Shown here: positions 1-64,000 of the stretch, piece after piece
How positions within the stretch are numbered: the first letter of the stretch is position 1
Layout: every line of letters starts with the position of its first letter
From: Sialis fuliginosa
Lineage: Eukaryota; Arthropoda; Insecta; Megaloptera; Sialidae
Reading direction: 5' to 3'
Assembly: GCA_961205875.1 (NCBI GenBank)
Contig: OY540821.1
Location: 14,632,001-14,696,000, forward strand
DNA length: 64,000 nucleotides
The notes under the pieces: generated by a model
Told to the model about the DNA's origin: nothing
Seen by the model: the letters and a program-made list of their open reading frames with translations, nothing else
The model's database searches: none
Program-made: the position numbers and the translations under genes

Positions 1-131
1 TTGAAACTTAGCATAAATATTCTACAATACAAATAATGAAAAATGTATTTCAGTATTTTTTTTTGTTATACGTGTCTAAACAGCCATAGAAGGGGTGAAA
101 GGCGAAAACCACCCTCAAAATTTGAATTTTA
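1..131. repeat. Partial copy of dispersed 'aggggtgaaa' repeat
   Basis: This stretch is nearly the same as 53966-54092: both carry gcataaatattctacaatac, a cgtgtctaaacagccatag-like block and aggggtgaaaggcgaaaacc. A weaker relative lies near 16760-16830, and the inverse complement of related text occurs inside 36340-36500. It is a fragment of a dispersed insect-type repeat cut by the window edge. No coding potential is visible. Confidence 0.75.
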
Positions 132-3100
132 TAATCAGTATTCAATTATTTATAATCATATTGTATTGGGAAGTTGATTGTGTGGACCTAAAGAGTCTCA
201 CCCCAACCCAAAGCTATGATTAAATATTGTCAATTTAAAATACCAATAATTATTGAAGCTTTGCTTTACAGTATTTGACAAAACTTTGATCTTAATGTGA
301 TTAAAAATACAGGAATAATCGTAAAATAAATAATATTTTCTATATACAAAACAATAAACAATTTTAAGATGCGCATGATACCACATGTGCATCACAAACA
401 ATGCATGTAACTCATCCGTACACAGAACAAGAAATATTTATTCCGCATGAAATGCGTTAAATCATATGCACCACGTTGAGAATATTAATTATTTGCATCA
501 AATTGAAAAGCACAACACATTAATTCGGATGTGCATATTTAAAAAAAATTAAAACGGATGACAGAAAAAAGAAAAGTAAGATTTATTTCATGGGGATCAA
601 CAAATTGTTTACAATACTGTATTTGTTTTGTTGAATTTAATTTATATAATCTGACATATGAGAATGCGTTTATTTTCAATGTCGACATTTTTCTTAATAT
701 GGTTAATAAAATACACGTAACACGACGGTTGTGCCACTGTATTTATTAAATATAGCATATTTTAACAGCTCAGATACCTAAAGTTAATGTGTATTAATTA
801 AGGAGTTATATCTATCTATTAATTAATTTTTTTATTGGCTTAAATGATTATCTTAAAAATGATATTCAAAAGGAATTATAATTTTTTTTTTACTTTCTAA
901 AGTTTCTCTGAATGAACGAAACAACATAGATGGTGAAAAAAAGGGTACCGTAATTCAGTCTTAAGTCAAAACAGAATTAAAATAAGCAAACGAAAACCGC
1001 CAAACCAACATAGTATCGAAAAAAAGTCGACGTTTGCATGTAGTAAAACAGTTTTCAAACTTTAACTTCATTTTTATTGAAACCACAACTGCGGAAAATG
1101 TATCCTGGCCATTTTCCATGCGATCGGCTTGAAATTTTAACTGTAACTTCTTAGATAGATTTTACATCGAAGTAAACACGATTTTTAAGATTGGTTAATA
1201 ATTATGGTTTTTATAAACAATTTATTAGAATATGAAATTTTTCAACATGTCTTGAGTAAATCCTTGGAATTATTTTAGTTGATAAGAAAAAGTATATTCT
1301 TTTTTTCCTAACTTACTACTTTATTTTTTGGGTTACAGTGTCTATACACACCAACATAATTTAGGTCAAAATGGACATTTATATCAAAATACCGATTTAC
1401 TATATACTATATATACTATAGCTACTTTCATATACATATTTTAGTACAATAGTAAAAGAAAATAAAAATAGTTACTATAATGATCGAAATCCAGTCTCAT
1501 TTTTTTTACAATTATAATGCAGTGGGCATCTTCATAATTTAACGTAAAAGATAGTAAGAATATATTGACTGGTTATTAAAGAAACCTGATCATCTTTTAA
1601 ATATACGAATTTTTTTCATTTTCATATTTATGTTGAAATTCAATGCCATTTTCATTGCATGTCCATAATTTTACATTACTTATATTCGTACGTTATCACA
1701 TTATAAAAAATCCAATTTAAAACAATCTTCCACTATTATAAATATCCTCGACTGCAGTAGGTATAAAAAATGCATTTTATGAAAGCATATATTGTTCCTT
1801 ATACAGGTTTCACGGTAGCTTCAAGTTTATGAAATCTGATATCTTTTAGTTTCTCATAATACTAAAATTGTAAATTATACGTCTACTTAAGTTCTGAAAT
1901 AGCACCCGACAAAGTGCAGCAGGACTCCTTTTTTTACTCATTGTTTTTGAAAATTAATCAACTTATAATTATGATATTTTTATTTAAATTTGATCAAATA
2001 TTAGATTTTTAATGAATTTTTCTTTTGTAAATTGTAATTATCAGTTGTTATAAAGTGAAACTGTAAAAATACAATCAAGGGACATCGCCGGAAAACTGTT
2101 CTTGCTAAAAATTTACGCGACAGTTAAAACATTTCACTTCTAATACGTACTTAATTAGGTTAGATTATATAACATAAGGTTAGGTTACATATCAATTATA
2201 TTACTATAAAATAATTAGTCGGCTAAAAATTGAAAATAGTCCAATAGTAAATAAAAAAAATTGAAAATGGGTATAATTATATAAAGATACATAATTAATA
2301 AGTTTAATTACTAGAATACAGAAGCTAAAAACATTTTACAAATGACAAAGGAAGTCTAAAATAGTTTTACACTCTAAATATATTCAAAAGCTGTTAAATT
2401 TAACGCTTCTTTCAATTCAAAGTGAAAAATAATACGTTTTTTTAAATTTAATTTGAATGAATTTCGTCTAAAGATAACGATCTAGTTTCGATGTCCCCAA
2501 GATTAATTGGTCTATCGCGGATAGTCCTAAATTGGGCATCTGGTAAGTTGACGGGACCACACATTCTGATTATGTTAATTTCTTGTTAAAATACACTAAA
2601 TAAGTGACAATGACAGAGAGAACCTATTTCCTATATACACTCACTACATTTAATTTGGAAATGTTCGAGGAGTTGCTCTAATTTGGAATATCTGAAGGTT
2701 ATTTGGACGCATGTATTTCAGATTTTGATATTATCAGTTTTAGTTAACAAATACAATAAAAATAATTTTTCATTTTAGATTGTACTCATACATAATTTTT
2801 GTAAAATATTGTTAAGAAAAAAATCGCATATTATAGCATTTTTATCTTATTTTTTAATCAGTTTAAAAATATCTAACTGGGGAGCCATGGAACTTTCTTA
2901 TACGTAACACTGAGAGATAACAGTGTGTTTCTAATTTTATTGAAATTTTTTGAAACTAATAAAAGAAATTGGATACTTCCATCAAAATCCGGAATACGAA
3001 AAAAATGGTGCGTAATAGAAAAAAATGCTTTTAAAGTTGTAGAGACATAACAAACCGTTTTCAAGATATTCATTTCAGTGTAATATATAAAAGAAATTTT

Positions 3101-3629
3101 ATAAATATTTTTTCATCCCACATTTAACTAATGCTATTGATTTTTTATAAAGATTTTCGTTTAAATTCAAATGAATACCAATTACAAATATAAAAAAATG
3201 TTATCAAAACTTTATCAAATTTACTCATCTAGTATTAAAAATCAATCCGAATGACATATTTTTATGTAAATCACAAAAATATGTATGACTAATTATAATT
3301 TTGTTAGAAAAGCATACAAAATAAAGACACTTCCTAACATTCAAACGACAACTTTATCGGCAACGTATCTATAAAGCGTGATATATAAAAACTAATCTCA
3401 AGAAATGAAAATGGAAAAAAATAATCCAAATATCATGTCAAGTGTCAACTCGGTAATAGGATTTTTATATTAACAGTTACCTAAAAGGAATTTTGATATG
3501 TTATACTTCTAATATTATGTTAATATATATGTATTGTGTTTTTTGATACGAGATATTTTTAATACGTTCATAGTATGTGGATTTTTTTAAATATCGTGCT
3601 TAGCATCACTTATTATCGATTTATAATAA
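132..3629. other. AT-rich noncoding DNA
   Basis: I see no gene, RNA or bounded repeat here. The short ORFs on both strands have base composition like their surroundings, no promoter or polyadenylation context, and lengths expected by chance. Homopolymer A and T runs are common. Confidence 0.6.
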
Positions 3630-3980
3630 GGGACCATCCATTTACGTCACAAAAAATTCATGGTTTTTTACCCCTCCCCCGGCTTTGTCACAGGTTGTCA
3701 CGTTCGTGTGACCCCCCCCCCCTGTTTTGACGTCACACAAGTTTCGAAATAATCAATAGGTACTCATATTCAACGAAAAAAAAACAAAAGAAATATTCTT
3801 TCATTGTCTCTATTAATAAAAATTATATCAAATTTTACCAAGCACGTTTGAAAATTTCCCAATAATTCTTCACCGGTCTCGAGTTCATATAAAACTCATT
3901 GTTTTGACTTTTAGATATGACGTCACGAAGCTTGTGACTCCTGCCCCCCCACCCCTTGTTACACTCAACGTGTGACGTAA
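3630..3980. mobile_element. MITE-like inverted-repeat element (gggaccatccattta family)
   Basis: The left end reads gggaccatccatttacgtca and the right end closes with tgtgacgtaa, so TTACGTCACA-type termini face each other. Inside are C-rich blocks (a long C run near 3713-3722, another near 3944-3957) and repeated TGACGTCA. The 'accatccattacgtcac' start is a familiar text in insect intergenic DNA. A degraded relative (ccacgtaacgc ... gttacgc) sits at 62751-62830. The superfamily was not determined and no clear target-site duplication is visible. Confidence 0.6.
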
Positions 3981-6900
3981 TTTATTACATATGTGATTAA
4001 CAAAAAAATTAATTATAATATACATTTTATATTTTTTATACCTTATTCTTTCGTCTTTTAGAGCTATTCACATAGCTGTTCAGCTTACCTTGCTTCTAAC
4101 AAAACAAGGTAAAAAGATAAGGTATGTAGTATAGCCAGTTTTGCGTGTTTATATACAATATATAAACATAAATAAATTATATTATTTAAAATAGAACATT
4201 TTTAAAACCTCTGATAAATAGAGACATAAGTATGTACCAATCATATCAATTAGTTCATCCTTATCTAATATCCATATTTGATTGTTTCAATTGATGTTAA
4301 AACAGTAGCAGGCCGCTTTTTGTCATGCTCGTCTTGATATGGGATATTTTTTTCTTCAACTCTTTTAACTTTTGTTGATTTCGTATCTTTTGTATTTTTA
4401 TAACGGACCGATTTTTAATTATATTCTGATTGGCATCATAACATATGTATATGATTTTTTTTATTTGCTAATTTTTGATTAACTGGTTTTCAATATTTAT
4501 TTGTACAGGGCTGTGGTATTAATATTTTAAATACTAAACACAATAAAAAAAATTATATCATAAATTTTATTATCACGAATTGTAAATCTCGATTTTGACT
4601 GTTTTCATAAATTTTTCTTGTACTTTTAACTTGGTATCAACAAATTCAGAGATAGAATATACTATCACGCTATCAGGATTTCTTATCAGAATTTTTTCTT
4701 TGAAATTTTGTTTTTCTTTCACGTATTTAACAAAATTTGAAATCTTTATTTGGCGTGATTTTTCTTTAAAAATAACCGATTCAGGTAATGATCATTATTA
4801 ACCCAATCGTGCCCAGCGTTACATATATGCAACAGAGCTCTTTTGTTAAGATTTTGCGTTTGATGTAAGATTATTTTAATTCGAATGGGTTCGAAATCAT
4901 ACTTATTTTCGAGTATTGGACTGAATACATCAACAATGCAATTACCAACGTTCTGGAGTTTTAGTATACTTAGAAAAATCACCAATATCGGTAACAAAAA
5001 AAACCTCAGGAACGATTGAGTTAACACATAACATTTTTTATAGAAAAATATAAGAAAATGATTTATGATGATTAGTAATTTTTAAATTAAACGATAATTT
5101 TGTGAAACCCTAAACATGTTGGCATACCTCAACCATCTCGATTGGTTTCGACCGACGTTTCGTTAGCTTCTGATTGTATAATACAAACAACCGCTATACT
5201 ATCTGTGAAACAAATCGCCGCTCTTTTTTCTTAGTGCCGCGTATCTTACATTTGCATCTGTCTAGGCATACAGATTTATCTTGTGTGAATATTCGAATCA
5301 ATCATATATACTTCTCTTTCTATCTATCGCAAACACATGTACCGTTCAGTTCAGAACGGATAGTCAAGTGGTATCGTCGTGGATTGCGTTCTTCCAGTTC
5401 ATAGGTCACAATTTTGTTTTGTTGTGTGGCGATTTTAGATTTTTTAGTAACACTGGCTGGGAAACATTTGGCGACATAGAACTATGGAATAATTAATTAC
5501 AGTAAAATTTTTAATGGATATAAAATGTATGATATATAGTTCAGTGTTACATATTCAAATTTGAAACCATTTCGATTTATCATTTATTTGCTGTAACCAT
5601 TTTAAGTAAAGTACAAAAAAAATATATTTTATTTTTTATATTTAAAATTATAATTTTCAGTATAGTAAATATAATTTTAATCAAAAACTTTTACACCTCG
5701 AATTTATGAGTTTTGTATTGATTGGTACATAAATTTTTTTAATTCCTTCAAAAATAAGTAGTAAAGAAAATATTTTCCAAATTAACTGATAATTAAAATC
5801 ATCTAATAAAGTCTTCGTATAAAATATAAAATAAAAATAAATACTAAAAAGTCTACCGATAAATATACATAGATATTGATATATATTCTTAAAATAGATT
5901 ATGTATTATTCATAGAATTTTTAACTGAAAAGAGAAGCTATTTCTACCATACTCATGTCTTTCAAAATGTCGACTTAACGTCAGCTTATTCTAATTTCAA
6001 GAATGATACCTGAAAGTACTTTTGATTTCTAAAGAATACTTTTGTCGATGTTTTGTTAACATATATGTACACCGGTCTATTTTAATTAAGATGTTGGTTT
6101 CTGATTATTATGCGTTTTAGTATTTTTTGATGTTATTTGAATTTTTTTTTAAATGTATCGCAGCAGTTTGGCCATGTCTTTTTAACATTAAAACAATAAA
6201 TGAAGTACCTATATACATATTGCAGTTAAATATACAAGAAGAACATGAGTACAAAACACTAGAATAAATATTTAACTTTAACAATAATAACAAACGCAAG
6301 AAACATATGTTTCATTTATGTTTTTTTTTAATATGTTTAACATTATTTAATTTACGTTGCAAAGAACATACGTTAAAATTTAACACGAAGTCATAAAACA
6401 ATACTGAACAAATAAGGTACTGGCACCAGTCTTGGATCATACCCCAGTGTTGGATTCTTGTTTAATTAAATGTACTAAATTAGAAATATTTATTGATTTT
6501 TATTACTATCATTACTGAATCATAATATAAAAAAACAGCTTAATTTGATGATAATCGGCAAATCGGTGTCAAAATAATGGACATTTAAACTAATTTACAT
6601 TGTTTCAAATTTTACGATTCTTTATTTAATTACTTTTGTGTTTCGTAGTACTTATCATTTTGTAATCATTAGTAAGTGTCCATCATTGCGTGCTCAATAC
6701 TGGTATTACTTTGTCCATTACTGGAGAAAAAACTTAAACAAAAGTACGCTCCTTTACGTATAAGGTAACAAGAAATAAATACTAATTTAATTATTATTAC
6801 ATGCCTTTCTATTTAATAATTAACCATAATATTGCAGAGTAGTAAAATGTATTTTACAGGATGTTTATCAAATATTAACGTGTAATTTTTGAATTAGGTC

Positions 6901-7687
6901 TCCTGAAAAATAAACATTTGATAACATATTAGCTGTTACTGAAATTAGTAGAGTTTTAAGTGTTACTGGACCTTATGAAATCATAAAAAAAATATCAAAT
7001 ACATAATTTAGATAATTAGTTCAATAAGAATTGTTGAGAGTTACTTATACCTATTTTAGCTACAACAGTTGACAAAATTATTAAATAACCAAAATATTTT
7101 AATACAAAATAAAATATAGCTTCAATTTACGGATAATATATGAATATTAAACGTTTATATTAGAACCATCCTGTATATAATTCGGGGTCTTTGTGGCTAT
7201 CTCATTAATAGATCTATGTTAAACACTGTTTCTATATTTTATGTGTAACTTGATACACCACAGCCAAGTGTAATGCTTGTACTTCGGCTTAAACAATGTT
7301 AAGTACACAATTAATCAATATTTTTAAACCATTTACAACTCTCGTATTACAGACATAGAATACATTTATGGAAAATTGCTATAAATTTGAGGAACACAAA
7401 TGTAATATATTGTTTTATTTATTTGTAATAGTATACAATTACCTTATCTTTGCATTACCTATCTATATAACTGTCTATATAATTTTGAGATTTAAATACA
7501 TATAATGAAGAATATATAAATATATTTTTTTGAATATAATATAAATACACATTCTCAACCCCAGCGACACCTACCGGGTCCAAAAAAAAGATAAACCCAT
7601 CGGAGCACCACACTACCCCTTTTCAGCTTTAAAAAATCACAAGGCTCCCCTGTTAATTTACATTTTTAGTAGTTTTACATAATAATC
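3981..7687. other. AT-rich noncoding DNA
   Basis: No supported gene is present. A somewhat more GC-rich patch at about 5130-5480 includes a tRNA A-box-like string, but no cloverleaf can be drawn (see rejected items). The remainder is featureless AT-rich sequence. Confidence 0.55.
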
Positions 7688-7762
7688 CAGGGCTTCCCAA
7701 CTACATCTAGGGCCACAAGGGCTCTCTTTGATTCACCCAATACCGTAGTTTGGAAACCAATG
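7688..7762. mobile_element. Very short hAT-like remnant
   Basis: The left end is cagggcttcccaacta. The right end, read on the opposite strand, is cattggtttccaaactacgg. These two form an imperfect terminal inverted repeat of the CAG-GGTTCCCAAACT type seen in hAT MITEs. No convincing 8-bp duplication flanks it, so the element is old or the borders are wrong. Confidence 0.35.
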
Positions 7763-8460
7763 GTCTAAATCGATATTTCCAACAAAATCCCGATTTCGAA
7801 AAATTTCGACATAACTTTCTTATCCTTCTAGCACAAGAAAATTAAAGCAGTATTAGAGACAAAAAAAAAACATGAACACATACAAACAAATACAAAATCG
7901 TGTACATTTAATTCAGCTTTGAAAAAAAATTGATACAGATTTATAAATTTTAATGCAAAGAACATTGTAAATGCATTTAAAAAACTAAGGTATTCGACAA
8001 TAGAGAATACCTGTTCAACATAATATCGACGTATGCTCTGTACGTAGTATTGTGTTTTTTTTTATTTCTTCTGTTGTTTTAAAATAAATACTATGTTTAT
8101 CCCGTATAATATTATAATGGCGCACGATTTACAGTGTGTGTGTATGTGTGTGTTAGAAAACATGAATAATGTAAAATCAATATATGTGCATGAAGAAATA
8201 GCCACATGAAAGATCGTGGTGGTGCTAACTTTAGTAAAAAATAGTAGGTACCTTCTTTGCCATCTTCGGAAAGATTTATTCAAATTTAATTTAGTTTCAT
8301 ACAAGTCAAGATATTCAAATTTATTAACGATGAAAAGTTAATTATTCACAATATGTGGAATAATAGGCTCTATTTGCCTATACTCGACCCAATCTGCAGT
8401 ACCTCGCCTCTATCTCCCAACAAATCGGCCCTGCAGATAGAGGCCTTTAATCTAAATTTG

Positions 8461-8935
8461 TCTGTTATACAAACGTCAAAATGACATTTAAAACGTCATA
8501 ATGATATTTATATGTCAAAGTAAATAGCAATTCAAAAAAAAAAACATGACGATTTTAAAGCAAATTGTGGCGACCTCTATTATAAGAAATTGAATGCTCT
8601 ACAAAAAATATTCTATTAAATTTTCACGTAATATGTGTCGTTTTTGAGATATCTTGAAAAAATAAATATTTTGTGATGTCATCCCTCCCCCTTACACATT
8701 TTGAAATGGGACTGTCCTCAAGCCAGATCCAACCAACTAACCAAGTTTCATTAATATCAGTTCAGTTGTTCATGAGTTATGCATGTGACAAAGATTCACT
8801 CGACAGACAGACAAAAATATTTGTCTTGACCTGAAACGGAAAGATCAAGTTAAAATTTTTTCACATATTAAAACGAGCACAAAGCTTCTAGTATCTTCAA
8901 TATGACGAGGAAACAAAATTTTACTTTTTGAAAAT
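8461..8935 (-). repeat. Dispersed repeat family R1, copy 1
   Basis: Read on the minus strand this matches 27295-27690 and 58850-59305. Shared landmarks are a TCTGTC/TGTGTG-rich block, aaccaatattaatgaaactt, ttggttggtt, cttgaggac, tcatttcaaaat, a G-rich gggagggtgacatc block, tttttgtagaa, and a final aaatgtcattttgacgtt. It resembles the abundant insect repeat ends with 'aaccgatttgatgaaacttgg'. No ORF survives. Confidence 0.75.
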
Positions 8936-11359
8936 AAAAATTATTAGTGTCTATTTACTTGTATTATATTTATTTACTATTTAAAAAACCTCGAAACAAA
9001 AACTCACGCAAAGAAGTCAAAACAATAAAAAAAATATTTCGAGAAGCAACATTAATCTCTTGAGACAGCTGCCGTTTGCACAAACGAATGTAGCGAACAT
9101 TATTTCTAATTAGGGGTTTGAGTAAACAAACAACGAGTTAAATAACCGGGAATTGTTAAATAAATACCCACCTATTGTGAGAGACCAGCTTGAATTCCGC
9201 CAATCGGTAATTATTGGCTAATTTGCATGTCTTTATTTGAACGTGCCTTGTTAATTTCTGCACGCAAAAGTTACATGTAAAAATATATATGTACATTTCT
9301 GCATGTACTACGCATGTACGTAAGTAGATACATTTAAATGTAACGCTGTATTTATACAAAAAAATATTTTTTAAATATCGGTGGTTTTAGGCCGTAACAT
9401 GATAACTGACATTTTGACCATTTTGTACCTTCTTTCATTTAGTCTATTCCTAGCTACGTTCTCTTAACTTAAAAATTACATTTTTGCAATTTTTAGTATG
9501 CCATTTTTTAACCAAGATATATCTCCAATTGCAAAATTTTGCAACGAAGAAACACAGAGCAATTATGTTTTTTTTTTACATTAACATTAAAATTTAAGAA
9601 AAAAAACACGAATTCAAAATATCATTCGATTTAAATCTCACTGTCAAAGAATAATAGAGTGGGTCGTATCCAAAATCCATGGACATCACATCGGGCCTCC
9701 AAGCTAAAATTTTCGGCGGGCCCCTTCCAGCTAAGAAATAAAAAAATAAAAATTGACAACGACAAAAAAAAACTATGTTACCGCGCAGGGCTCCCCTTAT
9801 TTTTCTAACAGACAAATTAAACACTTATAATTAATATAATTATACCAACAAAATATTGAAATTGATTAAAAATGCACTGTAATAAAAAATAAAACGTTAA
9901 TAATAAAATTAGAAACCAAAAGTATTGTTGAAATGTTACCTAATATGCTGACAACAATTAAATAATTGTAATTACACAGAAATTAAACTTACAAAAAACA
10001 AAAATTATTACGGACTAATTTAAAAGAACTTTAAGAAGGAAATGCAGTAACAATGCAGACAATTATCCGGATATCGTTTTAATTCAAAAATGTTCCGCAA
10101 GAGTAAGGGCGGAAATTAGGGTAAAAATTAATGGCCGACATCCTTAATTCTTTCTCTATGTGAAAGTATATTATTTTATTATTTAACACACCCTTTTTCG
10201 CTGTGTCATCTATAATAACAGCTATGTCGTCTTCGTTTAATAATGTAGTTGAGTTCTAGAAAAATATTTCGTTAAAAGAAGACTGTTTTGGAGATTTGGG
10301 TTTTTGAAAGGCTATAATTTATTAATTTAAAATTTGTCAAGTGCGAGCCGAATCTTTTTCAATTAATTCGATTATATTAATTAGCAATGATATTAATTAC
10401 AATAATTGTAATTCAATTATTAAGTTTAAATCAATGGTAAAAATGTTTAAATCTTATTATGTTGATTTATTTTTGAATTTTATTTTTGAAAAAAAATAAT
10501 CAACCAGTGATTCTGCCCATATTAATAATGATCCACTGATTTGTTCAGTGACTATATACTAGTCAACTTTTCACTATTTCATAGTCACTTATAATCAGTG
10601 ACTATTCATTTATTTAGTTTTAGAGAGTAGTAAATGTTCCTATATAAATAAACATAAACAAAATAGTTAGTTAAAATATTCAACTCAATTTCTTACATCT
10701 CGATAATCTGAAAACGCCATAATATTAATTGGGTCGAATTTACGAGGTTATACTTATATATACGAATACATTGTATTGTAGTTTAAAAACCTGCTTAAAA
10801 TATTTATTCTCTAACAAACTGATCTAGCGAGTGTGTATAAAAAAACACAAAAACTTCCAGAAAAAGAATTTAATTTCTTATTTATTTTTGTCTCGGACCT
10901 ATTGTTTTGGCAGGCCTGTTACCACCGAATTGGTAAAATTTCTCAGCTGATTTTGTCACAAAGAGGATTTGTTGCTTGAAATTTTTCAGATAGATTCTTA
11001 TTAAGTTTAAAATTCGTTAATATATCTTAACAGGCCGGACGTTTTTGCACGTATTTTTTATTTCAACATTTTTGGTCTTGTTTTTTTCTCTCACAAAATG
11101 TGGTAGAAGTTTATAGTATAATATTTAAAAATATATTTATAGAAATAAAACCACGTTAGAGTTGAAGTACGGAAAAATTGACATTTGTTTATATTTTTGT
11201 ATGTAATTGATACTTATAATTTTTTATATTAATGTCTTTTGTCTTTCGAAGCCCAGTTTTAAATAATATTAATAATTTTATATACAGTTAAGTACTGGCA
11301 TATACAAAATTATCAGTTTTTAGAAAAACATTACAATAAAAAAGTTAATATTTTAGACA
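8936..11359. other. AT-rich noncoding DNA
   Basis: No supported gene. A GC-richer patch at about 9660-9790 contains 'cgggcctccaagc' and 'cgcagggctcccctta', which look like decayed transposon ends but could not be paired. Confidence 0.5.
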
Positions 11360-11592
11360 AGATTCGTTTTCGGATACGGATATGAAATTATTTTGGATAC
11401 AAATTCGGATACTGGCTTTTATCTTTTTATATATATTTCGACCACAATTTGAGTTTCAGGGTCTGGGCAATGAGTAGGAAATAACTATCCGAAATAATTA
11501 TTTCGGAAACAATTTTAGTTTCAGAGGTCAGAATCTAATTATCTTAGATACGTTTCGGATATCCGAATGTTCTGGTTTCGGATACAGAGCGC
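11360..11592. repeat. Cluster of TTCGGATA/TATCCGAA motifs
   Basis: At least six copies of ttcggata or its reverse complement occur within about 230 bp, including the palindrome cggatatccg near 11550. Spacing is irregular, so this is a degenerate minisatellite or a clustered motif rather than a clean tandem array. Confidence 0.55.
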
Positions 11593-13137
11593 CGTAATAC
11601 CTCTAGTATATTATATAATAATATGCCAGTGCGAAAAAATATTAACCACAAAATCAAGAAAACCCGAAATGTTGCGTAACAAAAATTCTTCTGGTTAAAA
11701 ATATTTCTCTTCATTTTTTCATGGTATGTATTAGAGAATAATCTAAACTATCTGTATGTATTTTTTTAACATCGAAAAATGTAACTCAAACACTGCTCGG
11801 TGTTTTAGCGTGTGACAACAATTTATCGATACCGGCTTAGATAAAAGATGGTGATTGGATGGTTTCAGGAAGAATTCCAAGAGATTTTTCATGACGGACA
11901 ACAAAATCAGTGGTGTAGGTATGTAAAAATTAATAAATAATGAATAAAATATATTTCTTTTACCTAAGTTGATTTCTAGATGTACATATTTACTCTTTGT
12001 TAAAACAACATTCGATTTATTAATACAGTGTCATATAAAATACATACATACATGCATGTAGAATTTAATTAATTAAATTTTAATGTGCAGGCAAAAGTTA
12101 TAACTTCGAATGACTGTAAAATTAATAATAATTAAATGTACATTAAAGTAATATATGATATGAACCTATAGTAAATCCACAATCAATTTATATTAATCAG
12201 TAGCGTAGATAAAAATAAATTCTTTACTATATTATACTTTTACTAACAATAAGTGATAACATAAAATAATAAAATTGAGAAAATTTCGTATTCTTTTGAT
12301 AGCAAAAATTAACTGCACCACTGATATTTAAGTTAGACAGACTACAGACATGTAGCGAGGTCAAAATGGAAATTTATTATCTTGTATTCAGTGAAAAAAA
12401 TAGTTTTCTAGGAATATTCATTCTTTTATTTTTGTAAACAGTTTGTTTTAAAAATATCCCTTTACAAAAATTAAGTATGTATGAGAAATCACACTTTCAA
12501 GTTTTAGTGTTTTAATAGTATCTTCATTGAAATAAGTTCAAATATGAACTAGTTTGTACATAATAAATAAAGTATTTAAAACTGTCAAGAGATGGCGAAC
12601 TTCTCTGATTACATAGATAAAATTTATTTTCCCCCCCACCTAGATATTTTTATTTCAATTGGCAGAGGTCAATGTGATTAACAGTTAATAATTGTATTAC
12701 AGAAATAATAAATAACCAAAATGGTTCTATTGAAATATAAGACGATACCACTAGACTTTCCACACTTGAATAACACTCATTAATATCTCTTTAAATTTAA
12801 CAATAACTATATTCTAAGTACGCTGACGTTCTGAATAATAAAAAAATGCCAAAAAGAAAAAGGTATTGTCTATCGACATATTAATTAAAAAGTAAAAAAC
12901 CAATATTTATTAATTAATAAGAATTAACGGTACCGTCACTTTGGCGATGTTAGACAACAACATTTCGCAGACAATAATGTGGCAGGCGATGTGCTATATT
13001 CTACGCTTCTCCCGGACGTTTTTTATAGGTACAACAGAATCACTCCTACACGTAAAGTAAACAAAAGAAAATTTAAACAAGTATTATAGAACACTGCATG
13101 GAGGTACCTTGCAAAGATGGAGCAGAGACGGCGTAAA
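11593..13137. other. AT-rich noncoding DNA
   Basis: No supported gene. A less AT-rich patch at about 12940-13130 leads directly into the tandem repeats that follow. Confidence 0.5.
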
Positions 13138-13510
13138 AAAGTATTTGGGAACTGTTACAAAACGTTGGTTAATATTGGTTACAAGAAATATTGATAAAAA
13201 AACAGAGTACTTGGGATATTATTTAATAGATAATAAATATGATTTACTAATCAGTATAACATTATATAGGTATAGTAGTGTATGCCAATTTTTATGGCTT
13301 TCTCAGGAGAGACCAAAAACAAAAGTATTTGGGAACTGTTACAAAACGTTGGTTAATATTGGTTACAAGAAATATTGATTAAAAAAACCCGAGTACTTGG
13401 GATATTATTTAATAGATAACAATAAATATGAGTTATTAATCAGTTATAACATTATATAGGTATAGTAGCGTATGCCAATTTTTAGAGCTTTTTCAAGAGA
13501 GACCAAAAAC
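13138..13510. repeat. Two-copy tandem duplication, 184-bp period
   Basis: The block starting gtatttgggaactgttacaa at 13141 recurs at 13325, and the following text (tggttaatattggttacaag, gggatattatttaatagata, tatgccaattttta, gagaccaaaaac) also recurs with only a few differences and small indels. An 89-codon ORF across the junction (13109-13378) is a by-product of the duplication: the same peptide segment appears at both its ends. Homology to a third unit stops after gagaccaaaaacaa near 13511. Confidence 0.85.
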
Positions 13511-13610
13511 AATTTATTAATGTCTATAACTCGAAATATTATCATATTATTAATCAAATTATACATTTTTAGACATTCTAACAAATTGGATCTTGACTTC
13601 TGGGTGTAAG

Positions 13611-14309
13611 ACCCTTGTTACAGCTCTGTAAAAAGTCTGCCAATGGTTCTTTTGCTATTTAACTCTAAACTAGAATTTGATGAAACAGTATCAGTATAAT
13701 CCTACCCTTATTACAGCCCTGTATAAAGTCTGTTGGCTGTTTATTTTGCTATTTAATTCTAAACTAGAATTTGATGAAACAGTATCAGTATAATCCTATC
13801 CTTGTTACGGCCCTGTATACAGTTTGGCGATAGTTCTTGTGCTATTTAATTCTAAATTAGAATTTCATGAAACAGTACCAATATAAACCTACCCGTTACA
13901 GCACTGTATAAAGTCTGCCGATGGTTCTTTTGCTATTTAATTCTAAACTAGAATTTGATGAAACAGTATCAATATAATCCTACCCTTATTACAGCCCTGT
14001 ATAAAGTCTGTTGGCTGTTTCTTTTGCTATTTAATTCTAAACTACAATTTGATGAAACAGTATCAGTATAATCCTACCCTTATTACAGCTCTGTATAAAG
14101 TATGTTGGCTGTTTCTTTTGCCATTTAATTCTAAACTAGAATTTGATGAAACTGTATCAATATAATCCTACCCTTGTTACGGCCCTGTATACAGTTTGGC
14201 GATAGTTCTTGTGCTATTTAATTCTAAACTAGAATTTAATGAAACAGTATCAGTATAATCCTACCCTTGTTACGGCCCTGTATATGTCTGCTGATGGTTC
14301 TTGTGCTAT
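13611..14309. repeat. 93-94-bp satellite array, about 7.4 units with mixed unit types
   Basis: Units start at about 13621, 13714, 13808, 13899, 13992, 14086, 14180 and 14273, giving periods of 91-94 bp; the last unit is cut short. Each full unit carries ccctgtata, tttgctatttaattcta, and a short perfect hairpin (aattcta, spacer aac, tagaatt). Three unit variants can be told apart just after the ccctgta block: tctgccgatggttc (A), tctgttggctgttt (C) and tttggcgatagttc (B). Their order is A-C-B-A-C-C-B-A-like, which suggests a roughly 280-bp higher-order period that was later disturbed. Confidence 0.9.
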
Positions 14310-15549
14310 GCAGAGAGGAGATGCAGCACGATTACAATGGAATTCTTCAACGGAACCGAGCGCCTTTTAGCCGGAATGTAACCACCACCGTCACAAATAT
14401 TTACTTTCGTGTAAAAACCAACAGACGGTAATAGAAAATATTCGTTTTATCCTTACACTCATTAATAAAGAAAGAAAAATTTTAACATATGAGAAGAAAC
14501 GTATTTTAATGAAATATTATGATAATATGAAAATTCGTTGTAATTTGAGACGATCTAATTCTTTCTGTACTAAAATTATCTACACTTTCAAATAGGGGTA
14601 ACCAAATGAAAGAATTTAAAAAAAGTTCAGGCTTGTAGTATTTTTTGTCACTAAATTTTTAAAGGTAAATAACTCACAGTTGAAACTTTTTAAAATGGTC
14701 TCTATTTTTTCAATTCTTTACGATCCTGTAACTTATGAAAAATCGATATTTTTTTAGCGAATTGTAAAAACTTACTTATTTTAAAATATAAACTTTTTTT
14801 CAGTTTCATGTTACTGATTTTGACCAAACAACCAAAACTTTGGATGGAAATTGTTTGATCCAATATTTTTAATTAATTTTATTTTATTATAACTTATGTA
14901 CATCAAATAGAAAACCGGCCGGATTGTTACCTAATATTGCCCATCGCTACTCCAGAGAAATACTATTTTTTACTGATTAAAAAAAAACTCACAATCAATA
15001 CTGATTCAAAGATAACCGCGGAAGTATTAAATCTTTTATATTGGTTCAATAAAATTACGAAATCAATATCGATAAGTGGTCAGTAATTACGAAAGTTAAT
15101 TGCAAAAATAAATAAACAAATTAATAATACATCGAAATACATTTTTCTTAGAACTATTCTACATATACAAAAAACATAATTAAAACAGTTTCTAGCGGGC
15201 GAAAATAGCTCCGATGTAAATAAAAAAACAACATATTTTCATTCTAGACGAATGCTGCATGTTCAGCTTTTTAACAAGACCCACAAAATCCATGTACCTT
15301 TTATGATTATTCATGCTGTTTTAATCTGTTTCCATTTATCTAGACAGCCGAGTTCAGCCTCACAACATCACGTCTGTCAAAATCAAAATCGATCCCAGAT
15401 AGAATTTTTATTAGGGTTTTAATATATATTGGTATTTTTTTGTACAATATGCACTAGCTTCTGTAAATATTTCGAATAAAAAATAGAAGGTCTTTATGTT
15501 AACTAGTTTAAACCGAATGCGTTTGCATTATAGTCTCTTGTGTATAAAC
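14310..15549. other. AT-rich noncoding DNA
   Basis: Immediately right of the array is a slightly GC-richer stretch (14310-14430) that I cannot identify. Beyond it nothing stands out. Confidence 0.5.
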
Positions 15550-15600
15550 CAGCGTTTCTGAAACTGGATATCTCAGGAGCTCATAGTTTAAGAACCGCTG
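15550..15600. mobile_element. 51-bp hAT-like remnant (paired ends only)
   Basis: The left end cagcgtttctgaaact and the reverse complement of the right end, cagcggttcttaaact, match at 14 of 16 positions. CAG-CGGTTCTCAAACT is a common hAT-type terminus. Almost nothing lies between the ends, so this is an extreme deletion derivative. No 8-bp duplication is visible. Confidence 0.5.
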
Positions 15601-16238
15601 TTTTACAAAATCGATTCAGTACAAACAATATCACAAACTTTATTTTTTAATATATTATTTCAGAATCTTTAGATTATACTGAAAGAGATCCGTGAATCAA
15701 ATAAACTGCTGATTAAAAAAAGGAAACTAAATGAATTTCCTGGTCGAATATTGTAAGCACATATGTTTCCTCTAAAACTGTCAGTAGAACGACTTCATGT
15801 CCAGTATATTAATCTGCAGTTTCCGCGGTAAATTATAAATAGACTCTTGGGTAGAGCCGTCAAAAATAACAGGAAGACTTAATTGTTATAAATATTTTAT
15901 TGATTTCCATATGACGTTCATTTAGTTATAGATATTAAATATTGATTAGAATAGTTAGGCTGAGATCGTGCAAAAAATATCAACCAATTAAAAGATAATT
16001 AGTTCATATATAATGTTTAAAATGATCAGACAATAAATATAGATTTGAAAAATTAATAACATTTATTGTTATTGAATTAAAATGAAGTAATGTAAAATAC
16101 AAATAAAATTAAATTAATTCAAAAAAGATTGCTAATTTTATAAAGCACGGTACATAAAATAAAATGGAATTGTTTTCTTACACAGGTATTAGACAATTCA
16201 TTAGGAAATCTATAAATAATCCTGAACATATTTTCTTA

Positions 16239-16610
16239 TCAAAATTGGCCATTGAATCGCGTCTGTATAGTTAACAAGATAAATAAATCATTGCACTCAC
16301 GTGAGAGAGGTGGAATAGAACCGCGAAAGACTATGTAACACGTCGCAAAACATGTACTCTTTCTACATAAATTATTTACAACGCATATAATATTGAAATT
16401 AGTTAGTTTTTGTTGATTTTTTACTTCTATGTTCCGAAAGAAATGGAAGTATTGTAATACCGTCGAAAAATTGTGTCCAAGATAAGAGCAGATTCTGATT
16501 GTACTACTTTCAACACTTAGAGAAAAAGTTAATTTCCGCATGGCGGCTGTGCGTGTGTCTGGATGTAGAATTTTCTTTCGTTCACGATAACTACTGTAAA
16601 AATGCACCAA
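16239..16610 (-). CDS. Weak candidate ORF, 123 codons, unrecognised
   Basis: This is the longest open frame in the window and its DNA is less AT-rich than the surroundings. I do not recognise the product: it is rich in Cys, Phe and Ser, has no domain motif I know, and begins MVHFYSSYRERKKILHPDT. An ORF this long is expected somewhere in 64 kb of such DNA with a probability that is not small, so length alone proves little. No TATA-initiator pair upstream and no clear AATAAA close downstream were noticed. It may equally be an exon fragment, a decayed element or chance. Confidence 0.15.
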   Translation of the reverse strand: MVHFYSSYRERKKILHPDTRTAAMRKLTFSLSVESSTIRICSYLGHNFSTVLQYFHFFRNIEVKNQQKLTNFNIICVVNNLCRKSTCFATCYIVFRGSIPPLSRECNDLFILLTIQTRFNGQF

Positions 16611-16744
16611 TCTGAATTATTTTTGGGAAAAATATTTGTCTCAGTGAGTACTCCAGACCTATTGATTTTGGTGCTAGTCAAATTAGGGGTTTTGGAAATA
16701 TACGAAATTTCGCACCTATTAATTTTGATGATTTGTAGTTCAAT

Positions 16745-16830
16745 TTAACCTACGGGACATTTATTGTTTATACGTGCCTAAACAGCTATTGAAGGTGTGA
16801 AAATCGCCCTCAATATTAAAAAACATTGGT
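16745..16830. repeat. Diverged copy of the 'cgtgcctaaacagcc' repeat
   Basis: tatacgtgcctaaacagcta, gaaggtgtgaaaatcgccct and caatatt match the block at 54027-54085 and 66-118 with several changes. It is a short, old fragment. Confidence 0.6.
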
Positions 16831-18366
16831 AAATAAAAGCAATTTGATTTCTGAAAATTAATTAACAAATATTATATTAAAAAGTTAAACTAATTGTATT
16901 TGTAAAATTCATTAATCTATTACATATATTCACTAATTTGAAGAAAGAAGGTACTCAAAGAAGCTTTAAAGCTTATATATTATTGATAATAATTTATTAT
17001 TTTAGATACTTACTATATAAAATAATTATTATTGCCAACAAACGATATAGAAATCACATCAAATATTACCTGTTTTTCGTTTGAAAAAATATAATCGGAC
17101 GTTGTTACATAGTCTAAATATCTTTAAACTCAACATTAAATTTAAATAGTGGGGGAAATCTTTGCTAAGTGGCGTATCATGTAACAGCCGAAAAAAATTG
17201 TACAAAAATTACCGACTCTTTCTCAGCTTATGTTTGTCTTGTAAGGTTAATTTTTTTTTTGTAAAAATGTTTATTTAATATAAAACATAACTTTTATCTC
17301 TCTTTATTAATTTGAGAAAAACAACCTAGAAAGAACATTTAATTTTATTATAAATTACCATATTATTACTCTTAATAACAATAATAATTATATTTTGCTA
17401 TTGTTAAGTTATGTATTCTCAATTTAAATTATTTCGTACTTCCGAAACCATTCAACATTCATTGCTATTTCATACGAAACATTGATAATATATCTAACCT
17501 TTTTTCGGTATAAATAACTATTTTTATTATAAAGTCATGGAGGCAAATAAGACCCACCTTAATTAAAAATGCTATATTTCGGGAAATAAGTTATTGTTAT
17601 TAAAAAAGCTATATTAATGGTAAACTTTGGTTTATTATAAATCTAAAGAAGTATGAAAACTAACTTTTCTTAAATGATTTTTTCATTTTTAAGACATCTT
17701 AACAAAAAGTAACTTTTGGTCTTATTAAACTAACTAACTAACTAACTTAACTAAATTAAACATTTTCAGATAATTATAATGTTCTTCTGTATAGGAACTA
17801 TGTTTTAATCAACATTTGGCGTAATGTTTGCTTAATTACAGCTAATAAATAAACAATTAATAATTTTATTTTAGGGTACTTAATAAGTACATTTCTGTAT
17901 ATAAAAAGATTATGGTAGCCACTTAAATAGTGTCTAAAAATAGTTATAAAACACTGCGGAAGTTTTCAATCTTCTCATTAATATTACCTTTCAATTAAGA
18001 AAATTCTAACCTATCCGTACAATACCATATTAGGCTAACTTCAATTGACGAAAAAATAAATAAATGGTATTTCTTTTTAAAATGGACAACCTACATTTAT
18101 TTCGCCCACACAACCGTTAAGAAATGTTTCGACAAAACCATTATTACCGACTCCCCAAATAAGTCACCTCCAATTAAATATTGACACCAGACATTGAAGT
18201 AAATGTAACAAATTACCCATCATGATGATAGAAAACATAATATACATACTTATATATAATATTAGAGTTTCTCAATTTGTCTTTATCTCTAATTGGTATT
18301 TATAGTTTTGAGATTGTGGTTCACTAAGTTAACATATGAATATGGAGTACTCATTATGAGTAATTG
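16831..18366. other. AT-rich noncoding DNA with an (AACT)5 microsatellite
   Basis: Nothing genic is visible. Five copies of AACT lie at 17728-17747. Confidence 0.6.
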
Positions 18367-19301
18367 CAGTGGCGAGGTGTGAATTTTTAATAAGGGAAGC
18401 ATATTTTGTCAATCCTCCCCCTCCTATTAACAAAAAAAACATCTTAAGTTCAAGCTTTTACTTTTTTAAATAAATTTGTATATATTTATATAGTAACTAA
18501 ATGATTCTACGTATTATTTTCTTGTATTTTAGTCAATATTTGTATGACGAGTTGAAGTTCACTGCAGGAAATTTCACTAAAAAATTTCGAATTTTTGATT
18601 TCGTTAAAAGTATGTTTATTGTATAGAAAATGGCGTGAAAAGTTGAACTGTTCAAACCGCAGGTCTGTATCTCAAACCGTTCTCGAGATATAGCCTCTCA
18701 AAGTTTTAGTTTTTTCAAATTTTTGGAGAAAAAAGGCCATAACTTTTGAACGCGTGGTCGGAATTGATTTTAGTTGACGGATTTTAAATCAGCGTGTCAA
18801 AATCTATATAATGACATGTATAATACTTTAAAATCAGACAAAAAAAATTTTGTCAAAAATCGACATTTTTTTAAGGTATACCCCTTTGAATTTTTTCAAT
18901 TTTTCGCGAAATTTTTTTTTTCGAGTTTTAAGGTATTATACATGTCATTATATAGATTTTGACACGCTGATTTCAAATCCGTCAACTAAAATCAATTCCG
19001 ACCACGCGTTCAAAAGTTATGGCCTTTTTTCTCCAAAAATTTGAAAAAACTAAAACTTTGAGAGGCTATATCTCGAGAACGGTTTGAGATACAGACCTGC
19101 GGTTTGAACAGTTCAACTTTTCACGTCATTTTATATACAATAAATATAATTTTAACGAAATTAAAAATTCGAAATTTTTAAGTGAAATTTCCTGCAGTGA
19201 ACTTCAACTCGTCATACAAATATCGACTAAAATACAAGAAAATAAGACGTAGAGGTATTATAGTTTTATAATTGAGCGTGTAAATTAATATTAAATGTTA
19301 T
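18367..19301 (+). mobile_element. hAT-like foldback element, copy 1 (right end lost)
   Basis: The left terminus is cagtggcgaggtgtg, as in the other two copies. The core is an almost perfect inverted repeat with arms at about 18507-18851 and 18910-19252, around a unique loop at 18852-18909. Homology to copy 3 stops near 19301, so the right terminal segment is missing. ORFs of 62-71 codons on both strands of all copies (product with MTDLKSACQNLYNDMYN) are mirror images produced by the palindrome, not genes. Transcription across it would give a long hairpin RNA. Confidence 0.85.
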
Positions 19302-22300
19302 AAGTATAAAACAAACACAAATTTTAAAAGATTGCATGGGATTAAAAATTTTTTAGGCAAAAAAAAAGTTGTCTTTTATACTTTGTGAGTTTGTATTTAA
19401 AAATCAAAGACCTAATGTTTGCACCCAGAAATCCAGAAAATACAAGAGATTCTATAAAATGAGATTTGAATTTTGGCTTACAATAAAAAACCTAGACGCA
19501 GCAATTAATCAAAAACCAATTTTCAAAATCTTTAAAGAGCTAAAAATTGTAGGAAGGATTTTTAAGGTGTAAGGTGCAAACGTCACCAAGTCCAGTCATA
19601 ATTCTTATAGAAAAAAACACTTTTAAATTATGATTATCTCATATAAAGACTCCACGTCGTTTTCTATGAATTATACACCGTTAGTTTAAACATAGATTTA
19701 TGTATATATCTAAATACACATGTATACGGTAGTAATATTGATGTAAAATTTGTTAAACGGTTATTCAAGAGTTTATTTTTGTGGTTATTTAGCGAGAATA
19801 ATTCTACTGCACCCATTAAATGGGATTCCACAGACTTTGATTTATTTAGTACCGCTGGATTAACGTATTTAAAAAAATAACTGTTTTAATTGAAAAAAAA
19901 TGTCGTGTATTATGACAAATTTTATGGCTTCTGAATATTAGTCATGTCTTCATTGATTTATTAGTACTGAACAATAAGTACAAAGTTTCCGAACAATGTT
20001 AGATTTTTATTTAAAAAATATTATGTATCACACACAAAAATTAAATTAGTTTAAAAAACCATAATAATAATAATAAAATAGAATATAAAAATAAAAATAA
20101 AATAAAATTAATATAATGTAGGTAAACTAAAAACATGTTTGTCATTAAATAAGTAAAATATTGTAAAAATAAATATCCACCAATAAACAATAATTTTTAA
20201 TAGATGTTATGACACCTAATAATATATATTTTTATTCAGAAAATATTTAAATTATACATTAAGCATGAATTTATACCCAGTACAAAAAACATATCTAAAC
20301 CTACAAATCTTCACTCTAAATAATTTAAAAGCTATTTTAAATAAATAATTTAAAAATAATGGCCATATATTTAAAAAAAGACTACAAGTCCATAAAAAAG
20401 TACAAAAAGGTATAAAAACAATGAGAAGAGAAAAAAAAACTTGTAATTTTATAAATACATGAAACGAAAATATCTTAAAAGTGGGATAGTGTATAATCTC
20501 GACAGTTTAAAATCCCGAATAATACCGACAAATAATCTGGTTAATGAAAATTTCTAGAAATAAATCTAGTTGTAAAAATAATGGGTAATTTAAATTAAAA
20601 TTTTTAGTTTATCCGTCATTTTGAAAGGTATAAAATTATTTTGGTTAAAATAATAATGTACCGAGGCAAACTTTGCTAGGGAGTTTTCAGGAAATACACA
20701 CCTCGGCATATTCTAATCACTGTTTAAATTTGGCACCTCATACATTTTCCTTGTATTGTTTCCTTTATTTCCTGGGCTATAAAGGGATAATTGCCACAAA
20801 ACATTCATAAGATACTTTGACGCAGGGCCGTACTTACACCCGTGGCGTAAAATTAAAAACGAGTTCCAAAAATTTTACTAACAATCTTATAGCCGCCCCT
20901 CCAATTACCTTGAGGCCCCTCATTTCGCCTCAGGAATTTTGATATTTCTAAATCAGTAATTTTCGCGCTGAAAATTCTACACGCAAAATGAAATAATTTA
21001 AGTTAAAATGAAAAGGTGGTAATATTTTCTCACGTTTTCAGTTAAATTAATAATATGTTAGAATTTTGATCTGCCAGATTATTGTCGAGATTACGACAGT
21101 CGGGATTTTGATACAAGCTCATTAAAAACGATAGATTCCATGCGACTACAGTCGATAAATTTTCGTGTTTATTTCTAACTAACGTTTTATATTCAAAACC
21201 TATGCATATAATTATATTGTGTAAAATATTTATTTTATAAAATAATAAATGCGTTTTGTTTTTTAGATAAATCAACTATAATCAAATTATTTATGTTCCG
21301 TTAGAAGATCTAAATAAACTTGCTAATTGTAAATTTAATAATTTGGTTTGATAGTTTTAATTGATATTAATGTAATCATTAAAGTCTACCTTTAAATATA
21401 CAGTTTTGTTACTAATTTTTATAAATAGTAAATTTATATTTTCTTTTCTTCTTCATATTATTGAGCATCTTTTTTGGTGATGTGCTAATGAAACATTTTT
21501 TTTTTCATTTGAATAATTCCGTAAAAAATGATCTTAAAATCTTAAAAATTGATTTGCCATTTTCTTAATCCTATACACATTTGTTGATTTTGACCAAAAT
21601 TAAAATGCTTTGGATATAACCAAATTGTTTGATCCCTTTTTGGTTAATTTTATTTTTATTTCTAGCGTTTGTTCACCACTGGTTTAATAAAATTAGCAGA
21701 TAGTATTAAAATAAGTATATATTAATTAATTGCAATTAATTAATTTAATGATATTTTCAATTACAATATGTCAGATACCTACCTACATATATGTATATAA
21801 ATAAAGAATTAAAAGTTCAAACTACAAAAAGATTTTATAACTTTTTAATTTGAAGTTTGTGTCTTTATCGATCGTTAAAGTCACATAATTGTGGAAATTA
21901 AAATATTTAATACCTACTTGTCTGTAAATATGACATCAGTTAAATAAGAAGGATGTTTAAAAAAACATTATAAACTACATTAATTGCGATTCAATAATGT
22001 AATTACGACATCAATTTGAGATGAATTTACTTTTTAGAATAAACTGTCTGCAAACACGTTTTGACAGTAAATCAATACGTATAGGTATTAATATATAGGT
22101 TCTATCCATGCGACTGTATTGAAAAAAAAATTTGTATTCTGTTTGTTTTTTCCTATATAACACGAAAACTACTTAACCGATTTTGATATGATTTTTACTG
22201 AAAATCTAAAACCTTATAAGTTACCATAATTATCTTAGGACAGAGCCGTTAAAAGGAAGATTTTTAATTTATATTTCCTTATAAAATGGAAAGCATAATC

Positions 22301-22390
22301 AATGATACAGTTGTGATATTGATGTTAAAAATTAAAATTAAACCAAAAATAAACGAATTGACATTTTCCGAGAGGAATTTTAAGTACCTA
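19302..22390. other. AT-rich noncoding DNA with one possible transposon end
   Basis: No supported gene. At 20823 the string cagggccgtacttacaccc looks like a hAT-type left terminus, followed by a G+C-richer stretch to about 20960, but no partner end was found. An A-rich, AATAA-repetitive stretch lies at about 20060-20115. Confidence 0.5.
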
Positions 22391-22392
22391 CA

Positions 22393-22726
22393 TCATCCAT
22401 ACTAATATTATAAATGCGAAAGTCTGTCTGTTTGTTACCTTTTCACGGCTGAACCGATCTTGATGAAATTTGGCAGGGAGATAGCTTGAATCCTGAGGAA
22501 GAACATGGACTATTGTATCCCGAAAAATTTATTAGATAAAAATGGGTGTGTAACATTTGTACACGCGAATGTTATATTTTTTAGCGTAGACATCTAGCGT
22601 GCAAATTCAAAACTAAAAACCTGTTTTATCGAATTTCATACAGAAATCTGTATTATTTACCTTACCTAATTTCATGGTGTTTTTTCACTAACCTAAATTT
22701 CACGTGAACGAAATCGCGGGTAACAT
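22393..22726 (+). mobile_element. Insect 'actaatattataaatgcgaaagt' repeat, Helitron-like (Lep1-type)
   Basis: The order tccatactaatattataaat, gcgaaagtctgtctgtttgt, cacggctgaaccgatcttga, tgaaatttggcagggagata and, near the far end, cgaaatcgcgggtaaca is the standard layout of a very common insect repeat. In Lepidoptera such text is known from Helitron-like Lep1 elements; similar text occurs in other insect orders. No Rep/helicase coding region is present, so if it is a Helitron it is non-autonomous. Confidence 0.6.
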
Positions 22727-22981
22727 ATTTAATTTAAAGTGAATTTAATCTTGTCGTTCTTGTATTTTGGGTATCAACTGTATTATAAGAGGATATTGAT
22801 AAAATGTATTATGTATAATGTGTATTGAAATTTTATTAATAGACAAATTATCATATTAAAATTTGAGCAAACAAGAGAGCAGAATTATTATATATTTGAC
22901 TAACCCTAATATAATAAATATCTGACATTTGGACAAATTCAGACACCACCGAAATCCCACTTGTAGAGAGAGAGAGACACG

Positions 22982-23152
22982 ATGTCTTTGGAATCGCGCC
23001 CAGCCCATTTTGTACAAGCCGAGAAGAATCTTGTCGTGGTGTGTAACCTCCCACGCGATATCCCGTCGAGAAAGAAGCGTCCAAGAGATTTATTTTCAGC
23101 AATGAAACAACCTCAATCTATTCTTGGTACACATAGTTATTGTTGTTGTTAG
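22982..23152 (+). CDS. Weak candidate ORF, 56 codons, in a GC-rich island
   Basis: About 22930-23100 is close to balanced in G+C, far above its surroundings. The plus frame starting at 22982 gives a 56-residue peptide beginning MSLESRPAHFVQAEKNL, with a basic run RKKRPR and a Cys-Cys-Cys end. The other two plus-strand frames and one minus frame (22851-23102) are also open over much of the island, because GC-rich DNA has few stops, so coding cannot be assigned. It may be an exon, a fragment of a decayed element, or foreign DNA. I do not recognise any of the translations. Confidence 0.2.
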   Translation: MSLESRPAHFVQAEKNLVVVCNLPRDIPSRKKRPRDLFSAMKQPQSILGTHSYCCC

Positions 23153-23449
23153 AAAATGGCAGTATCCGATCCAAACCCCAGAGCTGTCTTGCTGAATTGT
23201 TATTACCATCATACATTTCGAAACAGTCGGACTGGTTATTTTAATAATAATTTAAATAGATTTATACCACATTTTGGAATGTAGATTTCATTTTTATACA
23301 TGACAGAAAACTATTAAAATAAACATTCATGGACTTGAGTTCTTCATTTATGTATATATACACCAGTGGTTTTTAATATTATTATTCCTAATGCCATTAA
23401 GAAAATTATTTAGTACCTACGTGTGCCTAAAAGTTTCTTTTTCACCTTA

Positions 23450-23637
23450 GGGTCGATCCAGACTATCAAGCCGGTCTCGCCCTAATCAAGTATAAATAAA
23501 TAATAAACAATTAAATCATTCACACTATAGGTATTGCTCAGGTCTCGGTCCAATCACGCTCTGATACAGTATTACTATACTCAATATTTGACTGGACGAG
23601 ACCAAACCGAGACCGACTCGATAGACTGAATCGACCC
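23450..23637. mobile_element. PIF/Harbinger-like MITE, 188 bp
   Basis: The left end gggtcgatccagactatcaa and the reverse complement of the right end gggtcgattcagtctatcga form a terminal inverted repeat that continues to ggtctcg, about 30 bp in all. TTA lies directly outside both ends (23447-23449 and 23638-23640), matching the 3-bp TWA target duplication of PIF/Harbinger elements, whose ends often begin with GGG. The interior has two further inverted ggtctcggt blocks. Confidence 0.75.
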
Positions 23638-23671
23638 TTAGCGGATAAAAATGACAATACATATCATCTCT

Positions 23672-23899
23672 CAGGGTGTCCACTGGTTTTTGGAAATAAA
23701 ATACCGACTTTTCCCTGACCACAGATTCAAAATTCCCTTTTTGTTACTTATTGTCAATTCAATTACCTTTTTCTTTTTTTCCCTGACTTTCTAAAAAAAA
23801 ATTTATAAATTCCCTGACTTTTCAGAATTTTAAATAAATTCCCTGACCACTTTAGGCTTCCCTAACTTTTCCCTGACTTTCTAGAAAGTGGACACCCTG
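23672..23899. mobile_element. MITE with CAGGGTGTCCACT ends, 228 bp
   Basis: Both ends read cagggtgtccact inward, with tctct directly outside each (23667-23671 and 23900-23904). The interior repeats 'ttccctgac' seven or so times, including ttccctgactttctagaaag next to the right end. Ends of this type are common in animal genomes and are often assigned to hAT, but the apparent 5-bp duplication does not fit the usual 8 bp, so the superfamily is left open. Confidence 0.8.
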
Positions 23900-23904
23900 T
23901 CTCT

Positions 23905-26900
23905 ACCATCAGCGCCAAATTGACAAATAGACTTTTTTACTCGATCAAAAATTCTATTAAAAAATATCGAATTTTGTCCGAAAATAAATAAGGTCTGTTT
24001 TTTTTATCGTATTTTCCCATCCCTGATCTAAATTCTAACCAGATTTTTAAAAAAACATATTATTCAGTCATAAATTATTATTGCAATAATATCTCCAGAA
24101 AAAAACAACTACAATTTTCAAAACCGCCAACAAACGAAGAAAAAATGAGCAGAGCTACTGTAATTCGAAACCATTAACAGAATATCTCCACACAAAAAGA
24201 ATCTATAAACTCTCGTGTAAGCTATATTCGTATACATTTGTATATGTTTAAAGCACATTAGTTTAAATTTGACTACCGGATTTGTTTCTGCCGACACCTC
24301 TTTCGGATAACCAACGTATTAACGGTAAATCAGCTTGTCAGATAAATGCGTGCATGTGTGTGTGCTGCGGTTTGCGGTAACAATTTATTTAACCGCGCGC
24401 GATCGTCAAATTTCAGAATATATGTTTAAGAAGATTTAATAAAAAAAATAAGACAAATATATAATAATATGAATCTAGAAAGGTTCGTGTTTTGTTTGTG
24501 CATTGAAATCACCAACCTATAGATTTAGATTAGGCGGCTTTTATTAGCCAGAAAAGAGATTGGCAGGTCTTCATAGTGGGTTTAGCTCAGAAAGCGGACA
24601 TACATTAAATGTATGAAGTCTTAAATACGATCAATTTCGGAAGCACTGAAAATGTATATAATATGCGTTATAAAAACATAGTGCAAAAAATTAAAAATCA
24701 ATTTAATTAAAAGTATTGATTCTATTGATAATAAGACAGTTAGTTAAATGAGAATTTAGTTAAATTTGGTATAGTATCAAAAAAATAATAACTAATTTTA
24801 TTTTCGTTGATTTTCTACAATTTATATCAAATTATTCTTATATTATTATCAAATTTGTGTATTTTCTCAATAGATTTGTTAGCCGTTTTAGTTTAAACGA
24901 AAATTATTACGTATAGAAAAGAGGGATAAAATGACGTAGCAGTTAGGATAACACTCAATAATGAATTATTTTTTTAACATCATCAAATTACCCCCACTTT
25001 TCCCATCTATTATATTAATAAAACATACCATAAATATTATTCAGACCACTCTTTCAAAATGATGAAAACTTGTTACCTGTAAAAGAAAAAAAACATTATT
25101 AATTTCATACATTTAATAACATCTATACAAGAAATAATTGTACATAATACAATGTAATAAAGAAGATATATAGTAATAATAGTTGAAAATATTTTAAAAT
25201 ATAGTAAAACATTGATATTACAAACCCTGATAAAACGGATTTCGGATATATTGTATTAGACAAAAAAAATTGCATAACATGATAAAATAAAACATTTCAG
25301 GCATAATTTTAAAAACTAAACAAGCTATGAACAGGTAAACTAATTAATTTACCCATTGTGTTTGGAAAACCTACTATCGACTTTATCAAATACCCCTCCG
25401 TATGTACAAATCACATGTAGAGAAGGGTCGACATATTGTTAGTAGCACCTACATAGATTCTAATTCAAGTTGTTGTACTGTAATATACATATTTTTATAA
25501 AACATATTCAAGTGCAAACACAAAACGTTAATTGTTATTTTCTAGACTTGATAAATAAACAGCTGAAATTTATACCTTAAAATAACAATATTTCCATACA
25601 CGATGTTACATCTGACACTTCTAACAATATATTTTACAAAATAATTATACATAAGATCGCATAGATATATTTAAATGTCATGAAATGATCATAGAATAGT
25701 AGTAACAATTTAAGCCGAACGTGTAAAAAATAATAAAAGAAACCAGTTTTAAAATGACAAGTCATTTTAAATACATTTCATATCTTATAATAAACTGCCT
25801 ACTATTTTTATAGGTGCATAAAAAATGTCAGTGTTATAGGCACATACTACAGGCATTATGATAATAATAAAAATTATCCCTTGTTACATTCTAATAAAAT
25901 TTCGAAAAACAGTTCATAACTTATAATATTTAGGAATAAATTTAAAAAGAAAAACAATACTATATATTTTTTTAAATTATGATGCAAAAAACCTGTCTTG
26001 TATCTACCTGTGTACTTGAAAAAAATAATTGTATCATACATATAAAAAAGTGCATAATTATATGAAGATTATATTTTTTACAGTGTTAGTCAAAAGTAAA
26101 GACTGGGCGATTTATTTTGAAAATGTCTTAATTTGATCACACTTTTTTTGTATTTTTTATGACGTCATGAAATCTTTTTCTAAATGAAATTAACTTTTCA
26201 ATCCAGTGCCTACTTGATTAGTTATTTATTAATAAATTATTCAGTCATTTTCCGGAGGAAAATGGGAAACTACATATGTAATCAATTCTGAAAATAGAAA
26301 AAAAAATTTGTTCTCCGATTGCTTAAAAGTTAGCATGCTATATAATTATTATGAAATAAAAAATATAATAATAGTATCTACTATTTGACCAAGATGTAAG
26401 TAAGTACAAAAATGATAAATGCGTATACTATTGTAAAGGTAGGTAAGTAAATAGTTTAAAAATATATTTAGTACCACTGTTTACTTTTAAATTAAAGAAC
26501 ACTTAAGACAATAACAAAAAATCAAACAAAACTACCAATGTCGGAAATGCATATTAAATAATCACTTCCAAAGTCTAATATTTGATATGGTTTTAAAAAA
26601 CCAGGTGTTTAAACTACCAAATATATATTTTATAAAGACCATACAAAAGGCAAAGATTGATCAAATATACTTAGACAAAAATATTACCCTTTATTGAACA
26701 AGACCCTATTCAAACGTTCGCTCAAGACCATAAAAATAATACTTAGAGTAATAAATTTGTTAAAAATCAACGATTGAATAGAATATGTGCGTGTTTGTAT
26801 CAAAGGAAATAGTTTATAAAATAAACGAGTTTAAATAGCTTTAACAAGCATCTTGAACGTTTATTTATTGAAATTATAGTTACTACAAATGTAGTGTATC

Positions 26901-27294
26901 AGGCAATAAAAAGGAAAAGTGTATACGAACTTCATTTAATCTTAACTGTGGATAATTATATTAGTTAGAGCGTATTTATGTTTGTTTGTTTCATATGTAT
27001 TTGTTTTTTTTTTTAAATAATTATCAAAATGCATATAATGATACAGGGATGATCATTAATACTTGAATGTTTAAAAAATTATTTTATACCATAGAAAGTT
27101 AAAAAATTGCATGAGTTTTCAGACGTAGATCTAAATTTACCGTTTGGGGTGAGAGAGGAGGGGGTCATGGTCCGTCAAATGGACAAAAAAAATTTTAGTT
27201 CAAAACAAAAGAACTTTAGCATATTAATAAGCATTTTAAAAATTTAATGTCCTTTAATTAATATTAGAGGTATGAGGAGAGGGGGAGTGTTATA
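23905..27294. other. AT-rich noncoding DNA with one GC-richer patch
   Basis: A CpG-containing patch at about 24280-24420 (tgctgcggtttgcggtaac, aaccgcgcgcgatcgtc) stands out; it could be regulatory or an untranslated exon. The rest, including 24900-27200, shows no gene or bounded repeat. Confidence 0.5.
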
Positions 27295-27690
27295 ATTAAA
27301 TTATCAGAGGGGCGGTATTTCTGATGCAGTTTCGTGTCTTTCTGTGTGTGTGTCTGTTCCTTGAATCATGAACCACTAAACCAATATTAATGAAACTTGG
27401 TTGGTTGGTTAGGTCAAGCTTGAGGACGTCCCATTTCAAAATCGTGTGTAAGGGGGAAGGGTGACATCCCAAAACATCGTCAGATGTTACGTGAAAATTG
27501 TACAGAATCTTTTTTGTAGAACATTCAATTTTCTATAATATAGGTCTACAACGTTTGTTGTAATATATTCCCTTACAAAGATTTACCTCAGTTTGCTTTA
27601 AAAATCGTATCTTTTTTATTTCTATTTACTTTGACATACGAGTATTAAATGTCATTTTGACGTTTGCATAGCAGAAAAATTTAGAGTAAG
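27295..27690 (+). repeat. Dispersed repeat family R1, copy 2
   Basis: This has the same landmarks as 58850-59305 and the reverse complement of 8461-8935: tctgtgtgtgtgtctgt, aaccaatattaatgaaactt, ggttggttggttaggtcaag, cttgaggacgtcccatttca, gggggaagggtgacatccc, ttttttgtagaacattcaat, tgtcattttgacgtttgcat. No reading frame is preserved. Confidence 0.75.
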
Positions 27691-28030
27691 AAGAAAAATT
27701 TCAAATTCATATTTTTAAATACTATTGTATAAAAATTAAATGGTTAACCAATTCTAGGAAATTTATCTGAACACTTCATCGATTTTTATTAAAATTGTTA
27801 AATAATTATAATCATAGTGAATTCCCCGTTATCCCCGGGCCTCGTGAATATCTCCAGCCTTGATCGTCCCAAGGCAACTCCCTTTCCTTCAAGTAATCCT
27901 AGTCAGGTGTGGGGTAGAAACTAATAAATAAATAGAACTTACTGGCTGTATTGACAAAAATGCCAATAAAAAAAATAAATAAATAATTATATTAAAATAC
28001 ATTTGGTGAATTTAGCACGAGAAAGCACTG
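27691..28030. repeat. Segment ending in a hAT-like terminus
   Basis: The right edge, read on the minus strand, is cagtgctttctcgtgctaaa followed by ttcaccaaat. The same start occurs at 32400 (cagtgcttcctcatgctaaa) and 45061 (cagtgtttcctcgtattaaa). The block gaacacttcatcgattttta at 27768 is the inverse of text just inside those copies. A GC-rich unidentified patch lies at about 27820-27930. The element is probably rearranged. Confidence 0.45.
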
Positions 28031-29769
28031 TGTGTTTTTTTTTTGGCAGATGGTTTCTTCAATATATCTAATAACATTCATACTTGCAACAAATTAATTT
28101 TTAATACAATTAACATTTACTATTACACATCATCTGTTAGAAGGTAATAAAATCGCACGTTCAAAGATGTAACTACACTAAACACCCACACCTACAACTG
28201 TCCAATTTTTAATACGTACTGGTGCGTTTAATTTTCAATTCTAAATCAAAACGTATGTGATAATAAATTTAAAGGCTCGCGTGCTTTGCTATTAAATTCT
28301 TTAATTAATTTCGTATATAACCTTTGTCTATTTCCAATTCGCGCTTATATTTGTATTAGCTTTAACATTCATCACGCGATTTCTCTATTAATAGAAAACC
28401 AGAGAGTCTATGGATGATGACCTTTAGCCATACAAACTGCCAGCACCTCTTTCTTTAACATTAATTTTATTTTTTTATACATATGCATACAAATGCGTGC
28501 TATGTTTTAACCATAATTTATTTACATGTGTATGTGTTTGTAAAATATTTCATAAAATTAAACGATTATTTATCTATTGATTTTAACAACTTTTTCTTAC
28601 AAACAAACTAGACATAACAATTGAGCTTTCATATAATAAATAACGTTATAATAATAATTAACATGTTTTTAGTATTTCCTACCGAAATCTGTCTGTCTGT
28701 CTGTCTGTCACATCCTTCTAGCTACTGAACCGTTTGACCTAGAAAGCTGAGATTTGGTATCAATAAATAGTGGACCAAGAAAAAACCTGAGATATAGAAA
28801 TAAAATGTATGTAATTTTTTGGCGTTTTTTTGTGGGGTATCTAATGAAAGCTGACGATTCAAGAAATTAAAATTTGTGAACGTATTGTTGTTAATAAAAT
28901 CTTCGTTTCACAAATTTTCAAAATTTCCCAAAGTCCCATCTTCATATTTCTGTAATTAACAAGAAAAAATCTGAAGAAAAATTTATTTATTTAGATATAT
29001 TCTACCACGCTATTTTTATTGTGATTTTCACAGATAAAATTATTTCCGTGTAATTGCTAAGAAACTTTTTAACCACCTATAACAAATAAACACATTAAAA
29101 CATTGCAACATTTAACTTTTGCAAACTGCACATTAGTTCGACCTTCTCCCACAAGATGTCGCCAGATGTCATTACCACTGCCAACAAGTTCAGTAGGTAA
29201 TTGTTTCAGAATATGTATAATTTCAACAAGCTACCGAGAGTGAAATAGTGTCCCTTAAGATCTAGTTGGTAACGCGACTAGTAATCTGATAGAACCTCAT
29301 TAAATCGCACGTCCGTGAACGGTAATTTATACGTTCACATAGTTTATCCGTTATGTAGTTATAAGTTTAATGTAGCCTTAGGCAAATGGATAATTGGAAT
29401 ATTTATGTAAATTATGTATTCAATTATTATTATGAACTAGAGATGAGATGATTCAAGAGGATTTTCTTTCATTCATCTTTGATGATTTTTTAAGTGAGTT
29501 TAAGATTTTATTCTCATCGATTTTTTTGTAAGATGAAATGGTAGATGAGTGACGTTATTTATTTATTATATAAAATTGTCAAGAGTATATAGCTATAAGA
29601 GATATAGGGGGAGGGGTTCAACTGCACTCCGGCACGATGCAAAAGCGAAGTTATAAGGCGCCAAATTTCCACAACTCCATGTTACGTATTTTTAGAGATG
29701 AAGAAAACTGTCAAATTATTTTTTTAATCAACAGCATTAGTAATACAATAATAATTGATATGCTAATCA
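28031..29769. other. AT-rich noncoding DNA with a (CTGT)n-led repeat
   Basis: At 28688-28865 a tctgtctgtctgtctgtc run leads into ctactgaaccgtttgaccta and gagatttggtatcaataaat, the same design as other insect repeats of the 'tgaaccgatttgatgaaat' kind. Elsewhere nothing bounded is seen. Confidence 0.5.
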
Positions 29770-30005
29770 TATTTTAAAATAGGCTACTATCTGACAGCTC
29801 TCTTGAAGTTTCAAGAAGTGTTTGACGAGTTTCGCGCACGCGTGATAAATAAACTTCAACGCTTTTAAAATGCCAACTGTTGAAGTATCATTGCTCTAAA
29901 TTCCATGAGTAATTCATAGATACTATCGCTTAATTAATACCCTATTTGAAAGTGTTTGCAGGCTTGCAAATTTGTAAGCTAGTCCTTTATAGTCCCGGAT
30001 AATAT
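29770..30005. mobile_element. Degraded relative of the 55974-56279 MITE
   Basis: Shared blocks with 55974-56279 occur in the same order: actatctgacagctctc, gccaactgttgaagtatca, taaattccatgagtaattc, atagatactatcgcttaatt, aataccctatttgaaagtg, and a right end tttatagtcccgga that corresponds to tttataataccgga. The left terminus is not preserved. Confidence 0.65.
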
Positions 30006-30074
30006 TCTTTTTAAATTTAAGATTCACAGCAAGAGTAAGAAAATGGTTTTCACGAATTTCTATCTATTCAAAAA

Positions 30075-30390
30075 ATCTTTAAAAAATTCAGAATGTAGCT
30101 TTTAATTAGTACTTTCACTGAAAATTATAACGAACACTGTCAAAATTATTTTGGACCCCTTCCCATAGACTGAAAAGTGAACGATTTTTTTTTCACTTAC
30201 CCCATTGAGTGGGGTGTCATTAGATAGATTTTAACCCTTCAGTCACAATATATTTGCATTTAAATGTCGTTATCAGAGCGTCCCTTCCCCCCTTCTAATT
30301 TCTAAACTATCAATGCAAAAAATCTAAAAAAATGTAGCTTTTAGTTAGTACTTTCAATGAAAATTGTAACGAACACTGTAACTAGAATAG
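30075..30390. repeat. Two diverged copies of a ~65-bp block, ~240 bp apart
   Basis: gtagcttttaattagtactt plus tcactgaaaattataacgaa and cactgt at about 30094-30141 recur as gtagcttttagttagtactt, tcaatgaaaattgtaacgaa and cactgt at about 30332-30379. The spacing suggests an old tandem duplication. Confidence 0.65.
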
Positions 30391-31207
30391 TTTATAAAAA
30401 AAATTGAAATAACTCTTGTTTATAAATCTTAATGACTACGAAAACCAATCATGTGCGTGCCCAGCAACGCTTTTTTTCTATAAGAACTGTTTAAGGGGGC
30501 AGGCCCAGTTAGAATTTTGAAAAATCCATATTTTTGCATTTTCTCAAAGTAGAATATTTCAAAAGTATTCTCTGAAAAATTCAGACAAATGTCCTGTCCA
30601 TAGACGATTCAGTGTAAGTTTTTTTGTTTTTTTTTGGCATTTATTTTCATATAGAGCCAGTTATTTACGCAGTGTAAGTTACAAAATAAATTTTTTATCT
30701 GCATGCAATTCATACTCAAAACTTTAAACGCGTTTTTCTCGAAACCATGTTTTCGAAGTCGGTGATCACTATAACTTGAGAACTCACAGTACTAGACAGT
30801 TAATAAAATAAATTACGAGGTAAGAGATTTAATAATCATGCTGTACGACGAATTCACTTAGCATTGCGTTCAGACAGTTTGTTAAGATGCAAAACGTCAA
30901 GTGAAAAGATGCACACAGAACGAACAAATCGGCTCCGGCATATCTCTCATGTCTATTTTAATTGGTTATTGCGTACAACCTGCCACTGGAATTTAACAAC
31001 AGCCATGCGATATTTTTATGTTAATTTATTGACGCAATTATAAACACTTCAGATATGTGCTGTTTGTTTAGAAAAAAAAATTATATGCTGAATGCGTAAC
31101 TAGTTAGTGGTTGAGTGCAACTGAATTGCATCCAGTTCCGGCATTCTAGAGCCTAGAGAGATAGATATTAATGAATGCCTACGTGATTTAAATTATTTTA
31201 CATAATT

Positions 31208-31414
31208 AGCAAAATTAAACACAATTAGTTAATCAGTTGTTTTCAAACCTTGATTAATGTTAAATCTAAACTTAATCTGAATTGGTAAATGAACAATACA
31301 CTAAATATGATAATTTTTTACCTTATAAAATATATCATAACCGTGATTGTTTTTTAGAATTGACGTAATCATGGTTTTAAAACAACTGATTAACTAATTC
31401 AGATTAATTTTGCT
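31208..31414. mobile_element. Hairpin MITE of about 207 bp
   Basis: The left arm 31223-31256 begins aattagttaatcagttgttt; the reverse complement of the right arm 31366-31399 begins identically and the 34-bp arms differ at only a couple of positions. Outside them agcaaaattaa (31208-31218) and ttaattttgct (31404-31414) extend the pairing. The right flank continues to gcaacccggggta, which may be the true terminus, absent on the left. The superfamily is unknown. Confidence 0.75.
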
Positions 31415-33700
31415 TTGTGCAACCCGGGGTAAAAGTTTTGTTTAATTAATCAATCGAATTTTACGATACATTCTGAGACAAGATTGGCGTAAATTAGGAC
31501 GAGATCGAGACTATATCAATATCTATATACAGGGTGTTCCAGACCACCCGTCCAATATATTTTACGCCCAAACTATGTATTGTAGAGTTTTATGATAAAA
31601 ATTTATTATATATATCGACCCTAAAGAATTTCAGAAAAATATTTTCAACTCCCTCTTCTATTTAAATTTTTTTAATTATCCCTAATTAAACTTTTGCATT
31701 TTTTGATATGTCGCGTATCCAAATCTCAAATAATTGCTATTCTAAAAAAGTAGATTTATAAAGTATTACAAAATATACATATTATTAAAAAATGTAGACA
31801 TTTTCATAACTAATCGATTAATATACTATTAATGTTTTATGATTATGCTAATGAGGACTAGTATCTCTATTTACCTCATATAAAAACATTGAACACTGCG
31901 TCCTACCCCACCAACTGCCCCACAAAAGTAACTTCCCAACCTCCTTAATACGTGTGCAAAAAATCATAAACAATTTCATGATTGACGCAAAGTGACGTAG
32001 CGCGATACGCCATTTTTAACCAAACAAGCTGTGACTCGACACCGCGCAAGAACCGTGAAGTAAATAAACGGTTATAAAGATCAACTCAAGGAGTGCAAAC
32101 TCTCAATAATACAATAGGCCAACAGGAACACAAAATATATGGTAGAATTGTGTTAAGTTTCGAAGAATTAACAAGGTAAAACAATGGCATTGTGAACTGC
32201 AATAATTATTGTCAGGAAACTGTTATTCTTTTATTATACGAAAAATAAATATGATAAGAAAAATATTATATATCCTTAAATCGTTTTTTGCATCTGTAAA
32301 AATAAACAAAAAATAGTTTGATGTGCTCATAAGTGATATTGTTTTATGAAACTCATTATAAGTGTTGAAAAGTATAAAAACATCTGTCAAGTAAATGCAC
32401 AGTGCTTCCTCATGCTAAATTCACAAAAGATAGTTAATTATTGTATAATTTAAATAAAAACCGATAGTGTTCAGATAAATTGCCTGGTATTAAGAATTAT
32501 TTACTTATTTAAAATGTACTTCAAGTACCAAAAAGTAATTTACTTGACGTATTTTGAGTAAATCTTTTTTCAAACAGTCATAGGGTGTGATATAACTGGT
32601 TGTATATTTAAAAATTAAACCAAAAATATAAAATAAAATACTTCAAAAACAAAGATTTTTTTTGTTCATATATCCTATATATAATATTTGACACCAACAT
32701 CTATTTATTAACATTTTTTGTGTTCTAATGCCCAACCTAAAATTTAAGTAGGCTTCCTCAAGTTCCAGAAACAAGGATCACCATGGAAGACTACAAACTT
32801 ACATAAATAATATAGAATAACATTTGCATACCTTTGGGCGATTGAATCAAAGTTATGCGACATTAAAACAAATAATATGAAAATATAATTTACTGCGTAG
32901 TACAGTAGAACATACCAAATACAAAACCATAATTTATAAAATTTAGACGACACTTTTTATAATAACATGTAAAGAATTAATATTTGTCTAGTTAAATATG
33001 CATAATAAATAATATTAATATTTATTTTCGTAATTACACATTTGCATATTATGTACTAAAAAAAGTGAACTATAAATAAATGTAATGGTTAATTCTTGTT
33101 TACTCCTACCAACGTTTTGGCAGTATATTCAGTTGTCATAATATCAAATAGAATATTTTACTGACAGCTTGCTTTATTGCCAACATCATAAAGTATAATA
33201 TGAATAATGAATATATGTCGCAAGTTTCTTCTTTTTATTTTAAAACAATGAGTATTATACCACGTTATTTGTCATATAGAAATGTCATTGGGTATTATAT
33301 ATCATTACAAATATATGCAACGGAAATTAACATACATACTCTGTCAAATTGTTGATCATTTTGAACAATAAAGTGGTTGACTTATGTAAATGTTTATTTA
33401 AATTAAAAGATCTCTAATTATATTCTTTATGCATCATTGAAATATATAATTTTAAAATTAATTCAATAATATACCTACTTATCTCAGAGGTGGTCAACTA
33501 GGTGAAAGTTGCAATAGTGGTGTAAAATATCAATAAAAATTATTTCAATATTTCACAAACTTAAAAAAAGTATCCATCATTTACATAACAGTATTTTGAA
33601 AGTATTATTGTGAAAATATCTTTAAGTAACATATTGTATTTCATGAGAAACATCTTATATAACGTATTTAGTTCCATCGGCAAATATCACGTGGTTAGAA
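31415..33700. other. AT-rich noncoding DNA
   Basis: An isolated atacagggtgttcca at about 31527 resembles one end of a MITE without a partner. At 32400-32480 lies the hAT-like start cagtgcttcctcatgctaaa followed by gatagttaattattg and taaataaaaaccgat, shared with 45061-45140. No supported gene. Confidence 0.5.
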
Positions 33701-34036
33701 ATGGTATCATTATCTTATTCTAATCGTATCTGTAGCAGAGAATACTGCGGATGGTATATTATTAATGAGAAATCGTGGAAACACTACGCGCATACTAGCG
33801 GTGATTTTAACGATCGGTCAAGAACGTACCGGTTTTCACGAATAAGTGATTTTATTGTTTCAATATTATGTATAATCTTTATAAATAATACGGGGTATTC
33901 CGAAGACAATGTGAACAACACTTTTTGTTTGTTTTATTCCATACTAAGTTCGGTTTTCCGCAGTGGAGTACATAACAAAAATGATGCACTCAGTGTAGCA
34001 ACGCTAAAGTCACCATTTTGTTTTATATTTCAATAA
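33701..34036 (+). CDS. Weak candidate ORF, 111 codons, unrecognised
   Basis: The ORF begins MVSLSYSNRICSREYCGWY and ends at a TAA inside an AATAAA at 34032-34037. The start has a purine at -3 and lies about 45 bp after a TATATAA-like string, and the first 150 bp are less AT-rich than the neighbourhood. The translation has one hydrophobic stretch (ISDFIVSILCIIFINNTG, about residues 48-65) that could span a membrane. I know no family that fits. An ORF this long is near the chance limit, and the sequence just after it is a repeat fragment, so an untranslated transcript or chance remain as likely. Confidence 0.2.
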   Translation: MVSLSYSNRICSREYCGWYIINEKSWKHYAHTSGDFNDRSRTYRFSRISDFIVSILCIIFINNTGYSEDNVNNTFCLFYSILSSVFRSGVHNKNDALSVATLKSPFCFIFQ

Positions 34037-34053
34037 AAAACATTTTTTTATAT

Positions 34054-34140
34054 GTTTTGAAACATGTAATGTTTTGAGACATGTTAAATAAACCCCGAAA
34101 ATTACATTTGATTGCTTTTTTATTATTCTACAAAAAAATC
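34054..34140 (-). repeat. Partial copy of the 60075-60428 element
   Basis: On the opposite strand, gaataataaaaaagcaatca, aatg, ggtttatt and catgt-caaaac match the interior of the MITE at about 60124-60182. Neither terminus is present. Confidence 0.6.
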
Positions 34141-35367
34141 TTAAAAGTCTCATTTTTTAAATTTCATCATTCTATAAATTAATTATACTGTAAATATACA
34201 TTTCAAAATGTACCCTACAGCTTAGGAAAATTTATTATGCACCTATTAATTTTTCTTTATAGTATATGAAAAAAATCAAAATTATTGGCAATTATTATCA
34301 TAATAATATTGTTTGTTTTGTGATTATGATAGAGTATGAGTTTTTTTTTAAATTCTGTTTCATATTGACTGGAAATCCCTTTTCGAAAGCTTGCAGCAGT
34401 AGGGTATAATACCATACAATTTTCTTCGTGAACGTATTAAAAATCAATTACTATTTTACATGCATATCTACAAAACAATTATATTAATGTACTATTAATT
34501 TTTTTCTTTTCCTCTTAATTTCAACAATAATAATACCTCAAGTATTTGCTTTGGATAATTTACTATTTTTATGTATTCACGAACATTTTTAAAAGCTTTA
34601 AAATAAACCAACAAAAATAACATAACTACGCTAATGGATAAGTGATTTTAACGAATGATGAAGCACGTATATTCATTTTAGGAGAAAGGGTCTTATTTAC
34701 TATATAATGATACCTTTACTACAACAGAGATAATTTTAAAGAGAATGTATTTAAACAACGGAAATATTTCTCTGTTATATAACAAGAATAATAATTGTAT
34801 TAAAAAACTGAAAAAATACGTCAGGTAGGTACTATTTAAAAATTTCTCTTGGTATTTGAAATTTTTATTTGACTGATATTGCCAATATGGCCGTCGGTGA
34901 TAATTTAGATGCAGAGATATTCTGAATAGCTTATTCTATAAAATTAAATACAAATAATATTTTTTTTGTATATTTAAATTATATGAGATCTAGTTTCGAT
35001 ATTATTAAATTGTTGTTTTTGGCAATTATTTGTCGAAAAAGGAAAGTTTTTGAATTTAGTTTAATCAGATAGTGAAATGTGAATTATGAAATTATTTTAA
35101 ACTACTAGAAATTTCAGTTTACAAATACGAAAATACACTTGTTTTTATCTAGTAGGTAGTATCCAGAGGGTTTGAAGATAAGCACCTTCTTATGTATTAA
35201 TTAAAGATCGTTTATCAACCCTATTACATACAACTTTCTATTTCTCTTAAATTTAGAGAAAGTATTAACGAAAAAACGTAAACATATACAAAATTAAAAA
35301 AAAAAGTTTTATTCATCTATACTATCATAGTCGCTACGACCCTATTTCCCAAGCTTAAGGTTTCGAC
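34141..35367. other. AT-rich noncoding DNA
   Basis: No gene or bounded repeat was seen. Confidence 0.55.
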
Positions 35368-35411
35368 CATTGCACTGTGGGCCAGGAGACCCTGTTCTAT
35401 GGCCAAAAGTC

Positions 35412-35800
35412 CAGAAGTTATCCGATTTAATTAAAATTCATTTTATAAGTGTTTTTTGGGACGCTGATTTCAAATTTTTAATAAAAATTCAAAAATTCAA
35501 AATGGCGGATCCAATATGGCGACCAATATATTTCAAAAGTTATCCGATTTAAATAAAATTCATTTTATAAGGTTCTATTGGGACACTGATTTCAAATTTT
35601 TTATAAAAATTTAAAAATTCAAAATGGCGGATCCAATATGGCGACCAATATATTTCAAAAGTTATCCGATTTTAATAAAATTCATTTTATAAGGTTTTAT
35701 TGGGACGCTGATTTCAATTTCATTATAAAAATTCAAAATGGCGGATACAATATATTTCAAAAGTTATCCAATTTAAATAAAACTAATTTTATAAGCACGC
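35412..35800. repeat. 122-bp tandem repeat, about 3.2 units, inside the Transib-like element
   Basis: aagttatccgattt recurs with starts at about 35416, 35538 and 35660, then after a 20-bp deletion at 35762. Each unit carries ttcattttataag, gggacgctgatttca, and aaaatggcggatccaatatg. The first unit adjoins the left terminal repeat. Reading frames in the units are by-products of the repeat. Confidence 0.85.
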
Positions 35801-35899
35801 GGTGTAAACAAATAACAATCTAAATACAAGTAATCTCCTTACAACAATCCACAACAAAGTTTCGCTCTAACACTATGAATGAAACTAAAAATTGCATAA

Positions 35900-36530
35900 A
35901 CTCACCCCCATTATGGGTTGAGTGTCGATTGTTTATTTTTATTGAAGACTTATGTACAAATTCACCTGTATAACTAAAGCAACTATGCAGATAAACATAT
36001 CAAAAACCCACCCTCGACCACCTCTTACGCTATTAGGGGTTGAATGTTGAAATTTTTATTTTAATTGAATATTATTATATTTTCTCCGAATTTACCTTAA
36101 TATCGCAAAAAAGTATGTAGATAAATATATCGAAATTTTAAAAATTAAATACCAATACCCCCCCCCCTCCTCCCATCTATTAGGGGTTGAATTTTCGAAA
36201 ATGCTATTTCTCTTGTACAATATGTGTGCAATGTTTCATTCGAGTGAATACAAACAAATTTTTTTCGTTATATAAACTTTTCCACTCCCTTGCACCCCTT
36301 AGGAATTTAATTTTGGGAAATACTTAAATACTAGTTTCATTATTTGTATTATAGAGTATGCATTTTAATTTTCAAATAAATCCAACCAAAAAATATTTTC
36401 CCATACAAAATTTTACACCCCTTTTTACCCCCGTAGGGGTTGAATTTAGAAAAATATTTTCTTAATGGGTGCTTAGATCATAAAAGGAAGACACCCCTCA
36501 AATTTCACGGTCCAGAGAAAGTTTATACAC
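35900..36530. repeat. Diverged ~130-bp repeats with C-rich block plus 'taggggttgaat'
   Basis: Four or five blocks alternate a C-rich string with a (t)aggggttgaat-type string: about 35906, 36012-36046, 36163-36195, 36286-36315 and 36419-36446. Between them are AT-rich spacers. The last block, read in reverse, matches 53920-54000, linking this interior to the dispersed family at 1-131 and 53905-54095. Confidence 0.7.
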
Positions 36531-37654
36531 TCGTAGTACTATATTCGTTTATACAATGTGAAATAAATATGTACATATCATTCTTGTACGTTTAGAAGAG
36601 TTTCACAGTCAAGCAAATGAAAACGGGCAAAAAGGGGCAGATCTAGGCTGAAGTGCACATCCTAGAGAAGACATTTGTGAATCTCATTACTTAATACAAG
36701 GCGGTATCTTTCGGTATTCGCAATCGGCAGCAGGTGCTTTGCTGAAAAATCTTGTATTTTTATACTAAAAATGTGGTTTTACTTCAGTAAAACTGAAAAT
36801 AAAGCATTCATGTGACATTTAAAATTATTTTTGAACTTCCACGAATAAAATAATCCAAATATATGGCTTGGAATTTATAACTTTACAATAAATATTACAT
36901 TTTACAAACGACAGTAACATAAATTTTTTTTATACATTTTTCAACTTTGCACCCCTGTCATTTGAACAGGAATTGATTAATCAACATGTAATTGTCATCA
37001 TAACTACTTCAATTAATGCTGAATTCAGTGGTCTAATTCGTTTTCTCAAATTCGAAAGTAGACTTTTGGCCACAGAACAGGGTCTCCTGGCCCATAGTGC
37101 ATTGTTGTAATAAATAATTTATTTTCAATGCAAAACAAAATACTCATTTTGTATAAAAAAAACATACGGTAAATGTAATTCTAACCAATAAAATATATAG
37201 CTGTTTTCAATAAAAATTTAAAGAACAAGAAATATCTGTATGCTTCACACACACTAGAGGACATGTAATTCGTGTGGTGTGTATTTCAAGTTCTTCATTA
37301 ACAGCTAAATAATTAAAGGCCACACCTGGATCGAACTGAACGAAGCTTATTGAAGGTGGTTTATGGTCTATAGGCTCTAATTACATAGAGTATGTTGCGT
37401 TTCCAAGTGAAGAAAGAAGAACTCCTTAGCAATTTATTGTTTGGTTTTGTAAATGAATAAGAATCGGAGTGATTTTGTTAAACGATCTTAAGATTTATTT
37501 ATATCCACTAGATCTATATCGATTTAAATCAGACTGCTTTTTTTTAATTAAAAGATTTGAAAATAAACGCAATTATGTCCCTCAGAAAACTTTTAAGTGC
37601 ATTACTATGAAATCCTTATATTTTTTGAGGTTGGTTAAATAGGTATAATTATGT

Positions 37655-38719
37655 CAGTGGCGAGGCGTGGAATTTTTAAAAGGGAAGCATATTTTGTCAA
37701 TCCTCCCCCACCTATTAACAAAAAAAAACTAGTAATGAAGCAGTTTTAGTTCAAGCTTTTACTTTTTTAAATAAATTCTTATATATTTATATCGTAACTA
37801 AATGATTCTACGTCTTATTTTCTTGTATTTTAGTTGATATTTGTATGACGAGTTGAATTCACTGCAGGAAATTTCACTAAAAAATTTTGAATTTTTGATT
37901 TCGTTAAAAGTATGTTTATTGTATAGAAAATGGCGTGAAAAGTTGTTTGTTTAAAACCGCAGGTCTGTATCTCAAACCGTTCTCGAGATATAGCCTCTCA
38001 AAGTTTTAGTTTTTTCAAATTTTTGGAGAAAAAAGGCCATAACTTTTGAACGCGTGGTCGGAATTGATTTTAGTTGACGGATTTGGAATCAGCGTGTCGA
38101 AATCTATATAATGACATGCATAATAACTTAAAACTAGAAAAAAAAAATTTCGCGAAAAATCGAAAAAATTCAAAGGGGTATACCTTAAAAAAAATGTCGA
38201 TTTTTGACGAAAATTTTTTGTCGGGTTTTAAAGTATTATACATGTCATTATATAGATTTTGACACGCTGCTTTCAAATCCGTCAACTAAAATCAATTCCG
38301 ACCACGCGATCAAAAGTTATGGCCTTTTTTCTTCAAAAATTTGAAAAAACTAAAACTTTGAGAGGCTATATCTTGAGAACGGTTTGAGATACAGAACTGC
38401 GGTTTGAAACAGTCAACTTTTCACGTCATTTTCTATACAATAAACATACTTTTAACGAAATCAAAAATTCAAAAAATATTAGTGAAATTTCCTATACAAA
38501 TATCGACTAAAATACAAGAAAAAAAGACGTAGAGGTATTATAGTTTTATAATTGAACGTGTAAATGAATATTTAATGCTATTTTTGATTAAAATGTTTGA
38601 GTTGCGCATAAAGACGAATATTCTAATAATATTTTTAAATTATTTATTAACTAAAAACACTTATTAATTGTATTAATTTACCCACTGCTTCCCCTGCTTC
38701 CATGGACGCTTCGCCACTG
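37655..38719 (+). mobile_element. hAT-like foldback element, copy 2 (complete, loop inverted)
   Basis: The element is 1,065 bp. It begins cagtggcgaggcgtgg and ends, read inverted, cagtggcgaagcgtccatgg, so the terminal repeat is about 14 bp. The flanking octamers aattatgt and aactttgt agree at 6 of 8 positions, consistent with a decayed 8-bp hAT duplication. The arms match copies 1 and 3 closely. The central loop (38151-38209) is in the opposite orientation, relative to the outer ends, from copies 1 and 3. No transposase is encoded. Confidence 0.88.
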
Positions 38720-38727
38720 AACTTTGT

Positions 38728-41069
38728 CCATGCAGTTTACTAGCATTTTTATTCCTGCTCTATTCCAGTTTACTTATGCTATTCCCGTAGACCAAGAGGA
38801 CTTTTACACCCAGTTTTATTACATCGGTTATAGTTAAACCTGAATAACAGCGCTGTGTAAACATATACTCAATATCTCGCCGAAGCATTTTAGAAATATG
38901 ACCCTGTTACGTATAATTGTACCTACATATCAAAATACATACTTATTAAATATGACTGTTTATTGTTTTAAATATACACCTATAATTAAAAACTCCAACT
39001 ACCTTTTTCTTTAACAATAAAAACCGCAAAACATACAATATCACTAACAAGATGTCAAACAGCCCAATCTTATCCGACCGCAATATTTAAAAAAATTCTT
39101 CCACGCCCTCTACAATAATAAATTAATTGGTTTCTATTGAAAGGTTACACATATAGCGAAAGTTTTTATTCTAGGTACGGCGAAGAATTCTTGGAATTTA
39201 ATTAATGAAAATTGATAGGTTACTTCCGAATATTTACGTTCCTATAAGATAGCGGTTCTAAAACACTTCGCGAAGGTGACCTATTTTCGTCATTTTTCGT
39301 AAGTTTAGGTTAAATATCTGGTAAGCATTACGCGATGAAGCCATTGAGGCCAAAAATGATGTTGACTTGTGTTATCCTTTTCATTATTATAAGTAACAAT
39401 TATTATTATTATTAAATTAATTATGGTTTTTGTTTTTAAATACATAAATAATTTTATATTTCTTCTTCTTCTTCATGGGTTTTATATCAACTGGATTTTC
39501 TCCTTTATTTATATTTCTATTCGTAATACCACCTATATTAGAATTGTAAATATATTTGCAACCGTTATATAGTCCAGGCTGTGGAAGCTAAAACATATTA
39601 TTTTTGAGTACAGTTTTAATACTTACAGAATATGTTACAAAAGTGGTGTAGAATAATACCCTAAGTTTGCTCCGATTTTGGTTGTCCGCGACAGAGGTTC
39701 AATTGCAAAATTCTTAAGATTTTCTTATTTTTGCTAAATAGCGGTCAAAATAAGTATTATACAAAAAAAGTTTCAAACAAAAGCTATTCGCTATAAAATT
39801 CCCTATTTTGAAAAAAATAAAAATATTCATTTGTTTATCTGTTACACTGACTAAAATGGCTGAAAACACACTTTTTTTTAAACTGTAATAACTAATCAAA
39901 TTTAACGTTTTTTTAAGTTGATACCCCTAGAAAATAAACATTCTGTAGTATAAACGACCTGATATCTTCAATTGTTTTTGTTTTATTAAATTGTTAAAAA
40001 TGGAACCATGCTTGTCTTTGATTAACAATAAAAGTTTAGCCTAGCCAGGCTGGACTAATATACCTATTATAACTAAATAATAATGACCTATATATTTAAG
40101 TCGTATAGCGCTTAGGTTGAGAATCGCTGCTGTAAGATAAACAAGGCATTTCCTGCTACCTCTAGACAATAACTAAACAATGGCAGTCACAGCCAACCTC
40201 CAGGATTATAATAATTTCACGGAAAACACCGTGAGTCAATACCTATATGTATTGTATTCATATTAACTTATGTATCGATTCAAAACCACATACAGAGATC
40301 GTTATAGTTTAAAAATATGTGTTATACATATATGTATATACATATATTCATTGGCGTCGAATTTTTGTTTTTCCCGTAGGAGAGAATTTTTTTCATAAAA
40401 AAGTGTACAATAAAACAATTTTTGTTTGTTCGTATTAAAGAAGAAACATCAAAATGGACACTGTTATGTACTAATGTATCAACTCACACAAAGCAACGTT
40501 TTTGATGGGCGCAAAGAAAAATACATTTGTGATTTTGTTACATTTGCTTTGTTAGTTTAAGTGTGTTGTGGGCAAGGTTGGGTAGGCAGGCATGTGTAAT
40601 ATTTTAGGACACTATGATTTTGTGGATATTAACCCGGGTAACACCGGATTCAATGCGCTAGTATATAATGTATTCTTTTAAACTTTATCTTAAATAGAAC
40701 TGCATTCGTAACTCAAAATTCTTATTTTTGTGGTTTGATATATTAGTGCATAACAATGTCCAATATTAATTTAAATTATATAGAAAATAAGCGAAATTAA
40801 ATAGAACATAAAATAATAGTAAAAACTAAACTTTTGGGGTTATATTCATATTATTACTACTTACGAAAAGAAAAATAATTATCAATTGTGTAGTTTTGGT
40901 CTGAAAATCAAATGTAAAGAGGTCCTCTGGTATAGAAACGTTAGGAATCACACATGTTTTTATACCGCATAAAAACCCTCGAACCTCCAGATTGAAAAAG
41001 TACATTTAAGATTTAAGATAAATTCTTATATATTAAAAATGATCCATCATCCTACACCCATGTTTTCTT
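38728..41069. other. AT-rich noncoding DNA
   Basis: No supported gene. At about 40113-40131 ggttgagaatcgctgctg resembles a lone hAT-type right end. A stretch at about 40555-40640 is somewhat richer in G+C. Confidence 0.5.
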
Positions 41070-41340
41070 AGCGTACGGATCCGTACCTCATACAGCTCCC
41101 GAACCCCCCGATGCGTTCGTTTATTTTGTACACACGATAGTATCGGCGCATTGCGTCACCATGACAACGTATTGTCTCTACAATTCAATCGGACAAGTGA
41201 CTGGCGAACACACTGCTAACGATTATAATATCACTCTTGTAGTTGTATTTGAATTGTGACTGTTACCCCCGCGGGTATGATGCGTGTAGACATTGTTTGA
41301 TACAGAGTTTTGTGTTGTGTGATTGTATGGGTCTAAATTT
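41070..41340. other. GC- and CpG-richer island, possible promoter or untranslated exon
   Basis: This stretch has many CpG (gcgtacggatccgtacc, ccccccgatgcgttcg, atcggcgcattgcgtcacc, cccgcgggtatgatgcg) against an AT-rich background. ggtatgat at about 41274 could serve as a splice donor. No TATA-initiator pair and no ORF of note are visible. It may be the first exon and promoter of a gene lying outside the window, but this is inference from composition only. Confidence 0.3.
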
Positions 41341-41439
41341 AAATTTTGCTTACGCATATAAAATAGGATTCATAGTTCAAACGGATTCTTACACTATAAC
41401 AGCTGATAGAAAATGAATTCATTTTTTAACACTAAAGTC

Positions 41440-41545
41440 TGTCTGAAAATTTCTATCTATATATTGTGTGAGGCTTATAGACTCGGGAATTACTGAACCG
41501 ATTTCAATGCGGTTTTCACCAATAGTTAGATAATTTTCCTGTGCT
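41440..41545 (+). repeat. Repeat shared with 61095-61190
   Basis: tgtgaggcttatagactcgg, gaattactgaaccgatttca and atgcg occur here and at about 61126-61171 with one or two differences. Both follow a tatata-rich lead. It is the same 'ctgaaccgattt' design as other insect dispersed repeats. Confidence 0.75.
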
Positions 41546-44500
41546 TATTCGTGGTTATTAATATTTTATGAAAAACCTTCGATTTAACATCAAAAGACTA
41601 AACAAATCTTTATCAAGTCGTGTTTTGTTTCCATGATTCCACAGCATAAAACTATCATTTATATAAAAACATAGTATCCATGGAATACAGAATTATAAAT
41701 TCACCTTTTTACTGTTTGTCGTTTGAAATCAAATATCAATAAAACCAAAATGTTTAGTTTGGTAAATGAATTATTGTTGCCTGTAATCAACAGTTGCAAA
41801 ATGATTTAAGAAACTGTGACACTATTTGAGTCTGGATGAATAAAATAAATAAATTTATAAAACAAAATACATTATAATATGGCCACATTCCAACAATGGC
41901 AGAAATACGTTCGTTCACCTTAACTTTTTTACGGTTTAGAATTTAAGAAATGTTTAAGAATAAAGATACTAAATATCATTCAAAAAGTACCCACTTGCAA
42001 TACATCGATGAAAAGAAATAGGTAGGACGCTAAAAACTAGCAATGTTCTTGCGCCAAACAACGAATAACAAAAGTAGGTAGGAATAAAAAATTAAAAATC
42101 ATTCAAGTACCTATACTCAATTTTTTTTAGAATATTTTGTTACACAAAAAAAATTCTCATCCCAAAAATCAAGTACCATCTTCAACAAAAATAATACATT
42201 ATGTTGTATACAAGTAGAAATGCCACTAGAAAATAAGAAAAATACCACATATTCATCCGATGAAAACAAAAAAGAAAAACAACATTTTGTGCTGAATATG
42301 GTATAGTCAAGACGCAACACTCACACACACACACTCGCCATACACATCTACATACATATACATAAATACACAGACAATTCTCAATCTGGCAAACAATTGG
42401 TTCTCAGTTGCGTAATTTGATTAAAGAAGGCTGTGGGTGGGAAGGTGACAGCCTAACAATACCTTCGTCTCTTTTATGTTTTACCGATTCATTTGCACAT
42501 TTGTACAGCCCGGCCATGATGAGATTGTGTTCATGAATAGGATAAAGAAATTATAAATACTATGAAAACGTTTTATAGATCCTTAAACAAAAATTAAATG
42601 CGAAAACACATATTACAAGATTATAAAATAAACTGAATACTTATTTATAAAAAAAATGTGTACACCGAGAAATCACGTAATTTTTACATAAAATTTATTT
42701 TTCGAGTAAAAATCCAACCGCGAACTACTTTTTCGAAAATTGAGGTGAGAGATAACACAGCTCCACAAAAAACGTCTTGTACTCTTAATCGGACCATATT
42801 TTTCGTATTTTTGGGCGCTCAAAACAAATCTGATAAAAAAATTTTATTATCGCCTAAAACATACAAAAAAAAATATATCAACTTTGAGAGCCTCCACAGG
42901 CTTTTATATATATTTTTTTGATAAAATCTGTAGAGCAGACTTTTCTTTTCAATTTGCATTTATGATATACGACCATTTTTTTACCCTCTCAAAATTGATA
43001 TACATTTTCTAATCTGGGGGTCAGCGCCTAAAATTACGTAAGTGAAATCTAGTCCGCTTAAGATGCTGTATAATTTTTCTATAACAGAATATTTACATTT
43101 CAAAAGTTTTTATAATTTGACGATCGACCGGTAGATGGCGATCGACTTTACTGACACCTCTAAGCTATATTATTCTTATTTAACTGAATAACTGTGGTCT
43201 AGTTTCATAATTTTAAATATATAGACCAAATTCAGGATGCTGTTTAACTAACTGTTAATTGAAAGCAATAGAGATGTCAAAAGTCTAACGTTTCTCAACT
43301 AATTGTAAGCTAAAACATTCAACATCGTTATGTTCAATCAGTAGTAACTGTAAAATAATAAACACAACACATTTTATGGGGAAAAGCGTATAATTATTTG
43401 TTAATTGATTTCAAACCATACACTAAGGTTAAAGTTAAATTTGGAAGGTTATTAACATTATGGGACGTTTTTATATAGAAAATGTATTGTTAATTGTATT
43501 TTTTTTTGCATTAAAAATCAACAACAGTGCATTGATTCATAGCTGTTGTCTATGAAAGAAAAACAGAGACGTTTTAAGGCATAATTTTAGTAGTTAATAG
43601 AATCAACCACTTAATATACTCAATTTTTAAAGGACGGGAACGTATAATCATATATTTCACCGGTTTTTAGAATCACGTTGTCGATTAAGTATGATAAAAA
43701 AATTCACGTCAAACTCATATTTTGAAACTTGGGTACCACAGTTCATCTCGTTTAAAATGACACATTCTGCTGACAGTTTGACATTCTTTAAAGCTCATAG
43801 ATTCATATTCTGTTAGTTAAATTGAAAATCTTGTGTTTGGATTTTTGCCGATATTACTTGTGACATATATTTTTTTTCGATATTATACCGATGTTAGAAA
43901 CACTGGAAAAAATATCGCTCATCAAATATATGGAAAATTTTATTAAAACTTGTCAATTAGCGTTCGTTAACCTTTATATTCTTTTTTTTTATTTCAATGT
44001 TGAAAGACACGGAATTAAAAAAAAAAATAGATCTCTGCACAGATTTGCTTCACGGCTGTCATAACTCAAAAATTGCTATTTTTGAATTGTTTACAGCAAG
44101 AACGACATATAATTGCATATTATTATTATATAAAGTTATACAAATTCAAATCTTTAAACGTGTCTCCTAAAAAATGACGTTCTTGCAGCAAATAGGCGAT
44201 ACATTTCCTTCGCTCTTGTGGTAAAATAACTCATTTTTGAGAAAAAAAAATTCGGTATTCAAAAGGTTAAATCTAAAAAATGTTTTTTAACGTATTATTA
44301 TTTATTATTAGCACCTATATAATTCTTGATGATTTTTTCTACGTAAGTTTTTAAAATATTTTGCACATTCTAAGACTCGAATGGGAAAAATGTGATCAAA
44401 ATATACAATATTCATTATTGATATATTATGTGATTCTTTTTTAAGAAACATACACACACACATAAGAAAAAATAACGGGTTCACAAATAAATTTTAATTT

Positions 44501-45060
44501 TTCAAACATGGAAAAAACTAGTTAAATTTTGTAATTTAAATTAAAAAATCTCAGACGAAAATACTTGTTAAGAACTAGACAATTTAAAATTTCAAATATT
44601 TTAACGAAAAAGTAAAACTGCGTTCAATAAATAATTGACATGAATTTAGTAAAGAATGTTTAATCAACTATGTTTTAAAGACTTCACACAAAATACACCG
44701 CGCTCTCTGACCTTTATCATTTCAATAAATTCACTAACTCGTAACCTTGAACTTGTCAAATGGTCACGGAATAATAAAGTAGGCACTCGTGTACACGCTA
44801 TATCATAAATTACACAATTATTATATTTCTAACAAGTTAATACCTACTGTACATTAAGTTATTAAATTAATTATTTCATACGTTGTATAAATATGTACAT
44901 ACATTGCTACTTAAGTCAAAGTATGCACTGAGCACATATTTATGTTTACATAATTTAATATGAGACAGCTAGTTAAGATACTAAATGGAGTAACTTAGCT
45001 TTTTTTTACCTATATGTGGTTCAGTATGTTTTTAAATAAAATTAAAAAAAAACATCTGCA
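41546..45060. other. AT-rich noncoding DNA with a CA microsatellite
   Basis: An acacacacac run lies at about 42321-42334. An 87-codon ORF at 42658-42921 sits in a stretch flanked by cacgtaattttta and taaaattacgta, a poor inverted pair, so it may be part of an old MITE. No supported gene. Confidence 0.45.
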
Positions 45061-45755
45061 CAGTGTTTCCTCGTATTAAATTCACCAAAGCTAGTTAATT
45101 ATTGAACAATTTAAATAAAATCCGATAAAGTGTTCAGATATATATAATTTTACGCACCTGATTATTTTTTCGTATATTTTTAATTTTTTGAAAATTTCAA
45201 TCTACTTAAATAAGTGCTAGTAATACTTATATATGTTTAACATACTACACCGTATAATTTTAATTCATCTCCTTGTCAAAAATAATTATGACACACCATA
45301 AATATTGTATTAACAATGAAGCAACTCTAATAATTATTATCTGTTTGAATATTTCTGAGAAAATAAATATAGTGTTAATTTTCTATGAAATAAAGTGATA
45401 GAACAATAAGTAACTATACGACTACTGGTTTATAATTAAGTATACTTCTAGCTTAACAATATACATTGATTGCATATTGGTATAATATTTTTTAATTTTT
45501 AAATAATAATAATTTATGCCTTTCTTTAATGAGATGCTTATTGAAAAAGATACAGACAATATAACATATAAACAAACATTTATGTTCAAGTATATATGGC
45601 TCATATAATATATGTATACATTGTAACTATAAATTACATATTATAAAGTGACTGGATTGTTTGCAAACGAAAACTTTTATCCAACTAGGTTTATGTGTAA
45701 TAAAATTTTTGAGGAGAGCAACTGCTTCCCTTGCCCCCAAACTCCGGCGCCACTG
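45061..45755. repeat. Stretch bounded by two unpaired hAT-like termini
   Basis: At 45061 cagtgtttcctcgtattaaa starts a block shared with 32400 and, inverted, with 28030. At 45755 a different end closes; read inverted it is cagtggcgccggagtttggg followed by ggcaagg. The two termini do not match beyond CAGTG and the flanking octamers differ, so they belong to two broken elements, not one. Confidence 0.45.
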
Positions 45756-45924
45756 TAAAAATGATATTTTTGTGGATTGATAACAAATATTTAATTATGA
45801 AACCTGTGCACATTATTTTAAACTAAGAATAAGTTTAAACAAATATTACAAATCAATATTAATAATTAAATATGATTACATTACGTATATTTTAGAAAAG
45901 TTAAATCTTGCACTCTTCTCAATG

Positions 45925-46019
45925 ATTGGTTTATATTTCAACAAGTTTTAATTAAACCCTATAAAATCCACTTTCTGTACAATTCTGTATCAGTCTCTTC
46001 CATAAATAAAATCTGAACG
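45925..46019 (+). promoter_or_regulatory. RNA polymerase II core promoter of the 46044 gene
   Basis: Elements in order: inverted CCAAT (attgg, 45925-45929), TATAAAA (45960-45966), initiator TCAGTC (45990-45995) with the A at 45992 taken as +1, and AACG (46016-46019). The TATA box starts at -32, the CCAAT lies near -65, and AACG falls at +25 to +28, exactly where the Drosophila MTE consensus places it. The ATG follows at +53. The spacing is directly readable; activity is inferred. Confidence 0.7.
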
Positions 46020-46043
46020 TGTGTACAATAATTTGGCTCAATA

Positions 46044-46334
46044 ATGAGTTCGATTCGAGAATTTATTCTCGTTTTTTACGAACGTATTAACGAAAATTCA
46101 AGCGAAGAAGAAATTCGTGTGAAAGAATATCTCGACAATGTTTTAGCAAGCGATCCAGAGCTTAACGTTGAAAGGTTGATGGAAATTAAGCTCGTATTTT
46201 GTCGTCTACTTCAAACCATGGTGAGAAAAATGCTCGACAACAACGCGGAAATTCTGAGAGCATTTCGGAATGACATCGAGACTATTAGAAGAAGGAGGAG
46301 ACGCGCCATCAAAAAATTTCCCACTGAAGAATAA
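46044..46334 (+). CDS. Short intronless gene, 96-residue charged helical protein, unrecognised
   Basis: I do not recognise this protein. The frame starts MSSIREFILVFYERINE and ends AIKKFPTEE. Residues 1-17 form an amphipathic helix, 19-34 an acidic segment (SSEEEIRVKEYLDN), and about 40-90 a long helix with heptad-like hydrophobics (LMEIKLVFCRLLQTMVRKML) running into a basic cluster, six consecutive Arg at about 82-87, which could bind nucleic acid or act as a nuclear signal. By my count the ORF is 111/291 G+C (38%), well above its flanks, and it mixes AT- and GC-ending codons. The first ATG after the predicted start site is used, with A at -3. A TATA-initiator promoter lies upstream and AATAAA signals downstream, with no splice site needed. 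A domesticated element, a retroposed copy or a virus-derived gene are possible origins; none is shown. Confidence 0.65.
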   Translation: MSSIREFILVFYERINENSSEEEIRVKEYLDNVLASDPELNVERLMEIKLVFCRLLQTMVRKMLDNNAEILRAFRNDIETIRRRRRRAIKKFPTEE

Positions 46335-46584
46335 CAGTGCGAACTTTTTATATTTTTTTGTTGTCGATGTTGATTTTAAATAGATTAATAATTTTAAACT
46401 GTGTGTATTTTAATATTGTTAAAGTCTGTGTCTTTTTTTAAATAATGTGTTTCATTTTTATAATATGTTTTATAGTATCAGTGTGTTAAAAATAGTCCAT
46501 TTATGCTCCTTTGAACAACAAGACAGCATTAAAATATTAACAGTGAAACGTTAATTCATGGAGTGGAATTTTGACATGATTTTA

Positions 46585-46646
46585 AATAAAATCAAATTAT
46601 AATTGACGTGTAACTGTGCCCCAATGGAAATAAAAATTTAAATAAA
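46585..46646 (+). terminator. Candidate polyadenylation signals of the 46044 gene
   Basis: AATAAA occurs at 46585-46590, 46629-46634 and 46641-46646, about 250-310 bp after the stop codon, followed by a T-rich stretch. AATAAA is frequent by chance in such AT-rich DNA, so which site is used cannot be told. Confidence 0.4.
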
Positions 46647-46659
46647 TTTTTTTGAGTTT

Positions 46660-48795
46660 TTATTTATTTTTTTACAGTTTTTTTACAAATGATTTCTTCT
46701 AGAGAAATATGGTAAGTATTTGATATTTAATTAATAAATTGGCCATAGCTGAGTAACAATGGTAAAGTTACCTCAGCATAAATTGTGCTAATTTTTATGT
46801 AAAACAAATTGTTAGAAAAAAATCTAATAAAAACGTATAAAAATGAAAATTTCAACAAATAGTATTTATGATATTGATTAATTAAAGCAATATTTTGTTT
46901 GAAATGATTAGGTCAGTTTGATTTCGAAAAACATGTACGAAGCTGTGAAAATCTGTTAGTTGCGTCAAGTCTGATAAAGATTTTCAGTAATTTATTAATA
47001 CTAAATGAAACAAAATTATGAAACTAAGCATAAAAATAAAAATAAACAGAAATAAAATTCACAATTTTAAATTATCCTTGATTTTTTATTTATTAGGTAG
47101 AAAATAAGGTATTTAAATCTTTCCAGATATGACAAATAACTCGTTTTAAAAAAAAAAAAAACAATAGAGCGTTATTACTTTTACTCTGATATCGCATTTA
47201 CCCCACTCCAAATTTTAAAAAAGAATTTGGATCAGATTCATTTCAGTATATGCTGGAACATTTATTTTTAATTAAAAAAAGGTGAATGTATACATAACAG
47301 AAAAGGGTAATAGTAAATAAAATAGCGTTAGAAAAAATAGAAAAAAATAAATACTAATAAATATTCAATGTAGTGTTTTTAAGGCGCCATCGGTTTCATT
47401 CAAAGAAAATTTTTCCTAATAAATTTTATATTTAAAACATCACTTTCTTATAAAATATAATAGCATGTTTTTAGTGTTCAAGGGTTGAATTTAAATTACA
47501 TTCAATATAAAACTCCTTTGTGTTAAGGGTTAATACATCGGCTTCTCGTTTTATATAGATATCAAACAATCTCTTCAAAATATTATAATTAAGTTATTTT
47601 GTATTCAGAACATTTTAAAAAATATTTCGGGGAGGTCTTTGTGAAAGATATATGGAAATTTTAAATAAAGATATTAACGTACTGACGAAATAAAGTTATT
47701 TGAAAATAAATATGTAATACTATACGTACGATTCATGCTCATAGAAGAATATATCAGTAGCGTACATACCTTAAAGCTATATTATTTTATTTAAAAAAAT
47801 AATATGAACATATGTATTTACATTACTGTAATATAAACTAATAATATGAAAATAAAAATAAGAATTTGTACAAGAATCAACATTAAAATTAAATATGCGT
47901 TACATTTGCGTATTCCCCAAATTCAGATCAGATTTTAAACAATCTCTAGTAAAATATTTAAATAGAAAAAATATATCGAAAATAGAGAAATAATAGACCA
48001 AAGTTAGGCGCGGGCCGTGAATTTTTTCGATCACGTCGGGTCACGGTTGTAATATTATCATAATAAAATCAGTTTACGAATATAAAAAAATTATTCAAAT
48101 AATTTTATACACATAAATAAATAATATTAAAACATTCATATACTAAAATTCACCGACAAAAGTGTTAAACGCAGTTCTCTTGATCTTTTATTTGAGATAT
48201 CGTAGCCGAAAAGGAAATAAAGCGTATTAAATACTTGTGAAATTACGTTAGAAATAATAAAATATATATGAATAAAACAAAGATCATAAAACATACAACT
48301 GAAATTAAACTATATTTTCACATATTCACTGTTTTACTTTACATAATATAATATTAAATGAATCTAAAAATGTTTAATGAAAATAATTACATATTTTTAA
48401 AGAAATACACTTTTTGAAGAGTTCAACCGCAAAAACATAAATACTAAAACGGTAGGGATTCCACCCAGAAACCAAGACAGTTATAAAATAGTATTAGATA
48501 TTATTATTTTTTTATCCAAAATGTGATATTGGCGTAATTAATACATTATTCACGAGTTAAGCGTAAACTGTAGACATTATTAAGCTATGGTAATTGGTAT
48601 AGGTATTAATTGCTTGACTGTCTGCTTGCGTAAATCAAAATATGTGAAGTAACACGAGGTGAGACGAGACCAGAGTTAGATACGAATGTCATACATCTCG
48701 TCTAGGTTTTGAATTTTACTACAAATAAATAATAATATGATACATACCTATTTAAATTAAATCTATATTATATTTATAATGTTGTTGTGAATTTA
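46660..48795. other. AT-rich noncoding DNA
   Basis: No gene or bounded repeat was seen. A short G+C patch (ggcgcgggccgtgaa, 48008-48022) is isolated. Confidence 0.55.
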
Positions 48796-49056
48796 CAGGG
48801 GGGGGGGACACTTGCTAACCTCCCCTTCAGGATATGAACTAATCTACAGCCTGTGTTAAATTTGTAAATTGTTTTACTAATTTTAATTACTTAAAATTGA
48901 AGATTGAAAATCGCATCAATTTTAAGTTCAAGTTAACGATTGCCAATTGTTCTATATTCTATATAACTTCTCTAAGTTGGTATTGTTTTTTGGGATGGTT
49001 ATTTTTTTCTTCATAATTTTCCCCCTCCCATGGAAGATTTTCTGTGGACGCGCCAG
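48796..49056. mobile_element. Decayed transposon copy related to 52867-53125
   Basis: The left part has a G10 run (48798-48807), then acctccccttcaggatatga; the right part reads ttttccccctcccatggaag, attttctgtggacgcgccag. The copy at 52867-53125 shows ctcctcccccgggatatgac and tctagaaaattttctgcgaa in the same order. Old copies of one element are the simplest reading. Termini are not reliably defined. Confidence 0.45.
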
Positions 49057-51211
49057 TATATTAATATATCTTAAAGTTAATAATTACATTAACTAATAAA
49101 TTTGAATAAAAACCGATTTTTTTTTCTATTTGTATTTAACTATTGTCGTAAAAAGTTTGGAACCCCTGGTAGATATAGTACATAAAATAACAACATCGTC
49201 TTATTTTTATTTGCAATTATGTTTCATTATTGTCTATAGATTTTCACGATAACACATGTAAAAAAGTTAATTATCAAATTAACATATAATTAATTAAAAA
49301 ATTATACATTCATTTCTCTCATTATTTTAGAAAATATGACTTTGAACTACCCGAATTGTTATTACACCTAGATTTATTTTACTGAACCATTTTCAATGTA
49401 ATTAATAATTGTTATATAACATATATAATTATCTAAGGATTTTTGAACACTGTAATTACGTTTTTAACACTCTTTAAATTATAAAATTTAATTTAAATTC
49501 AGCGTATTCAAATATTTGAAAGTATCAAATAGGTAGGTATTTGGAATTAGGACTTGAAACATGATAATTTTATCGTATACTTTAACTTTTGTACTACTAA
49601 AAAAGGTTTTCAAGGTAACAATTTTTCGAAGATTACATTATCTACAATGAATATCAATAAATGATTGTCTTCGTCTCTATTCTAATCATCCTAGCGTAAT
49701 TTCATTCAAAATAAATAATTTATATTTTTTATAAACCAATTCATTATATATAAATTGCAAAAAAATAATATAAATCTGTAATATAATACAATATATACTT
49801 TTATAAAATATAACTTGATATATTCAATTTCAAATCAAGATAAAAATAATCCTAATAAATGAATATCACACACAGAGACTTGAGCTACTTGAATTGAAGA
49901 GAAAAAAAAAGCAAAACAAGTTGAATATAAATTTAAAAATCACAGAACGTCCATCTGATAAAGGAATTTCAGTCAAGTATAAGTTTGAAGACAAATTCAC
50001 TGAATTGTATAAAAGAATAAAGATTACCTTTTGAGCAAAGTGTAATAAAATAAGTAAGAGTGTGGGATGGAGGTTCTATATTGAATATTTATTGAACTGT
50101 AGTTAATTTATTCGAATTTCGAATTATAACGTGTTCATGAAACCACTATACGAATAGTAAAAAATAAAAGAAATTGAAACAACAATCTATAATATATGTT
50201 AGTGGTGTCGATAGGGGGGGGGGGGATATCTGGGGTGATAATCGATAGTCTCTCCATATATGTATATAAATTTGTAAGTTCTATCAGTGCAATATATTTT
50301 TTATATATACATAGGTCATAGGTACATGAAATGTACTGTATAATCATGAAAAAATCCGAAATTCCTGAATCACGTACGACTATTATCTCAATGACGACTA
50401 TGTGTGTGTCTATCTGTGAACGTTCTATAGCCAAAACGGTGAGACTTACAAACATGCAATTTTAAACTTAAGGTTCTTGTATACTCTAGATGTGCACGTC
50501 CTATTTTTTTACGTCGTTTAACTGCAATATAATCGATTAATATAGATTCTAAAAAACTAGTCTAGGTTTCATTATTCCGTAAAAATACTGAACCGATTTT
50601 GATGGGATTATTTTTGTTAGAAAGCTTTAGATCTCAGAATTAATTAAGGTTACATAATTATTGATATTTTTTAATAAAAACACATACAAGTATGATGTAA
50701 AATTGGAAGAAAAGACAGTAGTAAGATTATTTTTTATTGTTAATGTATCATTAAATAAAAACTCATTTAGTTTGACTATTTCTTTACATATTATACATGA
50801 ATAATTGCAACTTATTTTTTTAAATGAAATTTTGTTGTTGTATCGTTACCACTTACTGTACTATACCGTGAAATTTATTTTTAAGTACAGATGGGTCTGG
50901 ACACTGGTTGGATTTCGCAGTCAGTCATCAAATAATCGTCCGACAGATTTTATCTTAATACCATATTGCATATTCTATACTTTAAATCTTTTTACAGTAA
51001 AAAGTACAGTAGCAAGCCTACGTTACGAGTAGGTTTTACAAATGGCATTATAAAATGTACGTAAGTACATGCATTTATATCATGATAAGTTATATTAAAC
51101 ATTATAAAAAGGCAGTATATAGATAAATAATATTATATGCAATAAGAATTGCTACTGAACTGTACGCTTGCGTAAATGAATTTAGCTATTGCTAAAAATA
51201 CAATTATTTTC
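49057..51211. other. AT-rich noncoding DNA with repeat fragments
   Basis: gtttggaacccctg at 49155-49168 resembles a lone hAT-type end. A 12-G run lies at 50214-50225. 50390-50450 (gtgtgtgtctatctgtgaac, tatagccaaaacggtgagac) and 50580-50650 (tactgaaccgattttgatgg) are fragments of 'accgattttgatg' repeats. The 106-codon minus-strand ORF at 50135-50455 crosses these and is not supported as a gene. Confidence 0.5.
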
Positions 51212-52391
51212 TAGCTAGTATACACGCATACTACGTGCGGGCGCGAGCATACGCGCAGTGGCGAAGCGTCCATGGAAGCAGTGTTGGGTAAATTAATACA
51301 AATCTGTGTTTTCAGAATAAATAATTTTAAAATATTATTAGAATATTCATCTTAATGCGCAACCCATTTTAACCAAAAGTCAAAAATAGCATTTAATATT
51401 AATTTACACGTTCAATTATAAAACTATAATACCTCTACGTCTTATTTTCTTGTATTTTAGTCGATATTTGTATGACGAGTTGAATTTTACTGCAGGAAAA
51501 TTCACTAAAAAATTTTGAATTTTTGATTTCGTTAAAAGTATGTTTATTGTATAGAAAATGGCGTGAAAAGTTGAACTGTTCAAACCGCAGGTCTGTATCT
51601 CAAATCGTTCTCGAGATATAGCCTCTCAAAGTTTCAGTTTTTTCAAAATTTTGAAGAAAAATGGCCATAACTTTTGAACGGATGGTCGGAATTGATTTTA
51701 GTTGACGGATTTGGAATCAGCGCATCAAAATCTATATAATGACATGTATAATACTTTAAAACTCGGAAAAAAAAAATTCGCGAAAAATCGAAAAAATTCA
51801 AAGGGGTATACCTTAAAAAAATGTCGATTTTTGACGAAAATTTTTTTGTCGAATTTTAAAGTATTATACATGTCATTATATAGATTTTGACACGCTGATT
51901 TCAAATCCGTCAACTAAAATCAATTCTGACCATCTGTTCAAAAGTTATGGCCATTTTTTTCCAAAAATTTGAAAAAACTAAAACTTTGAGAGGCTATATC
52001 TCGAGAACGGTTTGAGATACAGACCTGCGGTTTGAAGCATTCAACTTTTCACGTCATATTCTATACAATAAACATACTTTTAACGAAATCAAAAACTCGA
52101 AATTTTTTACTGAAATTTCCTGCGGTGAACTTCATTTCATCATACAAATATCGACTAAAATACAAGAAAATAAGACGTAGAATCATTTAGTTACTATATA
52201 AATATGTAAGAATTTATTTAAAAAAGTAAAAACTTGAACTTAAGGTGTTTCATTACTAGTTTTATTTGTTAATAGGAGGAGGATTGACAAAATATGTTTT
52301 CCTTATTAAAAATTTCACACCTCGCCACTGGATACGCGCTCCCGCACGTGGTATGCATTTGCGTCCTGTACCGTCACGTTTATACTAGCTA
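51212..52391. mobile_element. Small GC-rich palindromic element split by a hAT-like insertion
   Basis: tagctagtata at 51212-51222 faces tatactagcta at 52381-52391. Inside them catactacgtgcgggcgcga on the left pairs with cgctcccgcacgtggtatgc on the right. With the inserted element (51256-52330) and one target copy removed, the outer element is about 97 bp. Its base composition is far richer in G+C than anything nearby. Confidence 0.7.
51256..52330 (-). mobile_element. hAT-like foldback element, copy 3 (complete)
   Basis: The element is 1,075 bp, in the opposite orientation to copies 1 and 2. The ends are cagtggcgaagcgtccatgg and, inverted, cagtggcgaggtgtgaa. The flanking octamers catacgcg (51248-51255) and gatacgcg (52331-52338) agree at 7 of 8 positions: the clearest 8-bp duplication of the three copies and the main basis for the hAT call. 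The arms run from about 51435 to 52180 around the loop at 51779-51836. No transposase ORF is present. Confidence 0.9.
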
Positions 52392-52866
52392 CACAATTCA
52401 GTGCAGGGTAGTGTTCATTACATTTTTTTATTTTTTCGATTTTAATGAAATGTTAACATACTAAAGAATCACTCTGTATGATATTACATCTAACAGCTAT
52501 AAATAAAGTGATATTCTGTTCCGCTATTAACAGTAAATTGTATTCACTTTTTCCTAACAGCAATTATTTTGTTATTTCATGGACGTAAATCTATTGTTAT
52601 ATGATTTAATTTCAGTCAATGAATATTTAGATTGAGTTTTTTTAGAACACTTTTTTATAAAAATAATTATTTTTGTATAAAATCAAAAATAATTTATTAT
52701 TATATTAATATAAAAAAAACTCAAAATATATACAAATTGAAGATAAAATAAAAAGTGAGAAACAATTGAAATATTATTAACAAAACCTAATTTTTTAACA
52801 TTCTCAACATAATGTTATAAACCTTTTCTTATTATACTCCTTTAAGTTTTTAGAAAACTGTCAACT

Positions 52867-53125
52867 AGGGGTGGCAAATGGGGCACTCCTCCCCCGGGAT
52901 ATGACCTAACCTAACGTTAACAGTCAGGTACGTGTTATTTTTTTTTTTTTTAATTTTCGACAAGGGGGTAGGGTCTTCGATTGTATATCCAAAGGGAGCG
53001 CAATATTTAAATATATACAATGTGTATAATGTGGGATATATGAAATTTTTAATTTCTGGAGAACAAAAAACATCTAACATTTATGGTAACCTAACTTTTT
53101 TTTACAAACTTTTCTCCTATCTCTA
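52867..53125. mobile_element. Decayed transposon copy related to 48796-49056
   Basis: This is the second copy of the family described at 48796. It includes ggggcactcctcccccggga and, near the right end, tttctcctatctctagaaaa. Overlapping short ORFs on both strands here are not coding. Confidence 0.4.
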
Positions 53126-53904
53126 GAAAATTTTCTGCGAATTTCCCTGGAATTGATGATGAAATTATCGTGTGGCTTAAAGTAATTTAAGAATCTTGTG
53201 GTTTTTAATATTGAAAATCCCATAAAAATCAGCGCAGAAGTTTCCACGTTATGTGAGAACAAACAAACTGTAAAACGACGCATAGATATACTCCTATGTA
53301 CCTATTTCATCAAGAAGCTAATTAAAATCCAACAAACAAGTGAATTACGAAACCTCAAAGTAGGTACATTCCTTTTATCTACAAAATAAAATTTTACGAG
53401 CAAATATAAAATAGACCAAACATAAAAATAGTTCATAAATCAATCGAAATAAAGATTAAACAAATATTTCAACATACGTAGAAAGTTATATCATTGGTGG
53501 CAAAATTTATAACTTAACAGGTAATTTAAAAATGATCCATTGTGGCCGACAGCTAAACGTGACAAACCAACAGGTGTAACTGTCTGTGTGTAATGCACGC
53601 CACAAAGGTGTCATTATTTTATGGCAGACCGAAATATCTCATCTTCTATGCCCGAACAATTTGTTTTCAGGTTATTGTTATCGTTTTGTCACAGTTGACA
53701 ATTCGAGAAACCTGTATGCATTTTTGTATGTGATTTATTGGCGTAAAATATAAGTTCTTTTAAAAAGACAAATATGTAAGCTCTCAATGCATTTTTAATT
53801 TATATGAACTGACAAAATATTATTCCATTTAATTTCTTTTATTTTTAAAAGTTATTGTAATCGGTCCGAAAATCAAAATCAAAAATGTCAACATAATTGT
53901 ATGT
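53126..53904. other. AT-rich noncoding DNA
   Basis: No bounded repeat or gene was recognised. Short ORFs near 53200-53390 have no supporting context. Confidence 0.5.
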
Positions 53905-54095
53905 TTCATGGATTTTTCGAAAAAAGGGGGTAAAAGGGGTGTAAAATTTTTTTTTGGTCGGATTTACTTGAAATATAGCATAAATATTCTACAATACAAA
54001 TAATGAAAAATGTATTTTTTTTGTTATACGTGCCTAAACAGCCATAGAAGGGGTGAAAGGCGAAAACCACCCTCAAAATTTGAATTTTAAATACT
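53905..54095. repeat. Dispersed 'aggggtgaaa' repeat, longest copy
   Basis: Starting tttttcgaaaaaagggggta and running through ggtcggatttacttgaaata, gcataaatattctacaatac, cgtgcctaaacagccataga and aggggtgaaaggcgaaaacc, this joins the part seen at 1-131 to the part seen, inverted, at 36370-36440. It is the best single view of the family in this window. Confidence 0.75.
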
Positions 54096-55882
54096 AATAA
54101 ATAAATAAGTCTATAATTCATGTTGCCTTGGTAACAAATGCAATTAAATTTAAATTGTCAGATTAGTTATTATAAAAACAAATGCAAAAACAAACCCTGT
54201 TTATTTTTTTATTTCTCGTATTAAATTTCTAGATGTCGATGATAAGTAAATTTTTTATATTGAATTAAATAATTACAGAATACGAATACAAATATAAAAA
54301 ACAAATGAAAATTGTTATCAAATGAACTGTTAGGTATATAAACTTTTCATTAAAAGTAATTTACTGTGTAGGAAAATAAGAAAAGAAATACCTATTTGCT
54401 GAACTTTTATAAAACGATTTGTAAAATCTCTTTTTCTGGAATGTGGAAGTTTCGAAAAAAAAACCCTTGGTAAGCTTTTATTGAAGATAAGTAAACATTT
54501 CCAAACTCAGAATCCTAAATACCTAACTAAAATACCGTAGAGTACATTATATTTATTTACAGATGTCTTAGAAATAAGTACCGTATCGAATTTTCAGTAA
54601 TAGACTTTTTATACAGGAAACAAATATTTGTAAGGTAAGTTCATCTAGGTATAAAATCAATGTTTATACATCAAGGATGATAAATGCCAGAGATAATATC
54701 AGATAAAATAAATAATAACAATTTTAAGTCAAGTGACTCACTTTACAAAAATGAAAGTAGATATTTTATCAAGAAACGATTTGTAAATTCAAAATAACAT
54801 AGCCAAAGATAGTTAACTCCAGAAGCTGACTCTTTTTTTGGGCTTAGAATTTAGTTAGTACACTCGTTACTGCGTTCCTTCTTGAAATAAACCAATTTTC
54901 TTGAAAATTGTTCTTATTCAATGCTTCCTTACTTTAAAAAGAAAATAATTTTCAACTATTTGGGCCAAAAAGGAGTTAACTCCAGAATAAAATTGACTCT
55001 GGAATTGCGAATTTGACGAATTTCTCAATGGAATTTGGCCAAAACATGAAGTGGTAGGTGACAAATAATAATTGGACAAAGACAAAGGCGATTTAAATAC
55101 ATTCTCCAGTTTTTTAACAGTTTTTTCTATTTTCGCACAAATTATAAAAACTGAAGTTAACTCCTTGTTGCTGCAAACCCTTCAAATCGATTACAACCTT
55201 TATTATTAGTGTATAAAACACAAAAGATGCAAAATATGATCAAAAATATTAATTTTTGTAACCCCCCCGCCTTTGCCACTGCTTAGGTGTCAAAATTAGC
55301 AAGTCAGTCTATTTGATTTCTAAGCAACAACATTTCTGTAAAAACGTACATAAATGTATTGTGTAACCACATTCCCTTTAACACTTTTCTTCTGTATGTA
55401 CAAGATACCTTTTATATTTTTAAACAAGTACTAATATTTTTAAAACAATAAAACATTACAATACATGCAATACTTTACATAATATTATTTACATATTTAC
55501 ATTTAAGAACTTTCGTTTTGTATCTTGATTTTTTGATGAATGAAATTACCATTTCCTCGTGAGCCATAGACTAAGAACGATGCATAATTTATGCAACAGT
55601 GTGTATATTGACACAAGTTTGATTTGATAAGTACCTACTTTTCAATCACGACCATGTATAAATAGGTGAAATGTTAACGTACTTGCACGGTATAGTACAT
55701 TAGATACTTTTAGAAATACTAGTTCCATCTGTCTAGAATAAAAGTTGCTATACAATATTGTATTTTCTGAAATATCATTTTGTTTTCCGACTAATAAATA
55801 ATTTAGCTATGTATATAAATTATTTTGATTCATTACAAAAGATGTCATGCTTTTTAATTTTTGATATTCTTACAGCCTGGTT
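54096..55882. other. AT-rich noncoding DNA, with a lone hAT-like end
   Basis: At 55262-55281 cccccccgcctttgccactg, read inverted, starts cagtggcaaaggcgggg, a hAT-type end with no partner found. The word gagttaactcc-like 'agttaactcc' recurs at about 54812, 54973 and 55156, hinting at an old repeat. No supported gene. Confidence 0.45.
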
Positions 55883-55899
55883 GGGGGGGGGGGGGGGGG
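55883..55899 (+). repeat. Poly-G tract, 17 G
   Basis: Seventeen consecutive G lie in DNA that is otherwise very poor in G. Such a run can form quadruplex-type structures and is also prone to length error in sequencing, so the exact count is uncertain. Confidence 0.8.
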
Positions 55900-55973
55900 T
55901 AAAATGACTGTTTTGCCCCTCGCTAGGATACCCACAGTTTCACCAACTCTCTTATATCTAACAATACTAATTT

Positions 55974-56279
55974 CCGGTATTATAAACTAGCTAACAAAAT
56001 TTGCTAGCTAGCAAGTACTTTTAAATGAGGTTTCTAACCTATCTGACAGTTTTCCTTATGAAATTTTTTCGTGGTATATAAACACCAACGGTATTAAAAC
56101 AGTGGCGATATAGTAATGAAAATTATTTTGTACGGTCAGAGTTGCCAACTGTGTTACAATAAATTGAAGTATCACTGATGTAAATTCCATAGTTAATCCA
56201 TAGATACTATCACAGAATTAATACCCCATTTGAAAGTGCTTGCTAGCTAGCAAATTTGCTAGCTCCTTTATAATACCGG
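55974..56279. mobile_element. MITE with CCGGTATTATAAA ends, 306 bp
   Basis: The left end ccggtattataaactagcta and the inverted right end ccggtattataaaggagcta continue in parallel for about 55 bp, including tttgctagctagcaag and acttttaaatg/actttcaaatg. A degraded relative lies at 29770-30005 and a single similar terminus (tgtccggtattataaagact) at about 57557. A target-site duplication is not clear. Confidence 0.8.
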
Positions 56280-56439
56280 ACATAAATGCTGGACTCCGAT
56301 TAAGAATGAACTAAAACGGGTTCTGGATAAATTATGTACCGAATAATATGGTAGGTGTTAAAATAAAAAATGGGGAAATAATTTTAACTTTCTTAAAATA
56401 AAAATATACTTAATATTACCCAATTATGCAATACCGTTA

Positions 56440-56700
56440 CTATTTGAAAAAGTGCGCTATGGCAACCAACGAACGCGGTTAAACCACACAACAACTGACG
56501 ATGATCGAAAGGTACAGATTTCAGTATTACGTAACTCTCGTTTTCAAACGTTGTTAAATATATGACACGTGAGCCGACCTAGTTTCGTTTTCATAAAATT
56601 ACTTCAGCTACGTCGTGACGGAGAGAAAACGTTGATGTATTTCGCAGATTGTACTCTTTGGGCTGTCCTCTTTTTGACATAACTCGTGAACGCGTTTTTT
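56440..56700. other. CpG-richer island, possible regulatory DNA
   Basis: CpG is frequent (gaacgcggtt, gacacgtgagccgacc, ctacgtcgtgacggaga, aactcgtgaacgcg) compared with flanks. It includes an E-box-like cacgtg and a ttcagtatt string near the initiator consensus, but no TATA at the right distance. No ORF is supported. It could be an enhancer, a promoter of an unseen gene, or a decayed element. Confidence 0.3.
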
Positions 56701-58076
56701 TTTATGTTTCTGTATTACTAACACAAATAAACACATAATATACTCATGTTACAAAAATATTATTTCTCATCAATTTGGTGTTCTTATAGCACGTATGATA
56801 CGTGGCAAATAAAGCTAAAACGCTGCACTTTTTTACTGGGGTATGCCACTTTCTGTGGTCATATAGGGTCAAAAGAAAGGAGTCACCTCAAAATCCATAT
56901 ACTAAAAACACTATTATAGTGTTATTATTACAGATGGTCCCACCGGTGTTCTAAAATTGGCTGAATTTCAGCTCTTAGTCATCCGATTTTAATTTTCTTT
57001 CGTTCATTCTAAAATTCTTATTGAGAAGAATATTTTTTGTCATTATTCATTTTTCTCTAAATCTTAAGGGTTCCCCACAGAGGTAAACTAAGAAATATAG
57101 TCTTATTTTGGATTATTCCACGTCAAATTTAGCTGCATTTTGATGGAAATATCCATTTATATATATTATATATATATATATATCCATTTATATGAATATT
57201 TTTACAATGATATCTGTCTATCTATGTATCTGTTTGTAAACGCTGTAACTCAAAAATGACACTACATAGAGGGGTAAAATTTTATATTTAGGATTAAATT
57301 TTTTAAATAAGAAAACTAAAAACGATCTTAAAACCGGAAACGGATGTTTACTCTTTTTTTCGTTTTTTTTTTTAAATCTAAGACTGTTCTATATGGATTT
57401 TAAAGTGGACTTATCTATAAAAATTGCACCTTTTTTATGTACCAGACGTATTATTATATGCTTGTTTTAAATATTTAAATACTTAACAAGTATTTAAAAA
57501 TGTATAGGTTTTCTATTTTTATCTATTTGGTGTAAATGCGCCATTTGTATTTCATGTCCGGTATTATAAAGACTTTTTCCTCTGGAACGATATGACAGAC
57601 AAACAGATGATTTCGGTACAGAATACTAAAAATAAAACCTAAATACATAATATACACTCGAAACCAATAGATTAAAATAATCGTGAACTATCAGGAAGAG
57701 GCTACGAATCATAGAAAAGTATAACGTGAGATTATTCAATTTTCTGTTTTTAAAAACACGAAACTATACGAAGAATACAAACGTAGTATAAAAATATAGA
57801 TTTTACATTAATATTCTATCATAAATTTTTTCCGATCACGAAGCTATTATAAATTTAAATTACTTTGCTAGAATATTTTGTACATCATTTTAACATATGT
57901 TCTTGAATTATTGATACAACTGGTCTAATATATTTGTGAAATTTAAACATGCAGAGACTCACTTCAAAATGACGACAACTGAAATTATTTATTTATTATT
58001 TAAATATATTTATTCATTATATATTTTTATTAATAATATTTTGAATTATCTATCTTTTTTATTATTTTATTTTTTT
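56701..58076. other. AT-rich noncoding DNA with an AT microsatellite
   Basis: Alternating TA runs lie at 57158-57183, followed by text of the type 'gatatctgtctatctatgtatctg' that often starts insect dispersed repeats. No supported gene. Confidence 0.55.
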
Positions 58077-58125
58077 CGTCATTTTAAAACGATCACAAAG
58101 CTTCTCGTATCTTCGATATGGTGAG
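58077..58125 (-). repeat. Fragment of dispersed repeat family R1
   Basis: aaaacgatcacaaagcttct and tatggtgaggaagca match the end of copy 1 at about 8872-8914 (aaaacgagcacaaagcttct, tatgacgaggaaaca). Confidence 0.6.
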
Positions 58126-58849
58126 GAAGCAGAAATGTACACAGCTATCAAAATTAAATAAAAATATTAAAAAGAACAATATATGTATTGCTACATATTA
58201 CATATACATACATGTATATAATGAATCAATTTTGTAACAAATCTAATAATTAGTGTAGTATTATTACAAAAAATACCTAGACTATAACTATACCCACATG
58301 ATAAACAGATACAATATAATTATTACATAGACTTGAGCAATGCGCTTGTTACAATACATGAGTTAAATAATTAATAGAAAGAATGCTCACACAATTTTGT
58401 ATAAGTATTATAATTATTTATAAAGCCAAATTAATTCATCGATGTATACATTTGATAACAACCTTATCGAATGACGAACACCGAATAAACCCTTGGGCGA
58501 TTTTCTAATCAGCCTGTAATTTCCCTGTTACCACCTGTCAAAGGTACGCTATTTGTGTTTTGTGTGTGGCAGTAGTACCAACACAGGGCCGATAAATTTA
58601 CTCACATATTTTTGATTTGATTTTTTTATGTTTTATAACTGGAATGTTACTGTATGTTGAACCCTGCCCTGACAGGCACAGAGGCAACCTCCATTCCGTC
58701 TTTGTGTCCCCGTTTCTATATGTTGTACGTGTAGGCGTTTTTCTCACATCAAGAAGAAGAATGAACATTTAAAGAAAATTAGATGGCTGATTTTGTGAAA
58801 AAGAATGCCAAAAAATTAAAAAAAAAAAAACTGGAATGTTAAAATTTTT

Positions 58850-59305
58850 AATTTGATTTTTCCATTTCAGGTCAAGACAAACACTTTTCGTTCCATGTCT
58901 GTCTGCCTGTGTGTTTGTGTGTGTCTGCCTGTCTGTCTGTCCCCCAAATCCTTGTCACACGCATAACTAATGAAACACTGAACCAATATTAATGAAACTT
59001 GGTTGGTTGGGTCTAGCTTGAGGACGGTCTCATTTCAAAATTATGAAAATCATGTTTAAGTGGGAGGGATGACACCCCAAAATATTTATTTTTTTAAGAT
59101 ATCTCAAGAAAGACACATGTTAAGTATGTACGTGAAAATTTTATAGACTCTTTTTTGTAGAATATTCAATTTCCTATAACATAATACGCATATGTCACCA
59201 CAACGTTTGTTTTAAAATATTCCTTTACAAAGATTTATCTCAATTTGCTTTTGATATATTAAATGTCATTTTGACGTTTACATAACAGAAAAATTTTTAT
59301 TTACA
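58850..59305 (+). repeat. Dispersed repeat family R1, copy 3
   Basis: This copy shows ccatttcaggtcaagacaaa, a tgtctgcctgtgtgtttgtg run, aaccaatattaatgaaactt, ggttggttgggtctagcttg, gggagggatgacacccca, aagatatctcaagaaag and tgtcattttgacgtttacat. It is the fullest copy and carries the ttaagatatctcaagaa block also present in copy 1. Confidence 0.78.
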
Positions 59306-60070
59306 AATTTAAAATTGTTTGATAATTAACTTTCTTTGATATATTTTAACGTATAGGAATACAAAACCGAATCTCTTTGTGTTGAAAATATCTGAAACAA
59401 TTTACACAGCCCTGTTAGTTCAGCCATGGCTAGCGAAGTCTTCTCGATCGTGCTTCTACAATATTATGAACGTTATTCTACAGGTTACTCAACATTGAGC
59501 TCTGTGTAACAATGGAATAAGACCGTTTATCTACTTCCGTGTGGTCCTGTATCTTCACGGTTCTCTACCACGTCTTGGAAAGATGCGAAACATGGGTTAT
59601 TTATGAATATCACCTTCTTACTTACCCACGAATGATTCTATACTTAACTAAGCAGTTCTCAAACTTTGGAATTTTATGGCCGGATTTTGATTGGAAATAT
59701 ATTTAAACAAAATATAATTACTTATTTATTATAGAACATAAATTATATAGTCTATATGAATTTTAAATAGCTTGCATGTCAGAGATATATAATAACCTAA
59801 TGAGGTATTTACAATTGATTGTAAATTACAAAGAATCATTTAATTTTACAATACAACTTATTGAGTAATCATAGCACCTTCTAAATAAATAATGAGAGTC
59901 CTAGCTTCGGAAACGACATAGAGAATTAAAATAAAAGCCATTTTTCATGGGTATTTTTAACCTTTTTCTGATGATAGATATGAATATTTTTTTGTAGAAT
60001 TCAACTGTGTTTTAAAAACAAGGTGTTTTGTCTTTTTGGTCTAAACACGGCTATTAAAAAGAGTACGAAA
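59306..60070. other. AT-rich noncoding DNA
   Basis: A moderately GC-richer stretch lies at about 59400-59600. A lone string cagttctcaaactttgg at about 59654 resembles a hAT-type end. No supported gene. Confidence 0.5.
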
Positions 60071-60074
60071 TTAA

Positions 60075-60428
60075 GGGGTTGCATTTAATCGTCACTTCGA
60101 AAAACTTATTTTACGATTTTTTTAGAATAATAAAAAAAGCAATCAAATGAAATTTCGAGGGTTTATTGTACATGTTTCAAAACTTAAAAAAATTTAGCTC
60201 CACTAGGGGAAACAGAACTTCCATGGATCAACATCCAGAACAGAAAAAAACATTTACACACGATTATTAAAAAATATCGATTTTTGCAAATTTTGTATCA
60301 CTTTGAACCAAAAAATCGCATTTTTGACGAAAAATAACAACTTTAAATTATTTATAAAAACCGTAATTTCTTAACCAATCGTAAAAATCAAAAATTGGTT
60401 AATACATTAGATGTAACTATGTAACCCC
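60075..60428. mobile_element. MITE flanked by TTAA, 354 bp
   Basis: The left end ggggttgcattt and the inverted right end ggggttacatag share a short terminal repeat, and TTAA lies directly outside both (60071-60074 and 60429-60432). TTAA duplications are the hallmark of piggyBac, but piggyBac ends normally start with C-rich text, so the family is uncertain. Part of the interior recurs at 34054-34140. Confidence 0.6.
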
Positions 60429-62750
60429 TTAAATTACAGATGGTATTAGATTTTATAAACTAGTTAAATTAAATGTTCGTAAAAACGATTACAAAGTGAG
60501 CTATGTCAGTTACTGACAATAAATATAACGAGGAATATTTAAATGATACTAAACATTTTGAGAAACGCTTGTTTAGGCTTGCATACATACATAGGTACAT
60601 ACGTTTATTGTGTCTGAAATATTTTGCCTCCCCCAATTTAAATATAAATGAATTATTGTATTCAGAGTTGTGTTGATATAATGAAGAATGGCTCCTTCTT
60701 ATTTTTTGTTGTAGTTTTAAGTATGAGAAGTTAAGCTCATACAATTATGTACTTTTTTTCTTGACAATCTAGGTTATGTATCTGATGTTATAAAGAATAA
60801 TTAATTATTATTTTAATTAATCTTATAATGCCGGAATTATTTTGTTTTGGTGAAATTAAAAATATTTATGATTATTTAATTAGTAAAAGGCAAGATTTAA
60901 GGCTTCCGTGGTGATCTTAAGATTAATTTCAAGTTTTAGGATGTTTACAATGATTTATTAGTTTAATACCCAATGTTTCGTTGCATGTTACAGTGAACTA
61001 ATAATAATATGCATTTTTCGTGGGTACCTACTATGTATTTTATATAATAGACATTTGTTTTTACAAAATACAGGTAAATTTAATATTTGCATATATTTTA
61101 TATATATAAATGAATGTTTGTTTGTATGAGGCTTATAGACTCGGGAATTACTGAACCGATTTCAATGCGATTTTTAGTATATTCCACCATTTAAATTGCA
61201 ACTAAAAGTAAAATTAGACTTCATAACACCAATAATTGTTTCAATTGTCCATTAATCTAGAAATATTTGCTGCACAAACTTCGTATTTTTGGGTTTTATC
61301 CCGCACTGCAATCCAACATTTTCAAAAGCGAAATTCAATCAAATTACTCAAAAGAAAACCCAGATATGTTGGTCAAACAAACGTGTAACGTGAGATAAAA
61401 CCCCAAAACACGAATTTTAAACAATGTACAACCGCGCAAGTCTCGATAAAAAAAGTATTATATAATACATAATACGTCTTAAAATGTTATTTTTCTCCGA
61501 AACACATTCAACACATGTCCAATTGTTTGATACAACATCCCTGGTACACATGTATGCAATATTTTATGAAAACTTGTAAATATTTATTTGTCCATCGACC
61601 ACAAAAAAGCTAACCTTTTTTTCCTCCATTTCGTCTGGAACGCCATTACAAATGCATTACCTTGTGTATGGAATACTTCAGCTACCTGGACTGTTTACAC
61701 AAGCATTTAACATAAAACGGTCTACTACTACATGTGTGTTCTTTCCGACGTTTCAGTATAAATATCGGGGGCCGCCTTTTGTATGTTGTATACGGTATTA
61801 TAATAATAAGTGCTTTTGTTGTATCTATGAATTCGTGGGGGAAATTTTTGATAATTTATGTTTGGAGGCGCGTACAAAGTAATCTAAAGTCCATGAATAA
61901 ATACATATATTCATATTATAGATGTATATACCTATGCAGTTAAGATGAAATCTTCCATTTTCTAGGCTTCCGCGGTTACTGTTTTTAACAACATGATATT
62001 ATTCAGCGTTGGAATTTATGACTTTTTAACATTTTATTACGCATTTAAAAAAATTTAATTTAAGAATTATTTATAAATTTTATTATGAATTGCTTTTTCG
62101 TCTATAGTCGAAATTCAATCAATATTTTACCTGCCTTAACAGCAACATATACACATGATTTTTGTTTGTGCACATCTATGGCACAGTACCTTTCGAATGA
62201 TGAAGTTTCATTCACCTCCTTTCAAATATTAAGTACTAAAAAAAACATATATGATAATTTATTTTCGGTGTTCGCGTATTAATATATAAATATAGATACT
62301 ATATTATAATTATTGTAATCAATAAATAAATCATATAGTACTTAACACTAACAAAGAGAAATAAATTTAGCATATTTAATTTAATAGGATAATTGCATTA
62401 CAAAGTTATTTTTTGCACATAATAGGGCTATTAATTCAGCAATAACAAAATAACATATTAAATTGTAACACAAAACTAAAATTAAACGCAACGAACTAAA
62501 AAGGACTTATTTTTACAATACCGTGGTGACTTGAATGCATGATAAGGGCACGATCCCTATAATTCTATTCAGGAAAGGTAGCAAACCAAAAATACCCTCA
62601 AGTCTTTTATATTGTTTGTTTAGGTTTCCTCGACTATCCTTTTATAAAGCCACTGATTCGGTATTATTTGTATTTAGAAGAAAAAATATATACACCCTAA
62701 AAAATCGACTTAGATTACCATATTTTTTTGATTGCTTTAGTAGCAGGAAA
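60429..62750. other. AT-rich noncoding DNA with a repeat copy
   Basis: The repeat shared with 41440-41545 lies at about 61095-61190. A GC-richer patch at 61740-61880 has two overlapping ORFs (61652-61882 and 61734-61943), one with a hydrophobic run (LLYVVYGIIIISAFVV), but there is no promoter or homology support. ORFs at 62085-62282 and 62535-62759 are likewise unsupported. Confidence 0.5.
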
Positions 62751-62830
62751 TGTCCATAAACCACGTAACGCTTTTTTCTAGAATTTTTGGACCCACATCC
62801 CCTAATGTTACGCTATGATCTTCCATCAAT
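62751..62830. repeat. Short degraded relative of the 3630-3980 element
   Basis: tgtccataaaccacgtaacg, ttttttctagaatttttgga, cccacatcccctaatgttac and gctatg follow the order 'ccata-a-ACGTAACGC ... TTTTTGGACCC ... CCCCT ... GTTACGC' known from the same insect repeat type. It is short and without defined ends. Confidence 0.45.
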
Positions 62831-64000
62831 CCTTTCAGTTGGACGAAGAATATTAATTTATTATGCTTTTAATTTTAATTATTGCAAAAAAGTATAACAT
62901 CATTATACAAATGGAGTATACAAATCGAAATTGTAATATAAGTTAATATAAATCAACTATGAAATTATAAATGGCTTACTAAGATATCTCAGTAATTTAT
63001 CTATAATAGGCTTGCATTTTATAATACATCGATTACTGTTTATTTTACATTATCAATACTACGACAAACTTGTACAGAAAAAATAACCGTAATAGAAAAA
63101 GAAATGTATAGCGTAATCAATATAAAACATTATACCTGTCTTTATCTAGATCGGATAATTGATACATGTATACAGTTCAATAAATCTTGTAATAAATTTA
63201 AGAATATTTATAGAGATGTTATTGCGAGTCAAATGTATCAAATCAGTAACATTGTGTTTTCGAGTTAAGTAACTGTAGAAGAATGAAATTGTTAATTTAA
63301 ATATTAATTCCATGTGATTTCTAGAACAGTTAATGTTTCGGTGTAAGAAAAAGACAAGCGTATACTAATTTATCTATACATAAAATAATAAATCATAATA
63401 CATGCAAAATTAATTTATTTATAACAACGAAGTTGAAGTGTAGTAATAAAGACAAGTGCTAATTGCAATCAGACTTGTGATTATAAATGTACATGTATCT
63501 GAAGAAATTAAAGAAGATGTGGAAAACAAATAAAACCGATTTTTACCCATAACTTTAAGTGATTTTATGTTATAAAATATGTAACTGAACGTGGTGATAA
63601 AATTGATATTGCTATAAAAGTTATGTTTTAATAGCTTGACATGGTTTTGGTTTATTATTGAATATTTACTTGAACATTTATTTTCTAAAAACATATATAA
63701 ATTACTCAGATGTAGTTTGGAAAAGATTATACAGTATACAGGGTGTGAAATCATTATAAGATCAGGCATTTATTTAAACTAAAATTCGATCTTGTAACTC
63801 GGAAACAAAGTGATATAAACATTCTAAATACGCCAATCAATTCTACACAAAATATGCTTTAAAAACTGCAAACAAAATAGCTTTGACAAAATAGCTATTT
63901 AAAGAATTTGATACTTTTTAGATTTTTAGGTATACCGCCTAAACCACATACAATTATTATAATTTTTTTATGTAGTAATACTCACCCCTCCCTTACAAAT
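62831..64000. other. AT-rich noncoding DNA to the window end
   Basis: A 116-codon minus-strand ORF (63419-63769) is AT-rich with low-complexity Ile, Ser, Tyr and Phe content and is not supported as a gene. An isolated tatacagggtgtgaaatc at about 63735 resembles a lone MITE end. Confidence 0.5.

Follow-up and report, generated by a model that had tools for sequence, protein, structure and literature searches.

The locus considered here raises a simple question: does a short open reading frame (ORF) preceded by a well-spaced core promoter in gene-poor insect DNA represent a real gene, or has the combination arisen by chance? The window, that is, the whole stretch of 64,000 nucleotides analysed, is a part of a contig (G000:C13:14632001-14696000) of the Sialis fuliginosa genome, which comprises 392 Mb in 20 contigs. 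One of the latter, C20, is the mitochondrial genome (15.6 kb), whose protein-gene order we take to be the usual insect one. Our best reading is that the locus rather probably represents a real single-copy, single-exon protein-coding gene, lineage-restricted as judged by the libraries searched, with a TATA/Inr promoter and a helical product.

Anatomy of the locus

The ORF occupies positions 46044..46334 of the plus strand, from the ATG at 46044 (+53 relative to the predicted start site) to the TAA at 46332-46334. It specifies a charged, predicted helical protein of 96 residues (11.7 kDa, pI 7.9) with RRRRRR near the C-terminus. As many as 37 of the 96 residues (39%) are charged, in line with the highly charged product with six consecutive arginines described in the initial annotation. 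The G+C content of the coding part, given there as about 38% and clearly above that of the flanks, amounts to 38.5% vs. 26.4% in the 500 nt upstream and 22.8% in the 500 nt downstream. The predicted 5′UTR (45992..46043, plus strand) comprises 52 nt and is devoid of any ATG, while the predicted 3′UTR (46335..46660, plus strand, with an approximate end) bears AATAAA at 46585, 46629 and 46641, followed by a T-rich stretch. This anatomy is established. The AATAAA motif occurs 231 times on the plus strand of the window, i.e., about once per 277 nt, and because the DNA is so A+T-rich, its appearance near the ORF is expected by chance.

Gene recognition was extended to flank loci covering 30 kb on each side, with Pfam run on two frames of them. 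Within this range, the only gene recognised lies about 46 kb downstream and is represented by a leucine-rich-repeat receptor-like exon starting from C13:14724227 (Pfam LRR_8, E 1.8e-85), which presumably resembles insect Toll receptors. At 45728-45761 there is a short G+C-rich segment that reads TTTTTACAG and then TGGCGCCGGAGTTTGGGGGCAAGGG on the minus strand; it may be compared either to a splice acceptor with the beginning of an exon, or to the primer-binding site of an LTR element. It is absent from the genome matches listed for the upstream flank (best 40 of 2534 candidates scored).

The ORF is preceded by a predicted TATA/Inr core promoter

A TATAAAA box (45960..45966, plus strand) is situated with its first T at −32 and its second T at −30 relative to A45992, the predicted +1 nucleotide of a TCAGTC initiator (45990..45995, plus strand). 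TCAGTY is given as the Drosophila initiator in the excerpt of PMC1779564 used here, and according to the excerpt of PMC1538597, the second T of a Drosophila TATA box lies between −33 and −23, with TATA-Inr pairs over-represented at distances of 30-34 nt, mostly 31 and 32. The distance to A+1 in our locus, 30 nt when counted from the second T or 32 nt when counted from the first, falls within both the functional window and the over-represented range according to these Drosophila rules (PMC1538597, excerpt). With a TATA box 23-33 nt upstream and a TCAGTY initiator, the promoter can be assigned to the TATA/Inr type, its start site being predicted from the sequence. It is thus similar to the Drosophila-type promoters of the two excerpts (PMC1538597, PMC1779564) in combining TATAAAA with TCAGTY at one of the over-represented distances, and differs from them in that its start site is a prediction and its motif ten element (MTE) is incomplete. 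At the MTE position (+18 to +29; 46009..46020, plus strand), only 7 of the 12 bases of the Drosophila consensus CSARCSSAACGS (PMC1538597, excerpt) are matched, including an exact AACG at 46016-46019 (+25 to +28). Further upstream, at −67 to −63, there is ATTGG (45925..45929), a weak short motif corresponding to CCAAT on the minus strand.

The coordinates assigned by the initial annotation to TATAAAA (−32), TCAGTC, AACG (+25 to +28), ATG (+53) and AATAAA proved exact. Its main claim, that of an intronless orphan gene whose core promoter is complete, survives as the best reading; the MTE is partial, at 7/12 bases, and AATAAA is to be expected by chance.

How often such a promoter would emerge fortuitously was estimated with simulated windows (60, generated by a Markov-3 model, for counts of ORFs, motifs and charge; 200 for the coding score). 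A loose TATA+Inr pair was observed once vs. 1.87 expected per window, whereas the exact TATAAAA+TCAGTC pair was observed once vs. 0.10 expected, and neither strand of the window has a second TATAAAA/TCAGTC pair with a spacing of 28-34 nt. From the simulated rates, the chance of a right-strand pair falling at most 100 nt upstream of the ORF is about 0.0015 for the loose and about 0.0001 for the exact form. The unusual point is their co-occurrence: there is a single pair, and its start site precedes by 52 nt the one ORF of the window with a gene-like make-up. These figures bear on the possibility that the ORF is merely a local G+C-rich, purine-rich patch in which no stop happens to occur over 96 codons, preceded by a TATA/TCAGT pair that is itself fortuitous. 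Loose pairs are indeed to be expected, but the exact pair sits in register with the ORF, and together with the coding evidence below this leads us to regard a chance ORF as rather unlikely.

The composition of the ORF is gene-like

The length of the ORF alone is not beyond chance. ATG-initiated ORFs of at least 96 aa number on average 1.65 per simulated window vs. 5 in the real one, where five ATG ORFs reach 90 aa and all of these are at least 96 aa long. A chance ORF is thus readily accommodated by length, but not by charge: none of the ORFs of 60 aa or more in the 60 simulated windows had a make-up of at least 38% charged and at least 18% acidic residues. In the real window, charged residues constitute 39% of the ORF vs. 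10-30% of the other 15 ORFs of at least 60 aa, and the purine fraction at the first codon position is 0.70 vs. at most 0.62 in these ORFs. The GC1/GC2/GC3 values of the ORF (0.47/0.30/0.39) are close to those of kinase exons of the same genome (0.49/0.34/0.38). The order GC1>GC3>GC2 is found in one other long ORF (50135-50455) as well, yet of all ORFs of 60 aa or more (16 in the window), only the one under study joins high charge with a gene-like codon-position profile.

The coding score combined codon log-odds with an open-frame term and was trained on kinase loci of the genome. For total scores, 14 of the 30 kinase loci were used (14 minus-strand loci and two plus-strand loci with stops were left out); for per-codon scores and profiles, 24 of the 30 loci (5459 codons; six with stops left out). 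The total score of the ORF was 23.4 with the 14-locus and 23.9 with the 24-locus training. With the former, it exceeded the totals of all other ATG-initiated ORFs in the window that are 40 aa or longer, the next one having 13.2. None of the 200 simulated windows reached 23.4, their maximum being 19.9. Of the six frames of the ORF, its own was clearly the best (0.141 per codon vs. at most 0.013 elsewhere), which also speaks against a chance ORF. On the other side, total scores of 32.1 and 20.2 were obtained in the six flank loci for an antisense ORF inside the leucine-rich-repeat gene and for an ORF of locus L007, respectively. A 54-aa frame at L007:8296-8457 also has a high coding score; it has no Pfam match at E 0.01, and its sequence is reminiscent of the terminal part of a mariner-type transposase.

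Finer controls were less discriminating. The per-codon score of the ORF was reached by 686 of 5000 shuffles with fixed composition, i.e., it is unremarkable in this respect, as a chance ORF would predict. A GC-matched control comprised 2806 real 288-nt frames taken every 12 nt from the window and five of the six flank loci, L011 being left out because it contains a known gene. Ignoring stops, 1.5% of these frames reached the per-codon score of the ORF, while only 5 of the 2806, in three places, were open, all with negative scores (−0.13 to −0.28 vs. +0.14 for the ORF). When the window's 223 stop-to-stop frames with 50 aa or more were ranked per codon, the ORF came fourth, three shorter frames being equal or higher, and one place in the window has a higher 40-codon coding peak. 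These shuffle, GC-matched and rank controls lead to the conclusion that the composition of the ORF is gene-like, and that fine codon choice adds little over 96 codons; the coding-like composition as such is established.

The distribution of the score along the ORF, best inside it and slightly negative in the first quarter (−0.10), would also be compatible with a single exon of a larger gene, in which the CAG at 45991-45993, lying after a partly pyrimidine stretch, or another AG served as a splice acceptor. However, the frame is closed 5′ of 46032, so that an upstream exon must join within 46032-46044 or inside the ORF itself. Moreover, of the 13 best-separated 40-codon peaks listed, none of the 12 others falls within 12 kb on the same strand, a scan that shorter exons would escape, and Pfam was blank in two forward frames of the 38-53 kb region. 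We therefore consider an exon of a larger gene quite improbable and retain the single-exon gene.

Relatives of the encoded protein

The initial annotation recognised no family, and our searches agree with it: nothing passed the threshold in Pfam, PHROGs, NCBIfam, PDB, IMG/VR, GTDB or phage records. Scans of the ORF protein with Pfam, PHROGs and NCBIfam yielded only weak matches, the best at E 0.0045, far below curated cut-offs where these exist. The suggestion of a histone-like gene is unsupported, since neither a core nor a linker histone domain was found in Pfam, where the sole match was SATase_N (E 0.049, below the cut-off). PDB sequences and phage records gave no match to the protein, and pattern stretches found in IMG/VR (11) and in GTDB genomes (50) yielded no confirmed case. 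Foldseek with the single-sequence AlphaFold2 model retrieved nothing meaningful (best E 1.3 for a viral BFVD entry and 3.4 for PDB). The term "orphan" is therefore relative to the libraries searched, as its own genome is the only insect genome compared. In having an ORF of fewer than 100 aa, compactness and no recognised domain, the locus is similar to the conserved Drosophila smORFs described in the excerpt of PMC3334604; the latter were sifted by second-species conservation, Ka/Ks and transcription, whereas ours is a candidate from sequence alone.

A faint lead came from the genome itself. The best other match of the ORF protein, at E 0.46, was L003 (C1:20748427-20749560), which forms a two-member family with L045 (C12:11418900-11419505). 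The two are 46% identical over the C-terminal half and 38% over the whole alignment; at L003:613-1749 and L045:1486-2520, they have long open frames and no Pfam domain. If the ORF were a very diverged, shortened relative sharing a helical segment with them, the following observations would fit. BLASTP of the ORF against L003 as an isolated pair gives E 2e-06; an ungapped 62-residue alignment fits both members, with 15/62 and 11/62 identities. Smith-Waterman scores are 76 for L003 (shuffle mean 32.9, sd 4.5; reached by 0/500) and 64 for L045 (31.8, sd 5.2; reached by 1/500; one single-residue gap). With a profile of L003 and L045, the ORF scores 16.2 bits vs. 10.7 for the best of 2000 shuffles, and it agrees with the second member beyond its agreement with the first (P = 0.02). 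However, since L003 was picked genome-wide as the best match, the pairwise and shuffle figures for it are inflated. Besides, helical segments readily align, and the similarity is not reciprocal: neither member finds the window ORF (at thresholds of E 1 and E 10, with only 4 and 3 first-look candidates). The kinship, suggested by sequence similarity, is thus unproven, and we consider it extremely improbable.

Protein model and proposed role

The helical character ascribed to the product by the initial annotation finds support in the single-sequence AlphaFold2 prediction, with helices at residues 4-14, 21-36 and 42-91. The mean pLDDT is 83 in the best of five models and 65 in the worst, with block means of 86-98 over residues 51-90 and a pTM of only 0.46. 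Residues 42-81 are strongly amphipathic, their hydrophobic moment being reached by 0 of 2000 shuffles, while the two short helices are not amphipathic beyond shuffles (20% and 30% of the shuffles reach theirs). The net charge is split into −5 over residues 1-80 and +6 over residues 81-96.

For the single-exon gene that we favour, we infer transcription and translation along the following lines. Transcription would begin near 45992 under the control of the TATA/Inr promoter and yield a transcript of approximately 0.65-0.7 kb, which would encode an 11.7-kDa all-helical protein with two short helices followed by the long one (42-91). The long helix, amphipathic over 42-81 and with the arginine cluster at its end, may self-associate or pack against a partner, and the arginine cluster may serve as a nuclear-import and/or nucleic-acid-contacting patch. 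Even given a real gene, a nuclear role, suggested by the model, is possible but falls clearly short of an even chance. Expression may be tissue- or stage-limited, as is often the case for genes with TATA/Inr promoters.

A bolder version holds that the gene arose from noncoding DNA (or diverged past recognition), already has a full and well-spaced TATA/Inr promoter and specifies a stably helical, arginine-tipped nuclear protein founding a family outside Pfam; as a whole, it appears clearly unlikely. More soberly, the locus is an ordinary orphan candidate of a common kind, probably real. If so, it adds one more compact orphan gene in gene-poor insect DNA, and owing to its minimal anatomy, the birth of the promoter and the frame could be easily dated in related species. 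Small genes confined to one lineage are common, however, and only limited general conclusions would follow from this one, unless its orthologues reveal a recent birth from noncoding DNA.

Copy number and nearby repeats

The locus (45900-46700, 801 nt) has only a self-match in the genome and is thus single-copy, and a six-frame genome search with the ORF protein revealed no second match below E 0.46. Since no parent gene was seen in the genome, we rejected a retrocopy of a cellular gene, bearing in mind that a more diverged parent would escape a search of this kind. A transposon-borne gene should be present in many copies, whereas 45900-46700 matches itself alone.

The surroundings are richer in repeats. 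Upstream, at 45034..45211, there is a dispersed repeat with many genome copies (best 40 of 2534 candidates scored), and pieces of dispersed repeats lie downstream at 46823-46916 and 47045-47228 (best 40 of 70 candidates scored). Among the matches scored, the closest repeat on the upstream side stops about 0.75 kb short of the TATA box, and that on the downstream side starts about 0.5 kb past the stop codon. None of the local repeat pairs listed (20 of 21 direct families and 25 of 90 inverted pairs) is long or strong, and none of them represents terminal repeats framing the gene.

Repeats on both sides of an intronless, compact ORF for which a cellular family was not found might suggest an origin by capture from an insect virus or by domestication of a transposon. 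However, the locus itself is not repeated, and in the small number of neighbouring frames submitted to Pfam (10 other long window frames, the two forward frames of 38-53 kb and two flank-locus frames), domains of viral or transposon origin were not detected. IMG/VR, phage records and BFVD folds contain no relative, which is weak evidence, since insect viruses are probably few in these libraries. A genome search with the nudiviral marker PIF was blank and is uninformative because its control was also silent. Taken together, capture or domestication seems very improbable; the viral capture and the youth of the gene, as raised by the initial annotation, are unsupported.

Elsewhere in the window, one repeat is present in three copies of 0.94-1.1 kb that are 86-92% identical (18367-19301, 37655-38719 and 51256-52330). 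Over about 0.75 kb, the copies match one another in both orientations, which makes the repeat largely palindromic; it perhaps represents a foldback or MITE-like transposon. At 13611-14309, a 94-nt unit is tandemly repeated about 7.5 times with 86% matches, and a dispersed repeat of about 330 nt occurs in three copies, 67-72% identical, at 8447-8813, 27366-27689 and 58930-59296.
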